Source: Nitriliruptoraceae bacterium
GTDB lineage: Bacteria > Actinomycetota > Nitriliruptoria > Nitriliruptorales > Nitriliruptoraceae
DNA length: 64,000 bases
Assembly (NCBI GenBank): GCA_003558435.1
Contig: PWLR01000019.1
Span: 1-64,000, forward strand
Direction: 5' to 3'
In this document: positions 1 through 64,000 of the stretch, in pieces
Position numbering within the stretch: position 1 is the first letter of the stretch
Layout of the letters: each line of letters begins with the position of its first letter
Made by a program: the position numbers and the translations under genes
Notes under the pieces: model-generated
Told to the model about the DNA's origin: nothing
The model's database searches: none
The model's input: the letters and a program-made list of their open reading frames with translations, nothing else

Positions 1-121
1 CCACCAACGACAACACCCGATCGATATCCCGCTGCGGATCGATCACCGCAGCCACCGAACCATCACTCACCACATAACTACGATCCCCCAACGACGGGGT
101 CTCGATCGTCAAGATCTCCAT
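1..121 (-). CDS. MBL-fold metallohydrolase (persulfide dioxygenase-like), N-terminal part only
   Basis: Reverse strand from ATG at 121 reads MEILTIETPSLGDRSYVVSDGSVAAVIDPQRDIDRVLSLV, a typical N-terminus of MBL/rhodanese-type hydrolases; runs off the left edge. Confidence 0.7.
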   Translation of the reverse strand, partial: MEILTIETPSLGDRSYVVSDGSVAAVIDPQRDIDRVLSLV

Positions 122-190
122 GTCGTACCTCTCTTGTTCGGGTGGTTTCTGACCGTTCGGGTGCGTCGTTCGGCGGTTTCGCCTACGGGC

Positions 191-1858
191 CTACAACGCC
201 GGTAATCGTCCGGACATTTCATCGGTCAGCCGTGCAGCCCGCGTCGCCGTCGGCACGTCCGCGTGGACCCTCCCCTCGAAGCGGCGGCCGAGGTGGGCGC
301 GATCGAACGGCCGGAGCACCCCGTCCCGGAGCCCGACGACGTGGAGCCGTACGCCGGCCGCGGAGCACGCGGCATCCACGGCGGCCAACGACTGCAGGCC
401 GGAGAGATCGGCGCTCGGGACCCCCGCGAGGTCGAGGACCAGCGGACCGCCGGCCTCTGGCTCGGAGCGCCGGTCCAGCTCCTCCTCGACGAAATCCAGC
501 AACCGCACGCCGCTCGCGGGAAGCAGGTCACCCTCGACGGTGAGCACGGTGGCCCCGTCCCGCGTGTCGACGGTGATCCGTGGGATCCCGACGCGCCACA
601 GCGACAGCACCAGGCTCGTCGCGATGCCGATGCCGATGCCGATCTCCACCCCGATCAGCAGGGTGGCCAGGAACGTGATCGTCAGCGCGAGGCCGTCGGT
701 GCGCTCGACCCGCCAGGCGTGGATCGCCTCCCGGACATCGACGAGCTTGGTGACCGCGACGAGCACCACGGCGGCGAGCACGACCTCCGGCAGCGTCGTG
801 AACAGCGGCGCGAGCAGCAGGAGCGCCAGCAGCACCCCGGCGGCCGTCACGAGGCTGGCGAGCGGACTGCGGGCTCCGGCCTCGTGGTTCACTGCCGTGC
901 GCGAGAACCCGCCGGCGACCGGGAACGCCTGCACCAGGCCCGCCGTCAGGTTGGCCGCACCGGAGGCGATCAGTTCCTGGTCCGGGTCGATGCGGTCACG
1001 GGTGCGTACGGCGATGGCGCGGGCGACACTGATGCCCTCGAGGTACGACAGCAATGCGATGATCGCCGCACCCGGCAGCAGCGCGACGACCTGGTCGAGC
1101 GAGGCGGATGGCACCCCCGGCAGCGGGAACCCGCCCGGCACCTCGCCGAGCACGGCCACACCGGCGTCCTGCAGCCCGAGCAGCGGGACCGCGGCCGTGG
1201 CCAGCACGACGACCAGCAGCGGGACGGGGACCCGGTTGCCCAGGCGACGGCCCAGCACCAGCCCGGCGATGGCGAGCACACCGACGGTGAGGGTCGCCGC
1301 GTTGGTCGCGTTCAGCGCCGCGAAGATGGCCGTGATCCGCTCCAACCAGCCTTCCGGACGTCCGATGTCGAGACCGAAGAGCTTGTCGAGTTGGCTGGTG
1401 GCGATCACGATCGCCGCGGCCGAGGTGAACCCGCTCACGACCGGATGGGAGAGCAGACCGGTGAGCCGCCCGGCACGGAGCAGCCCGAGCATGAGCTGTA
1501 GGGCGCCGACCAGGAGGGCGAGGACCCCCGCCAGGGCGATGTAGGTGCCCGGGTCGCCATCAGCGAGCGGGGCGAGCGTGGACGCGGTGAGCAGCGACAC
1601 GATCGCCACGGGCCCGAACGCGAGCTGTCCCGAGGTGCCGAGCAGGGCGTAGGCCACCAGCGGCACCGTCGAGGCGTACAGGCCCGCGACCGGGGGCATC
1701 CCCGCGAGCGCGGCGTAGGCCATCCCTTGGGGCACCAGCATGGCCGCGACCGTCAGCCCGGCCAGCACGTCGGCGCGACGGGACCCCCTGTCGGACCGAT
1801 CCAGCCAACCGATCAGCGGGATCCGACGCTGCAGCCACTCCGGCGCCCCGGCCATCAT
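191..1858 (-). CDS. SulP-family anion/sulfate transporter with C-terminal STAS domain
   Basis: LAGLTVAAMLVPQGMAYAALAGMPPVAGLYAS signature, STAS-like C-terminus; the ORF-track start at 2104 overlaps the rhodanese gene, M at 1858 preferred. Confidence 0.9.
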   Translation of the reverse strand: MMAGAPEWLQRRIPLIGWLDRSDRGSRRADVLAGLTVAAMLVPQGMAYAALAGMPPVAGLYASTVPLVAYALLGTSGQLAFGPVAIVSLLTASTLAPLADGDPGTYIALAGVLALLVGALQLMLGLLRAGRLTGLLSHPVVSGFTSAAAIVIATSQLDKLFGLDIGRPEGWLERITAIFAALNATNAATLTVGVLAIAGLVLGRRLGNRVPVPLLVVVLATAAVPLLGLQDAGVAVLGEVPGGFPLPGVPSASLDQVVALLPGAAIIALLSYLEGISVARAIAVRTRDRIDPDQELIASGAANLTAGLVQAFPVAGGFSRTAVNHEAGARSPLASLVTAAGVLLALLLLAPLFTTLPEVVLAAVVLVAVTKLVDVREAIHAWRVERTDGLALTITFLATLLIGVEIGIGIGIATSLVLSLWRVGIPRITVDTRDGATVLTVEGDLLPASGVRLLDFVEEELDRRSEPEAGGPLVLDLAGVPSADLSGLQSLAAVDAACSAAGVRLHVVGLRDGVLRPFDRAHLGRRFEGRVHADVPTATRAARLTDEMSGRLPAL

Positions 1859-2400
1859 GCGGCTCGCGCCGAGGAGGGCCGGTTGTAGGGCAGCTTGGCC
1901 AGCGCCATACCCATCGCGCAGGTGTTGGTCACGGCCGCGGTCACGAGCCCGACACCGACGGCTCCGGCGACGAACCGTGCGGAGGGGTAGATCGTGCTGA
2001 GCGCGATGGACCCCGCGACGATGCCGCCCGCGACGAGCCGGACCTGGCGTTCCAGGTCCCAACGGATCACGTCCTGAACGACGTCGCCATCGTCGGCCTG
2101 CCACGCGAGCATTCCTCCCTCGAGGATGGGGAGATCGGTCACGCCGGCGGCCTCGAGGAGCTCCTGCGCCTGGTGGGCACGGGCTCCGGAGCGGCAGACC
2201 AGCACGACCTCGCTTCCAGCCTCCCGGAAGCCGGCGATCTCGTCCACGTACTGGTCCAGCTGGTCGAGGGGACGGTTCTTCGACGACGGGATGTGCACCG
2301 ACTCGAACTCGCCCGGTGTGCGGACGTCGACGATGGCGACGTCACCGGGCCGGGACTTGAGTACGTCAGGAGTGATGCAGTGGGTCGCTTGTGACACGTG
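1855..2400 (-). CDS. Rhodanese domain protein with C-terminal membrane (DUF2892-like) segment
   Basis: DVRTPGEFESVHIPSSKN and catalytic VLVCRSGARAHQA; start probably GTG near 2400. Confidence 0.8.
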   Translation of the reverse strand, partial: HVSQATHCITPDVLKSRPGDVAIVDVRTPGEFESVHIPSSKNRPLDQLDQYVDEIAGFREAGSEVVLVCRSGARAHQAQELLEAAGVTDLPILEGGMLAWQADDGDVVQDVIRWDLERQVRLVAGGIVAGSIALSTIYPSARFVAGAVGVGLVTAAVTNTCAMGMALAKLPYNRPSSARAA

Positions 2401-2505
2401 TTCCTCCGGGAATTCGGGGATGGATCGGGCATGGGCGCGAGGGGCCCGGACATAATGTACGTACAAATAGGTATGCTGTCATCTCCGCCCCCCGACCGGA
2501 GAGCC

Positions 2506-2901
2506 ATGCCCGACTTCGCCGTCGCCGTCACCTGCATCGACGGCCGATTCCACGAAGCCCTGACCTCGTGGATGCGGCCACGGTTCGACGTCACCCACAT
2601 CGACCTGGTCACCGCTCCGGGCGTCAGTGCCGCCCTGGCTACCGGTGACGCGGGTGTGACCGAGGGGACCCTCGCCCGGTTGCGACCATCACTCGAAGCC
2701 CATCACGCCGCGGCCGTGGTGCTCGCCGCACACGAGGACTGCGCCGGCGATCCCTCGAGGCGCCGCGAACAACTGGCCGACCTGACCCTCGCCACGGCGC
2801 GACTACGCGCGCGCCTGGGCGATGCACGGCCGATCGTCGGCGTGCACCTGGGCATCGACGGGACGATCACGCTCGCGCCCGATCGAGCCTCGGATCGATA
2901 G
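2506..2901 (+). CDS. Small carbonic-anhydrase-like hypothetical protein
   Basis: MPDFAVAVTCIDGRF...; CxDGR-type motif, no further assignment. Confidence 0.45.
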   Translation: MPDFAVAVTCIDGRFHEALTSWMRPRFDVTHIDLVTAPGVSAALATGDAGVTEGTLARLRPSLEAHHAAAVVLAAHEDCAGDPSRRREQLADLTLATARLRARLGDARPIVGVHLGIDGTITLAPDRASDR

Positions 2902-3055
2902 GCCACCCGGAAAAACACATCGATGACCATCGATGCGTTCAGCGCGCAGGGCCACCTCGACCCATCGACAGCGACCGATGCGTCACTTATCGTGACCCAT
3001 GCATCGACCGCCATCGATATGGTCCACGACACCCAGATCCCCAGGAGCACCCACC

Positions 3056-3493
3056 ATGAGCCGTGTCCAACTCGCACTGAACGTGACCGACCTGTCCGCA
3101 GCGATCCACTTCTACGGGGCACTGTTCGACGCGGAGCCCACGAAGGTCCGTGAGGGCTACGCGAACTTCGCGATCACCGACCCGCCGCTGAAGCTCGTCC
3201 TCATCGAAGCCGCAGAGGGCACCGCGGGCGGCAGCCTGAACCACCTCGGCGTCGAGGTGTCGAGCACCACCGAGGTCGCGACCGCCTCGGCACGGCTGGC
3301 GGCCACCGGACTCGAGACCGACGACCGTGCCGCCGAGACCTGTTGCTACGCCACCCAGGACAAGGTGTGGGTGTCCGGGCCCGATCGCGAACGCTGGGAG
3401 GTCTACACCGTGCTTCGTGACGCCGATCGCATGCACCCCGACCAGACCCCGTCGGCCACGGCTTCGTCGTCGACGGTGGCATGCTGCAACTGA
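3056..3493 (+). CDS. CadI/ArsI-like VOC-family protein (metal/arsenic-associated)
   Basis: MSRVQLALNVTDLSAAIHFYGALFDAEPTKVREGYANFAI...; ATQDKVWVSGPDRERWEVYTV is typical of the ArsI/CadI family. Confidence 0.8.
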   Translation: MSRVQLALNVTDLSAAIHFYGALFDAEPTKVREGYANFAITDPPLKLVLIEAAEGTAGGSLNHLGVEVSSTTEVATASARLAATGLETDDRAAETCCYATQDKVWVSGPDRERWEVYTVLRDADRMHPDQTPSATASSSTVACCN

Positions 3494-3522
3494 CCGGCGA
3501 CCTCGCACGACCCGGAGGCGAG

Positions 3523-3825
3523 ATGACCGACACCGATGTGTTCGACCTGCTGGACGTGCTCGCCGACCCGCACCGTCGCCAGATCCTGCAACGCCTGGTC
3601 GACGGTGCGGTGTGCACGTGCACGGACCTCGTCGCGGCGACCGGGGTCGGTCAGCCCACGGTCTCGCACCACCTGAAGGTGCTGCGGGAAGCGGGCTTGG
3701 TGCGCGGTGAGCGGTGCGGACGGTTCGTGGAGTACTCGGTGGTGCCGGCTCGGCTTCGGACCCTGGCCGTAGCGTTCACCACACTGGCCGACCGCGCCGA
3801 GATGGTGGGATCGACCCGCTCCTGA
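3523..3825 (+). CDS. ArsR/SmtB-family transcriptional regulator
   Basis: Winged-helix GQPTVSHHLKVLREAGLVRGERCGRF with CTCTDL metal-ligand-like Cys pair. Confidence 0.9.
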   Translation: MTDTDVFDLLDVLADPHRRQILQRLVDGAVCTCTDLVAATGVGQPTVSHHLKVLREAGLVRGERCGRFVEYSVVPARLRTLAVAFTTLADRAEMVGSTRS

Positions 3826-3990
3826 GCGGTCACGGACTCCCCGGCGTCAGCACCTCGTGGACTCGCCGGAGAGAAGGTCCGCCGCTCCGGCGACCGTGAC
3901 CGGATCCTGCGGCGACGGACCGGTTCCGCCCTCGCCGTGTGCTGGGCGTGTCACCCACACCCGGGCGGACGCGGCCCCGGAACAGCAGCG

Positions 3991-4011
3991 AGCCCCGCCG
4001 AAGGCGGGGCT
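3991..4011 (-). terminator. Hairpin AGCCCCGCC-GAA-GGCGGGGCT downstream of csp
   Basis: Perfect 9-bp stem with 3-nt loop, located after the csp stop codon. Confidence 0.6.
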
Positions 4012-4075
4012 CGACTCGACCGTGGTGTTCGTCCGGCTATGCCAGTTCGAACCTCAAGATCGTCACCTCGTCAGC

Positions 4076-4279
4076 TCAGAGCGGCTGGACGTCGGTGGCC
4101 TGGGGGCCCTTCTGGCCCTGGCCAACGTTGAAGCTGACCTTCTGGTTCTCGTCCAGCGACTTGTAACCTTCCGCGATGATCGCGGAGAAGTGAACGAACA
4201 GGTCCTCGCCACCTTCATCGGGCTGGATGAAACCGAAGCCCTTGTCGGCGTTGAACCACTTGACGGTACCTTCTGGCAT
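4076..4279 (-). CDS. Cold-shock domain protein (CspA family)
   Basis: [34 protein letters not shown]. Confidence 0.95.
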
Positions 4280-4576
4280 GTGCTGTTCCCTTGTTTGATG
4301 GCGCATCGGCTCGGGTGGTTCGAGCGGAATCGCAAGAACGATAGGCCCCGACCGGGCGCGTGGTGACACCACGCTACCTCATCATCCGGGTTTCGCAACG
4401 TCCGGCACCGATGGCGCACGGTGCACCGGGAGGGGTCGCGTCTCCGGCGGGCGCCGTGGTGGTTGCATCGGCGCCGACCGGACGCGACAGCGCAACTCCG
4501 GGTGGGGCCCGATCCTGGATGCGCTGAGCCGAGCCCGCCTCGTCGGACCCACGAACGGCAACGCAGCTCACCGGGG

Positions 4577-5350
4577 TCAGGTCGCGGGTCCGCCGTGGCG
4601 TCCCTGACCTGCGCGGAAGCGCGCGAGGCCCTCGTGCATGCCACCGGCGTCGATGGCCGCGATGCCGCCATCGTGCTCGGCCAGCAAGGCGTCCGCGAGC
4701 GACAGCCCGTGCGAGGTGAGCGCCGATGCCCGGTCGGCCAGCATCGTGGTCCGGGGCAGCGCGGCCAGTTGATGGGCCAGCGCCACGGCCTCGGCCAGCG
4801 CCGACCCAGGCGCCGCGACCCGGGTCGCCAGGCCGATCGCGAGCGCTTCCTCGGCGTCCACCGGGCGGCCCGTGAGGATCAGATCCATCGCCCGTGCCTG
4901 CCCGATCAGCCTCGGCAGGCGCACGGTGCCGCCGTCGATCAGCGGCACGCCCCACCGTCGGCAGAAGACCCCCAGGACGGCGTCCGCCGCCACGATCCGC
5001 AGGTCCGCCCACAGCGCCAACTCCAGACCGCCGGCGACCGCATGGCCCTCCACCGCCGCGATCACGGGCTTGCCGAGCTGCATCCGCGTCGGACCCATCG
5101 GGCCACGCTCCGAGCGCTCGAGCCGGTTGGTGCGTTCCGGATCGACCGCCACCGCATGCAGGTCGGCGCCGGCGCAGAAGGTCCCACCCGCGCCCGTCAG
5201 CACGGCCACGTGCTGGGCGGGGTCGTCGTCGAACCGCTCGAACGCCTCGAGCAGCGCGTCCGCCGTGGGACGGTCCACGGCGTTGCGAACCTCCGGCCGG
5301 TCGATCGTGACGACCAGGACCGGGCCGTCCATGTGGGTGCGAACACTCAT
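4577..5350 (-). CDS. Enoyl-CoA hydratase/isomerase family (crotonase fold)
   Basis: FCAGADLHAVA and GHAVAGGLELALWADLRI motifs. Confidence 0.9.
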   Translation of the reverse strand: MSVRTHMDGPVLVVTIDRPEVRNAVDRPTADALLEAFERFDDDPAQHVAVLTGAGGTFCAGADLHAVAVDPERTNRLERSERGPMGPTRMQLGKPVIAAVEGHAVAGGLELALWADLRIVAADAVLGVFCRRWGVPLIDGGTVRLPRLIGQARAMDLILTGRPVDAEEALAIGLATRVAAPGSALAEAVALAHQLAALPRTTMLADRASALTSHGLSLADALLAEHDGGIAAIDAGGMHEGLARFRAGQGRHGGPAT

Positions 5351-5477
5351 CGGGGTGACCTCTCGAGGATCGACCGGGACCGGTCCGGCGAGGGTCGCAC
5401 ATCGCAGCGCCCTCCGGATGCGGGTGCCCGGGTCGCAGGGGCAGAGGTCGCCCTCGCCGAGGCCCCGGGACCGGTCC

Positions 5478-6461
5478 CTAGACGGGGGCCTCCTGGAGCT
5501 GCCCGAGCGTGGTCCGTGAACGCTCGCGCTGGGCGAGCCACACCCCGCCGATGGTCAGCACGGTGCCGGCCAGCACCACCAGGGTCAGCGCTTCGCCGAG
5601 CACGAGCGCTCCGGCCACCAGGGCGACGATCGGGATCAGGTAGGTGACCATGACCGCACTGGTGGCCCCGACCCCCTCGATCAAGGCGTAGAAGGTCAGG
5701 AAGGCCAGCGCGGTCCCGAACACGCCGAGGGCCACCAGGGCGAGGACGGCCGACACCGGCACGACGGCGAGTTCGGGGACGGGTGCGAACAACGCCGCAG
5801 CCGGGATGGTCAGCACGGCACTGGCCAGCACCTGACCGGTGGCGATGGCCAACGGCGAGTGGTGGCCCGACACGTACTGCTTGGCGTAGACCGTGCCCCC
5901 GCCGTAGGACACGGTTGCCAGAACGATCGCTGCTGCCGCCAGGACCGTCCCCGGCCTACCGAGGTTGCCGGAGACCGCGAGTCCCGTGCCGCTGAGCGCG
6001 ACCAGCAACCCCAGGACCCGGCGCGCGGACGCGCGCTCGACCCGCACGAGCATCGCGATCAGCAGCGTGGATGTGGGGGCCAACGCGTTGACGACGGCGA
6101 CCAGGCCCGACGGCAGGAACTGCGTCGCTCACGCCATCAGCCCCCAGGGGATCGCGTTCCCCAGTGCAGCCAGCAGGGTGAGGTCACGCCAGACGGCGAG
6201 GCCGCGCGGCAGGCGGGTGCCGCGCACCCGGAGGATGACCAGCAGCACGATGGCGCCGATGACGCACCGGACCGCCACGATCCACAGCGGCGCCACGGTT
6301 TCCACCGCGACCTTGATGAACAGGAACGAGCACCCCCACATCAGCCCCAGCGCCACGAGCAGCACGACATCACGGGTGGTGAAGGTCGACCGGACCTGGG
6401 TGACGGCCACGAGGGTTCCTGGCACGAGAGCTGGCCCGAGCGGGGGGAACCGCGGGCGCAA
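5478..6461 (-). pseudogene. EamA/DMT-family transporter interrupted by an in-frame TGA
   Basis: ORFs 6129..6461 and 5478..6083 are in the same frame; reading through TGA (6131-6129) gives ...IPWGLMA*ATQFLPSGLVAVVNALAPTSTLLIA..., a continuous EamA sequence. Confidence 0.75.
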
Positions 6462-6646
6462 CGAGGAGGGAAGCGGCGCCGAGAGTATCTCGACATCGAG
6501 AGAGTCGATATCCGACCCACCGGCCGACGATGCGCGGAGTGGCCACTCCCAGCCGGACGGCCCGGTCGGCAGCCCGAGACGGGCGCTTCGTTGCGGTCCG
6601 TCCTTCGTTGCGGTCCGAGGGGCTCGGCCCGACCGCGTCGCCGCGG

Positions 6647-7813
6647 CTACCGAGGGGCCAGGGGCTTGAGACGGTTCTCACGCTTCGGGGGCACCAGCGC
6701 GACCAGCAGGGCAGGGGTGGCCGCGGCCAGCAGTGCCACGTCGCCGCCGAAACGGGTGGCCAGCACCCCGAACAGGCTCGGCCCGATGATGAACCCGGCC
6801 GCGATGAACACGATGGCCAAGGTGAACCCGGTGGTGGGGCGATCTCGGTAGACATGCTGGCTCCACATCACCAGCAGAGCGAACCCGGTCGTGAAACCCA
6901 CCCCGAACAGGCCCGCCGACCCGAGGGCGGCGACCGTCGAACCGGGCGCGACCAGCAGCACGAGGAACGATCCGCTGATCAGGACCAGCATCACCGCCAA
7001 CGGTCTACGCACGCCGAAACGGTTGGCGATGCTGCCGCCGAAGGCACCCACCGCAGCGCCGGCGATCCCCAGGGTCGCCCACATCGCCGGACCGATCCAA
7101 CCGGCCAGGCCGGCATCCTGGACGGTGACCGGCGCGTACGCGAAGTAGGCACCGCAGGTGATCGATATCCCCAGTGCGACGACCAGCATCCGCAGCGACC
7201 GGGGGTTGAGGAACCACCCCAGCCGGGGCCGTCGGTGGCCGGAGACCGGACCTACCGTGTCTGGTGCCAGCACGCGCCAGGCCGCCGCGGCCGCCACCAG
7301 CCCGATCGCCGCGAACCCCCACCACACGGCCCGCCACCGGTCCCCGGCCACCAGCGTGATCCCGCTGGCGACCACCAGACCGACCGGCGAGCCGGCGTTG
7401 ACCAGCGCAAGCGCACGCCGGGTCTCCTGCGTCGGGACCTTGTACGCGATCGCATCCGAGAACGGCGCCCACGCCCCGCCGGCGCTGGTGCCCGCCGCGA
7501 TCACCCCCACGGCCAGCAGGATCGGACCAGGCGCCGATGCCATCGTGGCCGCACCGACCGCCAACAGCAGACACCCCGAGACCACCGGCACGCGAGGCCC
7601 GTACCGGGCCGTGAGGACCCCGGTGGCCACGGTGGCGACCAGGTAGCCCGCCTGCGCCGAGCTGGCGTAGAAGCCCAGCACGTCCAGTGACAGGCCGAAC
7701 TCCTCCCGGAACCTCGGTACGAACAGCCCGAACGCCTGCCGACCGAGGGCGTAGGTCGCTACCAGTGCCAGCAGACCCGCAAGCCCGACACGGGAACTCT
7801 GACTGATCGGCAC
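6647..7813 (-). CDS. MFS transporter
   Basis: 12-TM-like hydrophobic pattern, ALGRQAFGLFVPRFREEFGLS; GTG start at 7813. Confidence 0.85.
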   Translation of the reverse strand: MPISQSSRVGLAGLLALVATYALGRQAFGLFVPRFREEFGLSLDVLGFYASSAQAGYLVATVATGVLTARYGPRVPVVSGCLLLAVGAATMASAPGPILLAVGVIAAGTSAGGAWAPFSDAIAYKVPTQETRRALALVNAGSPVGLVVASGITLVAGDRWRAVWWGFAAIGLVAAAAAWRVLAPDTVGPVSGHRRPRLGWFLNPRSLRMLVVALGISITCGAYFAYAPVTVQDAGLAGWIGPAMWATLGIAGAAVGAFGGSIANRFGVRRPLAVMLVLISGSFLVLLVAPGSTVAALGSAGLFGVGFTTGFALLVMWSQHVYRDRPTTGFTLAIVFIAAGFIIGPSLFGVLATRFGGDVALLAAATPALLVALVPPKRENRLKPLAPR

Positions 7814-8414
7814 GATGATCCTTCCACGGCATCCGCCACGGTGCACCGGGGGCCCGTCGGCCCTCGCCACCCAACCAGTTCGTGACCACGCCGGGGATTT
7901 CTCGGCCACCGACGACTGGCGCAGCTCCCGTGGACGCTCGGTCGGCCGTCGCGTCTCCCAGCTACCAGGCGTCCGTCGCAACCCGGTTCTCGGCCGGCAC
8001 AACCGTGCCGGTGGGGGCGTTCACGGATCTTCGCCTGCACCGCGAGGACCGAAGTGAACCGGGCCGGCTCCCCCCGGTGGCGTCATGTCGGGTGCGGCGG
8101 TGGACTTCGGGCTGAGCGCGGCGCTGATCCCGAGGTGACCCACCGAGAAGGTGCGCGTCGAGTCGTCGCGGCCGCGACCAGAGCGGGGCATCCGTCGTCC
8201 CCGACACAGGCGCGCTCCAGCTCCCCTACGCCCCGACCGCACCCGGTGGGCTCGGCACTGCCGACGACGAGCGGCCGGCAGCGCGCCGAAGGCCTCTGTC
8301 CCAGCAAGCCACGAGACGGTGGCGGGCGGGAGGTGGTGGGCGCCCTGCCAGTCTGCAGCCCGGGGAACGACCTACGGTCGCGCTTGCTGTCGGTCCACGA
8401 TTCGGGAGCTGCAC

Positions 8415-9518
8415 ATGAACCGCACCCCCGCGACCGCCGCCGACGTTCTGGGTGTTCCCCTGCTGCCCCCGGGCCCGCTCACCGCGCTCGGCAACCGGAT
8501 CCGTGGCGTCCTCGGTCGCCTGCACGGGGCGATGGCCCCGCCGCCGGCGCGGATCCTGGAGGGACTGTTCGGCATGCTGGAGCACCGGGTGCTCGTGGCG
8601 CTGTGCCAAGCCGGCGTGCCCGAGGCGCTCACCGGCCCGATGGCGGTACCCCCACTCGCGCGTCGGCTCGGCGCCGATCCCGTGCGCCTCGAGCGGCTCT
8701 TGCGTCACGCGGCCACCAACGGCTGGGTCCGCCTCGATCGTCACGGACGGGTCCGCCCCACCCGCCTCACCGCGTTCCTGCGCAGCGACCATCCGGGGGG
8801 ATGGCGGGCGTGGGTCGAGTTCGCCGGCGGGCAGGAGATCGTGGCCGCGGTCGGCGCGCTCTCGGTGGACGCAGAACCCACCGACACGTTCGCCGCCGTC
8901 AACGGCGCACCGTTCTTCGACTGGATGGCTCAGCACCCAGACCGTTGGAGCACGTTCGATCGCGCCATGGGCGCTGGTGGGCGCATGCATGCCCTGACGT
9001 TGGCCGCGGCACTCGACTGGTCCGAGGACCGACGGGTGTGCGATGTCGGGGGCGGCACGGGAGAGCTGCTATCGACCCTGCTGGACCTCGTCCCCAGCTT
9101 GGAGGGCACACTTCTCGACCTGCCCGAGGTCGTCGCCCGAGCGGTGCCGCATCCCCGGCTGCAGACCCGTGGCGGCGACGCGTTCGCGCACGTCCCCGGA
9201 GGCTTCGACACCTACCTGTTGGTGAACGTCCTCCACGACTGGGACGACGCCCACACCGTGCGGATCCTCACGCGGGTGGCCCGGGCCACCGGGTCCTCGG
9301 GACGTGTGGTCGTGGTCGAAAGTGGATACACGGCGGTGCCCCGTGACACGCTCGCGGTCTCGGCCGACCTGCTGATGGCCACACTCACCTCTGGCGGCCG
9401 TGAGCGTGGCACCGAGGAGTTCATCGAACTCGGTCACGCCGCCGGGCTGCGGCACGAACGGGTGGTGCGGCTCGCGTCGGGCGACCTCGCCCACGTGTTC
9501 CACCCGGCCGAGCGATAG
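8415..9518 (+). CDS. SAM-dependent O-methyltransferase (CrtF/acetylserotonin OMT-like)
   Basis: VCDVGGGTGELLSTLLDLVPSLEGTLLDLPEVV and LLVNVLHDWDDAHTVRIL. Confidence 0.85.
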   Translation: MNRTPATAADVLGVPLLPPGPLTALGNRIRGVLGRLHGAMAPPPARILEGLFGMLEHRVLVALCQAGVPEALTGPMAVPPLARRLGADPVRLERLLRHAATNGWVRLDRHGRVRPTRLTAFLRSDHPGGWRAWVEFAGGQEIVAAVGALSVDAEPTDTFAAVNGAPFFDWMAQHPDRWSTFDRAMGAGGRMHALTLAAALDWSEDRRVCDVGGGTGELLSTLLDLVPSLEGTLLDLPEVVARAVPHPRLQTRGGDAFAHVPGGFDTYLLVNVLHDWDDAHTVRILTRVARATGSSGRVVVVESGYTAVPRDTLAVSADLLMATLTSGGRERGTEEFIELGHAAGLRHERVVRLASGDLAHVFHPAER

Positions 9519-9659
9519 CCGCGACGGGAGGCTCACAAGCCATCCCGCTGCGCGCGTGCAGGTGCTGGTCAAGGTGTCCGGACTCGCCGCGTTGCTCGAG
9601 GTCGTACCCACGCCGGGCAGCGAGGGGTGGCTGTCCTCGCCGATCACCGACCTGGCCTC

Positions 9660-9869
9660 GAGGACGGCGAGATGTTCGGCGCCGGCGCGGGACGGGGCTG
9701 AACCGTCCGGTGCCGCAGCCGAGTTCGATCAGCCGTTGGCCGGCAGCGGCCCGAGCGAGCGTGGCGTCGCGTTCGACCGAGAACGCGTGACGTCCCCGGA
9801 GGGCCGCTCGAACCCACGGTCGTAGCGTTCGGGGTCGAGCGCGCCGGAGGCTTCGGGGTCGTCGCTCAC
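9660..9869 (-). pseudogene. Remnant of a class I SAM methyltransferase
   Basis: Minus strand reads LDPERYDRGFERPSG then (shifted frame) HAFSVERDATLARAAAGQRLIELGCGTGRFS, with motif I intact but frame broken. Confidence 0.6.
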
Positions 9870-11155
9870 GGTGAGCTCGTGGCCTTCGACCGCGTTGTCC
9901 GTGGGTCGCGGGGATGGGTTTCGGTCATGCGCAGGGCGACATCGAGCCCGGACGCGGCGGTGATCGCGGCGATGACGACGATGGCGGTGCTGAGGGTGTA
10001 CAGGTCGGCGAGTGTGCCGGCGAGTACGGCACCGACGGCGAAGCCGAGGTCGCGCCACAGCCGGTAGACCCCGACGGCGGCGCCGCGCCAGGCCGGGTGG
10101 GCGACGTCGCCGACCGCGGCGATCAGGGTCGGGTACGCCATCGCGGTACCCGCACCGAACAGCGCGCTACCCGATGCCCACACGGCGAAGCTGTCGCCGA
10201 GGGCGATGACCAGCAGACCGGCGGCTTCGGTGAACTGCCCGCCGGCGATCAGCCACTTGCGACCCACCCGGTCGGAGAGCGCGCCGGTGAACAGCTGCCC
10301 GACGCCCCACACGGCCGGGGCGATCGCCACCAGCAGCCCGACGGTCGACAGCTCGAGGCCGCCCAGGGCGAAGAAGATCGGGAACAGCCCCCAGGCCATG
10401 CCTTCGTTCAGGTTGTTGACCAGCCCGGCCTGGCTGGCCGAGGACAGCGACGGATCGCGCCAGGTCCCGAGCGCGAACACCTGCCGGGCGGTGAGGTCGC
10501 CGTCGTGGCCGTTGGTTCCGACGACGTGGCTTCCGACCTCGTGGGCGACGTGCCCGGCGGTCTCGCGCACGAACACGCTGGAGAGGCCGATGCCGAGGGC
10601 GGCGAACGCGAGCCCGAGCAGGAACGGTCCAGGTCGCAGGCCCGCGGTCTCGGCGATCGCGCCGGTGGCCCAGGCGGCCACCGCGACCGCGCCGTAACCG
10701 GCCGCCTCGTTGAACCCCATCGCGGTGCCACGTTTGGCGGGGCCGACCAGGTCGATCTTCATGATCACGGTGATCGACCAGGCCAGCCCCTGGTTGACGC
10801 CCAGCAGCACGTTGGCGAACACGACCCAACCCCACGACGGTGCCCAGATCAGCAGCAGCGGAACGGGAACCGCGAACAACCAGCCGACCAGCAGGACCGG
10901 TTTGCGGCCGTAGCGGTCGGCGAGCGTGCCGGCGAAGTAGTTCACGATCGCCTTGGTGAGCCCGAACGCGGCGATGAAGGTCAGCATCGCGGAGTAGGCG
11001 GTCAGGCCGAACTCCTGCTCGGCCAGCAGCGGCAGCACGGTGCGTTCCATGCCGACCATCCCACCGACCAGCGCGTTGACCGCGACCAGCAGCACGAACT
11101 GCGGCAGGTTCTCGCGCAGCCCCAACTGCAAGGGCGTGCGGTCGGTGCGGCTCAC
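9866..11155 (-). CDS. MFS transporter
   Basis: FAGTLADRYGRKPVLLVGW MFS signature; second GALSDRVGRKW. Confidence 0.9.
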   Translation of the reverse strand: MSRTDRTPLQLGLRENLPQFVLLVAVNALVGGMVGMERTVLPLLAEQEFGLTAYSAMLTFIAAFGLTKAIVNYFAGTLADRYGRKPVLLVGWLFAVPVPLLLIWAPSWGWVVFANVLLGVNQGLAWSITVIMKIDLVGPAKRGTAMGFNEAAGYGAVAVAAWATGAIAETAGLRPGPFLLGLAFAALGIGLSSVFVRETAGHVAHEVGSHVVGTNGHDGDLTARQVFALGTWRDPSLSSASQAGLVNNLNEGMAWGLFPIFFALGGLELSTVGLLVAIAPAVWGVGQLFTGALSDRVGRKWLIAGGQFTEAAGLLVIALGDSFAVWASGSALFGAGTAMAYPTLIAAVGDVAHPAWRGAAVGVYRLWRDLGFAVGAVLAGTLADLYTLSTAIVVIAAITAASGLDVALRMTETHPRDPRTTRSKATSSP

Positions 11156-11472
11156 GCCCTGGCTCCGGTCGGGAGATCGGTGAGCGCGTCGGGGATCTCC
11201 CCGGTGGTGGACTGGGGCGACACGCCGAGCTCGACGTCGCGTGGCCCCGGCACGTGACCCGATGCGAACTCGCTCGTCTGACGGATGTCGGGTACCGCCC
11301 GGCCCTTCGCGCCGGCCCCGTCCACCAGCGCGACGGTGGCACGCGGCCCGCCGGCATCGCGCAGCAGATGGGCCAGGTGCCCGGGAGGGTGTCTGGGCGT
11401 GGCGAGGTCCTCGGGCGTCAACCCGCCGATGTCCAGCACGATCACGTCCACAACGAACCTCCAGCTACTCAA
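11152..11472 (-). CDS. Degenerate rhodanese-like protein
   Basis: TSEFASGHVPGPRDVELG rhodanese motif but no catalytic CRSG segment; overlaps the MFS start by 4 nt. Confidence 0.5.
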   Translation of the reverse strand: MSSWRFVVDVIVLDIGGLTPEDLATPRHPPGHLAHLLRDAGGPRATVALVDGAGAKGRAVPDIRQTSEFASGHVPGPRDVELGVSPQSTTGEIPDALTDLPTGARA

Positions 11473-11485
11473 GTACCGGCTTGAG
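11468..11485. promoter_or_regulatory. Inverted repeat CTCAAG-TACCGG-CTTGAG, candidate operator
   Basis: Perfect 6-bp dyad in the divergent MFS/ArsR-rhodanese intergenic region. Confidence 0.5.
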
Positions 11486-11514
11486 CAGTAGCGTGGCCGG
11501 CCCCACCCTGGAAG

Positions 11515-11530
11515 TCAAACCAACGTTTGA
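11515..11530. promoter_or_regulatory. Inverted repeat TCAAAC-CAAC-GTTTGA, candidate ArsR-type operator
   Basis: Perfect 6-bp dyad 35 bp upstream of the regulator ATG. Confidence 0.55.
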
Positions 11531-11565
11531 ATAGTGGTAGGCTGGTGATCGCACAGGAGGCGATC

Positions 11566-12240
11566 ATGACCACGAGCACCGTGCCTCGCCGGGAGGCCAA
11601 GGACGCGCTCTACGAGGGGTTCGCGTCCATCGCCCGGGCGCTCGCGTCGGGCCGGCGGGCCGAGATCGTCGATCTGCTGTCCCAGGGCGAACGCACGGTC
11701 GAGGAGATCGCTCAGGAGATCGGCCAGTCGCTGGCCAACACCTCCCACCACCTACGTGCGCTCGCCCGGGCCCAGCTGGTGACCACCAGGCGTGCCGGCA
11801 CCCACATCCACTACCGGCTCACCTCGAACACCGTGGTCGACGCCTGGGTCGCGCTGCGTGATCTCGCCGCCGAGCGGCTGGACGAGTTCGACGAGCTCGC
11901 CACGGCCTACCTCGGCGACCGCCACGAGCTCGAGACCATCACCCGCGACGGCTTGCTCGCACGGCTCGAACGGGGCGATCTGGTGCTCATCGACGTGCGT
12001 CCGGACGCCGAATATGCCGCCGGACACATCCCCGGGGCCATCTCGACACCCCCGGCCCAACTCGGCGTCGCGCTCGATGGACTCCCCGACCAGGGCGACG
12101 TCGTCGCCTACTGCCGGGGCCCCTACTGCGTCTACGCCGACGATGCCGTGCGCACGTTGCGGGCCCGCGGCCGCCGGGCGCTGCGCCTCGAGGATGGCTT
12201 GCCCGAGTGGCGACGTGCCGGGGGCGCCATCGAGCCGTGA
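11566..12240 (+). CDS. ArsR-family HTH fused to a rhodanese domain
   Basis: N-terminal SLANTSHHLRALARAQLVTTRRAGTHIHY; C-terminal VLIDVRPDAEYAAGHIPGA...VAYCRGPYC. Confidence 0.9.
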   Translation: MTTSTVPRREAKDALYEGFASIARALASGRRAEIVDLLSQGERTVEEIAQEIGQSLANTSHHLRALARAQLVTTRRAGTHIHYRLTSNTVVDAWVALRDLAAERLDEFDELATAYLGDRHELETITRDGLLARLERGDLVLIDVRPDAEYAAGHIPGAISTPPAQLGVALDGLPDQGDVVAYCRGPYCVYADDAVRTLRARGRRALRLEDGLPEWRRAGGAIEP

Positions 12241-12502
12241 GGCAGAGCGTCACGATCCGGTCGGCCTCCAAAGGTCCGGTCCGCGAGGTGGTCCATCGTC
12301 GACCAGAACGCCCCGGACGACCGGTGACATCGCCGCCAGATCGCCATCGCGCCCGCCCGGGCCATCTCGCCGGCCGACCTGCGCATCACACCCGTTGCAC
12401 GAGGTCCGCTCCAGGTGCGCTCGGGGGAAAGGATCGGCCGGGTCGTCGCGAGTAGCGTCGGGCCCGGCGCATCCGACGACCTGACGTTCGTGGAGGCTGT
12501 GC

Positions 12503-12976
12503 ATGCGGATCCGGAGGGCTGGTCGAGCCGATGTTCCTGACGTGGTCGCGTTGCTCGCCGAGGACGATCTCGGGCGCCGCCGGGAATCCGCCGAGGTGCC
12601 GCTAGACGATCGTTATTGGACGGCCTTCGAGGCCATCGACGCTGACCCCCACCACCAGCTGGTGGTGCTGGAGACGAACGACGGGCAGGTGGCGGGCTGC
12701 CTGCAGTTGAGCTTCCTGCCGTACCTCACGTTCCGAGGCGGCTGGCGAGCACAGATCGAGGCGGTACGTGTCGCGGCCGAACACCGCGGCACCGGCCTCG
12801 GTCGCATCTTGTTCGAGTGGGCCATCGAGGAGGCTCGCCGACGCGACTCTCACCTCGTGCAGCTCACGACCCACATGCAGCGCCCCGACGCGCTGGCCTT
12901 CTACGAGTCGCTCGGGTTCACCGTCACCCACCAGGGACTGAAGCTGTACCTGCAGGGCGACGTGACCGGTCGGTAG
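12503..12976 (+). CDS. GNAT-family N-acetyltransferase
   Basis: AEHRGTGLGRILFEWAIEEARRR...ALAFYESLGF. Confidence 0.9.
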   Translation: MRIRRAGRADVPDVVALLAEDDLGRRRESAEVPLDDRYWTAFEAIDADPHHQLVVLETNDGQVAGCLQLSFLPYLTFRGGWRAQIEAVRVAAEHRGTGLGRILFEWAIEEARRRDSHLVQLTTHMQRPDALAFYESLGFTVTHQGLKLYLQGDVTGR

Positions 12977-13420
12977 CGAAGTCGGCGCCGGGTGCTCGGC
13001 TTCACTGGTCCGTGCGCCGGGTCCCCGTACGGATGCACGCCCGAGAACGGCTGACGGGTGACGGGCCTGGCCCGTGATGCGCGAGCGACCGGCATGTTGC
13101 GCTCCGGCGGATCGCGGACCACGTCGAGGTCCGCCGCTGGGCACATCTCGGGACGAACCCCGATCGCCGACGAACCAGAGCGGTGGCCGGTCGTACGGAG
13201 CGCGATCCACTGCGGTCCCTGGCGTGGCGAGCACGCTCCTGCAGGTCGTGGGCGAGCGCACCCGTGCGGTGCGGCAGGTCGTGGGCGGTCATGGACCGTC
13301 CAGCCCGCTGCCCAGCAGCGGGCCGCGGTCTCACCGTCGATCTTCAGGCGACCGTCTCCATGGTGGGCGGAGCGAGCTGAACCACCCGTAGGCCGTGTTG
13401 GCGACGTCGTGTCCCGGAGA

Positions 13421-14731
13421 TCACGGCCCGCCGACCGTCGCCTCTGCGGTCAGGTCGGCGTACTCGTCAGCGAAGGCTGCGGCCGCCTCGACGAACGCAT
13501 CGAGGTCTGCGTCGGTCACCGCGAGACTCAGCGCCAGATAGCCGCGCTCCGCGATGTAGTAGCCCTGGGCGAGCAGTTCATGGAACAGCAGCCGACGCCA
13601 CCGGTGATCGACGCCCGCCACGTCGGACCACCGCGCCACGGGACCCGGTCTCGGATGGATCGTCATCATCGAACCGAGCCCGGTCACGCAGAACCCGACC
13701 GGGGCCAGAGCCCGTGACAGCCGGTAGCGAAGTCGGTCACCGCGCACGTTGAGGCCGGCGAGGGTGTCGGCGTCGAGGAGTGCGAGGACGGCGGTTCCGG
13801 CGGCCATGGTGAACGCGTTGTTGTTGAAGGTGCCGCCGTGCGTGAGCCCGCCCCGCGTCGGATCGAATGCCGCCATCACCTCGTGAGAACCGCCGAAGGC
13901 GCCGAAGGAGAGCCCGCCGCCGAAGTACTTGCCGAGCACCGTCAGGTCGGCCCGGACGTCGTACACCTCCTGGGCACCACCGACCGCGAGCCGGGAGGTC
14001 ATCACCTCGTCCATGACCAGAAGAGCACCGTGGGTCCGGGTGAGGCTCCGCAGCGCCGAGAGGAAGCCGTCCGACGCGGGGATGCAACCACCCGCGCCGA
14101 GCATGGGCTCCACCAACACACAGGCGATCTGCTCGCCGTGCCGGGAGAACTCGGCCTCGACCGCGGCGGTGTCGTTGTAGGGCAGGATGGCGAAGTCGAA
14201 GGGGACCCGCAGCGGCGCGCTGCCCGGCAGGAACGTCATCGGCCCACCGTGGTAGCCGCCCTCGAAGACCACCACCCGGTCGCGACCGGTGACGTGGCGG
14301 GCCGTGAGCACCGCCATCAGGTCGGCCTCGGTGCCCGAGTTGGTGAACCGCACCTGCTCGACAGAGGTGAACCGCTCGACCAGGGCGCCTGCGAACGTCG
14401 TCTCGGGCTCGCTCATGGCGCCGTAGCCCCACCCCCGATCCAGCACGGCCCGCACCGCATCGGCGACCTCCGTCGGGCGCCCCAGCAGACCGGCCGAGTA
14501 GTCGCCGAGCAGGTCGACGAGACGATGCCCGTCAACGGTGGTCAGCACCGCTCCCTCGGCACCGGCGATGCGGAGACCGAAGGGTTCGGTGTGCAGCACG
14601 GATCTGGTGTTGCCGCCCGGCATCACCTCCGCTGCCGCACGCGCCAGCCGTGCGCTGCCCGGATTGCTCTCGACGTACCGCCGCGTCACATCGGTCAGGG
14701 CGACGTCAAGGGCATCGGTCATGTTCGGCAA
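13421..14731 (-). CDS. Class III PLP aminotransferase (glutamate-1-semialdehyde aminomutase-like)
   Basis: RFTNSGTEADLMAVLTAR, LVMDEVMTSRLAVGG, LGKYFGGGLSFGAFGG. Confidence 0.85.
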   Translation of the reverse strand: MPNMTDALDVALTDVTRRYVESNPGSARLARAAAEVMPGGNTRSVLHTEPFGLRIAGAEGAVLTTVDGHRLVDLLGDYSAGLLGRPTEVADAVRAVLDRGWGYGAMSEPETTFAGALVERFTSVEQVRFTNSGTEADLMAVLTARHVTGRDRVVVFEGGYHGGPMTFLPGSAPLRVPFDFAILPYNDTAAVEAEFSRHGEQIACVLVEPMLGAGGCIPASDGFLSALRSLTRTHGALLVMDEVMTSRLAVGGAQEVYDVRADLTVLGKYFGGGLSFGAFGGSHEVMAAFDPTRGGLTHGGTFNNNAFTMAAGTAVLALLDADTLAGLNVRGDRLRYRLSRALAPVGFCVTGLGSMMTIHPRPGPVARWSDVAGVDHRWRRLLFHELLAQGYYIAERGYLALSLAVTDADLDAFVEAAAAFADEYADLTAEATVGGP

Positions 14732-14959
14732 TCTAGCCGAGAGGGCGGCAACCGGTTCGGCCGGCTCAGCAGTCGGACCGGCCGTTCAGCGCGATGCTCG
14801 CCACCTGAGCGGCCACCAGGCGAAGGCCGCCGTGACGGCGCTCCGGCCTGCGGGTGGAGCCAACTCGCCGGAGCATCCGGGGGTCGGCTCCCTGGCGGTT
14901 GGTGCCTGCGTCGGGCAAGATGGCGGGCGTAGACCACGGGCGAGGATCCGTCGGACGGG

Positions 14960-15916
14960 ATGGAAGCGCGAGTGGCCCGGGCTGAACGACGGTGGGTCGA
15001 GCAGCGTGCTCGCCTCCAGGCTGCGGAAGCGGCGGTGTTCGCGCACTACCGGGTCGCGGCCACCTCGGCGCCGCTCGTCCTCGCTGACCCACCGCTGACG
15101 ACCCGGGTCGTGCGGGTCGGGTCGGGACCACCGACGGTGCTGCTGCACGGGGGTGCGCTCACCTCGACGGTCTGGGCGCCGCTGCTCGTGCATCTGCCGG
15201 GGCGGTCGTTGTACCTGGTCGATCTGCCGGGCTGCGGGCTGGCCGATACGTTCGACTACCGGGGCGTGGACCTGGCCAGCCACCAGACCGCGTTCGTCGG
15301 TTCGGTCCTGGATGCGTTGGGGTTGGACCGAGCGGCCGTGATCGGCGCATCGATGGGTGGCTGGTTCGCGCTGCGCTTCGCGATCGAACGCCCGGAACGG
15401 GTGAGCGCAGCGGCGCTGGTCACCGCCCCCGCGATGGCCCTGCCGGGCGCTCTCATGCCGGTGTCGATGGCGCTGCCGAGCACCTGGCTCGGACGCCGGA
15501 TGGGAGGCATCGGCCCTCCGCCCTCGGTCCGGATGACGCGGCGGATGCTGGCGACGATCGGCGGGGACGGATCGGTCGCTGGGGCGCCGGATGTCCTGTT
15601 CGACGCGCTCGGGGCGGCGATGGCGATCGCCGCCCCGAGCTACGCAACGCTCGATATGTGCCGATGGCGTACCCCCCATCCACACTTGCAGATCACGGAA
15701 GCGGAGTTGGCAGGCTGCCTTCCACGGTTACTCCTGCTGTGGGGCGAGCACGACAGGGTGCAGTCACCCGAGGCCGGCCGGTGGGCAGCGAGGCTGCTGC
15801 TCCACGGACGGTTGGAGGTGCTGCCCGGTGGGCATGGCCTGTGGTTCGATCTTCCGGAGCGGTGCGGGGACCTGCTCACCACGTTTCTGCATGGAGTCGA
15901 TCAGCAGCCGGCGTAG
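14960..15916 (+). CDS. Alpha/beta hydrolase
   Basis: AAVIGASMGGWFALRFAIERPERV nucleophile elbow; C-terminal GGHGLWFDLPE His. Confidence 0.85.
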   Translation: MEARVARAERRWVEQRARLQAAEAAVFAHYRVAATSAPLVLADPPLTTRVVRVGSGPPTVLLHGGALTSTVWAPLLVHLPGRSLYLVDLPGCGLADTFDYRGVDLASHQTAFVGSVLDALGLDRAAVIGASMGGWFALRFAIERPERVSAAALVTAPAMALPGALMPVSMALPSTWLGRRMGGIGPPPSVRMTRRMLATIGGDGSVAGAPDVLFDALGAAMAIAAPSYATLDMCRWRTPHPHLQITEAELAGCLPRLLLLWGEHDRVQSPEAGRWAARLLLHGRLEVLPGGHGLWFDLPERCGDLLTTFLHGVDQQPA

Positions 15917-16250
15917 GTCGCAGCATCGTTGCAGACCATCGACGGGAACGTGATCTCGAGCGCCCGATGATGGCGATCCGGCCCACGACGCGCTGACCGA
16001 GGCGCCGAACCTGCTCCCAGGCATCTTCCGCGATCCGCTGACGCTGGCGATGGCCGGTACGTGACCCCGGCACCGCGAGTCTGCTGCTCCCGACGACGAC
16101 CCGCGGGGCTGTCGTACTCGCACGAAGCCTGAGCCTGCTGCTGGGTGCGCACATGCTCCTGGAGATCGCCTCCCTGTACAAGGCCCGTCCGCGCGGGACC
16201 GGGCTGGCGGCCTCCTCGGGCACGACGGCCGCTTTCCCGGAGCAGTCCTC

Positions 16251-16620
16251 ATGAGCCTCTACTCGTCGTTTCTGACGCTGGGCCCCTTCATCCTGCTGAC
16301 TGTCACGGCGGGGCCTTCGGTCCGTGGGGCGCAGATGACGACCAGGAGTGGAGCTACTCCTTCCTGTTCGAGGTGGTCCTGGTTCTCAGCGTGGTCGGCG
16401 GCGGGATCGTGTCCGTGCTGTTCCTGGGCGAGATCGTTAGCCCGAGCGCGGCGACGCGTTGGGGCGTCGTCGTCGCGGGCTGCTTGAGCCTGGCGCTCTT
16501 GGCCGTGCACATGCTCTCGGAGGTGACCTCGCGGTACCACTCACACCGACGTGATCCGGCCATCGCCACCTGCCACCAGTCGCCGTCCTCGGACGCACGA
16601 AGGGGGGCACGGTTCACTCA
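16251..16620 (+). pseudogene. Possible frameshifted small membrane protein
   Basis: MSLYSSFLTLGPFILLTVTA in one frame; EWSYSFLFEVVLVLSVVGGGIVSVLFLGEIVSPSAATRWGVVVAGCLSLALLAVHMLSEVTSRY in another, within a coding-poor stretch. Confidence 0.35.
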
Positions 16621-17371
16621 CGCACCGGCACGCCACCCAGTGCGCGACGTTCTTCCGAGAGCTTGCCTTGGCCACCGGCCATCGAGACTGACTCAGCAGC
16701 TATGTGCGCAGGCCTTGGGGCGCCCGGACGCCCCTACTCACGGCGATGATCGGTCGCTTGGCGCCTCGCGGGTCATGCATATGGTCATCAGTGCCTCGAT
16801 GCCGGTGAGATCGAAGCCTCCGAGGGCACCGGCTGACGGTGCACCCTCGAGCAGGTCAGGTACTGGGCGCCGGCCCGGCACTCGTCGCGCTGCCTGTTCT
16901 GCGAGGACCACAGCTCACGAGCCCGTCGCGCCACCACGAGGCGAGCCCTCGAGTCAGCTGATCGTGGTCAGCGCGTCCGTACTGGTCCTCGACGACGAAC
17001 TCGGACCCGTCCTCGCCCGGGGCCGCCTCGTCGGTCATCCGCAGGAACATCGTGAACCGTTCGCCTCCGGATCGGCCTTGCGGCAGCTGTAGGCCCCCGC
17101 CAAACGTGTCCCGCAACGCTTCAAATGCACCGCCAACCGGACGAGTTGGCCGTCCAGCAGCCATCCGGGCAACAGGTGCGCACGGCCGCGCCCGCGACAA
17201 GGCCGCCCGCCGACATGGTTGGCGCGCGGAGCTGGGCCGGTCGTCCATGGGACGGCACATGCTGACCGAAAGGCGGTGTTCCGCTACGCACGGTGAGGGC
17301 TGCGAGAACGATGATGCACTCCGCCGGGTCACGCGTGCATCGCTGGGCCCCTGAACAAAAAGGTCACAAAC

Positions 17372-17965
17372 GTGGACACCCCGATCATCATCGCGATCGT
17401 CGCCGCCGTCATCGTGCTCATCATTCTCGCCCTACTGATCCCGAAGATGAACAAGAAGCGGGAACAGCAGAAGCGGGCCGAGGTAGCCCGCAATCGCGAG
17501 GAAGCTCGCGGGCACCTGCAGGAGTCAGAGCGCCTTCAGGCCACCGCCACCAGAGAGGCCGCGACCGCCGACGAGCAGCTCGTGCGTTCCCGGAACGATC
17601 AAGCCGTTGCTGCCGAACGCACGGCCGCAGCCGAACGCGAAGCGGAGGAGCAGCTGGCCCGCGCCCGTCGCGAGAAGGCCGAGGCCGAAGAGCGCGCGGC
17701 TCTGGTCGAGCGCGACGCCAACGACACGTACCGGAAGGCCGACGAGCGAACCGCCGAGGCCGACCGCGAGCGCGAGCGCGCCCGCGACCTGCTGCCCGAC
17801 AACGATCGCAACGACGCCACTCCCCTCAGCGACGGTGTCCACGACGACGCCCGGCCCACGAACGGACACCGCGACAACCTCCGTAGCGAGGGTGCACACA
17901 GCGACGACGTCCGACGCGACGACGTCCACGGCGCCGGCGATGGCGGCTCCCACCCGGTGCGCTGA
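17372..17965 (+). CDS. N-terminally membrane-anchored coiled-coil protein
   Basis: MDTPIIIAIVAAVIVLIILALLIPKMNKK then long Ala/Glu/Arg heptad-like helix and His/Asp-rich tail. Confidence 0.6.
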   Translation: MDTPIIIAIVAAVIVLIILALLIPKMNKKREQQKRAEVARNREEARGHLQESERLQATATREAATADEQLVRSRNDQAVAAERTAAAEREAEEQLARARREKAEAEERAALVERDANDTYRKADERTAEADRERERARDLLPDNDRNDATPLSDGVHDDARPTNGHRDNLRSEGAHSDDVRRDDVHGAGDGGSHPVR

Positions 17966-18057
17966 CCCGGTCGGGGTGATGACCGGCGCGGTCCTCGACC
18001 CCAACACCATCGTGCCAGGACCGGGACAGGGGCGGAACCGGTAAGCGGTGCCGCCCT

Positions 18058-18205
18058 GGCGGGCCGCTTCCAGATCGTTGCCAGTCCGGCCCTGCGCGAA
18101 GCGCTGCTCGACTCCTTCGAGGGACGCGACGCCATGGTCGCCAGCGGCATGGAAGTCGGCATCCGCGAGGGATACGAGCGCCTCGACGAACTCCTCGCCG
18201 GATGA
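18058..18205 (+). pseudogene. C-terminal fragment of an AHSA1/SRPBCC protein
   Basis: Frame reads ...ALREALLDSFEGRDAMVASGMEVGIREGYERLDELLAG*, the typical SRPBCC C-terminal helix, with no upstream domain in frame. Confidence 0.5.
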
Positions 18206-18516
18206 GAGGCGCCACGGGTCCGCACCGGGAGGGCGTGACCAACATGGCGACGGTCGCACCGCGCAGTCATGGGTAGGCGGCCTCCGGATCGGTGCCCACC
18301 ATCACGGCGATGACGCGTCGGGCCGCCGGCGCACTGGGTCGCGCCGGATCGGCGCTGTGCTTGCGGCCATCTGCTGTGGTCGGCCGCCACGGCGCCTGGC
18401 GTGATACGGACACGCCGTGGACGCCGACGGATCCCGAGCTTGGGTGGCCGGTGAGTGGCGTGAGCGGCGGCACGAGTTCGAGGAGCAAGACTGGTCGACC
18501 CATGCGGCCTGACCCA

Positions 18517-19389
18517 CTACTCCGCGGCCTCCAGCAGCTCACGCAGCCGCTGCGCGAACGCCTCCGGGTCGTTGCCCGGTGACCACTCGTTGGCGGCGAA
18601 GCCGCCGTGGTCACCCGGGAACACGACGGGCTCCAGCCCCAGTAGCTCGGCCAGAGCCTGGCCTCCGCGGCGCGCCATGGTGCCCTCGCCCTCTGCGCCG
18701 ATCGCGGCCACGATGTTGACCGCCGACGCGCGTAGTGCCTCGGCGTCCGGCTCGAACGGTGGCATGCCAAGCGTGCGACTGAGCAGCAGGTCGTCGCGGG
18801 AGCCATCGTCCTGCACAGGGAGGCCGAACTGCACTGGGTCAGGCGCGGGGTCGTCGAGATAGTTCTCGGGCAGGGGACCGGGGTACATCACCAGCTTCAC
18901 GAACTTGGCCATGGCCGGGCCATATCCACGCTGCTGGTAGGTGTCGAGGATGTCCGCAGTCACCTTCCGCGCCGTCTCGCGGTCCTCCAGCAACGTCACC
19001 AGCGGCGGCTCGTGAACCACCAACCTGCCGACGTCGCTGGGGTGGTCAACGATCCAACACAACGCGTTGACGGCGCCGCCGCTGGACGCGAAGACGTCCA
19101 CGGGGGCCAAGCCGGTTGCCTCCACCACCCGGTTTAGATCGTCGGCATGCCCCTCTACGGTCACCTCGCCGTCCAGGCCAAGGGTGCTGCGCTCCGTTCC
19201 CCGCGGGTCGTAGGTGATGACCGTGCGGTCGTCGATGTGACCGATGAGCTGGCCGAATCCGGACGCAGCCATCGGCGAGCCGAGCACGAACAGCGGTCGG
19301 TGGTCGTCCGGCGCTTCCGGCCTACACACGTCGAACGCCACCACGGCCCCGCCGGGCACCTCGATGGTGTGGGTAGTCATCTGAGTCAT
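18517..19389 (-). CDS. Alpha/beta hydrolase
   Basis: VDVFASSGGAVNALCWIVDHPSDVGRLVVHEPPL; C-terminal PGDHGGF. Confidence 0.85.
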   Translation of the reverse strand: MTQMTTHTIEVPGGAVVAFDVCRPEAPDDHRPLFVLGSPMAASGFGQLIGHIDDRTVITYDPRGTERSTLGLDGEVTVEGHADDLNRVVEATGLAPVDVFASSGGAVNALCWIVDHPSDVGRLVVHEPPLVTLLEDRETARKVTADILDTYQQRGYGPAMAKFVKLVMYPGPLPENYLDDPAPDPVQFGLPVQDDGSRDDLLLSRTLGMPPFEPDAEALRASAVNIVAAIGAEGEGTMARRGGQALAELLGLEPVVFPGDHGGFAANEWSPGNDPEAFAQRLRELLEAAE

Positions 19390-19630
19390 CGCTGCTCCTG
19401 GGCGATGGCGACTGCTCTACGTGACCCACGAAGGGTCTGGGACTCATCGGTCGACGGCCATCCCGTGACCTTGTTCACCACCGGGGTACACACGCTATGT
19501 GTCGATCACCTCTTCGCCCGAGGGCGCCCGAAACCACGGTTCCGCGCCGAGACGGCGACTCCTGCGGGTGACCCGTGGTCATCGTAGACTTGGCCGCAGC
19601 AGTCCAGGCCCCCGAGCATGGGAGGGCGCC

Positions 19631-19897
19631 GTGTACGACCAGCGTCGGGTTCAAGACGCGGTGCTCGCGCTGATGCACCTCAACGCGCACGAGGACAAGT
19701 TCGGTTGGCGAGCGTGGAAGACGTTCCCCTGGGAGGCGACCGACGGCCTGCACGAGCGAGGGCTCATCGATGAGCCGCGTTCCAAGGCCAAGTCGGTGGC
19801 GCTCACCGACGAAGGGGCGCGACTGGCCGAGCAGTTGTTCGCCGAGTGGTTCGGGGTCGACGATGCCGAACCTGGATGCAGCCGGCCACAGCCCTGA
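19631..19897 (+). CDS. DUF6429-like small protein
   Basis: VYDQRRVQDAVLALMHLNAHED...RAWKTFPWEATDGLHERGLIDEPRSKAKSVALTDEG; GTG start. Confidence 0.6.
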   Translation: MYDQRRVQDAVLALMHLNAHEDKFGWRAWKTFPWEATDGLHERGLIDEPRSKAKSVALTDEGARLAEQLFAEWFGVDDAEPGCSRPQP

Positions 19898-20445
19898 CCT
19901 GGCCGTCCGCATGTGCGGCCAGTCGTGTTTCCCAGGCGGGTGTCTCACGGTCTCGAGCAGGTAGCCGTCACGGGCCTGACTGACCGGTTGGCCGCCCCGG
20001 TGGGGCGCTACTTCGAGGGCGGTCCTTCGCCTGCGAGGACCAAGGCCAACGAGCGTCGTTGTCGCGGTCCGTGGACGGCTATCTGGTTGGCGATGCAGAG
20101 CCCTGGCGACCGGGCGTCAACGGCTGCGAGACGGTTGGCGAACCGTCGGCCGGCCTCACCCTCGGGTGCACGCGCCGAGGAGGTGGCGCAGACCGTCGGG
20201 CGCCACATCCCCGACCGGTCGCAGGCGCTGCTGCTCGCGGCCGTGGCCGGCGGCTGGTTCGTTCACCGGTGGCGAGCCGACAAACCGGAACAGGCGACGC
20301 CGGAAACCAGCAAGGGAGTGACCCGGAGACCACCACGCGCCGGACGAGCGAAGTGGCGTTCACCGAAGGACACCCGGTCCTCATGCCCTGGCTCTGGTGG
20401 CCACCGGAACGTTGCTCGTCGAGGGCGACACGGATGACGTGATCC

Positions 20446-21423
20446 TCAGGTACAGCCGTTGATGATGGCGTGTAGGTAGGGGAGGTGGACGACGGCGCTG
20501 GTGGCGGCGATGGTTCCGAGTAGGAGCACGGAGACGCTGGCGGTCCCGGTGCTGGCCCCGGCTCGGGTCGGCGCGACGAGGTGCCTGATGCGGTCGGGCC
20601 CGGCCGCGTGGAGCACGGCCGGTGCGTTGTCGGCAGGTGACGGGCACGGTGTCGCCTCGCCGAGCTTGAGTAGGGCGCCGGCGAGGGCGGTGGTGCCGGT
20701 CCGCCTCCGTGCAGCATCGTCTGCCGCGATCTCGAGGTAGTGGGGAACGGCGTCGGCCGCGGCCGTGACGACGGGGGCCCACCGCAGTGGTACGGCGAGC
20801 GCGTCGAGGACGGTTCGGATGCTGTGGTGACGCTGGGTGAGGTGTGCCTGCTCGTGGGCGAGCACCGCTGCGAGCTCTCGTGGGGTGAGCACGGCGAGGG
20901 CGCCGTCGGAGACGACGGTCCCGGTGTGGCGCGGGTAGGCGATGGCGAAGGGGCGCGGATCGGGGACCCGCCAGACGGCATGCCCGTGGATGCGCTCGCG
21001 CGACGCGCCGACGAGCATCGCTCGCGCTGAAGCGCGCGTGGCGGCTCGTTGCTGCCGGGCGGCGCGGATGGCGCTGATCGCGATGCCGGCCGCGGTGAGC
21101 GCCGGCATCGCGAGCAGGGCCGGGGCAGGGATCGGGGTGTGCAGGAGCGGGCCGGCGAACGGGTTGGTGAGATCGAGACATCGTTGGCACAGTTCGGCAG
21201 CCGCACCACCCAGGATGGTCGGGCCGGAGAGCATCCAGGCGAGCAGCGGGCCGATCGCCAGCACGGCGAGGACCCATGCCGCGATGCTGCCGGCCCACAG
21301 CGCGGTGGCCAGGCGCGGGGCGCGAGCGAGAGCTGGCGATGCGTGGCGCAGCAACCACGGCGTGACGGTCGCGCCAGCGACCACGGTCAGCGTCAGCAGC
21401 GCCGGGACTCCGAAGACGGTCAC
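20446..21423 (-). CDS. M56/BlaR1-like membrane metallopeptidase
   Basis: LAAVLAHEQAHLTQRHH (HExxH) with flanking TM segments; overlaps blaI by 4 nt. Confidence 0.85.
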   Translation of the reverse strand: MTVFGVPALLTLTVVAGATVTPWLLRHASPALARAPRLATALWAGSIAAWVLAVLAIGPLLAWMLSGPTILGGAAAELCQRCLDLTNPFAGPLLHTPIPAPALLAMPALTAAGIAISAIRAARQQRAATRASARAMLVGASRERIHGHAVWRVPDPRPFAIAYPRHTGTVVSDGALAVLTPRELAAVLAHEQAHLTQRHHSIRTVLDALAVPLRWAPVVTAAADAVPHYLEIAADDAARRRTGTTALAGALLKLGEATPCPSPADNAPAVLHAAGPDRIRHLVAPTRAGASTGTASVSVLLLGTIAATSAVVHLPYLHAIINGCT

Positions 21424-21806
21424 GTGCCCTCACGCCCGTTGCGAGCGAGGTAGTCGCGGAGCAGCGCGAGATCGTCGGGCGCCATGCCCGCCGCGAAGTG
21501 CAGGATCGACGCACGACGATCGCTGCTGGTCGCCAAAGCGTGCTCCATCAGCATGGCCGCGTGCTCGTCGCGCGATCGTCGCGGACGGTGTCGAGCGGCG
21601 TTGCGCTCGCGGAAGGGCACGACCATGCCCTTGCGCTCGAGGTTGCGCAGCACCGTGGAGATCGTGGTGTACGCCGGATCGTGCGGGAGACGGTCGATCA
21701 CCTCGCGGACCGTTGAGGCGCCGTGGTCCCACAGCACGTCCATGACCTGCTGCTCGAGCGCACCCAGGCGGGGGGCGCTGGCGTCTGGTTGGGGGTCCTC
21801 ACTCAC
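21420..21806 (-). CDS. BlaI/MecI/CopY-family transcriptional regulator
   Basis: LGALEQQVMDVLWDHGASTVREVIDRLPHDPAYTTISTVLRNLERKGMV. Confidence 0.9.
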   Translation of the reverse strand: MSEDPQPDASAPRLGALEQQVMDVLWDHGASTVREVIDRLPHDPAYTTISTVLRNLERKGMVVPFRERNAARHRPRRSRDEHAAMLMEHALATSSDRRASILHFAAGMAPDDLALLRDYLARNGREGT

Positions 21807-22423
21807 GGTTCGACTCCTGGGGCTGCCGGGACGGCGCAGCTCACTTCGCCCTCCAGCCTACGGACCAACGCCCATCCCGACAGCCCGATGGCCGCCCCGG
21901 CGAGGTAGGGCTGGGCCGGAGCGAACCATGTGATCGCACCGCTGTAACCGAAGGCCAGGAGCGCGAGCTTGTTGCACACCGGGCAACCGACCGCGAACCA
22001 CGCCAACACCGCCCCGACGCTTCCCAGCCGACGATCCCGCCCATCACCTTCGGGGATGCGGTCGTCGGCCTCACCCTCGGTGCCGGTCGGAGACGACGCG
22101 GCCCGGCCGGGGCGCACGTAGGTCGCGACGAGCAGGCCGGTCAGCACCGAAGCCACGAGCCAGACCGGGTAGTTCCACGGCTCGGTCGGGATCTCGCGCC
22201 CGAAGACCGGGTTGGGGATCAGGACCGTTGGCACCCCGATCAGGACGGCAACGGCGAGGGCCGCGATGGCCGCCACCACCCAGCGGTACCCCGCCCAGGT
22301 CCGCAACGCCATCGCGGCCGTGCGCAGCGTCGAGGGCCGACCGGGACGGGGTTCGATGACGGGGGGCACAGGGGACCTTTCGGGGCACGTCGCCTCGTCG
22401 GGCGTGGCTCGCGGATTCGTCAT
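21803..22423 (-). CDS. Membrane protein with CPVC motif
   Basis: Three to four TM segments; WFAVGCPVCNKLALLAFGYSGAITWFAPAQPYLAG; overlaps blaI by 4 nt. Confidence 0.7.
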   Translation of the reverse strand: MTNPRATPDEATCPERSPVPPVIEPRPGRPSTLRTAAMALRTWAGYRWVVAAIAALAVAVLIGVPTVLIPNPVFGREIPTEPWNYPVWLVASVLTGLLVATYVRPGRAASSPTGTEGEADDRIPEGDGRDRRLGSVGAVLAWFAVGCPVCNKLALLAFGYSGAITWFAPAQPYLAGAAIGLSGWALVRRLEGEVSCAVPAAPGVEP

Positions 22424-22426
22424 CGA

Positions 22427-22459
22427 CTATCCGTCATAGTAGATTACTACGTCGGATAG
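22427..22459. promoter_or_regulatory. Long imperfect dyad CTATCCGTCATAGTA-GAT-TACTACGTCGGATAG, candidate BlaI operator
   Basis: 13 of 15 positions complementary, 3-nt spacer, between the divergent BlaI and DsbA operons. Confidence 0.65.
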
Positions 22460-22517
22460 TAGCCTGTCGGTCGACGTCGGCGGTCGACGCCGACACGACG
22501 GTACGAGGAGACGCGAT

Positions 22518-23255
22518 ATGCCTGCAGTGGAGAAACGGTCCGGGAAGCGCACGTGGGTGGCGCCTACGGTGGTGGCGGCCGTGTGTGCGGCGTTGCTGGC
22601 CTTCGCACTCACCGGAGGCGACCGATCCGAGCAGGCCGACGAGGGAGCGGCCGCCCCCTCGGAGCCCGGAGCGTATGGGGAGCAGCCCGCAGGCGAGGAG
22701 TCCCCTGCGCTGGCGCTGGAGCGGCGCGACCCGGACGATCCGCTCACCGATGGTCCGGTTGATGCGCCCATCACGATGGTGGTGTACTCCGACTACCAGT
22801 GCCCGTTCTGTGCCGGCTGGTCCCACGAGACCCTGCCCACGATGCGGGAGTACGCGGCGGCTGGCGAGCTGCGCATCGAGTGGCGCGACATCAACATCCT
22901 GAGCGAGGTCTCGGAGCGTGCGTCGATCGCGTCCTACGCGGCCGGGTTGCAAGGTCGCTTCTGGGAGTACCACGAGGCCTTGTTCCCGGAAGGTGAGATC
23001 CGATCTGCGTCGGAGCTGACCGATCAGGGGCTGGTCGAGCTGGCCGTCGAAGTCGGCTTGGACGAGGACCGGTTCGTCGAGGACATGACGGCGGCCGACA
23101 CCGTGGACGCGATCGACCGCAACGCCCAGGAGGGACTGGCGGCCGGGGTCTCCTCGACGCCCGCGTTCGTCCTCGACGGCCAGCCGATGCTCGGCGCCCA
23201 ACCGACCCCGGTGTTCGTCGAGATGATCGAGCAAGCACTCACGGACGGTGCCTGA
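22518..23255 (+). CDS. DsbA-family thiol oxidoreductase, membrane-anchored or secreted
   Basis: N-terminal TM; VVYSDYQCPFCAGWSHETLP; STPAFVLDGQ cis-Pro region. Confidence 0.9.
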   Translation: MPAVEKRSGKRTWVAPTVVAAVCAALLAFALTGGDRSEQADEGAAAPSEPGAYGEQPAGEESPALALERRDPDDPLTDGPVDAPITMVVYSDYQCPFCAGWSHETLPTMREYAAAGELRIEWRDINILSEVSERASIASYAAGLQGRFWEYHEALFPEGEIRSASELTDQGLVELAVEVGLDEDRFVEDMTAADTVDAIDRNAQEGLAAGVSSTPAFVLDGQPMLGAQPTPVFVEMIEQALTDGA

Positions 23256-24134
23256 GTGGAGGTCGGACTGGTCACCGCCTTCCTGGGCGGGACGCTGGCC
23301 TTGCTCAGTCCCTGCGGTGCCCTGCTGCTGCCGGCGTTCTTCGCCTCGACCATCGGCGCCACCTCCCGGCTGGCCGGTCATGCGACGGTCTTCTACGCCG
23401 GCCTCGTGCTTGCGCTCGCACCGCTCGGTCTGGCCGCTGGAACCCTCGGGTCGATCTTCGCCACGCACCGAAGCGCCGTGGTCACGGTCACCGCGGTCCT
23501 GCTGATCGGTCTCGGCATGCTGCAGGCGCTCGGCGGTGGCTTCGACATGGCTCGCCTGCTGCCGACGGCAGGCCGGCTGCCCGAGCACGCGGCGAAACGA
23601 CATGGTGTCGCCCGGACGTTCGCCCTCGGTGCCGCCAGCGGGCTGGTGGGGGTGTGCACCGGGCCGATCCTCGGGGCCGTGCTCACCCTCGCGGCGGCGC
23701 AGGGCGACGTCACCGCAGCCCTGACCCTGCTGGCCGTCTACGGGGCCGGGATGGTCATCCCGCTCGTGGTGCTGGCCGCCTTCTGGGAACGGATCGGTCC
23801 ACGCGGGCACCGGCTGCTTCGCGGCCGCAGCCTGCGGTTCGCACGGCGTGACTGGCACACGACCTCGCTCGTCGCGGGGGTGTTGCTCATCACGGTCGGG
23901 GTGGTGTTCTGGGTGACCAACGGGCTCGTCGGGGTTCCCGAACTCATCCCGGTCCACGTGCAGCTGCGGCTGCAGGGGCTCGCCGGTGCTGCGGGCACGA
24001 GGTTCGACGTCATCGCCATCGTGGCGATCGCGGTTGTCGCCTCGAGCGTGTGGGCCCTGCGACGGCGACGACCCGGTCCGCAACCTGACGCCGTCAGCGG
24101 GTCCGAACGACGATCATCCGAAGAACGCGCGTGA
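23256..24134 (+). CDS. CcdA/DsbD-like cytochrome c biogenesis membrane protein
   Basis: LLSPCGALLLPAFFAS and GLVGVCTGPILGAVLTLAA conserved Cys motifs; GTG start. Confidence 0.85.
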   Translation: MEVGLVTAFLGGTLALLSPCGALLLPAFFASTIGATSRLAGHATVFYAGLVLALAPLGLAAGTLGSIFATHRSAVVTVTAVLLIGLGMLQALGGGFDMARLLPTAGRLPEHAAKRHGVARTFALGAASGLVGVCTGPILGAVLTLAAAQGDVTAALTLLAVYGAGMVIPLVVLAAFWERIGPRGHRLLRGRSLRFARRDWHTTSLVAGVLLITVGVVFWVTNGLVGVPELIPVHVQLRLQGLAGAAGTRFDVIAIVAIAVVASSVWALRRRRPGPQPDAVSGSERRSSEERA

Positions 24135-25342
24135 GCCGGCCCTCCCCGCAAGGAGCTGCGGCCGGCACGGTGGCGGTGCTGTTGAGCGCCTGCACCCTGC
24201 TGCCCGGTAGCGGGTACCCGACCGGCATCGATCCAGAGATCCGCACGGACGGGACGCCCGCGCCGGCGATCGTGCTCGACTCCGTCGAGCTACCCGAACC
24301 ACTCGTCGACCGCGAACTGGTCGACCTCGGGTGGGACGCCGTTCCCGAGGAGTCCGCCGGGGTTTTCCTCGGTCTTGGCCAGATCACCGACGACGCCCTA
24401 CGACTCTCCGCGGTCACCGAAGAGGGCATGGTCCTGTGGACCACCGAGCGTCCATTGTCGTGCGCCGGGTTCGCGCTCACCGCGGACAGCGATCGGCTCC
24501 TCGCGGTGCTCACCGACGTCTCACCCGGCAGGGCCTCGGTCGCCGTGACCACCGCCAGTGCCTACGACCTTCACACCGGCGAACAGATCTGGGGCCCGGT
24601 CGAGGTGCCAGGCCCGCACGCCGGCCCCGGACTCGTGTTCGCCACGCTCCCGACCGGAGGTGCGATGGGCAGCAGCGGGCCACGCGTCGCACTCGACCCG
24701 GCGACCGGGACCGTGTCCGCAACCGAGGACGAGCTCGACGGTGCTCGACTGGTGGGCGAGTACCACGGCACCCTGCTGATCGTCGATCACGAGCACCTGC
24801 TCGCCCACGACACCAACGACGGCCGCGAACGGTGGCGCCTGCCGCTCGCCGACCTCGACCTCCACGACGCAGCCCAGGTGGCCGCAGCACCGGACAGCAC
24901 CCCCGGCCCCGGGCTCGCGTTCGTCGGCGACCGCGACACCGGCTACGCGCTGGTCGACCTCATCGCGGGGAGCATCGTCACAACCGCCGCACTGGGCGCC
25001 GCCACCGACCCCAGCACGAACGTGCACGTCACCATCGATCATGACCAGCTGTACGGCCACGACATGGACGGCGACCCGATCTGGGACCACGCGATCGAGC
25101 CCGGGACCCGGATCGCCAGCGCCGGCAACGGTGTCCTCTACCTCCTGACCGCCGGCAACATCCACACCCGCGACACCGAAACCGGCCAACCCCTCGGGGT
25201 CTACGAAGACCCCCGCACCACCAACGCAGCCCTGCCCCGACACATCGACGACGCAGGCGCCGCCGTCCTCGAAACCTCCCAAGGCTTCCTGCTCGCCACC
25301 ATCAACCCGGTCGGAACCACCGCCGCACCGACGGGACCGTGA
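24131..25342 (+). CDS. PQQ-like beta-propeller lipoprotein
   Basis: Lipobox AVLLSAC; repeats of propeller type (GEQIWGPVEV, GRERWRLPLADL). Confidence 0.75.
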   Translation: MSRPSPQGAAAGTVAVLLSACTLLPGSGYPTGIDPEIRTDGTPAPAIVLDSVELPEPLVDRELVDLGWDAVPEESAGVFLGLGQITDDALRLSAVTEEGMVLWTTERPLSCAGFALTADSDRLLAVLTDVSPGRASVAVTTASAYDLHTGEQIWGPVEVPGPHAGPGLVFATLPTGGAMGSSGPRVALDPATGTVSATEDELDGARLVGEYHGTLLIVDHEHLLAHDTNDGRERWRLPLADLDLHDAAQVAAAPDSTPGPGLAFVGDRDTGYALVDLIAGSIVTTAALGAATDPSTNVHVTIDHDQLYGHDMDGDPIWDHAIEPGTRIASAGNGVLYLLTAGNIHTRDTETGQPLGVYEDPRTTNAALPRHIDDAGAAVLETSQGFLLATINPVGTTAAPTGP

Positions 25343-26901
25343 TCGGCGTCGTCACGCGAGACGCACCGGCTGGCGCGATGCGCGCGCCCGCCGCGCCACT
25401 GGGTCCGACGGCGATGATCATCCGGCTGATCGCGGCGGGAGCTGGTGGCGCTCTGACCGGCACTGCGGTGCTCACCGGCTGGTGGGCGGTCGCGGTCATC
25501 GGCACCGGGGTGGTCGCCAGCGCGGTGCACGACATCCGCCCGGCACGTCGTGCCATGGTCGGGACCGCAGCCGGCTGCGTGCACGCGACCGTCACCACCC
25601 TGTGGGCCTCGCAGTTCAACGCCTCCGCAGCCGCTGCGCTGATCCTCATCCAGGCTGCCGGATGGGGACTGGCCGCGCTGGCCGTCTCCATGCGCGCACG
25701 CTGGCCGTGGCCGCTCGCCCCGGCGCTAGCGATCTCCGAATGGGCACGCACCCACTGGCCGCTTGGGGGCTATCCCCTCGCCCAGCTGTGGCTCACCCAA
25801 GCCGACGGACCGCTCGCCGCGCTCGCACCACTGCTCGGCCCCTTCGCGATCACCGCTGCGATCGTGCTCCTTGCCACCGCCGGCATCGCCGCACTGCAGC
25901 GACGACCCGCAGCGATCCGCGTCCTCGCCGCATCGCTGATCACGGTCGGTGCCGCTCAGCTGGCGCCGATCCCATCACCGGTCGCGCCGATGGAGGTCGC
26001 TGCGGTCCAAGGCGGCGACCGGCGCGGCGTCCCGGCCATGCGCAACGACCCCGGCCCTCTGCTTGAACGTCAGATCGATCTCACCCGGTCGCTCGACACC
26101 GACGTCGACCTCGTCGTGTGGCCCGAGAGCGCGCTCGCCGTACACGGCGCGATGACGACCGGTGACCGCCGACTTCTCCAGGAGCTCGCTGATGGGTTCG
26201 ACGGCGTGCTGATCGCCGGAGTCGTCGAGCGCTTCGACCTCCCCGACGGCGCAGGCTGGTTCCGCAACGCCGCGGTTGCGAGCGACGAGACCGGCACGCT
26301 CGACCGGTACGACAAGCAGCTCCCCGTACCGTTCGGCGAACGCGTTCCAGCACGACGGTTCGTCGAACTGGTCGTCGACCTCTCGCTCGTCCCGCGCGAC
26401 ATGGTCGCCGGTAGCGGCCCGCCGATCCTACGTACGGAACACGCTGACGTCGGTATCGCCATCTCCTACGAGAACCTCTTCCCCCGTGTCGCGCGGCAAG
26501 CCGTGCTCCAAGGCGCTGACATCCTCGCCGTTCCCACCCTCGCATCCTCCTACGTCACCGATGAGATCCCCACCCAACAGCTCGCCGCCGCACGGATGCG
26601 TGCCCGCGAAACCGGCCGGGACCTCGCCATCGTCGGATCGACCGGTCCCACGGCCCTCATCCGCGCAGATGGCACGCTCGCTGCCCAAGCACCAACCGAC
26701 ACACCCCACGTCGCCCAGGCAAGGCTCCAGACACGGTCGGGCACCACCCTGTACACGCGTTACGGCGACGCCCTACCACTGGCTGCAGCCGCGCTCGTGC
26801 TGTCCATGACCGCCCGGAGACCGGCTCCGCGCCCGCTCCATGCGGGCCTACCCGCCGAACCCGAGCATCTGGCAGCTCGACGCCAAGAACGACGACCGTG
26901 A
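25339..26901 (+). CDS. Apolipoprotein N-acyltransferase (Lnt)-like protein with Ser at the nucleophile position
   Basis: TM-rich N-terminus; nitrilase-domain motifs VVWPESALAV, YDKQLPVPFGE, and AISYENLFP where Cys is expected. Confidence 0.8.
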   Translation: MIGVVTRDAPAGAMRAPAAPLGPTAMIIRLIAAGAGGALTGTAVLTGWWAVAVIGTGVVASAVHDIRPARRAMVGTAAGCVHATVTTLWASQFNASAAAALILIQAAGWGLAALAVSMRARWPWPLAPALAISEWARTHWPLGGYPLAQLWLTQADGPLAALAPLLGPFAITAAIVLLATAGIAALQRRPAAIRVLAASLITVGAAQLAPIPSPVAPMEVAAVQGGDRRGVPAMRNDPGPLLERQIDLTRSLDTDVDLVVWPESALAVHGAMTTGDRRLLQELADGFDGVLIAGVVERFDLPDGAGWFRNAAVASDETGTLDRYDKQLPVPFGERVPARRFVELVVDLSLVPRDMVAGSGPPILRTEHADVGIAISYENLFPRVARQAVLQGADILAVPTLASSYVTDEIPTQQLAAARMRARETGRDLAIVGSTGPTALIRADGTLAAQAPTDTPHVAQARLQTRSGTTLYTRYGDALPLAAAALVLSMTARRPAPRPLHAGLPAEPEHLAARRQERRP

Positions 26902-27292
26902 AGGCACCATCGCGCTCGAGACCCGCACCATCACCGTGTTGCACGATCACCGCGAGCGGCAACTCGACGTGCGGCGCGCCGCCGGCCCCGTCTGGTCGAC
27001 ACAGCCACAGGATCACGACCTGGTGTTCACCCGCCCCGACGGCGGCGCCATCCCGCCCAAGCGCGCCTCACGGATGTTCACCCGCCACGTCGACGCCGCC
27101 GGCCTACCCCGCTCCGGCGTCCACGGCCTCCGTCACAGCTGGGCCACACTGGCGCGCCGGTGTCCCCATCAAGGTCGTTTCCGAGCGCATGGTCGCGCCG
27201 ACCCCGCCGTGACCATGCAGGTGTACGCCCACGCCCTCGAAGGCGACGACGCCACCGCCGCCGAGACCACAACCATCTTCGACGACCGATGA
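26860..27292 (+). pseudogene. Tyrosine recombinase/integrase C-terminal remnant with two frameshifts
   Basis: GVHGLRHSWATLA (frame A), RAGVPIKVVSERM (frame B), then ADPAVTMQVYAHALEGDDA (frame A): conserved recombinase order split over frames. Confidence 0.8.
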
Positions 27293-27375
27293 TCACCAGC
27301 GGGCACGACAACCGACCCGCAACAACGCGGTGTCACGACCCTCATGGTGCCGCGAGGGGGTCCAGCACGCAGAAA

Positions 27376-27399
27376 CGCCCCCGCGGTGTGGCGGGGGCG
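27376..27399. terminator. Hairpin CGCCCCCGC-ggtgtg-GCGGGGGCG
   Basis: Perfect 9-bp GC stem between the integrase remnant and the tRNA. Confidence 0.5.
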
Positions 27400-27448
27400 C
27401 TGCTGCGATTCTGCCGGATCCGGGCCGGTAGACCAGCCGACGCGATCG

Positions 27449-27532
27449 TGGGCGGAGGGGGACTTGAACCCCCATGTCCATAAGGACACACGGACCTGAA
27501 CCGTGCGCGTCTGCCAATTCCGCCACCCGCCC
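27449..27532 (-). tRNA. tRNA-Leu(CAG)
   Basis: Minus strand GGGCGGGTGGCGGAATTGGCAGACGCGCACGGTTCAGGTCCGTGTG...GGGGGTTCAAGTCCCCCTCCGCCCA; acceptor pairs GGGCGGG/TCCGCCC, long variable arm, anticodon CAG. Confidence 0.95.
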
Positions 27533-27779
27533 AGGGGTGAAGCAGCGGAGCGTACCAACGTCAGAGCCAGGTCACCAACGCAGTTCCCTCGGACCGATGC
27601 CCGACCGATACGGGTGGCCCACTCGCCGCAGAGCGTGACGTTCGGACGGGTCGAACTGGACGGGCTCTGAGCTACTCTCCGCGCGCGGGCTTAGGGGTGA
27701 ACACGCTGCCCGTGACCAGGCTGGAGACGACCCGTCCCAGCCTCGTCCGACCCCGCTGATGATCCGGACCGGTGCTGCA

Positions 27780-28577
27780 ATGGGTGTCCTGCAGGAGTTC
27801 GAGCGGCGGCTCGAAGGAGCCGTCGAGGGCTTCTTCGCGCGCATCTTCCGCTCGGGGGTGCAGCCGATCGAGCTGGCGCGCGCGGTCCGACGTTACGGCG
27901 AGGACCGTCAGCACGTCACCGCAGACGGGGTCGTGGTGCCCAACGTCTACCGCGTCACGGTGGGCCCGAAGGATCACGAACGACTCGCGGGCTATGGCGT
28001 TTCGCTCCCGCGCGAACTCGCCGAGGTCGTGGTGAAGACCGCCAGCGATCGCCGTTGGATCCTCAAGGGACCGGCACGTGTGCGCATCGAGGTGGACGAG
28101 GAGGTCCGCCTCGGGCGGTTCCGACTCGCTGGACGTGTCGAGGCCGTCGAGGATGCGGTTCGCCCGCCTGGCGCACGGCGGAACCCCGAGTCCTTCGCCG
28201 CCCCCCCGTATCGACCTGCGGCGTCGCCAACGCGCGACGACCGCCCCGCCATCGACCGGACGCAGGTCATCTCCGCGGTCCCGGCCAGCGGGTTGCAGTT
28301 GGTCGTGCGCAGTGGCGGCGGCCCCCCAACCGCGATCCCCGTGCAGGGCACCCGCCTGACCGCCGGCCGTTCCGCGGCCTGCGACCTCACGATCGACGAC
28401 TCGACCGTCTCACGCGAGCACGCCGCGTTCGTCCGGCGCGGGCCCGCCTGGTGGGTCGTCGACCTCGGCTCGACCAACGGCACCCGCGTCAACGGCGTGC
28501 GCGCCGCGGAACAACCCCTGCAACCCGGCGACCGGGTCGAATTCGGGGACGCGGTCGTCGAGCTCGTGGGAGGCTGA
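27780..28577 (+). CDS. fhaA: FHA-domain protein FhaA (DUF3662 + FHA)
   Basis: MGVLQEFERRLEGAVEGFFARIFRSGVQPIELARAVRRY; C-terminal FHA DLGSTNGTRVNG. Confidence 0.95.
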   Translation: MGVLQEFERRLEGAVEGFFARIFRSGVQPIELARAVRRYGEDRQHVTADGVVVPNVYRVTVGPKDHERLAGYGVSLPRELAEVVVKTASDRRWILKGPARVRIEVDEEVRLGRFRLAGRVEAVEDAVRPPGARRNPESFAAPPYRPAASPTRDDRPAIDRTQVISAVPASGLQLVVRSGGGPPTAIPVQGTRLTAGRSAACDLTIDDSTVSREHAAFVRRGPAWWVVDLGSTNGTRVNGVRAAEQPLQPGDRVEFGDAVVELVGG

Positions 28578-28578
28578 C

Positions 28579-29049
28579 ATGCCCATCGAGCTGCTGACCC
28601 TGATGAAGTTCGGGCTCCTGGCGCTGCTCTATCTGTTCGTCGCCCGTACGGTGCGTACCGTCAGCGTCGAGTTGTACGGCGGTCGCCGGAAGGCCGCCCC
28701 ACCGACACCCCGTCCCGCGGTGGCTGCGCCGCCGGATGCTGCTCGGCGCTCGCGCAAGATCCCCAAGGAGATCGTGCTGCACCCGCTGGAAGGCTCACCG
28801 CGCGTGATCGGCCTGAGCGGTCATGGCCTGGTGCTCGGACGTCACGGGGCGGTCGACGTGCTGGTCGACGATCTGTACGTCTCCGACGAGCATGCGGAGA
28901 TCCTCCCCGACGATGGCAGCTGGTCGGTGCGCGACCTCGGTTCGACCAACGGCACGTTCCTCAACGGCGCCAAGGTCACCCGTCCGACGCCGCTGGCCGC
29001 CGGTGATCAGCTCCGCCTCGGCAAGACCACCATCGAGGTCCGGCGATGA
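28579..29049 (+). CDS. fhaB: FHA-domain protein FhaB/FipA
   Basis: N-terminal TM; VSDEHAEILPDDGSWSVRDLGSTNGTFLNG. Confidence 0.95.
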   Translation: MPIELLTLMKFGLLALLYLFVARTVRTVSVELYGGRRKAAPPTPRPAVAAPPDAARRSRKIPKEIVLHPLEGSPRVIGLSGHGLVLGRHGAVDVLVDDLYVSDEHAEILPDDGSWSVRDLGSTNGTFLNGAKVTRPTPLAAGDQLRLGKTTIEVRR

Positions 29050-30308
29050 GGCGCGTACTGGCTGCCGGCAGCTCGGATGTCGGCCAGGTGCGCGAAGGCA
29101 ACGAGGATGCGCTCCTGATCAGGAACAGCGTGTTCGCCGTCGCTGACGGCATGGGCGGTCACCTCGCCGGCGAGGTCGCCTCCGCCGCCGCCCTCGAACC
29201 CATCGAAGCCCTCGACGGTCGCGTGTTCCCGGATGCGACGGAAGCCGCGACGGCGCTCACCAACGCGGTCGTCGCCGCCAACACGACCGTCTCCAAGCTC
29301 GCGACCGACAATCCCCTCTACCGCGGCATGGGCACCACGCTCACGGCCGCGCTCATCGAGGGGCGACGCGCTCACGTCGCTCACGTCGGTGACTCGCGGG
29401 CCTACCTGCTCCGTGACGGACAGTTCAGTCAACTCACCGACGACCACACGCTGGTGCAGCACCTGGTCGACGAGGGCCAGATCACGCGGGAAGAGGCCGC
29501 CCACCACCCGCAGCGCTCGATCATCACGCGCGCCATCGGGGTCTCTCCCGAGGTGGATGTCGATGCGATGACCCTCGAGCTGCAGCCGGGTGATCAGCTG
29601 CTGATGTGCTCCGACGGGCTGACCGGCGTCGTCGAGGACCGCGTGATCGCCGAACTCCTCGATACCACCGCGGACCCGGACGAAGCGGTCAGCCGTCTGG
29701 TCGAGCTCGCCAACCAGGCCGGCGGTCCCGACAACATCACGGTGGTGCTGCTGCGCTACGAGGACCCGAACGCCGAGGTGGCCGCCCCCCGGACCATCTC
29801 CATCTCCACCGTGAACCGCGACGACGGGCGGGACTGGGCCGGACAACTCGGCCACTACGGCGCGCTCACCGCCGGCAGCAGCTCGGCCAACGGCAACAAC
29901 GCCAGCGACGACGAACCTCGCCAGGTCGGCAGGATCCTCGGGCGCGCGACCGCCGTCGTGGCCTCGGTCGCGGTCCTCGCCGCCCTGCTCATCGGCGGTG
30001 GCCAGTTCCTGTTGTCGCGTAGCTACTTCGTCGCCCTCGACGACGACCAGGTCGTGATCTACCAGGGCGTCGACGCCTCGATCGGGCCGGTGACCCTGGC
30101 CCGCGTCACGGAGCGCTCCGAACTCGTGCTCGCCGACATCCCGAGCTGGTACCACCCCAATCTGGAGAACGGCCGGACCGCAGCCGACCTCAACGATGCC
30201 CGCCGCATCGTGCGCGACATCCCGGTACGCAGCGACGAGGTCGAGGATCCCGGGGTCGCCGGCGACCCCGACACCGACACCGATGAACCCGATGACGGTT
30301 CCGCGTGA
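29046..30308 (+). CDS. pstP: PP2C-family Ser/Thr phosphatase PstP
   Basis: SDVGQVREGNEDALLI...VADGMGGHLAGEVAS; AHVGDSRAYLLRDG; C-terminal TM. Confidence 0.95.
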   Translation: MRRVLAAGSSDVGQVREGNEDALLIRNSVFAVADGMGGHLAGEVASAAALEPIEALDGRVFPDATEAATALTNAVVAANTTVSKLATDNPLYRGMGTTLTAALIEGRRAHVAHVGDSRAYLLRDGQFSQLTDDHTLVQHLVDEGQITREEAAHHPQRSIITRAIGVSPEVDVDAMTLELQPGDQLLMCSDGLTGVVEDRVIAELLDTTADPDEAVSRLVELANQAGGPDNITVVLLRYEDPNAEVAAPRTISISTVNRDDGRDWAGQLGHYGALTAGSSSANGNNASDDEPRQVGRILGRATAVVASVAVLAALLIGGGQFLLSRSYFVALDDDQVVIYQGVDASIGPVTLARVTERSELVLADIPSWYHPNLENGRTAADLNDARRIVRDIPVRSDEVEDPGVAGDPDTDTDEPDDGSA

Positions 30309-31666
30309 GCCGCGATGGCGTGACGGTCACGGGAGGTCCCCGGGCGACCGAGGCGAGGCTGTTGACCGGGGCCGTCGTGCTGACCTCGTTCGCGGCCGTG
30401 CTGCTCGGCTGGTCCGAATCCCCGGAGCTACCCCCCACCGCGATCGTGACCGGCCTGGCCCTGGCCGTCACTGCGCTCGTCGCTCATCTGACGGTGCGAG
30501 CCTTCGCGCCCGATGCCGACCCCACACTGCTGCCGCTGGCCTTCCTGCTCAACGGTCTCGGCCTGGTGTTCGTCCGTCGGGTCGATCTCGCGACGGGCAG
30601 CGATCTGGCCGCCACCCAGACGGTGTGGACCGCGGTCTCGGTCGGGGCACTGTGCGCCACGTTGTTGGTGATCCGGCGGGTGGCGGTGTTCGGGCGCTAC
30701 CAGTACACCTTCGGACTACTGACCATCGTGCTGCTGCTCTCTCCACTGATCCCGGGGCTGACGGCCGGGGTGATCAACGGCGCCCAGCTGTGGATCGATG
30801 TGTTCGGGATGCGCTTCCAGCCGGGCGAGATCGCGAAGCTCACGATGGTGGTCTTCCTCGCCGGCTACCTCGAGCGCAACCGGGCCTTGCTGTCGGTCGC
30901 CACGCAGCGCATCGGGCCGGTGATGCTGCCGGCCGCGCGCCACCTCGCGCCCGTGCTGGTCGCGGCGGTGATGGCGATGGTGATCATGGCCGGCTTGCGC
31001 GACCTCGGCACCGCCCTGCTGTTCTTCGGGGCGTTCATCGCCATGCTGTACGTCGCGACGGGTCGGTTGGCCTACCCCGCGTTCGGTGCGGTGTTCTTCG
31101 GGTTCGCGGCGTGGCTCGCCTACCTGCAGTTCGGTCACGTGCGCGTGCGCGTCAGCATCTGGTTGGACCCGTGGGCGGACGTGACAGGGATCGGCTACCA
31201 GCTCGCCCAGAGCCTGTTCGCGCTCGGTACCGGGGGACTGACCGGCACCGGGCTGGGGCTGGGGCGGCCCCAGGACGTGCCGTTCAGTGCCACCGACGCC
31301 ATCTTCGTGGTCATCGGTGAGGAGCTCGGCCTGCTCGGCGCGACCGTGGTACTGCTGCTCTACCTCGTGATCGTGGTCCGTGGCTTCCGGATCGCCCAGA
31401 CCGCCCGCGACGAGTTCGGCACGCTGCTGGCCACCGGACTGACGGTCACCCTCGCGGCGCAGACCTTCGTCATCGTGGGTGGGCTGACCCGGCTGGTACC
31501 GCTCACCGGCATCACCCTGCCGTTCGTGTCCTACGGCGGGTCCGCGCTGTTGTCGAACTACCTGTTGATCGCGTTGCTCCTGCGCATCAGTGACGAGTCC
31601 CGTGGTGCGGCCAAGGGCCGGGACCCGGATCTCCAGGCCGACGCGGCCGCCAGGCGTCGCTCATGA
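30305..31666 (+). CDS. rodA: RodA/FtsW SEDS glycosyltransferase
   Basis: 12-TM SEDS pattern, FQPGEIAKLTMVVFLAGYL, ITLPFVSYGGSALLSN. Confidence 0.95.
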   Translation: MSRDGVTVTGGPRATEARLLTGAVVLTSFAAVLLGWSESPELPPTAIVTGLALAVTALVAHLTVRAFAPDADPTLLPLAFLLNGLGLVFVRRVDLATGSDLAATQTVWTAVSVGALCATLLVIRRVAVFGRYQYTFGLLTIVLLLSPLIPGLTAGVINGAQLWIDVFGMRFQPGEIAKLTMVVFLAGYLERNRALLSVATQRIGPVMLPAARHLAPVLVAAVMAMVIMAGLRDLGTALLFFGAFIAMLYVATGRLAYPAFGAVFFGFAAWLAYLQFGHVRVRVSIWLDPWADVTGIGYQLAQSLFALGTGGLTGTGLGLGRPQDVPFSATDAIFVVIGEELGLLGATVVLLLYLVIVVRGFRIAQTARDEFGTLLATGLTVTLAAQTFVIVGGLTRLVPLTGITLPFVSYGGSALLSNYLLIALLLRISDESRGAAKGRDPDLQADAAARRRS

Positions 31667-33111
31667 ACCGCCAGATCGGGCGCGTGGCCGCGGTGACCTT
31701 CCTGCTGTTCGGGGCGCTGTTCATCAACCTGAACATCATCACCCTGCTGCAGGCCGACGAGCTGGCGAACCATCCCTCCAACCGTCGCCTGATCCTGCGC
31801 GAGTACGCGATCGAGCGCGGTCCGATCGTGGCCGGCGAGGAAGCGATCGCACGGAGTGTCCCCACGGACGGCGAGTTCCAGTACCTGCGTACCTACCCCG
31901 ACAGCGAGCTGTACGCGCACCTCACCGGCTACTACTCGATCCAGCTGCAGCGGTCGGGTCTCGAACGGGCACTCAACGAGGACCTGACCGGGCGCAGCAC
32001 CGAGGTGGTCGCTCAGAACCTCGGCGAGCTGCTCGGCGGTTCGGAGCGCCCCGGTAACGCCGTGCAGCTGTCGATCGAGCCGGCGGTGCAGCGAGCGGCC
32101 CGTAGCGCGCTGGACGGTCGGGAAGGTGCCGTGGTGGCCCTCGATCCCCGGACCGGAGCGGTCCTCGCCAGCTACGCCAACCCGACCTTCGATCCCAACC
32201 CCCTGTCCGGCCACGACCGTCGGGTCATCAACGACACGTGGGCGGCGCTCAACGAACGTGACGATCGTCCGTTGATCGATCGCACCCGCGCGGAGACCTA
32301 CCCGCCGGGCTCGGTCTTCAAGTTGGTCGTCGCGGCTGCCGCGCTCGAGAGCGGATTGGAGCCGACCACCCTGTTCCCCGACGAGGGGGTCTACGACGTG
32401 CCCCAGACCCAGGCGAACATCGGCAACTTCTCCGGTGGGGTCTGCGACGACGGGGACGAGATCTCGCTGACCGATGCCATGCGGGTCTCGTGCAACACCG
32501 TGTTCGCCCGGTTGGGCGTGGAACTCGGTGACGACGCCCTGCGTGACCAGGCGGAACGGTTCGGGTTCAACGATGCCCCGCCGTTCGACCTGGGAGTGAC
32601 CGACAGCATCTTCCCGCGCGAGCTGGATGTTCCCTCGTTGGCGCAGAGCGCCATCGGACAACGGGACGTTCGTGCCACCCCACTGCAGATGGCCGTGCTG
32701 GCCGGGAGCATCGCCAATGGTGGCCAGTTGATGCGTCCCCACGTGGTCGATGCCGTCCGGGACCCCGACGGGGCACAGCTGCGTGGTCCGGACGTCGGAC
32801 GCTGGACCGGACCCCCGGGTGGCGGCCTGCCGATCTCCCCCCGCACGGCCCAACAGTTGCGGAGCATGATGCTCGACGTCGTGAACTCCGGCACCGGCAC
32901 GGCCGCGCGGATCGACGGTGTCGAGGTCGGCGGCAAGACCGGCACGGCGCAGACCGGTGGGGATCCCGTGGCATGGTTCGTCGGGTTCGCCGGCGACGAG
33001 GTCGCGATCGCGGTGATGGTCCCCGGCGCCGGTAGTGACGCGACGGGGGGCGCGGTCGCGGCGCCCATCGCCCGGAGCGTGCTCAGCGCCGCGCTCGAGG
33101 CCCGACGGTGA
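31663..33111 (+). CDS. pbpA: Class B penicillin-binding protein (PbpA)
   Basis: YPPGSVFKLVVAAAAL (SxxK), VSCNT (SxN), GGKTGTAQT (KTG). Confidence 0.95.
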   Translation: MNRQIGRVAAVTFLLFGALFINLNIITLLQADELANHPSNRRLILREYAIERGPIVAGEEAIARSVPTDGEFQYLRTYPDSELYAHLTGYYSIQLQRSGLERALNEDLTGRSTEVVAQNLGELLGGSERPGNAVQLSIEPAVQRAARSALDGREGAVVALDPRTGAVLASYANPTFDPNPLSGHDRRVINDTWAALNERDDRPLIDRTRAETYPPGSVFKLVVAAAALESGLEPTTLFPDEGVYDVPQTQANIGNFSGGVCDDGDEISLTDAMRVSCNTVFARLGVELGDDALRDQAERFGFNDAPPFDLGVTDSIFPRELDVPSLAQSAIGQRDVRATPLQMAVLAGSIANGGQLMRPHVVDAVRDPDGAQLRGPDVGRWTGPPGGGLPISPRTAQQLRSMMLDVVNSGTGTAARIDGVEVGGKTGTAQTGGDPVAWFVGFAGDEVAIAVMVPGAGSDATGGAVAAPIARSVLSAALEARR

Positions 33112-33159
33112 CCCGTTGGTAGGCTCCGCCGCTGTCCATGCCCGTTCGGAGGGTTCCCC

Positions 33160-34911
33160 GTGAGCGAAGGCCGCGTTCTCGCCGGCCGCTACGAACTGCG
33201 TCGCATCCTCGGGCGCGGTGGCATGGCGGAGGTCTTCGCCGCACACGATCGCACCCTCGACCGCGAGGTTGCGGTCAAACTGCTGCTGGACCGTTTCCGC
33301 GAGGACGAATCGTTCACCCGGCGCTTCGAGGCCGAAGCACGCCACGTGGCCCGACTCAACCACCCGAACCTCGTCGCCGTGTACGACACCGGGCATGCGG
33401 ATTACCCGTCCGGCGGCGTGCAGCCCTACATCGTCATGGAACTGGTCGACGGGCGCTCCCTGCAGGAGGCGATCGCCGCCGGAGGTCTGACCGAGGACCG
33501 GGCACTCGAGGTCACGGGCGAGGTGTGTGCGGCTCTGAACTACGCCCACGAGCGCGGCCTGGTCCACCGCGACATCAAACCGGGCAACATCCTGCTCGCC
33601 GATGACGGCGCGGTGAAGGTCACCGACTTCGGGATCGCCCGCGCGGTCGACAACGAGACGGTGACGAGGACCGCCGCGGTGCTCGGCACCGCCGCCTACC
33701 TCTCGCCCGAGCAGGCTCAGGGCCTGGACGTCGACCCACGCTCCGATCTGTACTCGCTGGGGGTCGTGCTCTACGAATCGCTGACCGGTTCGCAACCCTT
33801 CAACGGCGATTCCCCGGTCACGGTGGCCTACCAGCACGTACAGGAGCCACCACGGCCGCCGCGCGAGCTGGACCCCGACATCTCGGCCGCCGCCGAGGCC
33901 ATCACGATGCGGGCCTTGGCCAAGAACCCGGCCAACCGCTACCAGGACGCCGCCGAGATGCGCGCGGACGTCTCGAGCGCCCGGGTGGGGGGCCGGGTCG
34001 CCGCGCCTGCCGTGCTGTCCGCCGAGGACACCGCACTGCTCCAGCCCACCCCGACGACGAGGCCGATACGCACCCACGAGCAGGAACGACGGCGCAAGGG
34101 CTTGATCTACACCTTGCTGGCCCTGTTCGCGCTGCTGGCACTGGTGGGCGGGGCCTTCGCACTACTGAACCTCGGTGGTGAGGACGAACCCGATCTGGTG
34201 ACGGTGCCCAACGTGGTCGGCGAGACCCTCGAGGAGGCGGAACGCCTCCTGCTCGCCGCCGAACTGCAGCTCGGCGAGGTCACCGAGGACTTCTCGGACG
34301 AGGCCGAGCCGGGCACCGTGCTGTCGCAATCGCCGGGGGGTTTCGACGAGACCGAACCGGGCAGCGAGGTCGACCTGGTCGTGTCGGCCGGGGAACAGCT
34401 CACGACCGTGCCGAACCTGGAGGGGCTGACCGAGGAGGAAGCCCGGGCGCTGCTCCGGGAACGCGACCTACTGGTGGGCAGTCCCGAGCGTGAGCCCTCG
34501 GACACCGTCGAGGAGGGGCGCATCATCCGCTCGTCGCCCGAGGCCGGCGAAGAGGTCCCGGTCGGCTCCGAGGTCTCCTACGTCATCAGCAGCGGACAGG
34601 AGATGGTCATCGTTCGCCCGGTGGTCAACTTCAGTGAGCAGGACGCGCTCGCGCGGCTGCAGGAACAGGGCCTGGAACCGGTCATCGAACGCGAGTTCAG
34701 CGACGTCGTCGCCGAGGGCACGGTGATCAGCCAGGACCCGGGGCCGGGACAGCGGGTGCCGGCGGGCTCGAGCGTGACCATCGTGATCAGCCGCGGACCG
34801 GAACCCGAGCCGGAACCCGAACCCGAACCGGAGCCCGAGCCGGAACCCGAACCGGAACCCGAGCCCGAACCCGACCCCGACCCCGAGCCGGAACCCGACG
34901 AGGACGACTGA
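33160..34911 (+). CDS. pknB: Ser/Thr protein kinase with PASTA repeats (PknB)
   Basis: LVHRDIKPGNILLADDGAVKVTDFGIAR; TM; three or four PASTA units; GTG start. Confidence 0.95.
   Translation: MSEGRVLAGRYELRRILGRGGMAEVFAAHDRTLDREVAVKLLLDRFREDESFTRRFEAEARHVARLNHPNLVAVYDTGHADYPSGGVQPYIVMELVDGRSLQEAIAAGGLTEDRALEVTGEVCAALNYAHERGLVHRDIKPGNILLADDGAVKVTDFGIARAVDNETVTRTAAVLGTAAYLSPEQAQGLDVDPRSDLYSLGVVLYESLTGSQPFNGDSPVTVAYQHVQEPPRPPRELDPDISAAAEAITMRALAKNPANRYQDAAEMRADVSSARVGGRVAAPAVLSAEDTALLQPTPTTRPIRTHEQERRRKGLIYTLLALFALLALVGGAFALLNLGGEDEPDLVTVPNVVGETLEEAERLLLAAELQLGEVTEDFSDEAEPGTVLSQSPGGFDETEPGSEVDLVVSAGEQLTTVPNLEGLTEEEARALLRERDLLVGSPEREPSDTVEEGRIIRSSPEAGEEVPVGSEVSYVISSGQEMVIVRPVVNFSEQDALARLQEQGLEPVIEREFSDVVAEGTVISQDPGPGQRVPAGSSVTIVISRGPEPEPEPEPEPEPEPEPEPEPEPEPDPDPEPEPDEDD
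34797..34911 (+). repeat. Coding low-complexity Pro-Glu repeat at the PknB C-terminus
   Basis: (EP)n(DP)n tail EPEPEPEP...DPDPEPEPDEDD. Confidence 0.9.
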
Positions 34912-34926
34912 GCTAGCGGTGCCCGG

Positions 34927-36003
34927 TCAGTCGCGTTCGTCCGGCGCGTCCGGATCGAGCGCCGTCGCGGCCAGGATGCGTCGGCCGATCGCCATCGCCG
35001 CCGCAGCCCCGATACCGAACCCGAGCGCGGCAGCCAGCGCTACGAACTCGCTCGGGACCGGGCCGGGCACGATCGGCCGCGTCAGCGCTCCTGCCTGGAC
35101 GACACCCCAGACCGCGAGCGGAAGCGCCGCGGCGGGGACCATCCATCCCGCCTGCGCCGGGTCGCGTCCGGACCACCAACGTGCCGCGCCCAACACGGCG
35201 ACGGCCAGGCCGGGCAACACCACCAGGGCCGGCTCCACGTCGGCCCCCGGCGGCAGACCGACCGACGCGGCCACGCCGAGGGCGCCCGTCACCGCCGCCC
35301 CGATCCCGATGGCGGCCGACAACGTCTGTTCGCGTCGCAGACCGAGCCATACGCCGGCGGCCAGGGCCAGCACCAGCGCACCGGCAGGCTGCACCGGGGA
35401 GGGACCCGGCAACCAATCGAGCTCACCCACCAGCAGGATCTGGGCATCGTCGACCACCATCGGCACGCTCCACTCACTGACCTGCTGCACCTCGTTGCGC
35501 CCCGGATCGACCGACGGTGGAAGGCTCGGGGACATCCAGTGGATGCGGTGGTCGTGCCACGCGTACTCGCCACCCCTGGCGACCACCTCCCACGCGGGTG
35601 GCGCGTCGGCATCGGCCTGGGTGGGCAGTTCCGAATCCGGGAGTCCGAACCGTTCGTCGTTGAGCCAGCGTGCGGGAGAACGGGTGTTGATCTCCACGGT
35701 GCCGTCGGCTGCGATCCGCACGTAGGGCTCACCCTCGTACCCCGGGACCTGCACCTGCGTGCCCGGAGCGGCGCGCACCACCAGGAACGCGTCGCCGCCG
35801 AGGACCTGCACCTCGATGTCGGGCGCGATCGGCGCCTCGTTCTCCGGTGCGTCGTCGGCGTCCGCGACGAGACCCGTGATCGTGGAACGGAAGTGGGTCG
35901 GACCGGCCGGATCGGCCGCAGCGGGGACCGCGACCAGCAACAGCGCGAGTGCCACCACCGCGACGGTGGACAGACGCCGGGTGGTTCGGCGGTGAGCGGT
36001 CAT
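34927..36003 (-). CDS. Secreted/membrane protein of unknown function in the copper block
   Basis: Signal peptide LALLLVAVPAAADPAGPTHFRSTITG, C-terminal TM segments. Confidence 0.6.
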   Translation of the reverse strand: MTAHRRTTRRLSTVAVVALALLLVAVPAAADPAGPTHFRSTITGLVADADDAPENEAPIAPDIEVQVLGGDAFLVVRAAPGTQVQVPGYEGEPYVRIAADGTVEINTRSPARWLNDERFGLPDSELPTQADADAPPAWEVVARGGEYAWHDHRIHWMSPSLPPSVDPGRNEVQQVSEWSVPMVVDDAQILLVGELDWLPGPSPVQPAGALVLALAAGVWLGLRREQTLSAAIGIGAAVTGALGVAASVGLPPGADVEPALVVLPGLAVAVLGAARWWSGRDPAQAGWMVPAAALPLAVWGVVQAGALTRPIVPGPVPSEFVALAAALGFGIGAAAAMAIGRRILAATALDPDAPDERD

Positions 36004-36803
36004 GCGTCGCTACGGCCGCGGCGGCCGAGCAGCACCGCGACGATGGCACCGAGCAGCGCCACGGCGGTCACCGGAACGAACCATCCCGGCAACCCGGTTC
36101 CATCGGTCTGCGTCGCCGAGGGCTCGGTGCCGGCAGCGCCCTCGTCCGTATCGGGAGCGGCTTCCGGCTCGGGCGCTTCGGCCTCCGGCTGTGGCTCCTC
36201 GGCCTCCGGTTCGGGCTCCTCGGCCTCCGGTTCGGGCTCGGCGGTCTCCGGCTCCGGCGGGGGTGGTGAATCGGGGTCGGCTTCGGTGAGCGTGATCCGG
36301 ATGGCGGGATCGTCCGCCGGTTCGTCGGGGGTCCCGACCCAGCGGTAGACGAACTCGTCACATGCCTGGAAGACCCGGAGGTAGCGTTCCGCGCCGACCT
36401 CGCCCGTGGCCACGACGTCCAACTCGAACTCGGGGGCCGGTTCCTCCGCACCGTCGGCGGTCCAGGTCACCACCTCCACGACGCCGTCGGCGTCCTCCTC
36501 GAACTCGAGGTCCCAGCCGACCTCTTCGGCCACCTCCACCACCCGGAGCCATTCCGGGACCTCCATCGACACGTCGGTGGTCGGATCGCCTTCGCCCGAG
36601 GTCTCCGAATCGCAGCCGTGGGCCATCGCCAAGGTCATGGTCGCCAACGAGTCGACCGGCAACTCGCCTCCCCTGATGAAGGGATGAGCCGATGCGGGTC
36701 CGACGACCAGCACCGCGCCGGCGATCGCCAGCACACCGGCACGTCGGCCGATCCGCGCCGATGAGAAGGCCGTCGTGGTCGAGAGCGAACGAGTAACGGA
36801 CAT
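36000..36803 (-). CDS. YcnI-like (DUF1775) protein, C-terminal TM
   Basis: Mature N-terminus AHPFIRGGELPVDS; VPEWLRVVEVAEEVGWDLEFEED...; PE-rich stalk and TM. Confidence 0.65.
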   Translation of the reverse strand: MSVTRSLSTTTAFSSARIGRRAGVLAIAGAVLVVGPASAHPFIRGGELPVDSLATMTLAMAHGCDSETSGEGDPTTDVSMEVPEWLRVVEVAEEVGWDLEFEEDADGVVEVVTWTADGAEEPAPEFELDVVATGEVGAERYLRVFQACDEFVYRWVGTPDEPADDPAIRITLTEADPDSPPPPEPETAEPEPEAEEPEPEAEEPQPEAEAPEPEAAPDTDEGAAGTEPSATQTDGTGLPGWFVPVTAVALLGAIVAVLLGRRGRSDA

Positions 36804-36818
36804 GAGAACTCCGGGAGC

Positions 36819-36865
36819 GGGGGTCGTTGCACGGTGGGGGTCGTTGCAGGGCGGGGGTCGTTGCA
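36819..36865. repeat. Three direct repeats GGGGGTCGTTGCA, 17-bp period
   Basis: Copies at 36819-36831, 36836-36848 and 36853-36865, just upstream of the YcnI-like start. Confidence 0.9.
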
Positions 36866-36894
36866 GGGCGGATCGCGGGAGGGAGGGGGATCCG

Positions 36895-38661
36895 TCAGGG
36901 CGCGACGGGGACGGTGACCTCCGCGCTCAGCTCGGTGAACCGGTCGGTGCCGGCAACGACACGGATCTGCCAGTCGCCGGCGAACGCGAGTTCGTCGCTG
37001 TTGGCGACCCAGTGGCCGGGGCCGGCGAAGAACGGTTCGATCGGGATGGGCCCGATGCCTTCGGGGAGGGAGGTGAGTTCGATCATCAGGTCCTCGACCT
37101 CGGCCGAGGGGCGGCCGGTCTCGTCCAGGACGTACAGATGGATGGCGTTGCGGCCGACCTCGTTGGGGTCGACGACGACGTCGATCTCCAAACCGTTCCC
37201 GAGCGGCGCCGTCGTCTCGTACAGCCCGCCGAACCCGGCCGCCTCCGAGGCGGGTTGGGTCGCCACGAGCACCCCGGTGACCACCAGGACCCCGGCGATC
37301 ACCGCAGCCTCGAGGCGCACCGTTCGCCGGAGCCGCTGCCAGGCGGTTCCGGCGCGGCGGACGCGTCGATCCCCCTCGAGCGACGGGGCGTCGACGCTGC
37401 CGCCCGCGGGGATCCGCAGCGCCGTGATCGCCGGGACCAGTCGCTGACGGTTGTAGAACGCCACCAGCACCAGGACGGCGACCGCGGCCGTCTTGACCAC
37501 CAGCAGCCATCCGTAGGTCGTGCCGGTCAGGGCGCCGATGCTGCCGACGAGCGGGACCGCCATCGCCACGCCACCGGCGGCGACCAACCCGAACGACACG
37601 AGCGCCACGGAGCTGAACCGGGCCACCATCCCCGCAGCCTCGATGGCGTCGTCATCGAGCGAGCGCCGACGCAGCGCATCCGCCAGGAGCACCAGACCGC
37701 CGAACCAGCTCGCGCCGGCCACCAGGTGGACGAGGTCGCCGCCCATCAGCAGCCAGGTCGGTTCGACGGTGCGTTGGTGCCCGTCCAGCGCGAACGACGC
37801 GACCGCGGCCAGCCCGGCGATCGCCGGAACGATCGGCGGGGTGCGGGGCCGCCAGAGCACCACCAGCCACACGAGTGCCGCCGCTCGAACCAGGGTGCTG
37901 GTCCCGAACGACGAACCGATCACGTCACCGAGTGTCACCATCGACACCGCGGCGGCGAACCCGTCGCCGGTCAGCGCGGCGGCTTGGACCGGAACCCCGA
38001 GCAGGGTCACGACCACCCCCGCGAGCGCCGCCGGAACGGCGAGTCTGCGGGCCGCGGTGCGGTCCGTCGTTCGCCGAGCGACCGTCACCGCGAACAGGGC
38101 GGCCCCACCGACGAACAACGTGGCGAGATAGCCGAGGCCGCGCAATACCATCCCCAGCGGCCGGGCCAGGCCCGCCTCCGCACCGTCGGCGAGGACGCCG
38201 ATGGTGGCGTCGTCCACGGCGAACCCGTCGCCGACCGTGAAGCTACTGACCCCACCGACCGGGTGAGCGTCGTCGGAGATCACCCGGTAGGTGATCACGT
38301 AACCGCCGTCGGGTAGGTCCTCCGGGAGCGCGGCCGACACCACCGCCCGGTCACCGGTGTCCAACAGTCCCGTGTCGACGCGCTGCGCATCGGCATCGAA
38401 CACCCGCAGCGCGCCGGTCGGTACCTCCACCGGCTCGTTGAAGGTCAGGGTCACCGCATCCGGCGCCTCGGCCAGTTCCGCGCCGTCGGCCGGGTCCGTA
38501 CTGGTCAGCATCGCGTGTGCCGAGGCCGGGGAGGGAGCGACCAGCCACGATGCGCCGATCACCACGAGCATCATCACCCACACGACCGCGCGCGACGGGG
38601 AGAGCCTGCGCGGCCGGACGGCCCTGCGCGTCGTCGGGCGCGTCGCGAGGTGTGGATGCAC
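36895..38661 (-). CDS. CopC-CopD fusion copper protein
   Basis: Mature AHAMLTSTDPADGAELAEAPDAVTLTFNEPVE...ISDDAHPVGGVSSFTVG (CopC) followed by a multi-TM CopD-like part. Confidence 0.9.
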   Translation of the reverse strand: MHPHLATRPTTRRAVRPRRLSPSRAVVWVMMLVVIGASWLVAPSPASAHAMLTSTDPADGAELAEAPDAVTLTFNEPVEVPTGALRVFDADAQRVDTGLLDTGDRAVVSAALPEDLPDGGYVITYRVISDDAHPVGGVSSFTVGDGFAVDDATIGVLADGAEAGLARPLGMVLRGLGYLATLFVGGAALFAVTVARRTTDRTAARRLAVPAALAGVVVTLLGVPVQAAALTGDGFAAAVSMVTLGDVIGSSFGTSTLVRAAALVWLVVLWRPRTPPIVPAIAGLAAVASFALDGHQRTVEPTWLLMGGDLVHLVAGASWFGGLVLLADALRRRSLDDDAIEAAGMVARFSSVALVSFGLVAAGGVAMAVPLVGSIGALTGTTYGWLLVVKTAAVAVLVLVAFYNRQRLVPAITALRIPAGGSVDAPSLEGDRRVRRAGTAWQRLRRTVRLEAAVIAGVLVVTGVLVATQPASEAAGFGGLYETTAPLGNGLEIDVVVDPNEVGRNAIHLYVLDETGRPSAEVEDLMIELTSLPEGIGPIPIEPFFAGPGHWVANSDELAFAGDWQIRVVAGTDRFTELSAEVTVPVAP

Positions 38662-38721
38662 GAGTGGGGTCCTCAGGTGTCCGTGGATGGCGATCGCCAG
38701 ATCGGTGAAGCCGCGATGGTG

Positions 38722-39353
38722 TCAGGTGGTGGAGATGGCTGCCCGGATCGACGGCGGGCCGCTGGGGACGCGGCGACGTAGGCCCCACAACGCAAGCACA
38801 CCGACCACCTCGGCGAGGTGGGCGAGTTCCGCTCCGAGGTTCGCGACACCGGTGGCGACGTCGATCGTCGCAGCGGTCACGGTGGCGACCGCGACCACGG
38901 CCGCGATGGGCAGCACCCCCGCGGCGCGCTGGGGCTGCCACGCCGCCAACATCAAGCCGATACCGAGCGCCAACTGCAGCGCACCGAGGTCCCGCCCGAC
39001 GTGGAGCTCGGCGCCGATCAGTCCCGGCAGGGCGAACACGAGTTGGACCGCACCCGCCAGGGCGACCAGTGAGCGAAGTTCCAGCATGCGCCGTCGGTCG
39101 CTCGCCAGGTGATCCTCGGTCAGTGCCGCCAGGATGGTGGGCGCCAGGTCCGGGACCGACGTCGCCGCCCGGGAGCGCGTGTGGTCGGCCACCTCGGTGG
39201 CTGCCGATGCGAACCGACTGCAGGCCGCGCAGCCCGTCAGGTGACGGGCGACCTCGGTCGGCGACAGCGGGTACGACTCGCCATCGATACGAGCCGAGAT
39301 CGCCTCCGTGACCGATGTGCACACAGCGTCCGGGTCGTGGTGAGGCTGGGTCA
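38722..39353 (-). CDS. Zinc-finger anti-sigma-like membrane protein
   Basis: VARHLTGCAACSRF (HxxxCxxC) followed by four TM segments. Confidence 0.7.
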
Positions 39354-39539
39354 TGACGCCCTCTGTCGCGGGAGATGATCGGTTCGGAGAGCTGGCGGGT
39401 CCGGAGAGGTGGTCGTCACCGCCGCCGGACCAGTTCCCGTCCCTCGGGAGCCGTGCGCTCAACGGACCCGGGCCACACCAACCTCGTACCCTCGGTCCCC
39501 GAACCCGTGGGTACCGAGTCTTCGAGGAGGTGGGAGCTG

Positions 39540-40061
39540 GTGGACGAGCTGACACGCCTGCTGCTCGATGCCGCCGATGGCGACCGGATGGCCCTGTCGG
39601 GTTTCGTGCGAGCGACCCAGCCGGACGTGTGGCGCTTCTGCGCCCACCTGGTCGATCCCGCAACAGCGGACGACCTGACCCAGGAGGTCTACCTGCGGGC
39701 GATGCGCTCCGCGGCCCGCTTCCGTGGCGACGCGAGCGCCAAGACGTGGTTGTTCTCGATCGCGCGCAGGACCGCGGCCGACGAGATCCGTCGGCGTCGG
39801 CGCCGACGACGGCTCCCCGAGCCGGAGCCGGAACCGGTCCCCGACGATGCGGAACTGATCGCGCTGCACCAGTTGATCGACACGCTCGAACCCGATCGTC
39901 GCGAAGCCTTCGTGCTCACCCAGGTCGTCGGTCTGCCCTATGCGGAGGCAGCGGAGATCTGCGGGGTCCCCCTCGGCACGATCCGATCGCGGGTGGCCCG
40001 GGCCCGGGCCGAGCTCGTCGACCACCTCGTGGCCGCGGAAGCCGACCGCGGCCCCGGCTAG
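39540..40061 (+). CDS. ECF sigma factor (SigC-like)
   Basis: DDLTQEVYLRAMRSAARFRGDASAKTWLFSIARRTAADEIRRRRR; region 4 GLPYAEAAEICGVPLGTIRSRVARARAEL; GTG start. Confidence 0.85.
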   Translation: MDELTRLLLDAADGDRMALSGFVRATQPDVWRFCAHLVDPATADDLTQEVYLRAMRSAARFRGDASAKTWLFSIARRTAADEIRRRRRRRRLPEPEPEPVPDDAELIALHQLIDTLEPDRREAFVLTQVVGLPYAEAAEICGVPLGTIRSRVARARAELVDHLVAAEADRGPG

Positions 40062-40072
40062 TCGGTGTCGCG

Positions 40073-40966
40073 CTAGTCGGTGTCGCCCGACGCGGCGACC
40101 AGGCCGGCACGCACGCCCACTACCTCGTCGATGATCTCGACCACCATCGGATCGCGTTCGCCACGGAAGCGGGTGATCACCGCATCGAGGGTGGCGAGCG
40201 CCTCAGATGAGCGTCCGAGTCCCACCAGGATGCTCGCTCGTTCGCGGTGGGCCGCCACGACCTGGGAACGGGCCGCGGGATCCTCGTCGGTGCACCGTTC
40301 CACCTCGGCGAGCGCCTCCGCCGCCTCGGCGTCCCGGTCCAGTGCGCACAACGCCGCGCCCCGGAGCCGGACCGTCATGGCCAGCTGTTCAGCCTCGAGC
40401 GCATCGGTCGGATCGAGCTGACGGACCAGCACGTCGGCCGCCGTCAAGGCCTCGCCGGTGCGGTCCACGGCCAACAACGCGGCCGCGCGGTTGACCCGAC
40501 CGCGTACCACCTGATCCGCGGTCACCGGATCATCCGCCTCACGGAAACGGGTCACGAGATCGTCGTAGACCTCGATCGCCGCGTGGTGGTCGCCGACCGC
40601 GTCGAGGCAGATGCCCCGGTTGAGCAGTGCCATCGCGACCTCGTGGCGCTGGTCGGGTTCGTCGAGGTCGGCCGGAGTGCTGGCCGCCTCCGCGTACGCG
40701 CCCGCCGCTGCGGTCAGGTCCCCCAACTCGGTCAGCAGCATCGCGCGTTCGAACCGGGCGGCGAACAACGACTCACGAACGACCGGATGCGAGGTATCGG
40801 CCTCGGAGGCGTCGTTCGCCAGCGCACCGGCCGCCTCCAGGGCCTGTTCCAGCAGGCCCTGCTCGTGCAGTTCGAGCACGTGGTCCGCCCGTTGGCGGAA
40901 AGCTCGTGGATCGCTCACGTCGGCTCCAACCACTCGCCGGGCATCCCGACGCGGCACGTCGGGCAT
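40073..40966 (-). CDS. Tetratricopeptide-repeat protein
   Basis: Repeated helical A/L-rich TPR units; start may be GTG at 40918. Confidence 0.7.
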   Translation of the reverse strand: MPDVPRRDARRVVGADVSDPRAFRQRADHVLELHEQGLLEQALEAAGALANDASEADTSHPVVRESLFAARFERAMLLTELGDLTAAAGAYAEAASTPADLDEPDQRHEVAMALLNRGICLDAVGDHHAAIEVYDDLVTRFREADDPVTADQVVRGRVNRAAALLAVDRTGEALTAADVLVRQLDPTDALEAEQLAMTVRLRGAALCALDRDAEAAEALAEVERCTDEDPAARSQVVAAHRERASILVGLGRSSEALATLDAVITRFRGERDPMVVEIIDEVVGVRAGLVAASGDTD

Positions 40967-41028
40967 GCGCCGACGCTACCGGCAGGAGCAGACCGAACCG
41001 GGCAAGGTCCCCCTCCTGTGGACGCCCG

Positions 41029-42204
41029 TCACCAACGCAGGAGCGCGGCCACCCCTTCGTGGTCGTCCAACAGCCGTGCAGCCTCGCCACTGAGCGGCAC
41101 GACGGAAGCGGAGGTCCCGATGGCCGTCTCCAGCAACCGCTCCACGAACCACGGCTCACGTCGCAGTTCCAGGTCCGACTGCGCGATGACGCCCTCGACC
41201 CGCGGGTGCAACGTGCCCTCCTCGGACACGAACCCTTCGAGCTCGATCTCGTCGTCGTAGAGCAGGTGCGAGATCCGACCCTCGTTCATCGCCTCGCAGA
41301 CGTGGCGGAGTCCGATCGCTCCGGCCTGTCCACCGAGAGCGCGGTCGATCGCTTCCTCGGCCAGCTCGCGTTCGCGGTCGAGGTGGACCGATCGGAGCAG
41401 CGTCCAGGCGGCCTCCGCGATCTCGTGCGGAGGCGAGTCCTCCCACAGCTGCTCGGCCATCAACACCCGCGCATCCGAGGCATCCGCGAGCTCGCGCATC
41501 GGTTCGCGCAACTTCGGGGGGGCGGAGACGACCAGACGGTCCCACCGCTCCTCCTTGGCGATCGACACCGTGTCCTCGACCACCTCGCGCAGGAAGCGGT
41601 TGCGGTTGACGTCGATGCGCTCCTCGAAGCTGTCCCGGTCGACGTAGCCCTGCTGGGCCCGCGCGGGATTGGCCATGGCCGGACCCTGTTTGCCTCGAAG
41701 CAGCTCGTCATAGACCACGAAGTGGCGGCCCTCGAGTTCGGTGGCCTCACCGACCGCCCACCGCAGCAGGCGCGTGCCCGTCCGCGAGACCACCAGGATG
41801 CCAGCCGGGCGCCCTTCGTCGAGGGCGGCGACCAGCGGACGCACGTAGGCGCCATCGCGGTGCACGACCCGTTCGCGGAACGGGATCTGCAGCGAGACCG
41901 CGTGGTGCTCACCGGACTCGACCCCGACGAACAGCGCACGCCCACGGCCACTCGACTTGGGGTTCATCAACTCGTCGAGCGGACCGTCCAGAGCTTCGAG
42001 GCGCTTGTCGACCGCGCGGGCGACCGCCGGGTCCCCCTCGGCGAGGCTCGCTCGCAGCGCCTTGATCTGGTTGCGGATCTCGATCGGCAACGTCGGCTGG
42101 TGATCCGCCGCCTGGGCCGGGGTATGCCCGGCGTAGAACGACAGCACCCCCAGCTCGTCAGAGAAGTCGACCAGATCCCGGATGGTGGTATCAGCGATAG
42201 GCAT
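41029..42204 (-). CDS. baeRF-like (eRF1-domain/host-attachment superfamily) protein
   Basis: MPIADTTIRDLVDFSDELGVLSFYAGHTP...; domain order as in baeRF proteins; ATG at 42204. Confidence 0.6.
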   Translation of the reverse strand: MPIADTTIRDLVDFSDELGVLSFYAGHTPAQAADHQPTLPIEIRNQIKALRASLAEGDPAVARAVDKRLEALDGPLDELMNPKSSGRGRALFVGVESGEHHAVSLQIPFRERVVHRDGAYVRPLVAALDEGRPAGILVVSRTGTRLLRWAVGEATELEGRHFVVYDELLRGKQGPAMANPARAQQGYVDRDSFEERIDVNRNRFLREVVEDTVSIAKEERWDRLVVSAPPKLREPMRELADASDARVLMAEQLWEDSPPHEIAEAAWTLLRSVHLDRERELAEEAIDRALGGQAGAIGLRHVCEAMNEGRISHLLYDDEIELEGFVSEEGTLHPRVEGVIAQSDLELRREPWFVERLLETAIGTSASVVPLSGEAARLLDDHEGVAALLRW

Positions 42205-42282
42205 AGGCCGGACGGTAATCGCCTGAGCACGGCAACGAAAGTCCGAACGGTCCGACCGTCCGGACGGGGTACCGTCGCGCGC

Positions 42283-43446
42283 ATGGTCTTCCGCGTCGTG
42301 CGCAGCTTCCGCATCGGCGGGATCGAGGTGCGTCTCGACCCGTCGGTGTTCGTGCTCGTCGCGCTGGTGGTGTGGGTGTTCACGACGTGGTTCCGCGAGG
42401 ATCACGCTCTGCCCGTCGCCGCCCTGATGGCCCTGATCGGGGCGGTCCTGGTCGTCCTGACGACCTTCGCGCACGAGCTCGGCCATGCACTGGAGGCGCG
42501 CCACCGGGACATCGAGGTGGTCGGTATCACCCTGCTGCTGTTCGGTGGCGTCACCGAGATGCACGCCCACGGCCAGACCGCCCGTGACCAGCTCGCCGTA
42601 GCGGTCGTGGGGCCGTACGTCAGCCTGCTCTGCGGGGCGCTGTTCGGCATCGTCGCGACCTTCGCGGGTGACCTGCTGCCCGCTACCGCCGCAGCACCGG
42701 TGGGTCAGGTCGCCGGCGTGTTGGGCTGGTGGAACGTGTTGCTCGCGGTGTTCAACCTGGTGCCCGGCGCGCCCCTCGACGGCGGACGGGTGCTCCGGGC
42801 ACTGCTGTGGATGGCGCTCGGTGACCGGATGCGGGCGCTGACGATCTCCGTGCGACTCGGCCAGGTCCTGGGTGTGGCGCTGGTCGGTTTCGGGCTGTGG
42901 ACCTTGACGCGCACGCTGGCCGCATGGGTCCCCGCCCTCGCGTTCGGGATCGTGGGCATCTTCCTGGTCCGTGCCGCCGGCTCCGAGTTGAGCAACGCCA
43001 GGATGGACGCGACGATCGAGGGGTGGACGGTCGCCCAGCTCATGGGTCCACCACCGACCGCGCTCGAGGCCCGCGAACGGCTCGACACGATCGACCTCTC
43101 CCTGCATGCGGGCGACGCGGATCTGCTGCCGGTGACCGACGGCCGGAACCTGATCGGCGTCATCGAGGCGGATCGACTGACATCGCTCTCCGCCGGGGAG
43201 CGCGCCGGCCTCGTCGCCGGCGACCTCGCCGAGCCGATCGGCGAGGTCCCCACGGTCGATCTGGAGGACGACCTGCACACGCTGATCGACCGCTTCCAGG
43301 GCGATCACCACGTCGTGCTGGTGACGCGCAACGACCGTCAGGTTGGCGCGTTGACCGAACGTGAGGTCGCCCAGGCCCTGGAGCGTCTGCGTCGCGACCG
43401 CGGCAGACGCGACCCGCGCCCGACCCTCGCCGCCGAGGCCGTCTGA
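42283..43446 (+). CDS. Site-2 protease (M50) family, CBS-like C-terminus
   Basis: TTFAHELGHALEARHRD (HExxH), NLVPGAPLDGGRVL (NPxPxLDGG-like). Confidence 0.9.
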   Translation: MVFRVVRSFRIGGIEVRLDPSVFVLVALVVWVFTTWFREDHALPVAALMALIGAVLVVLTTFAHELGHALEARHRDIEVVGITLLLFGGVTEMHAHGQTARDQLAVAVVGPYVSLLCGALFGIVATFAGDLLPATAAAPVGQVAGVLGWWNVLLAVFNLVPGAPLDGGRVLRALLWMALGDRMRALTISVRLGQVLGVALVGFGLWTLTRTLAAWVPALAFGIVGIFLVRAAGSELSNARMDATIEGWTVAQLMGPPPTALEARERLDTIDLSLHAGDADLLPVTDGRNLIGVIEADRLTSLSAGERAGLVAGDLAEPIGEVPTVDLEDDLHTLIDRFQGDHHVVLVTRNDRQVGALTEREVAQALERLRRDRGRRDPRPTLAAEAV

Positions 43447-44534
43447 TGGCGGGACCGATCACCGGGCCCGGGCCCGACGACAGCGATGCCGAGGCGACGA
43501 ACCACGCGCACGACGACGACGCACGCGAGGCGCGGATGACCGCCCGGCTGTGGCGTTCGAGCTTCTATGCCGGTAGCGCCGCGATCCTCGCGTGGGCGTC
43601 CTTGGTGGTCCCGCTGCCGTTCATCGAACAGGTTCCGGGCACGCCGACCGCGATCCCACCGTTGGTGGAGATCGAGGGCGTGGAGACCACGGAGCTGGAC
43701 GGTGAGACCTCGCTCCTGACCATCCTGCTCCGTCAGCAGCCCACCCTCCCGGCGCTCGGGGCGTGGCTCGACGGTGACCGGGAGCTGCTGAGGGTCGAGG
43801 GGGTCTACCCCGCGGGGGTCGACCGCCAGGAGTACCTCACCGCCGAACGCGAACGGTTCGGTCGACAGTTCGAGGTGGCGGCCGCGGTGGGTGCGCAGGC
43901 CGCCGGTGTCGAGATCGAACTGGTGACCGAGGCCGTGGTGGTCGAGGTGTTGTTCGGGAGTCCGGCCGACGGCATCCTGTCGCCGGGCGACGCGGTGGTC
44001 GCGGTCGACGGCGAGGCGATCTCCTCGGGTGAGGAGCTGCAGGCCATCACCCGCGCCTCGGAGGCCGGCGATCGGATCACCCTCAGCGTGCGTCACGGCG
44101 GTGAACTGCGCGACGTCGAGGTGACCCTCGAGGAGGTCGGCGAGGACGGTCAGGCGCGCCTGGGGGTCGCGGTCGAGACCGCGGTGGACGAGCTCCGCCT
44201 GCCCTTCGACATCCGGCTCGCGCAGGAGACCCGGATCGGAGGCCCGAGCGCCGGCATGATGGTCGGCGTCACCGTCTACGACCTGCTGGCCGAGGAAGAC
44301 CTGCTGGCCGGTCGCAACGTGATGGGCACGGGGACCCTGGCCGGGGACGGGACCGTCGGCCCGGTCGGGGGCGTCCCGCAGAAGATGCTGGCCGCCGCGG
44401 CGGCGGACGCCGACATCGTCCTGGTCCCGTCGCTGCAGATCGAGGAGGCGTTGGCCGCCGCCCCCGAGGGTCTGGTCGTGGTCGGGGTCGCCGACCTCGA
44501 CGAAGCGCTCGCGGTGCTGCGCGGGGAGGCCTGA
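43446..44534 (+). CDS. PDZ-domain Lon-like (S16, YlbL-type) secreted protease
   Basis: PDZ SPADGILSPGDAVVAVDGEAI; RIGGPSAGMMVGVTVYDLL and GVPQKMLAA. Confidence 0.9.
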   Translation: MAGPITGPGPDDSDAEATNHAHDDDAREARMTARLWRSSFYAGSAAILAWASLVVPLPFIEQVPGTPTAIPPLVEIEGVETTELDGETSLLTILLRQQPTLPALGAWLDGDRELLRVEGVYPAGVDRQEYLTAERERFGRQFEVAAAVGAQAAGVEIELVTEAVVVEVLFGSPADGILSPGDAVVAVDGEAISSGEELQAITRASEAGDRITLSVRHGGELRDVEVTLEEVGEDGQARLGVAVETAVDELRLPFDIRLAQETRIGGPSAGMMVGVTVYDLLAEEDLLAGRNVMGTGTLAGDGTVGPVGGVPQKMLAAAAADADIVLVPSLQIEEALAAAPEGLVVVGVADLDEALAVLRGEA

Positions 44535-44607
44535 CCCGCCGCCGACCTCCACCGGGTGGGGTCGCCGATCCTTGGGCGTAGGGCACGAACGCGCCCGAGG
44601 CGCCGGT

Positions 44608-45243
44608 CTACGCGGTGGCGGCGGTCGCCCCACCGGCGACCTCGGCCGGTCGCGCCTCGCGCGCGGCGATGCAGCGCGCCAGGTAGTTGCCCAGCAGTTT
44701 CATCCCCACGCCGGTCAGCACCGACTCGGGATGGAACTGCACGCCCTCGACGTCCACCTCGCGGTGCCGGAGCCCCATGATCAACCCGTCGGAGGTCTCG
44801 GCGGTGACCTTCAGCACCTGCGGCAAGGTGTCGCGGTCCACGATCAGCGAGTGATAGCGCGTGGCGTCGAACGGCACGGGCAGGTCGGCCAGGACACCCT
44901 CCCCGCGGTGGTACATCGGGGAGGTCTTGCCGTGCATCAACACCGGGGCGCGCACCACGCGGCCCCCGTAGACCTCGCCGATGCACTGATGACCGAGGCA
45001 GACCCCCAGCAGGGGCCGTTCACCGGCGACCGCGCGGATCACCTCGTTGGACAACCCGGCGTCGGAAGGATCCCCCGGCCCCGGTGAGATCACCACGCCG
45101 TCCGGGAGGTCGCCCATCAGCTCGCCCACGTCGAACGCGTCGTTGCGGACCACCTCGACGTCGGCCCCGAGCTCGCCGAGCTCCTGCACGATGTTGTAGG
45201 TGAACGAGTCGTAGTTGTCGACGATCAGGATGCGGGCGCTCAC
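44608..45243 (-). CDS. pabA/trpG: Anthranilate/aminodeoxychorismate synthase glutaminase subunit
   Basis: [60 protein letters not shown]. Confidence 0.95.
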
Positions 45244-47009
45244 GACGGTTCGCTCTCCGCCAGCAGCTCACGCAGCTCGTCGCGCGCCAGGTCACCGGCA
45301 TCGGTCTCGGGGAGTTCGTCCAGCAGGGTGACGCGGTCGGGGACCGCTGGCGAGTCGAGGTGCGCCCGGCAGTGCACGAGCAGCTCCTCCTCGGTCGGTC
45401 GGCCGCGTCGCCCGACGGCGACCGCCGCGAACAGTTGATCCGGGTGCTCACCGGTGACCACACCCGCACGACGGACCGCCGGGTGGCGCAGCAGCACCGC
45501 TTCGATGCGTCGCGGCGAGACCCACGTGGACCGGCGGGGCACGACTTCACCGATGGTGCCGAGGTGGCGGAACAGCCCGTCGTCGTCCATCGTGGCCAGC
45601 TCGTCGGTGATCAGCCAGCCGTCCACGAACCGTTCCGCCGACGCGTCGTCCCGGCGCCAGTAGCCCTGGGCCACCTGCGGACCGTGGATCACCAGACGGC
45701 CCGGCGCATCGGGGGCACAGAGCACCTCGAGGCGCTCCGGATCGACCACCGCGGCGACCGTGCTCGTGACGGGCAACCCCATGGCCCCGGCGACCGAGCG
45801 CCCGTAGACGGGTTGGGCGTGGGTGAGCGGGGCTGCATCCAGACCGAAGCAGCTGCGGAGGCGCCCACTGCCGGTCCGTCGTTGGAGGTCGGTGACCACG
45901 TGCTCCGGGAGGTCCTCCCCGGTGGCGAGCACCACGCGCAACGAGGTCAGGTCCTGCCGGGCCGCGTCACCGGCGCCGGCGAGTCCCTCGACTCGGTCGG
46001 CGCCGACCACCAGCAGGGTCGGACGTTCCCGAGCGATCAGCCGGGCGAGTTCCGAGGGATCCGGATCCTCGGCGCAGATCACACTGGCCCCGGCCAACCA
46101 CCCCATGACCAACCCGAGGACCAGCACGGTGGGGTCGGTCAGGCGCTCCGCCACCAGGATCCGTTCCGTGCCGGCCTGGATGTCGGGTACCCACAGCCGG
46201 GCTTGGAAGGCCGCCGCGACCAGGCTCGCGTGCGTGGAGGCGACCGCACGGGTAGGCGGGCCGGATCCCGTCCCTGGGCTCGTGTCGTTCGTGCCGGCCG
46301 TGCCGCCCGTGGCCGGGAGCTGGTAGGTCAACATCGCCAGATCGTCGGCTTCCGGGGTCGCCCGGGATCGGGCCGGGTGTGCGTCGGGATCGTCCGATGC
46401 GTCACCGCGCACCACCGCGATCGGTCCCTGGCGGCCACCTCGGCGTCCGAACCGCAGGCGCAGGCGTCGACGTCGGCCGGGGAACAACCAACCGTCGTCG
46501 TCGATGACGATCACGGTCCGGGGCAGGTCGGGCTCGGACGGCAGGTGCCGGACGAAACGCCGGGTCCCGAGCGCGAGCACGGGTTCCGCGTCGTCGACGA
46601 TCCGCTGTACGTCGGCCTCGGCGGTCTCCGGCGTCACCGGGACGGCCACGGCAGCGACCCGCCAGATCGCCAAGAGGGCCACGGGCAGGCTCGCCACGTT
46701 CGGCAACCCGAGCAGCACCCGGTCCCCATGCCCGACGCCGGCGTCCCGCAGCACCTCGGCCAGATCGCCGACCCGATCCCGGAAGCCGACGTGGTCGAGG
46801 GCATCGCCATCGCTGATCAGCGAGGAGCGGTACGGGAAGTCCCGGACCGCGTCGTCGAGGAACCTCGGCAGCGCCACGTTCGGCAGGTGGTACTCCGGCG
46901 GCACACCCGGGGGGTAGACCGACGTCCACGGACGGGTGAGCGTCGTGGGATCCGGCGGCCGCGGCGTCGCGCTGGTCGGCTCGGGCAAGGGCGGTGCGGA
47001 CGGTGGCAC
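45240..47009 (-). CDS. AMP-binding acyl-CoA synthetase/ligase-like protein
   Basis: Acyl-adenylate fold; [49 protein letters not shown] at 47009. Confidence 0.75.
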
Positions 47010-47097
47010 CGGGCCTCCTCCGGGTCGCCGGGCGCACCGGAGCCTACCCTCGCGCACGGTCCCGGTAGGGTGCCGCCGTGCCGTTCCGACGCGGAGG

Positions 47098-48171
47098 ATG
47101 CCGGTGCAGGGACCTCCCGACGTGCTCCGGCGCCTGGCCGCCGAGGTGGACCAACAGCTGACCGACGCGTTGGACCGGTTGCTCCCGCGACTGGTGGAGG
47201 TCCACCCGTCGCTCTCGGCCGTCGCCGAGGAACTCCGGGCCTTCGTCGAGGGTGGCAAACGCATCCGCCCCGTGCTGCTCCTGCTCGGCTTCGAGGCGGC
47301 CGGTGGCCACACGCGCTCGGCCGTCCACGGTCCCGCCCTCGCACTCGAACTGCTCCACACCTGCGCGTTGGCCCACGACGACGTGATCGATCGGGCGCCG
47401 GAGCGTCGCGGGCGCCCCTCGGTCCACCACGGCTTCGCGGCTCGCCACCGGGCTGCGGGCTGGAGCGGGGACCCGCTCGGCTACGGCGAGGCGGTCGCGA
47501 TCCTCATCGGCGACCTCGCGTTCGTGCAGGCCGACGAGCTGTTCCTGAGCGCCCGGGTCCCGGACCGGGCCCTGCTGGCGGCCCTCCGGCGGTTCACCGT
47601 GCTGCGCGAAGAGGTCATGGTCGGCCAGTATCTCGATCTGCAGGCCGCGACCAGCCGGGCCACCGACCGTGACCTGGCGCTCACGGTGGCGACGTTGAAG
47701 TCCGGGCGCTACTCGGTCGCTCGGCCGCTGGAGATCGGCGCGGAACTCGCCGGGGCCGACGAGGCGTTCCTCGAGGGTCTGCGGGCGTTCGGGGATCCCC
47801 TCGGTCGGGCCTTCCAGGTCCAGGACGATCTGTTGGGGGTCTTCGGCGAGCAGGAGACCACCGGCAAGTCCGCCTCGTCCGACCTGGCGGAGGGCAAACG
47901 GACGCTGTTGGTCGCCGAGGCCGCCGCACGACTGTCGCCCGACGATCGGGCCGTCCTGGAGGCCGGGCTCGGCGATCCGGACCTGTCCGCGGAACGGGCC
48001 GCGGAGCTGCGTGAGTTGATGGTGGGATGCGGGGCGCGCGAGGCGACCGAGACCTACGTGCGCGACGCGGTCAGCGAGGCGCGCACCGCCCTCGAGGACC
48101 TGCCACTCCCCCGGCAGGCGCACGCCCACCTCGATGCGCTCGCGAGCTACCTCGGCGACCGGGTGAGTTGA
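47098..48171 (+). CDS. Polyprenyl (isoprenyl) diphosphate synthase
   Basis: First Asp motif LAHDDVIDRAPERRGRPSVH; second QVQDDLLGVFG. Confidence 0.9.
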   Translation: MPVQGPPDVLRRLAAEVDQQLTDALDRLLPRLVEVHPSLSAVAEELRAFVEGGKRIRPVLLLLGFEAAGGHTRSAVHGPALALELLHTCALAHDDVIDRAPERRGRPSVHHGFAARHRAAGWSGDPLGYGEAVAILIGDLAFVQADELFLSARVPDRALLAALRRFTVLREEVMVGQYLDLQAATSRATDRDLALTVATLKSGRYSVARPLEIGAELAGADEAFLEGLRAFGDPLGRAFQVQDDLLGVFGEQETTGKSASSDLAEGKRTLLVAEAAARLSPDDRAVLEAGLGDPDLSAERAAELRELMVGCGAREATETYVRDAVSEARTALEDLPLPRQAHAHLDALASYLGDRVS

Positions 48172-48335
48172 GACGTCGGCTCCTGCGCCACGACCGCAGC
48201 GGCGGGAGCAGCGGGAGCACCGAGCGTCGGGTCCTGCTGTTGGGCCTCGACCCACGGGAAGACGTACAGGAACAGCACCACGACCGCGACGGCGATCACC
48301 ACGGTGAGGCTCATCACCTTGACGGGTTTGGACAT
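48147..48335 (-). CDS. Small single-TM protein
   Basis: MSKPVKVMSLTVVIAVAVVVLFLYVFPWVEAQQQDP; next to sortase. Confidence 0.5.
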   Translation of the reverse strand: MSKPVKVMSLTVVIAVAVVVLFLYVFPWVEAQQQDPTLGAPAAPAAAVVAQEPTSQLTRSPR

Positions 48336-48371
48336 CTCACGCTCCGGATCCGGGACGGCGGCGAGGTCGGC

Positions 48372-49091
48372 TCACTGGTCTGCGAGCGCATCGATCACAT
48401 CGCCGGCGGTGCTCGCGATGGGGTCTCCGACCAGCTCGCCCCAGGCGATCAGCCGTTGGCGGGCACTGCCGCGCGGGTGGCAGGTCGTCAGGGTGATGGT
48501 GGGCGCACCCGACTCCAACGGATCCTGGCCCACCACCCAGATGTCGGTCGGGGCGACGATGCGCTGCTCGCGGTAGGCGTAGACCCATTCACGTCCCTCG
48601 CGATCGAGCACGTGGATCATGTCGCCATCGGTCAGTTCGTCCATCGACCAGAACGGTGAACCGTAGGTCGTCCGGTGACCAGCGATCGCGAGGTTGCCCT
48701 CCCCGCCCGGGCGGTCCGACTCCGGATAGTGACCGGGGCCGGCACGGAGCAGATCCAACGAGACGCCCTCGACGACGTACAGCACGTCGTCGTTGACGAC
48801 GCGTTCGCCGTCCCGCTCGAACCAGATGGCGGCGTAGGCCGCTCCGAGTTCGACCGGCTCGTCCGCCACGGGCTCCGGGTCCGGGTCCGGGTCCGGCTCC
48901 GGGTCCGGCTCCGGGTCCTCCGGCAGGTCGGCGTCGCGGTCCGGCACCGCCAACGCCCAGGATTCGGCGAGGTCCCGTTGGGAACGATCGGTCTCGAAGT
49001 TGGTGAACCACAACAGGTACACGACGTAGAGCAGGACCACCGCACCGGCGACGATGAGGGTCCAGCCGACACCCCGGACCACCTTCGTCAC
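48372..49091 (-). CDS. srtE: Class E sortase
   Basis: NLAIAGHRTTYGSPFWSMDEL (His), TLTTCHPRGSARQRLIAWG (TLxTC...R). Confidence 0.9.
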   Translation of the reverse strand: MTKVVRGVGWTLIVAGAVVLLYVVYLLWFTNFETDRSQRDLAESWALAVPDRDADLPEDPEPDPEPDPDPDPEPVADEPVELGAAYAAIWFERDGERVVNDDVLYVVEGVSLDLLRAGPGHYPESDRPGGEGNLAIAGHRTTYGSPFWSMDELTDGDMIHVLDREGREWVYAYREQRIVAPTDIWVVGQDPLESGAPTITLTTCHPRGSARQRLIAWGELVGDPIASTAGDVIDALADQ

Positions 49092-49240
49092 GTGCTCACC
49101 CCTGTTCCCGGCCCCGGTCGCGCTCCGGCTCGCGTGCGTCGCGGATCGTGCCCGCCACGCAGGATAACGCTCGGTGAGCGGTACGCTTGGTCGGTGCCTC
49201 ACGGGGCACGTGGCAGGACATCGAGGTGAGAGGGAGCGCG

Positions 49241-49513
49241 ATGCCGGAGAGCAAGCACCGTCGCAGCGGGAAGAACCGACCGCGCGACTTCCAGACGCAC
49301 GCGCCAGAGAAGAAGCCGGCCTCGTCGCCCACGTGGGTGCCCGTGACGGGCACGGCCCTGCTCGTCCTGGGCGTGATCGTGATCCTGGTCGGCTACCTCG
49401 ACGAGGTGCAGAACATCATCGGTGGCTGGCCACTGTTGGGGACGAACTGGGGCCTGGTGGGGGGATTCATGCTGATCATCGCCGGGTTCGGGTTCCTCAC
49501 CCGCTGGCGTTGA
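49241..49513 (+). CDS. crgA: Cell division protein CrgA
   Basis: MPESKHRRSGKNR...SPTWVPVTGTALLVLGVIVILVGYL...GTNWGLVGGFMLIIAGFGFLTRWR. Confidence 0.9.
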   Translation: MPESKHRRSGKNRPRDFQTHAPEKKPASSPTWVPVTGTALLVLGVIVILVGYLDEVQNIIGGWPLLGTNWGLVGGFMLIIAGFGFLTRWR

Positions 49514-49579
49514 GCACGACGGCTCCGATGCGCAGGCCCACCGGGCCACCGTCCCCGTTCTGGCGTGGCGCGAGGAGCC

Positions 49580-49894
49580 TCAGTTGAGGATCTCCGTGCG
49601 CTCGTTCATGCGCTGACCGCAATGGCTCGGAGCGCGTGAGGTACCGCGCACCAGCAGCAGGACCTCTGTGCCGCATTCCTCGCACCAGAACAAGATGCGC
49701 TCGTCGGTGCCGACGGGTGCCGCCTTGGACTCCTCGACATCGTGCTTGGCATCGGTGACCAGCACCCGCAACGAGGCGATCGACCACTTCAACAGCGCGT
49801 AGGCCAACAACGGCGCGAACACCCACTGCCAACCGAAGGCCGTCCCCACGAGGCCGGCGACCACGAGCGCCACGATCAGGATGAGCCAGCGCAC
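49580..49894 (-). CDS. Membrane protein with Cys-rich (zinc-ribbon-like) C-terminus
   Basis: VRWLILIVALVVAGLVGTAFGWQWVFAPLLAYALLKW...FWCEECGTEVLLLVRG...HCGQRM. Confidence 0.55.
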   Translation of the reverse strand: MRWLILIVALVVAGLVGTAFGWQWVFAPLLAYALLKWSIASLRVLVTDAKHDVEESKAAPVGTDERILFWCEECGTEVLLLVRGTSRAPSHCGQRMNERTEILN

Positions 49895-49918
49895 GAGCTT
49901 CCCTCGGTCGGGGCGGAT

Positions 49919-49962
49919 GGGGTGGACAGGTCGGGCCGGACGGGGTGGACAGGTCGGGCCGG
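49919..49962. repeat. Two direct copies of GGGGTGGACAGGTCGGGCCGG
   Basis: 21-bp copies at 49919-49939 and 49942-49962. Confidence 0.9.
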
Positions 49963-50106
49963 TGATGGAGCCACCCGGGCGACGCAGCCACCGCGGACCC
50001 GGGTCGACACCTCGGTCGGGCCATGGGGGCGACCGTCCGCTACAGGGTGCCACGTCCCGGCGGCACCGTCGTCACAGGGCGCCGGAGGCGTTCACCCGGC
50101 GCCGTG

Positions 50107-51306
50107 TCAGCCGAGGCGTTCGATGATGGTCGCGTTGGCCATCCCGCCGCCCTCGCACATGGTCTGCAGCCCGTAACGACCGCCGGTCTGCTCCAGGACG
50201 TTGACCAGCGTGGTCATCAGTTTGACGCCGGAAGCGCCCAGAGGGTGGCCGTTGGCGATGGCGCCACCGTTGACGTTGACCTTGCCGAGGTCCGCGCCGG
50301 TCTCCTGCTGCCAGGCGAGCACGACGGGCGCGAACGCCTCGTTGACCTCGAACACGTCGATGTCGTCGATGCTCAACCCGGCACGGGCGAGCACCTGCTG
50401 GGTGGCCGGGATCACGCCGGTGAGCATGAGGACCGGGTCATCGCCCACGACCGCGAAACCGTGGACCCTGGCACGTATGGACAGCCCCAGCGCCTCCGCC
50501 TTCGATCGCTCCATGATGAGCACCGCACCGGCGCCGTCCGACAACTGGGACGCGTTGCCGGCGTGGATGATCCACGGCAACTGCGGGAACCGCTCGGTCC
50601 ACATCTCGTGCTGGAACGCCGGCGCGAGGTTGCCCAGCGACTCCACCGAGGTGCCGGGGCGCACGCCCTCGTCGCGGCTGAAGGGTTCGCCGGTCGGACC
50701 CTCTCCGCGGTCGACGTCGAGGTGGAGCAGTTCGGCGTCGACGCGGCCATCCTGGCCGGCTTCCACGGCGCGTCGATGTGACTCGGCGGAGAACGCGTCC
50801 ACGTCCTCGCGGGTGAGGTCCCACTTGGCGGCGATGAGTTCAGCGGAGATGCCCTGGGGCACCAGGCCACCCTCGTAGCGCTGGGGGATCCGCGTACCGA
50901 ACGGGTCCTGGCCGGCCAACGACGAACCCATCGGCACCCGGCTCATGACCTCGACGCCGGAGGCGATGGCGACGTCGTAGGCACCGGCGATGACGCCCTG
51001 GGCGGCGAAGTGCACCGCTTGCTGCGACGAGCCGCACTGCCGGTCGATGGTGGTCGCCGGCACCGACTCCGGGAAGCCGGCGGCCAGCACCGCATTGCGC
51101 CCCACGTTGAAGGTCTGCTGACCGGCCTGGGACACGCACCCGGTGATCACGTCGTCGACGGCTCCCGGGTCGATGCCGGTGCGCTCGATCAGCTGCTGCA
51201 GGGTCTCGGCGAGCAGGTCCACCGGGTGCCAGCCCGACAGCGCTCCCCCGGGCTTGCCCTTGCCGACCGGGGTCCGGACGGCATCGACGATCACGGCTTC
51301 GCGCAC
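50107..51306 (-). CDS. Acetyl-CoA acetyltransferase (thiolase)
   Basis: TIDRQCGSSQQAVHFAAQGV, VNVNGGAIANGHPLGASGVK, MCEGGGMANATIIE. Confidence 0.95.
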   Translation of the reverse strand: MREAVIVDAVRTPVGKGKPGGALSGWHPVDLLAETLQQLIERTGIDPGAVDDVITGCVSQAGQQTFNVGRNAVLAAGFPESVPATTIDRQCGSSQQAVHFAAQGVIAGAYDVAIASGVEVMSRVPMGSSLAGQDPFGTRIPQRYEGGLVPQGISAELIAAKWDLTREDVDAFSAESHRRAVEAGQDGRVDAELLHLDVDRGEGPTGEPFSRDEGVRPGTSVESLGNLAPAFQHEMWTERFPQLPWIIHAGNASQLSDGAGAVLIMERSKAEALGLSIRARVHGFAVVGDDPVLMLTGVIPATQQVLARAGLSIDDIDVFEVNEAFAPVVLAWQQETGADLGKVNVNGGAIANGHPLGASGVKLMTTLVNVLEQTGGRYGLQTMCEGGGMANATIIERLG

Positions 51307-51403
51307 CACGGTTCCTCTCCTGATCACGGCCTCTCACGGCCGATCTGCTCCCACTCCGAGGCTACCCCGGGCCGCCCCGAACCCCCCGTCCCGATTCCCG
51401 AGG

Positions 51404-51892
51404 TCAGTGCGTCTCGCGCCAGTGGTCGCTCCAGGCGTCGTCGCCCAGCAACCATCGATCGGTGCGGTGCACCAGGGCGTGCAGGCTGCCGATGAGGGGC
51501 TCCTCGGTGTCGCTCGACGGCCCCCCGTCAGGGCACGAACGCACCTCGATCAGGTAGGCGCCGGTGCGCTTGGTGCGGTGGCGTTCGCGAGCCGTGGCCA
51601 CCAGTGCCGTCCCCGGCGGCACCGTGCCGAGGAACTGCACGTCCACACTGAGCGCGACCGACAGCCGCCCCCAGGAGTTGGATGCCACGGCGAACGCGGC
51701 GTCGCCGAGGCCGAAGGTCACCCCGCCGTGCAGCAGGCCGGCGAAGTTGGCATGTCCGGCGGCCACCGTGAGCTCGACCCGTGACCAGCCGCCGCCCCAG
51801 TCGGTCAGGCGGGCACCGATCTCGCCGGCGTAGCCGTCCTCGGCGAACACCGCGTGCATGGCCTGACGGTTGTGCTCGAGCTCGTCATCCAT
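51404..51892 (-). CDS. PaaI-like hotdog thioesterase
   Basis: HANFAGLLHGGVTFGLGDAAFAVASNS. Confidence 0.85.
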   Translation of the reverse strand: MDDELEHNRQAMHAVFAEDGYAGEIGARLTDWGGGWSRVELTVAAGHANFAGLLHGGVTFGLGDAAFAVASNSWGRLSVALSVDVQFLGTVPPGTALVATARERHRTKRTGAYLIEVRSCPDGGPSSDTEEPLIGSLHALVHRTDRWLLGDDAWSDHWRETH

Positions 51893-52066
51893 GCGCGCTC
51901 CCGGGTCGGAGCGCAGGCTAGCCCGACGAAAGACGGTTGCTGCTGCTCACCAACCCTGATAGTCCGTACATGAACTGAAGCCAGTCGAACTCGATCACGC
52001 GCTCATCCGAACCCGACCCCGGGGGTCATCGTCCCATCCGCATCGCCGAGCCGGTCGCAGCCCCGC

Positions 52067-52588
52067 ATGCGCACCCTGGTGCTCCTGCTGACCAGCGCAC
52101 TGGGCGTCGTCGGTATCGCGCTCGTCGTTTCCATGACGGGTACCGACGCGACCGGCGGTGAAGGAAGCGAGGCAGACGAAGCGGTGGCGGCCCTCCCGAC
52201 CCCGCCTCGAGTGGCACCCCCCCTCCCATTCGTTCAGACCGGCCGCCCAGAACTCGATCAAGAACTCGACGAACTCGACACCACCGTCGACGTCGAGGAC
52301 TGGGAACGGCTCGCCGACTGCGAGTCCGGCGAGTGGGACCGCGACGGCGAACCGAAGCCCGACAGTGCCCGCTGGGACTACGGGCTCGACTTCGACCACG
52401 GCGATCACTTCCAGGGCGGTCTCAACTTCCATCCCACGACCTGGGACGCCTACCGCGACTCCGACATGCCGGCCCACGCCGGCCGGGCCACGCAGGTCGA
52501 GGAGATCGTCATCGCCGAGCGCGTGCTCGACGATCAGGGCTGGGATGCCTGGCCGGTCTGCAGCGAGAAGATGGATCTGGCCGTGTGA
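52067..52588 (+). CDS. Resuscitation-promoting-factor (Rpf) domain protein
   Basis: Signal peptide; DWERLADCESGEW...FQGGLNFHPTTWDAYRDSD...ERVLDDQGWDAWPVCSEKM. Confidence 0.85.
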   Translation: MRTLVLLLTSALGVVGIALVVSMTGTDATGGEGSEADEAVAALPTPPRVAPPLPFVQTGRPELDQELDELDTTVDVEDWERLADCESGEWDRDGEPKPDSARWDYGLDFDHGDHFQGGLNFHPTTWDAYRDSDMPAHAGRATQVEEIVIAERVLDDQGWDAWPVCSEKMDLAV

Positions 52589-52616
52589 GCCGTGTGAGCC
52601 GTGTGAGCCGTGTGAA
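52581..52616 (+). repeat. Four tandem copies of 9-bp CCGTGTGAG (last copy ...GAA) containing the Rpf stop codon
   Basis: Sequence CCGTGTGAG x3 + CCGTGTGAA; each unit has an in-frame TGA. Confidence 0.95.
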
Positions 52617-52648
52617 CGGGGTCGACACCACCACCGACGCCCGGGCGC

Positions 52649-54673
52649 TCACCGCTGGGTGTCGATGATCCGAAGGCCGGGGGGACACGATCGGACCTGG
52701 ACGTCCTCGCCACGGACGCGCACCTCCAGGTGGCCATCGCCGATCTGGATGCCGGCGACGTGAAGGTCGACGTCTTCGGGCAGCCTTGACGCGAGTCCCA
52801 CCGTTCCGGCCGACACGTCCGGGTCGAGTCCCAGGGCCAGACGCAACACCCCCAACGGCACGACCGCGCTCCAAGCCTGTGGACTGCAAGCCGCTGGGTA
52901 CGGGACCGCGAAGGGCACCTCGGTCTCGTCCTGGCCTCCGAACAGCTCGGGCAGCCGCCATCCGAAACGTTCCGCCGTGCCGAGCAGTCCGGTACCGAGC
53001 CGCATGGCCGCCTCGGTCCGTCCGTACCGCGCCAGTCCGACCGCACAGATCGCGCTGTCATGGGGCCAGATCGATCCCCGGTGGTAGCTCAGCGGGCTGT
53101 AGGCCCGCTCCGTGGAGGCCAGGGTCCGCACCCCCCACGTGGTGAGCAGGTCCGGTTCGGCCAGTCGGTCCGCGACCACACCACCCACCTCGTCGTCCAG
53201 GATCCCGGTCCACAACACGTGACCCATGTTGGAGCTGGCGACGGCGAGCGGCCGCTTGTCGCCATCGAGCGCCATGGCCACGATCCGCTGTTCGGGCAAC
53301 CAGAAGGCGTTGGTGAACCGTTCGCGCAGGGACGCGGCCCGCGCCCGCAGGTCGGGCGCGGCCCCCGCGTCGCCGTACGCCTCCTCGAGTCGCGCGAGAT
53401 CGCGCAGCGCGGCGTAGAGGTAGGCCTGCACCTCCGCGAGCGCGATCGACCCCTGCGCCTCCCGACCGTCGGCGTGCACCATCGGGTCGTCGGAGTCCTT
53501 CCAGCCCTGGTTCTTCAGACCGTCAGGATCCGGTAGGTACTCGACGAAGCCATCACCGTCGAGATCACCGTGATCGGTGCACCAGGCTACGGCGGCCCGG
53601 GCCGCCGGGAGCAACGCCCCCAACCGTGCATCGTCAGCACCCCACCGATGCAGTTCACCGAGCAGCATCACGAACAACGGGGACGCATCGACGGTCCCGT
53701 AGTAGGGCGTGCCGGCGGGGACCCCGAACACCTCGGCACCGCCGGTCCGCAACTCGTGCAGGATGCGGCCGGGCTGCTCGGCGGTGGCCGGGTCGTGTTC
53801 CCGACCTTGGTAGCGAGCCAGGGCCTCGGCGACGTCCAGCCCCACGCCGGTGCCCGCGATCATCGACCCCAGGGCCGTCAGCAACGTGTCCCGTCCGAAC
53901 AGCGCCATGTACCAGGGCACCCCGGCGCCGAGGTAGGCCAGATCGAGTTCCGGCACCCGGACCCGCAACGCGTCCCGGTCCTCCGCGGCGGCACGTATCC
54001 CGACGGTCCAACGGCGATCGACCCCCGACACGCTCAGCGCGGAACCTTCGGCGTCCCCCTCGGTCCCGGTGAGCTCGACCGCGCGGCCGTCCACGGTGGG
54101 GGTGTGCGTGATGGTCGCCGACCAGCTGGCGCCGGGAGCCACGTCCAGCTCCCACGCGAACGTGGAACCATCGATCCGGGCGGCGGGCTCGGCGTGCACC
54201 CACAGGCCGTAACGGCCGTCAGCGACCGACCAACCCTCGGCCGTGCGCTCGACCGCCCGCGAGGCGGGGGGCACCTGTCCGGTCTTGATCGCCACGACGT
54301 CCATCAGGTCGTGCTCGTAGCCGAGGCGCAGCTCGCCGATCAACGGTTGTTCGTAACCGTGCACCGAGTAGTGATCGACCGCGACGTTCGCGGTGACCTC
54401 GCGACGACGGTGCAACAACACCGTCGGGCTGCGATCGGCATCGTGGCGGAGCGCGAAGATCTGGTGGCTCCGGGCCGGACCTCGTCGATCGGAGACGAGC
54501 AACGACGGCGAGACCCCGTCGATGGTCAGCCGCAGTCCGGATACGAGTCGTACGTCGCGGTGGAACAGACCGGCAGCCAGGGAGGGGGCCACGCTGCCGT
54601 CGGCCCGCGAGGACCATTGGGTCGCACCCGCGACGAGGGTGGTCAGCTCGGATGACGAGGTCGCCGCATCCAC
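52649..54673 (-). CDS. Amylo-alpha-1,6-glucosidase/glycogen debranching-like protein
   Basis: N-terminal GDE domain LFHRDVRLVSGLRLTIDG; AVPWYMALFGRDTLLTAL; YHRGSIWPHDSAICAVGLARYG. Confidence 0.85.
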   Translation of the reverse strand: MDAATSSSELTTLVAGATQWSSRADGSVAPSLAAGLFHRDVRLVSGLRLTIDGVSPSLLVSDRRGPARSHQIFALRHDADRSPTVLLHRRREVTANVAVDHYSVHGYEQPLIGELRLGYEHDLMDVVAIKTGQVPPASRAVERTAEGWSVADGRYGLWVHAEPAARIDGSTFAWELDVAPGASWSATITHTPTVDGRAVELTGTEGDAEGSALSVSGVDRRWTVGIRAAAEDRDALRVRVPELDLAYLGAGVPWYMALFGRDTLLTALGSMIAGTGVGLDVAEALARYQGREHDPATAEQPGRILHELRTGGAEVFGVPAGTPYYGTVDASPLFVMLLGELHRWGADDARLGALLPAARAAVAWCTDHGDLDGDGFVEYLPDPDGLKNQGWKDSDDPMVHADGREAQGSIALAEVQAYLYAALRDLARLEEAYGDAGAAPDLRARAASLRERFTNAFWLPEQRIVAMALDGDKRPLAVASSNMGHVLWTGILDDEVGGVVADRLAEPDLLTTWGVRTLASTERAYSPLSYHRGSIWPHDSAICAVGLARYGRTEAAMRLGTGLLGTAERFGWRLPELFGGQDETEVPFAVPYPAACSPQAWSAVVPLGVLRLALGLDPDVSAGTVGLASRLPEDVDLHVAGIQIGDGHLEVRVRGEDVQVRSCPPGLRIIDTQR

Positions 54674-54676
54674 CGG

Positions 54677-55474
54677 TCAGTCGCCCGTGAACCGCATGAC
54701 GGTGCCGATCACCCGACGCGTCACGTTCGACGGCGTCGCCGAGGAGACCGCCCCACTCAGTCGGTAGATCGGACCGGGCGTCACCACCGCGCGGCGCGCC
54801 GTCACGCCGTCCACGCCGGCGCGCGCGACCGCCGCGGCGTCGGACCAGATGAACGATGGGATGTGACCGGCCGCGCCCTCGGCCTCGGCCGCGCCGACGA
54901 ACCCGGTCCTCGTGAAGCCCGGTGCCAGCACGGTGATGTGCACGGGGGTCCCGCGCATCTCCTCGTGCAGCGCCTCGGTCCAGCTGGTCAGCATCGCCTT
55001 GGTGGCGGCGTAGGTGGCCATGCGCGGCACGGGTTGGTTCGCACCGATCGAGGAGACGTTCAGCACACCCCCACCGGCCTGCCGCAGGTTCGGTAACGCG
55101 GCATGGGTCAGGCGGAGCGGGGCGAGCACGTTGAGCGCGATCTGGGTCTCGGCCACATCGATGTCCAGCTCCTCGAACCGGCCGACCTGACCGACCCCGG
55201 CGTTGTTCACCAACAGATCGACCGGCGCCTCGGTGCCGCGCAGCCGTTCCTCCACGGCGCGCAAGGCCCCGGTCTCGGTCAGGTCGGTGGGCAGGACCTC
55301 CACCGCGATGCCGTGCTCGGCGCTGAGTTCGGTCGCGAGCGTCTGCAGCTTCTCCTCGTTGCGGGCGACCAGCACCAGGTCCGTGCCGCGCGCCGCCAGC
55401 TCGGCGGCGATCGCCGCACCGATCCCGGAGGAAGCGCCGGTCACCAGGGCACGTGCGAAACGTCGGTCGTTCAC
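54677..55474 (-). CDS. SDR-family oxidoreductase
   Basis: ALVTGASSGIGAAIAAELAARG, LLVNNAGVGQVG, YAATKAMLTSW. Confidence 0.9.
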   Translation of the reverse strand: MNDRRFARALVTGASSGIGAAIAAELAARGTDLVLVARNEEKLQTLATELSAEHGIAVEVLPTDLTETGALRAVEERLRGTEAPVDLLVNNAGVGQVGRFEELDIDVAETQIALNVLAPLRLTHAALPNLRQAGGGVLNVSSIGANQPVPRMATYAATKAMLTSWTEALHEEMRGTPVHITVLAPGFTRTGFVGAAEAEGAAGHIPSFIWSDAAAVARAGVDGVTARRAVVTPGPIYRLSGAVSSATPSNVTRRVIGTVMRFTGD

Positions 55475-55522
55475 GTTCGGGTCCCGTTCGTCGTCGGTGG
55501 CGCCCCGAGCGGGCACCTCAGC

Positions 55523-58012
55523 TCAGGTCGGGGTACCCGCCGTGACCTTCGTTCGCAGCGGCCGGTCTGCCAGGGACATGCCGACCGAGAGCTCGAACAC
55601 CCCGCGTTCCAGGGCCCATCCGCCGTCCTGCACCGACCAGTGCTCGAAGGCGCGGCGGTCGATATCCAGCTCGAGCGTCGCGGTCTCACCCGGCGCGACG
55701 GCGCGCGCCACGGCGAACCCGGCGAGCCACACCACGGGCCGTTCCACCTCGCTGTCGCCCCGATCGAGGTACGCCTGCACGACCTGCTTGCCGACCCGGG
55801 CTCCGGTGTTGGTCACCGACACCTGGACCGTGAGCGGTCCCTCGTCGGGCAGGGACGCCGGAGCGACGAGGCCATCGAGGTGCCAGGTGGTGTAGCCGAG
55901 CCCGGCTCCGAACCCGTAGGCCGGAGCGACGTCGGTGCGCGCCCAGGCGCGATACCCGATGTGGAGACCTTCGCGGTAGTGCAGGACCCCGTCGACCGGA
56001 TCGGTGTCGAGCACCGGCACGTCCTGCTCGCGGTCCGGCCAGGTGGTCGGGAGCCGTCCTCCGGGCTCGACCGCGCCCAGCAGCACGTCGGCCAGCGCGT
56101 GACCGAACTCCTGGCCACCGAACCATCCGAGCAGCACGGCAGCCACCTCCGATCGCCACGGCAGCAGCACCGGTGCGCCCGCGTTGACCACCACCACGGT
56201 GCGGGGATTGACGGCAGCGACCGCGCGGACCAGCTCGTCCTGCTGCCCGGGCAGGGCGAGGGTGCTGCGGTCGAAGCCCTCGCTCTCGACCTCGGCGGTG
56301 GTCCCGACCACCACGATCGCGACGTCGGCGTCGCTGGCCGCGGCGACGGCCTCGCCGATCAGGACCTCGGGATCCACCATGGGACGCCGCGCACCCACCG
56401 TGATGGCGACCCCGAACGCTCCCTCCGCGACCGGCACGTGCACCTCCAGGAGCACCTCCCCGCCGAGTTCCAGGTGGCGCTCGAACCCCCGCTCCGGGGG
56501 CTGGTGCACCGCGGCATCGAAGGCATCGGTGTCGGGTTCGACGACCCCCTCGAACACGATCTCGCCATCGATCGCGATCGACACCTCCCCCAGACCGAGC
56601 ACGCCCACCCGCCAGATCCCGGTCGTGTCGGCCCGGACCCGACTGCTGATGAGCAGTTGCCGCGCACCCTGCGGGATGGTCTCGACCCAACGGAGCTGGC
56701 CCTGGTGGCGGTGCTCGGTCGCGAACTCGGTCCCGGAGGCGTCACGCCAGCTGACGAGGAGGCCGGGCTCGCCGGTCCGCGGGTTGATCGACACCTCGTC
56801 GTTCAGCGGCGCCAACCCCTCGGTGATATCGGCGCCACGCGCGTGGACCACCTCGACGTGCTCGTCGAGGGCGGCGCGCAGGCCCTCCAGCGGGGACACG
56901 GCACGGGGTGGGAACACGGTGGCGCTGCCCCCGCCCTGGATACGTGCGTCACGGGCGTTGGGGCCGAGCACCGCGACGCGTCGCAACGAGCCCGCGTCGA
57001 GGGGCAGCACCGGTTCCGGGTCCCCCTCGTTGCGCACGAGCACCATGCCGGCCGCGGCGAACCCGCGGGCGGCGGTGGCGACCGCCTCGCCATCGAGGTG
57101 GCGGGGGGCCGGCAGTCCCGGATCGACGTCGGCCAACGCACCGACGCGCGCGGCCAGGAGCAGCAGGCGGCGCACCTTGTCGTCGACCGCGGTCTCCGGT
57201 ACGCGCCCGTCACGGACCGCGGCCACCAACTCATCGCCCCAGGGGCCATCCGGGCCCGGCATCGCGAGGTCCATGGCGGCGTTGCCGGCGGCCTCGGTGG
57301 ACCGGGTCGCGAACCAGTCGGAGACCACGACCCCGTCGAAGCCCCACGTGCCCTTGAGCGGTTCGGCCAGCAACGCGTTCTCGGTCATCGTGGCGCCGCG
57401 CACGCGGTTGTAGGACGCCATCACCAGCCACGGGTGCGCTTCGGTCACCATCCGTTCGAAGGGCGCCAGGTAGAGCTCGTGCAGGGCGCGGTCGTCGACC
57501 TGCACGTCCAGGGTGAAGCGCTCGTTCTCCGAGTCGTTGGCGATGTAGTGCTTGGGCGTGGCCCCGACACCGGCGGCCTGCAGCGCCGTGACGTAGGCGA
57601 CCCCCAGACGACCCGTCAGCAACGGGTCCTCGGAGAAGCACTCGAAGTGGCGGCCCCCGCGGGGCGAGCGGTGCAGGTTCACGGTCGGTCCGAGCACCAC
57701 GTCGACACCCTTGCGCCGGGCTTCGGACGCGAGCACGGCGGCCAGCCGGGCCACCAGGTCCTCGTCCCAGCTGGCGGCGATCGCGGTCGACGATGGCAGC
57801 GATGCGGACGGGTCACGCTCGTCCCAGGTCGTGCCGCGGACCCCGGAGGGCCCGTCGGCCATCACGATGGGCCGCAGACCGATGGCCGGCTCGTCCCACA
57901 ACTCCCAGTGGTTGGCGCCGGTCAGCAACCGGACCTTGTCCGGGAGCTCGAGCCGTCCCAGCAGGTCGTCGAGGTGCTGCGCCGTGGCGGCGTCGGGCGG
58001 GGTGGTGGACAT
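55523..58012 (-). CDS. Glycoside hydrolase family 3 beta-glucosidase with PA14-like insert
   Basis: VMADGPSGVRG, GATPKHYIANDSENER, GFDGVVVSDWFATRS. Confidence 0.9.
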   Translation of the reverse strand: MSTTPPDAATAQHLDDLLGRLELPDKVRLLTGANHWELWDEPAIGLRPIVMADGPSGVRGTTWDERDPSASLPSSTAIAASWDEDLVARLAAVLASEARRKGVDVVLGPTVNLHRSPRGGRHFECFSEDPLLTGRLGVAYVTALQAAGVGATPKHYIANDSENERFTLDVQVDDRALHELYLAPFERMVTEAHPWLVMASYNRVRGATMTENALLAEPLKGTWGFDGVVVSDWFATRSTEAAGNAAMDLAMPGPDGPWGDELVAAVRDGRVPETAVDDKVRRLLLLAARVGALADVDPGLPAPRHLDGEAVATAARGFAAAGMVLVRNEGDPEPVLPLDAGSLRRVAVLGPNARDARIQGGGSATVFPPRAVSPLEGLRAALDEHVEVVHARGADITEGLAPLNDEVSINPRTGEPGLLVSWRDASGTEFATEHRHQGQLRWVETIPQGARQLLISSRVRADTTGIWRVGVLGLGEVSIAIDGEIVFEGVVEPDTDAFDAAVHQPPERGFERHLELGGEVLLEVHVPVAEGAFGVAITVGARRPMVDPEVLIGEAVAAASDADVAIVVVGTTAEVESEGFDRSTLALPGQQDELVRAVAAVNPRTVVVVNAGAPVLLPWRSEVAAVLLGWFGGQEFGHALADVLLGAVEPGGRLPTTWPDREQDVPVLDTDPVDGVLHYREGLHIGYRAWARTDVAPAYGFGAGLGYTTWHLDGLVAPASLPDEGPLTVQVSVTNTGARVGKQVVQAYLDRGDSEVERPVVWLAGFAVARAVAPGETATLELDIDRRAFEHWSVQDGGWALERGVFELSVGMSLADRPLRTKVTAGTPT

Positions 58013-58064
58013 CGTCGGGCCTCGGTCAGCAGGAGCGCACAGCATGGCCACCTGACTGCCGAAC

Positions 58065-59546
58065 TTACCCCTCCACGAGCTCGGTGCAGCCTCCGCGCCG
58101 TGGGTCGCCGACCCGGGCCCCGTCACCGGCCACCGCGTTCACCCCACCGAAGTACAGGTCGGTGACCTCCCATGCGTTCACGTCACGAACGGCTGCGAGC
58201 TCCGCGACGGCCCGCTCCCCGAAGCCGGGCTCGAGCTGCACCGTGGAGCCGTCCCAGTGCAATCGGGGCGCCAGTACCGCCTCCTCGAGCGACATCCCGT
58301 GATCGAGCAGGTTCACGACGGTCTGCGTCAGGGCACTGCGGATGCGCTCCCTGCCACCCGAACCCAGCACGATCGGTGCGGAGGTGGCGCGCAGCAGGAT
58401 CGTCGGCGCCATCATCGACCCGACCCGTTGGCCCGGTGCGTCCAGGTGGAAACCGCCGGGGTGCAGGTCGGTCTCTCCCATGATGTTGTTGGCCAGGACC
58501 CCGGTCTCGCCCAGGGTGACCGCGCTACCCGCCCCGTTCGAGGTGGTCATCGAGGCCAGGTTCCCGTCGACGTCCGCGACGCTGACGTGCGTGGTCCCCC
58601 GCGCGGATCGTGGCCCGCTACCGGTGTGGTGCCGGGTGACCTCATCGAGGGTCTCGACGAGTTGCACGAGACGGGCGCCGCTGCCGAACGGCCCCCGGGG
58701 CCCCTCGTCGGTCAACGACGCGAGCGCGCGGGCGATCAACACGCCGCCATAGGAGGGAGGGGGGTTGGTCAGCGACCGGGCCGAACCGTGGTCGACCTGT
58801 AAGGGGGTCCGCTCGATCACCTCGTAGGCGCGGAGGTCCTCGGCGGTGATGCACCCGTCGTTGGCCGCCATGTCCGCCGCGATCGGCCCGGCGACCGCCG
58901 GGTCACCGAACCCGGTGATCCGGCCGGCCGCGACGGCTTCGAGGAAGTCGGCCAACGGGGGGTTGGCGACCACCTCGTCGTCGGCGAACGCCCGGCCCTC
59001 CGGGACGAACATCGCCCGCGACTCGGGGGTGCGGCGGAAGATCGGCTCCAGCAGGCGCACCACCGCCGCCTGACCCGCGCCCAGGACCACGCCCTCGGCG
59101 GCGAGACGACGGGCGGGTTCGATGACCTCCGCCAGGGGGAGATGGCCGAGACGGCGATGGACGTGGAGGTAGCCGGCCAGACAACCGGGCACGGCGATCG
59201 ACCCGTGACCGACGTGGAAGACCTGTTCCGCGCCACCGAAACGCAGCGTGGCCGGCTGCAGGACCGGGGGCGGAGCGGTGGCGGGACGGCCCCTGCCAGG
59301 GGTGTCGACGAAGAAGTCGAAGACGACCTCCTGCGCGTCGGCGGTGCGGGCCAGCAGGAACCCGCCGCCACCGAGGCTCGAGAGGCAGGGTTCGGCGACC
59401 GCGGCGGCGAACCCGGCCGCGACCGCCGCGTCGTAGGCGTTGCCGCCCGCACGCAGGCACCCGGCCGCGGCCTCGATGGTCGCCGGATGGCCGGCCGCGA
59501 CGACCCCGGGGGTCGCCGGACGCGCAGCCAGGCGGTTCGCGGTCAC
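58065..59546 (-). CDS. Gamma-glutamyltransferase
   Basis: GGNAYDAAVAAGFAAAVAEPCLSSLGGGGFLL; TTHVSVADVDGNLASMTTSNGAGSA; GTG start at 59546. Confidence 0.9.
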   Translation of the reverse strand: MTANRLAARPATPGVVAAGHPATIEAAAGCLRAGGNAYDAAVAAGFAAAVAEPCLSSLGGGGFLLARTADAQEVVFDFFVDTPGRGRPATAPPPVLQPATLRFGGAEQVFHVGHGSIAVPGCLAGYLHVHRRLGHLPLAEVIEPARRLAAEGVVLGAGQAAVVRLLEPIFRRTPESRAMFVPEGRAFADDEVVANPPLADFLEAVAAGRITGFGDPAVAGPIAADMAANDGCITAEDLRAYEVIERTPLQVDHGSARSLTNPPPSYGGVLIARALASLTDEGPRGPFGSGARLVQLVETLDEVTRHHTGSGPRSARGTTHVSVADVDGNLASMTTSNGAGSAVTLGETGVLANNIMGETDLHPGGFHLDAPGQRVGSMMAPTILLRATSAPIVLGSGGRERIRSALTQTVVNLLDHGMSLEEAVLAPRLHWDGSTVQLEPGFGERAVAELAAVRDVNAWEVTDLYFGGVNAVAGDGARVGDPRRGGCTELVEG

Positions 59547-59565
59547 GAGCGTCTCCTGACGGATG

Positions 59566-59612
59566 GCGCGGGGTGAGGGAGCGGGGTGAGTGCGCGGGGT
59601 GAGGGAGCGGGG
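59566..59612. repeat. Two direct copies of GCGCGGGGTGAGGGAGCGGGG
   Basis: 21-bp copies at 59566-59586 and 59592-59612, upstream of gamma-glutamyltransferase. Confidence 0.9.
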
Positions 59613-59810
59613 GCGTGCGGAGGTTGCCACGTCGAGGACCAACCCGCCGCACGGGACCCGCCGAGTCCAGCTGACCACGGACCCCGGCCGGAGCACATCC
59701 CGGGACCGCCGGCGTGTCGGGATGTGCTCATAACGTCGGAACGATCGAGCCCTTGGTACGGCCCCGCCACACCGTTCGGCCCGATCCGCCCCTCGCCGCG
59801 GAGGAACGCC

Positions 59811-60320
59811 GTGGACGATCCCGATCCTCGCGGGTCCCGCCCGCGTCAGCTCCGACGCGTCATCACCGATCTGACCATCGGAGCCGGTCTGTGGCTGGCA
59901 CTGGCCGGAACGCTCCATCCCCAGGAGCTCGTCGCGGCGCTGTTGTGCGGATGCGTCGCCGCGGCCATGGGACACCGTGTCCGGCGCCATGTCGGGCACC
60001 AGGATCGTGGAGCACTCCGGTGGTTGCGACATCTGCCGGGGTGGTACCTCAACGGGCTGCGCGACACCGTCCCCCTGACACGGGCGCTGGTCAACCGGCT
60101 CCGGGGCCGACCGAGCCGCAGCCGGCTGTTGCGGGTGCCCTTCGAGGTCGGCGGGCTGGGGCCCGACGATTCGTCGCGGCGGGCACTGGTCACGGTGGGG
60201 TTGTGTCTGCAACCCAACACCTACGTTCTCGGCTACGACGGGGACCGCGACGTCGCGTTGATCCACCAGCTGGAGCCCGGCGACGAGCCCATCGCTGCGC
60301 GTCTGCGGACATCACGATGA
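59811..60320 (+). CDS. mnhE: Mrp/Mnh antiporter subunit E (MbhA-type)
   Basis: GLWLALAGTLHPQELVAALLCG...VTVGLCLQPNTYVLGYDGDRDVALIHQLEPGD; GTG start. Confidence 0.85.
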   Translation: MDDPDPRGSRPRQLRRVITDLTIGAGLWLALAGTLHPQELVAALLCGCVAAAMGHRVRRHVGHQDRGALRWLRHLPGWYLNGLRDTVPLTRALVNRLRGRPSRSRLLRVPFEVGGLGPDDSSRRALVTVGLCLQPNTYVLGYDGDRDVALIHQLEPGDEPIAARLRTSR

Positions 60321-60568
60321 CCTGGTGGACCGCGGCGGTGACGGGACTGCTCGTCCTGCTGTCGTTGACCTCGGTGAGCGTCTGCCGGGGCCGGGCGATG
60401 GACCGGGTCGTCGGGCTCCAGCTGATCGGTGTGCTCGCGACCCTGACGGCCATCGTATTGGCCGTGGCGACCGGCCGGTCGCTGGTGCTGGACGTCGCAC
60501 TCGTGCTGGCGGTGCTCACCCTGATCGGGGGGCTGGCCTACGCCCGGTTCCTGGAGCGCTGGCTGTGA
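60317..60568 (+). CDS. mnhF: Mrp/Mnh antiporter subunit F (MbhB-type)
   Basis: Three-TM MrpF pattern; RAMDRVVGLQLIGVLATLTAIVLAVATGRS. Confidence 0.85.
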   Translation: MTWWTAAVTGLLVLLSLTSVSVCRGRAMDRVVGLQLIGVLATLTAIVLAVATGRSLVLDVALVLAVLTLIGGLAYARFLERWL

Positions 60569-60894
60569 CGGTGCCGACGGGACCCGTGGTCGGGATGCTG
60601 CTGCTCGTGATGCTCGGCGCCGCGGCCCTGTCGAGCATCGGGGTGCTGACCGCCCGCGACACCTTCGACCGCCTCCACTACGTCGGACCCGCCGCGATGC
60701 TGGGTGGCGTCGCCGTGGTGGCGGCGACCGTGGTCGAGACCGGGTTCGGCATGATCGCGCTCCGAGCGGGGTTGGCCGTCGGGGTCCTGCAGATCGCCGC
60801 GGCGGTGACGACCCACGCCACGGCCCGCGCCGCGCTCGGACGCGGGGAGCTCGCCCGGATGCGCCAGGCCCACGACGAGGTCGTGGAACCATGA
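60565..60894 (+). CDS. mnhG: Mrp/Mnh antiporter subunit G (MbhC-type)
   Basis: SSIGVLTARDTFDRLHYVGPAAMLGGVAVVAAT. Confidence 0.9.
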   Translation: MTVPTGPVVGMLLLVMLGAAALSSIGVLTARDTFDRLHYVGPAAMLGGVAVVAATVVETGFGMIALRAGLAVGVLQIAAAVTTHATARAALGRGELARMRQAHDEVVEP

Positions 60895-61130
60895 TGGCCG
60901 CCCAGGTGATCGTGCTGGTGCTGATCGGCACCGTCGGGACGCTGACGGTGCTCACGCGCGGGCTGGTGAACCTGTGGCTGGTCTTCAGCCTCTACGGCAT
61001 GCTGCTGGCGCTCGGCTTCCTGCTGCTCGAGGCACCCGATGCGGCCCTCGCCCAGGTGGTGGTCAGCGGCATCGTGGTGCCCCTGCTGCTCGGGGTCGTG
61101 CTGGCCGAGGTCCACGGTTCCGAGCGATGA
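60891..61130 (+). CDS. DUF4040/MbhD-like subunit (MrpA C-terminal-type)
   Basis: VNLWLVFSLYGMLLALGFLLLEAPDAALAQVVVSGIVVPLLLGVVL. Confidence 0.85.
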   Translation: MMAAQVIVLVLIGTVGTLTVLTRGLVNLWLVFSLYGMLLALGFLLLEAPDAALAQVVVSGIVVPLLLGVVLAEVHGSER

Positions 61131-61894
61131 CGCCGCCGGGCATGGCGGCGACGCGCACGGGCATCTTCCTCGTGGCCGCGTCGGTGCTGGGCGTGGCGCT
61201 GGTCCACGGGGTCCTGGGGTTGCCGACGGACGCCACCGCCGACGGCCCGTATGCGCGCACCCTCGCAGAACTGGCCATCGGTCAACGGTCGCTGAACACG
61301 GTGTCGGGGGTCCTGTTCGATCTGCGCTCGCTCGACACGTTGGGGGAGGCCCTCGCCCTGTTCGCCGCCGCCGCAGGGCTGCAGGTGGTACTGAGCGAGC
61401 ACGAGGGCGAGGGCCGTGTGCCCACCCCCCGGTACGCCCGGCCTGGCCGCACCGCGCCACCCACCAGCGACGCCGTGCGGACGATCGCGTTGGCGTTCGT
61501 CCCGTTCGTCACCGCGTTGGCGCTCGTGGTGACGTTGCGCGGCCACCTCGGTGTCGGCGGTGGACTGCAGGGCGGCGCCCTGGGGTTGGCGGCGCTGGCG
61601 TTGGTGTTCCTCGGCGGTCGCTACCAGGCGCAGCGGCGCCTCACACCGATGGCCGCGTTGGACGCCGAGGAGACCGTGGGGATCGGTGGGTACGTGGCCC
61701 TCGGCCTGGCCGGCCTCGCGGTCGGCGGGAGCCTGCTCGCCAACGTGCTCCCGCTCGGGACCCCGGGACAGTTGCTGTCCGCGGGCACGATCGGGGTCCT
61801 CAGCCTGCTGATCGCTCTCGAGGCGCGAGCCGCCCTGCTGCTGATCGTCATCGAGGCCCAGGAAGAGCCGTTCGAACGGGAGCTGCCCTCGTGA
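61127..61894 (+). CDS. MbhE + MnhB/MbhF fusion subunit
   Basis: MbhE part NTVSGVLFDLRSLDTLGEALALFAAAAGLQVV; MnhB part LRGHLGVGGGLQGGALGLAALALVFLGG. Confidence 0.8.
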   Translation: MTPPGMAATRTGIFLVAASVLGVALVHGVLGLPTDATADGPYARTLAELAIGQRSLNTVSGVLFDLRSLDTLGEALALFAAAAGLQVVLSEHEGEGRVPTPRYARPGRTAPPTSDAVRTIALAFVPFVTALALVVTLRGHLGVGGGLQGGALGLAALALVFLGGRYQAQRRLTPMAALDAEETVGIGGYVALGLAGLAVGGSLLANVLPLGTPGQLLSAGTIGVLSLLIALEARAALLLIVIEAQEEPFERELPS

Positions 61895-62247
61895 GCCGGG
61901 TCGTGGAGGTCCTACCGATGCTCGTCGGTCTGTGGCTGCTGCTCGTAGGGATGTACGGGGCCGCCACCACCCGCCACCTCGTCCACCTGGTGGTGTGCGT
62001 GTCGATCCTGCATTCGGGCGCCTGGCTGTTGCTGCTGGGGGTCGGGCACCGACCGGGCGTCACGGCACCGACCCTGGACGAGGACGTCGGTGGGCGGGTG
62101 CTGGCCGATCCGGTGGTGCAGGCCCTGGCCGTCACCGACGTGGTGGTCGGCGCGGCGGTGACCGCCCTGTTGATCGCGTTGACCTTCCGGGTGAAACGCC
62201 GTTTCGGGGAGCTCGATCCCCGCGAGGTCCACGTGCTCCGTGGTTGA
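61891..62247 (+). CDS. mnhC: Mrp/Mnh antiporter subunit C (NuoK-like)
   Basis: LVHLVVCVSILHSGAWLLLL...DPVVQALAVTDVVVGAAVTALLIALTFRVKRRFG. Confidence 0.9.
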   Translation: MSRVVEVLPMLVGLWLLLVGMYGAATTRHLVHLVVCVSILHSGAWLLLLGVGHRPGVTAPTLDEDVGGRVLADPVVQALAVTDVVVGAAVTALLIALTFRVKRRFGELDPREVHVLRG

Positions 62248-64000
62248 CGCGGCCGAACGTGTCGTGCCGCTGCTGGTGGTCCTGCCGATCATGGCGGCGG
62301 CCGTGGTCCGGCTGCCGAACCTGCCGGGCCGGGTCGTCGCCGGGTTCAGCATCGGCAGCTCGGCCGCGATGGCCGGCCTGGCCCTGTGGCTGTTGCCGAT
62401 CGTGATCGACACCCCGGTCGTCCACGTCGTCGGCGGCTGGGGCGTCCGTGAGGGTCTGGTGGTCGGCATATCCCTGGTCGCCGATGGTCTTGCGGTCGGG
62501 TTCGTCGCGCTGACCGGTGTGCTGGTGACCACCGGGCTCGGCTACCTCGCCGCCAGTCACGAGGGTCACGCGGCGACCGACGTACTCACGCTGTTGATCC
62601 TCGCGGCCGTCGCCGGGTTCCTGTTGGCCGGCGACATCTTCACCATGTTCGTGTTCATGGAGCTGTTCGGCATCGCCGTCTACGCCGTGACGGCGGGCAA
62701 GGTCGAGGATCCGGCCGCGCTGCCCGCCGCCATCAACGTCGCGGTCATCAGCACCATCGGGGCCGTGCTGTTCCTGACCGGGGTCGGTCTGCTGTACCGG
62801 CTGACGGGGACACCCAACATCGCCCAGTCCGGCGCCGTGCTCACCGACACCCCACCGCACGCGGCGTTGGCGGTGACGACCGCGTTGGTGCTCGGGGGGC
62901 TGGCGGTGAAGACGGGCCTGGTGCCGTTCCACTTCGCGCATGCGGATCTGCACACGGCCAGTTGGAGTCCCCATGCCGGGTTGCTGGGTGCGGTGATGCT
63001 CCCGATCGGGCTGTATGGGATCGGACGGCTGCAGATCAGCGTGTTCGGTGGTGTACCGGGGCTCGACGAGGCCGTCCGCCCGGTCCTGCTGGTCGCGGCG
63101 CTGACCACCGCACTGGTGGGTGGTGCGATGGCGCTGATGCAGGACCAGCTGAAGCGTATGTTGGCCTTCTCGAGCATCTCCCATGTCGGCATCGCGGGTG
63201 TGGCGGTCGCGTTCGGGACGGCCTCGGGCACGGCCGCCGCCGCGGTGTACGTGGTCGGGCACGGGTTCGTGAAGGTCGGCCTCATGCTCGTCGCCGGCGT
63301 CGTGCTGCACCGGCTGGGGACGCTGCAGCTGTCCGAGTTGGCCGGCCGGGGCCGCGAGGTGCCCGTGGCGGTCGGCCTGCTGACGGTCGGCGCGGCGCTG
63401 CTGGCGGGAATGCCACCGTCGGGACTGTTCGCCGGCAAGGCGGTGATGACCGGGGCCGCCGAGGAGCTGGGTCTCGGGTGGGTGATGCCGCTCGTCTACC
63501 TGGCGGCGGTGCTGACCGGTGCGGCGGTGGCCCGGGCCGTGAGCCACCTCTGGTTCGGATGGCCCGTCCCCGAAGACGACATCGGCATCGTGGCCGAGCA
63601 CCGACCCGAGGAGCTCGCTTCACGCAGCCCCCGGGTCCTGCTCGCGCTGCCGATCGCCCTGCTGGGCATCGGCAGCCTGCTGCCACTGTCCGGCTCCTAC
63701 CTCGCCGGTGTCGGGGAGGCGGCCGCGGCCGCCGTCGACCGTGAGCTGTATGTGGCCACGGTCACGGGCGGACCACCGCCCGAGGTCACGGCCAGCCCCC
63801 AGGTGGAGCCGTGGACGGCCACCTCGATCGCACCTGGTGTCGCTGGCGTGGTGGGGGCCGCGGTCCTCGGACCCTGGATCGCGGCACGTTGGCGGCGGGA
63901 ACCGCACCTGTTGAGTGCTCCCGCACGGGGACTGCGGCGGCTGCATACCGGCCTCGTCAACGATCAGGTGACCTGGCTGACCGTGGGGATCGCCGGGTGG
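62240..64000 (+). CDS. mnhD: Mrp/Mnh antiporter subunit D (NuoN/NuoM-like), truncated by window end
   Basis: Open frame from GTG 62240 to window end: LLAGDIFTMFVFMELFGIAVYAVTAG, GLAVKTGLVPFHFAHADLHTAS, QDQLKRMLAFSSISHVG; absent from the ORF track because no stop falls in the window. Confidence 0.9.
   Translation, partial: MVDAAERVVPLLVVLPIMAAAVVRLPNLPGRVVAGFSIGSSAAMAGLALWLLPIVIDTPVVHVVGGWGVREGLVVGISLVADGLAVGFVALTGVLVTTGLGYLAASHEGHAATDVLTLLILAAVAGFLLAGDIFTMFVFMELFGIAVYAVTAGKVEDPAALPAAINVAVISTIGAVLFLTGVGLLYRLTGTPNIAQSGAVLTDTPPHAALAVTTALVLGGLAVKTGLVPFHFAHADLHTASWSPHAGLLGAVMLPIGLYGIGRLQISVFGGVPGLDEAVRPVLLVAALTTALVGGAMALMQDQLKRMLAFSSISHVGIAGVAVAFGTASGTAAAAVYVVGHGFVKVGLMLVAGVVLHRLGTLQLSELAGRGREVPVAVGLLTVGAALLAGMPPSGLFAGKAVMTGAAEELGLGWVMPLVYLAAVLTGAAVARAVSHLWFGWPVPEDDIGIVAEHRPEELASRSPRVLLALPIALLGIGSLLPLSGSYLAGVGEAAAAAVDRELYVATVTGGPPPEVTASPQVEPWTATSIAPGVAGVVGAAVLGPWIAARWRREPHLLSAPARGLRRLHTGLVNDQVTWLTVGIAGW

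Follow-up and report, generated by a model that had tools for sequence, protein, structure and literature searches.

A conserved BlaI–M56 and DsbA–CcdA gene module of actinobacteria as a candidate BlaR1-type relay for extracytoplasmic thiol state

In the BlaR1–BlaI and MecR1–MecI systems of S. aureus, a BlaI-family repressor is paired with a membrane zinc protease that carries a C-terminal beta-lactam sensor. DsbD_TM proteins have roles in cytochrome and Sox maturation, and SoxV/SoxW are the CcdA-type carrier and thioredoxin of sulfur oxidisers. In BlaR1, the extracellular loop EL1 (residues 56–96) is the signalling loop (PMC9834060), and the BlaI proteins of C. thermocellum bind GTCTAT/GACTAT half-sites 5 nt apart in two dyads (PMC8457756). 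In S. coelicolor, a four-gene set consisting of a CsoR-like regulator, a persulfide dioxygenase (PDO), a rhodanese and TauE controls sulfane sulfur (PMC7533328). Polysulfides oxidise DsbA and periplasmic thiols (PMC11921322).

The locus reported here lies within a window of 64,000 nucleotides (positions 1–64,000 of contig PWLR01000019.1) from a Nitriliruptoraceae bacterium and has the following features.

20446-21423, (-): M56/BlaR1-type membrane zinc peptidase (M56/M48), 325 aa, four predicted TM helices
20452-20454, (-): C324, peptidase cysteine in the C-terminal tail
20842-20856, (-): zinc-binding HEQAH motif, peptidase residues 190–194
21178-21189, (-): CQRC (C79, C82) of the peptidase, in the predicted extracytoplasmic loop TM2–TM3 (EL1)
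21420-21806, (-): BlaI/MecI-family repressor, 128 aa, Pfam Penicillinase_R, E 1e-23
21803-22423, (-): CPVC membrane protein, without a Pfam or NCBIfam model
21836-21838, (-): C196, third invariant cysteine of the CPVC protein
21974-21985, (-): invariant CPVC (C147, C150) of the CPVC protein
22426-22440, intergenic: predicted BlaI-type operator 1, exact ACTAT-N5-ATAGT
22446-22460, intergenic: predicted BlaI-type operator 2, one mismatch, 20 bp from operator 1
22518-23255, (+): membrane-anchored DsbA/thioredoxin-fold protein, Pfam Thioredoxin_4/DSBA, E 1e-16
22800-22811, (+): CPFC of DsbA, both cysteines in 68/68 sequences, T214-P215 conserved
23256-24134, (+): CcdA/DsbD_TM-type thiol electron carrier, Pfam DsbD_TM, E 4e-13
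24131-25342, (+): PQQ_2 beta-propeller lipoprotein, Pfam PQQ_2, E 1.5e-6
25339-26901, (+): Lnt-like CN_hydrolase membrane protein, Pfam CN_hydrolase, E 3e-17
26840-27292, (+): C-terminal remnant of a tyrosine integrase, at the edge of the accessory segment on the right side of the module
27448-27532, (-): tRNA-Leu, adjoining the integrase remnant

The seven ORFs of the two divergent operons proposed in the earlier note are all present at these positions and strands, and the junctions within the operons are as it described, with four 4-bp overlaps (21423/21420, 21806/21803, 24134/24131 and 25342/25339) and one abutment (23255/23256). We interpret the module, with a probability of about 0.55, as a self-contained mobile relay of the BlaR1/BlaI type in which cysteines would replace the beta-lactam sensor, the extracytoplasmic thiol state would be the input and a DsbA–CcdA reducing relay would be controlled.

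The module resembles S. aureus BlaR1–BlaI and MecR1–MecI in its divergent operon, BlaI-family repressor, zinc protease with HExxH and ExxxD at the same spacing, EL1 loop and dyad operators, but differs from them in having no C-terminal beta-lactam sensor, beta-lactamase or PBP2a, and in having a CxxC in EL1, a tail cysteine, the ACTAT-N5-ATAGT operator and a thiol relay as output. The peptidase passed the M48 profile cut-off and matched M56 below the cut-off (E 4e-4); it was placed as an M56/BlaR1 type because of its BlaI neighbour, its motif spacing and a fold comparison with BlaR1, in which the match was weak (probability 0.99–1.0, E about 0.1, TM 0.31–0.37). H190 and E231 are 41 residues apart, equal to the spacing of H201 and E242 in BlaR1, which together with the TM helices gives the protein the features of a BlaR1/MecR1-type membrane gluzincin protease. 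The zinc-site residues H190, E191, H194, E231 and D235 are kept in more than 90% of 61 members and are invariant in the 45-row A3 alignment. The protein ends about 13 residues beyond TM4, and no penicillin-binding (SxxK) C-terminal sensor domain was found in it, the Pfam matches being M48/M56 only. The lack of a beta-lactam domain in the peptidase and of a beta-lactamase in the conserved gene set bears out the view that this is not a beta-lactamase locus. The history of the BlaI and M56 families, and the Lnt and propeller lipoprotein of some loci, would fit a cell-wall or beta-lactam response with the peptidase as a sensor of envelope damage and the thiol proteins as generic envelope repair; with the penicillin-binding sensor domain missing, neither beta-lactamase nor PBP in the conserved set, the CxxC specific to the module and sulfur genes among its neighbours, we regard this as very improbable.

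The cysteines of the peptidase distinguish it from its relatives. The CxxC of EL1 occurs in 60/61 module M56 proteins versus 0/33 non-module M56 proteins, those of copper islands included, and the tail cysteine is found in 56 of the 58 module members with residues at that position. Among the 33 non-module proteins, 15 have both an EL1 cysteine and a tail cysteine, 14 have neither and four have a single one (p 1.6e-5), a co-occurrence which suggests that the two meet. The CxxC is predicted to be extracytoplasmic, and the three cysteines can bind a metal just as they can form disulfides.

The conservation of the neighbourhood was assessed in 80 actinobacterial loci seeded on the CPVC membrane protein alone. 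BlaI, M56, DsbA and CcdA occur divergently at window-like positions in 48 of the 80, and the propeller lipoprotein is present in 26 of these 48. On this basis the linkage is beyond chance and not a local accident, and it is not the case that the homologues are unlinked in all other genomes. The divergent region contains a tandem ACTAT-N5-ATAGT operator in 57/59 homologous regions, and exact sites number 118 in 1.43 Mb versus 0 in shuffled sequences. The operator is found at 59/68 loci with BlaI versus 2/31 without it, and is nearly absent elsewhere in the genomes scanned, exact sites in chromosomal genomes being at module loci only; BlaI operators also stand upstream of CstR-type genes. Conserved linkage and a shared, dedicated operator thus uphold the proposal of a single signal-responsive module. 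With the operator 2 bp from the codon at 22423, the CPVC protein probably has its true start further downstream. A scan of the intergenic region for sigma-70 promoters and terminators found nothing. The repressor carries a Penicillinase_R domain above the cut-off, and its predicted dyad sites, identified by conservation, lie at its own divergent promoter, as in the BlaI/MecI/CopY family. The C. thermocellum BlaI systems are similar in their inverted GTCTAT/GACTAT half-sites 5 nt apart, two dyads and very small self-contained regulons, although no DsbA, CcdA or CPVC genes are reported in those regulons (PMC8457756). CopY-type metal sensing by BlaI was rejected, as the window BlaI has zero cysteines; the C-terminal cysteine metal-binding motif of CopY is absent from it, and TIGR02698 scores far below cut-off.

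On the other side of the operator, the cysteines of CcdA are conserved (C20 in 66/67 sequences, with one gap, and C134 in 67/67), and the adjacent DsbA and CcdA genes form a DsbA-like partner and a DsbD-type membrane reductase, as in the stress-linked ScsABCD (suppressor of copper sensitivity). ScsABCD has neither BlaI/M56 nor a CPVC protein, whereas the module has a CcdA-type protein rather than a full ScsB, and its sulfur neighbours outnumber those for copper. In SoxV/SoxW, which likewise belong to a sulfur context, a CcdA-type membrane protein delivers electrons to a thioredoxin-fold protein outside the cytoplasm, but the module is under BlaI control and no Sox genes were seen. The propeller lipoprotein has the lipobox LSAC with Cys21 (31/39 in that alignment column) and a conserved Cys111 (33/39). 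Its place after CcdA in many loci, this Cys111 and the maturation roles of DsbD_TM proteins would suit a pathway that assembles a single extracytoplasmic redox protein, either the propeller or an unlinked client, whose cysteine DsbA–CcdA would keep reduced while the CPVC protein brings cofactor or sulfur; the propeller is, however, missing from more than half of the loci and the peptidase cysteines are left unexplained, so that this seems quite improbable. The Lnt-like protein scores above the NCBIfam lnt cut-off (TIGR00546, 152.4 bits versus 132.9), but of the Glu-Lys-Cys triad only Glu and Lys are kept, with Ser (26464-26466) at the position of the nucleophile. Decay specific to the window was rejected as the origin of this change, as 10/11 of the closest homologues examined also have Ser there. 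Lnt is a variable part of the module, occurring in 9/99 loci examined. Of the earlier note's interpretation, the signal-responsive thiol module therefore stands, but lipoprotein handling as a core function does not.

In the CPVC protein, C147 and C150 are conserved in 97/97 sequences and C196 in 96/97. Searches by fold and against the PDB yielded no relative of use for it; structure prediction was run without plasmid-derived rows. The family is found in haloarchaea too, and a minority of relatives stand beside multicopper oxidase or P-type ATPase genes, and therefore copper could be the signal. In such a Scs-like copper or soft-metal tolerance system, the peptidase cysteines and the CPVC protein would bind Cu(I), and DsbA–CcdA would repair metal-damaged disulfides as ScsC/ScsB do. 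A heavy-metal P-type ATPase is present in 13/99 loci, CPVC relatives in Natrinema, M. chubuense and pRB29 have multicopper oxidases as neighbours, and ScsC proteins bind Cu(I) or help cells to resist copper (PMC5524982, PMC8900818). Yet the M56 proteins of copper islands lack the CxxC, the operator is missing there (L220, L112 and L218), the metalloregulator adjoining the full module is usually of the CstR type rather than the CsoR type, and neither an oxidase nor a pump for copper belongs to the window module. The first two of these findings weaken the case for copper as the only signal, and we consider this explanation unlikely.

A CstR-like repressor, PDO, rhodanese and TauE recur beside the module above expectation. 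PDO is found at 9/80 loci (six after collapsing near-identical islands) versus about 0.4 expected from a rough density estimate, and the neighbouring metalloregulators are CstR-type, without the CsoR histidine. Any strong CstR, PDO or TauE match lies nearby at only 17/80 loci; these genes and rhodanese are present in some related loci and absent beside the window module, CstR-like and PDO homologues of this genome being located elsewhere. The same genes form the S. coelicolor circuit (PMC7533328) and S. aureus CstR/cst, which, unlike the membrane-based module, are cytoplasmic and sense through a persulfidated repressor. Together with the CxxC in the signalling loop, the CPVC protein and DsbA–CcdA, these recurrent neighbours make the suggested extracytoplasmic thiol role probable.

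Near-identical islands in several genera show that the module has spread horizontally. No att repeat for a tRNA-Leu island was found within the window. The integrase remnant with tRNA-Leu, the tandem operator and the peptidase cysteines are absent from the earlier note.

For the thiol-responsive relay, the following sequence of events may be proposed. BlaI dimers on the two tandem sites would repress both divergent operons, as expected of the BlaI family. By analogy with BlaR1 and from hydropathy, the peptidase would place its zinc site on the cytosolic side of the membrane and its CxxC loop and C-terminal cysteine outside, the thiols in resting cells being reduced or in one disulfide state. 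Polysulfide or persulfide, other oxidants or soft metals would alter this state, the loop would move like EL1 of BlaR1 and the protease would cut BlaI. Judging from their families, the CPVC protein, the regulator pair and DsbA–CcdA would then be made, DsbA–CcdA would pass reducing equivalents outward from the cytosol, to thiols on the extracytoplasmic side, and the propeller lipoprotein, here with the Lnt-like protein, would be an accessory or client. Re-reduction of the peptidase cysteines by DsbA–CcdA would switch the system off. The module may form the outside arm of the cytoplasmic sulfane-sulfur circuit (CstR-like repressor, PDO, rhodanese and TauE) that it adjoins in several genomes. Both the input signal (polysulfide, oxidant or soft metal) and the polarity of the relay are what we infer. 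More tentatively, at somewhat under even odds, the peptidase would be a transmembrane redox receptor of a new class, a BlaR1-type protease in which a three-cysteine extracytoplasmic switch (CxxC and tail cysteine) replaces the antibiotic sensor and couples the persulfide/disulfide state of the envelope to BlaI proteolysis, with DsbA–CcdA and the CPVC protein as output and reset.

In conclusion, no description of the module was found in the open-access literature searched. The question of what a sensor-less M56/BlaI pair responds to comes down here to one promoter and to three cysteines whose positions are defined. If this reading is true, the BlaR1 relay would be a general chassis with a swappable input, actinobacteria would possess a membrane-borne sensor of sulfur or thiol stress outside the cytoplasm, and the CPVC family, which has no Pfam model, would gain a working context.

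The seven open reading frames, re-checked in the window, lie where the earlier note had placed them, with the overlaps that it described, and its protein names agree with domain searches (Penicillinase_R, DSBA/Thioredoxin_4, DsbD_TM, PQQ_2 and CN_hydrolase). The Lnt-like protein scores above the NCBIfam lnt cut-off, and the peptidase scores above the M48 cut-off with a weak M56 match. The peptidase gene adjoins blaI, and the spacing from HExxH to ExxxD is 41 residues, equal to that of the BlaR1 protease motifs (H201 and E242; PMC9834060). The CPVC protein (21803..22423, minus strand) has no family match in Pfam or NCBIfam and no PDB relative by sequence search or by fold search of its predicted model (pLDDT 77, pTM 0.69).

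Using the CPVC protein as the sole bait against genome contigs, 80 loci were collected, nearly all actinobacterial, and the other window proteins were mapped onto them; the prevalence of the CPVC protein is thus by construction, which does not apply to the linkage of the other proteins. BlaI, M56, DsbA and CcdA occupy window-like positions in 48 of the 80 loci, with the propeller additionally present in 26, and at 16 loci all five of these proteins are missing from such positions. The DsbA–CcdA pair is doubled in some Dietzia. The module moves between genera, since islands in different genera are 97–99.9% identical, which points to recent horizontal spread; most of these islands also carry sulfur genes and lnt. 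On the right of lnt in the window lies a segment with 80% DNA identity to one same-genus genome; in that genome the genes to the left of it, among them the module, were not found at the corresponding place, and the left flank differs. The module therefore lies in an accessory region, and 26840–27560 is an integration hotspot.

L048, L054–L057 and L111: near-identical module islands of 7.5–16.5 kb in Thermocrispum, Cellulosimicrobium, Microlunatus, Haematomicrobium and Microbacterium, one on a plasmid
Window 26840–27560: integrase C-terminal remnant and tRNA-Leu(cag)

The 94 bp divergent region contains a 35 bp palindrome composed of two copies of ACTAT-N5-ATAGT (22426..22440 and 22446..22460). 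Among 59 homologous divergent regions, 57 contain at least one copy at up to one mismatch and 55 at least two copies at up to two mismatches, the usual spacing between copies being 16 or 17 bp. The exact motif occurs 118 times in 1.43 Mb of loci versus none in shuffled sequence, and in 59 of 68 loci with BlaI versus two of 31 without (Fisher p = 7e-15). The sole exact site in the window's own genome is at the module, and in Nocardia carnea (7.5 Mb) and four other genomes every exact site is at the module or a second spot nearby, the reversed pattern giving 0 or 1 matches as a control. The operator is a BlaI-family motif and is not exclusive to the module BlaI, because the Rhodococcus plasmid pRB29 encodes four further BlaI paralogues and carries seven sites, some preceding its lnt and tlpA genes. 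The design is the same as that of the BlaI sites of C. thermocellum, in which two dyads are built from GTCTAT or GACTAT half-sites separated by five nucleotides (PMC8457756).

In an alignment of module M56 proteins, the CQRC motif between TM2 and TM3 is conserved (C79 in 61/61 and C82 in 60/61), as is C324 at the extreme C-terminus (56/58). The equivalent loop of BlaR1, EL1, sits in the groove of the sensor domain and is displaced on beta-lactam binding (PMC9834060), whereas the module M56 has no sensor domain and ends in Cys about 13 residues past TM4. This predicted topology was taken from BlaR1 and hydropathy. The structure model is confident (pLDDT 89, pTM 0.86), and its best structural matches include BlaR1 entries, though the similarity to these is weak (TM 0.31–0.37, E about 0.1). 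CxxC is found in none of 33 control M56 proteins from outside the module, copper-island ones included; in these, EL1 and tail cysteines co-occur (15 both, 14 neither, four single; p = 1.6e-5), the EL1 cysteine usually being at the C82 position where alignable. These sequences suggest that M56 proteins lacking the sensor form a wider class with an EL1–tail disulfide; the module M56 adds C79, which would make of it a possible exchangeable switch.

L220:7450–10055 and L222–L224: copper-island and plasmid BlaI–M56 pairs with EL1 and tail Cys and no CxxC, members of the wider sensor-less class, with a probable EL1–tail disulfide
L127:2433–4168 (contig G000:C182): second BlaI–M56 pair of the window's own genome, 36–38% identical, loop without CxxC

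In the partner proteins, CPFC of DsbA is kept in 68/68, the two cysteines of CcdA and three of the CPVC protein are essentially invariant, and the propeller has a lipobox and a conserved Cys111. Proteins of the CcdA type are exporters of reducing equivalents, which makes a role as reductase or isomerase more likely for the DsbA protein than one as oxidase.

Among the genes close to the module or to the CPVC gene are those for CstR-like repressors, MBL-rhodanese persulfide dioxygenases (PDOs), rhodaneses, TauE, TrxA, DsrE and DUF302. In S. coelicolor, sulfane sulfur is regulated by a set of the same make-up, CsoR-like/PDO/rhodanese/TauE (PMC7533328). Polysulfides cause disulfides to form in DsbA and in the periplasm (PMC11921322). 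Strong PDO matches occur at nine of 80 loci, or six once near-identical islands are collapsed, against a roughly estimated 0.4 expected from PDO density in 18 genomes. The neighbouring repressors lack the CsoR histidine, except at three loci near P-type ATPases. In Brevibacterium and the near-identical islands, BlaI operators are also found ahead of CstR-type genes. Rhodanese and thioredoxin-fold genes are the commonest neighbours of standalone CPVC genes, in small counts. Counting against a purely sulfur-based reading, no sulfur operon adjoins the module in the window, and Natrinema, M. chubuense and pRB29 have CPVC relatives next to copper genes. An ArsR-type HTH–rhodanese fusion, a sulfur-related regulator, is encoded about 10 kb from the module.

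L218:4908–5402: CPVC-family relative from a plasmid of a haloarchaeon, with TlpA, CcdA, SCO and copper genes nearby
L226:1682–3280 (contig G000:C247): CstR-like repressor of the window's own genome, 53% identical to that of plasmid pAD51, near a probable DUF302 gene and away from the module
Window 11566–12240, plus strand: HTH–rhodanese fusion

The earlier note had also proposed lipoprotein handling, and this half is not supported: Lnt is occasional (9/99 loci, plasmids included), and the window protein retains Glu and Lys with Ser at the nucleophile position. Of 11 close homologues inspected at this position, 10 likewise have Ser, while the Cys is retained in the Lnt proteins associated with other modules. 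Acyltransferase activity is not to be taken for granted.

L145–L153 and L155: actinobacterial Lnt-like subfamily with Ser replacing the catalytic Cys

The core idea of the earlier note, an envelope thiol-stress module under BlaI–M56 control, has more support than that note could draw on; linkage, the operator and cysteine conservation are its established parts, and the identity of the signal, BlaI cleavage, polarity and reset are what we infer for it.
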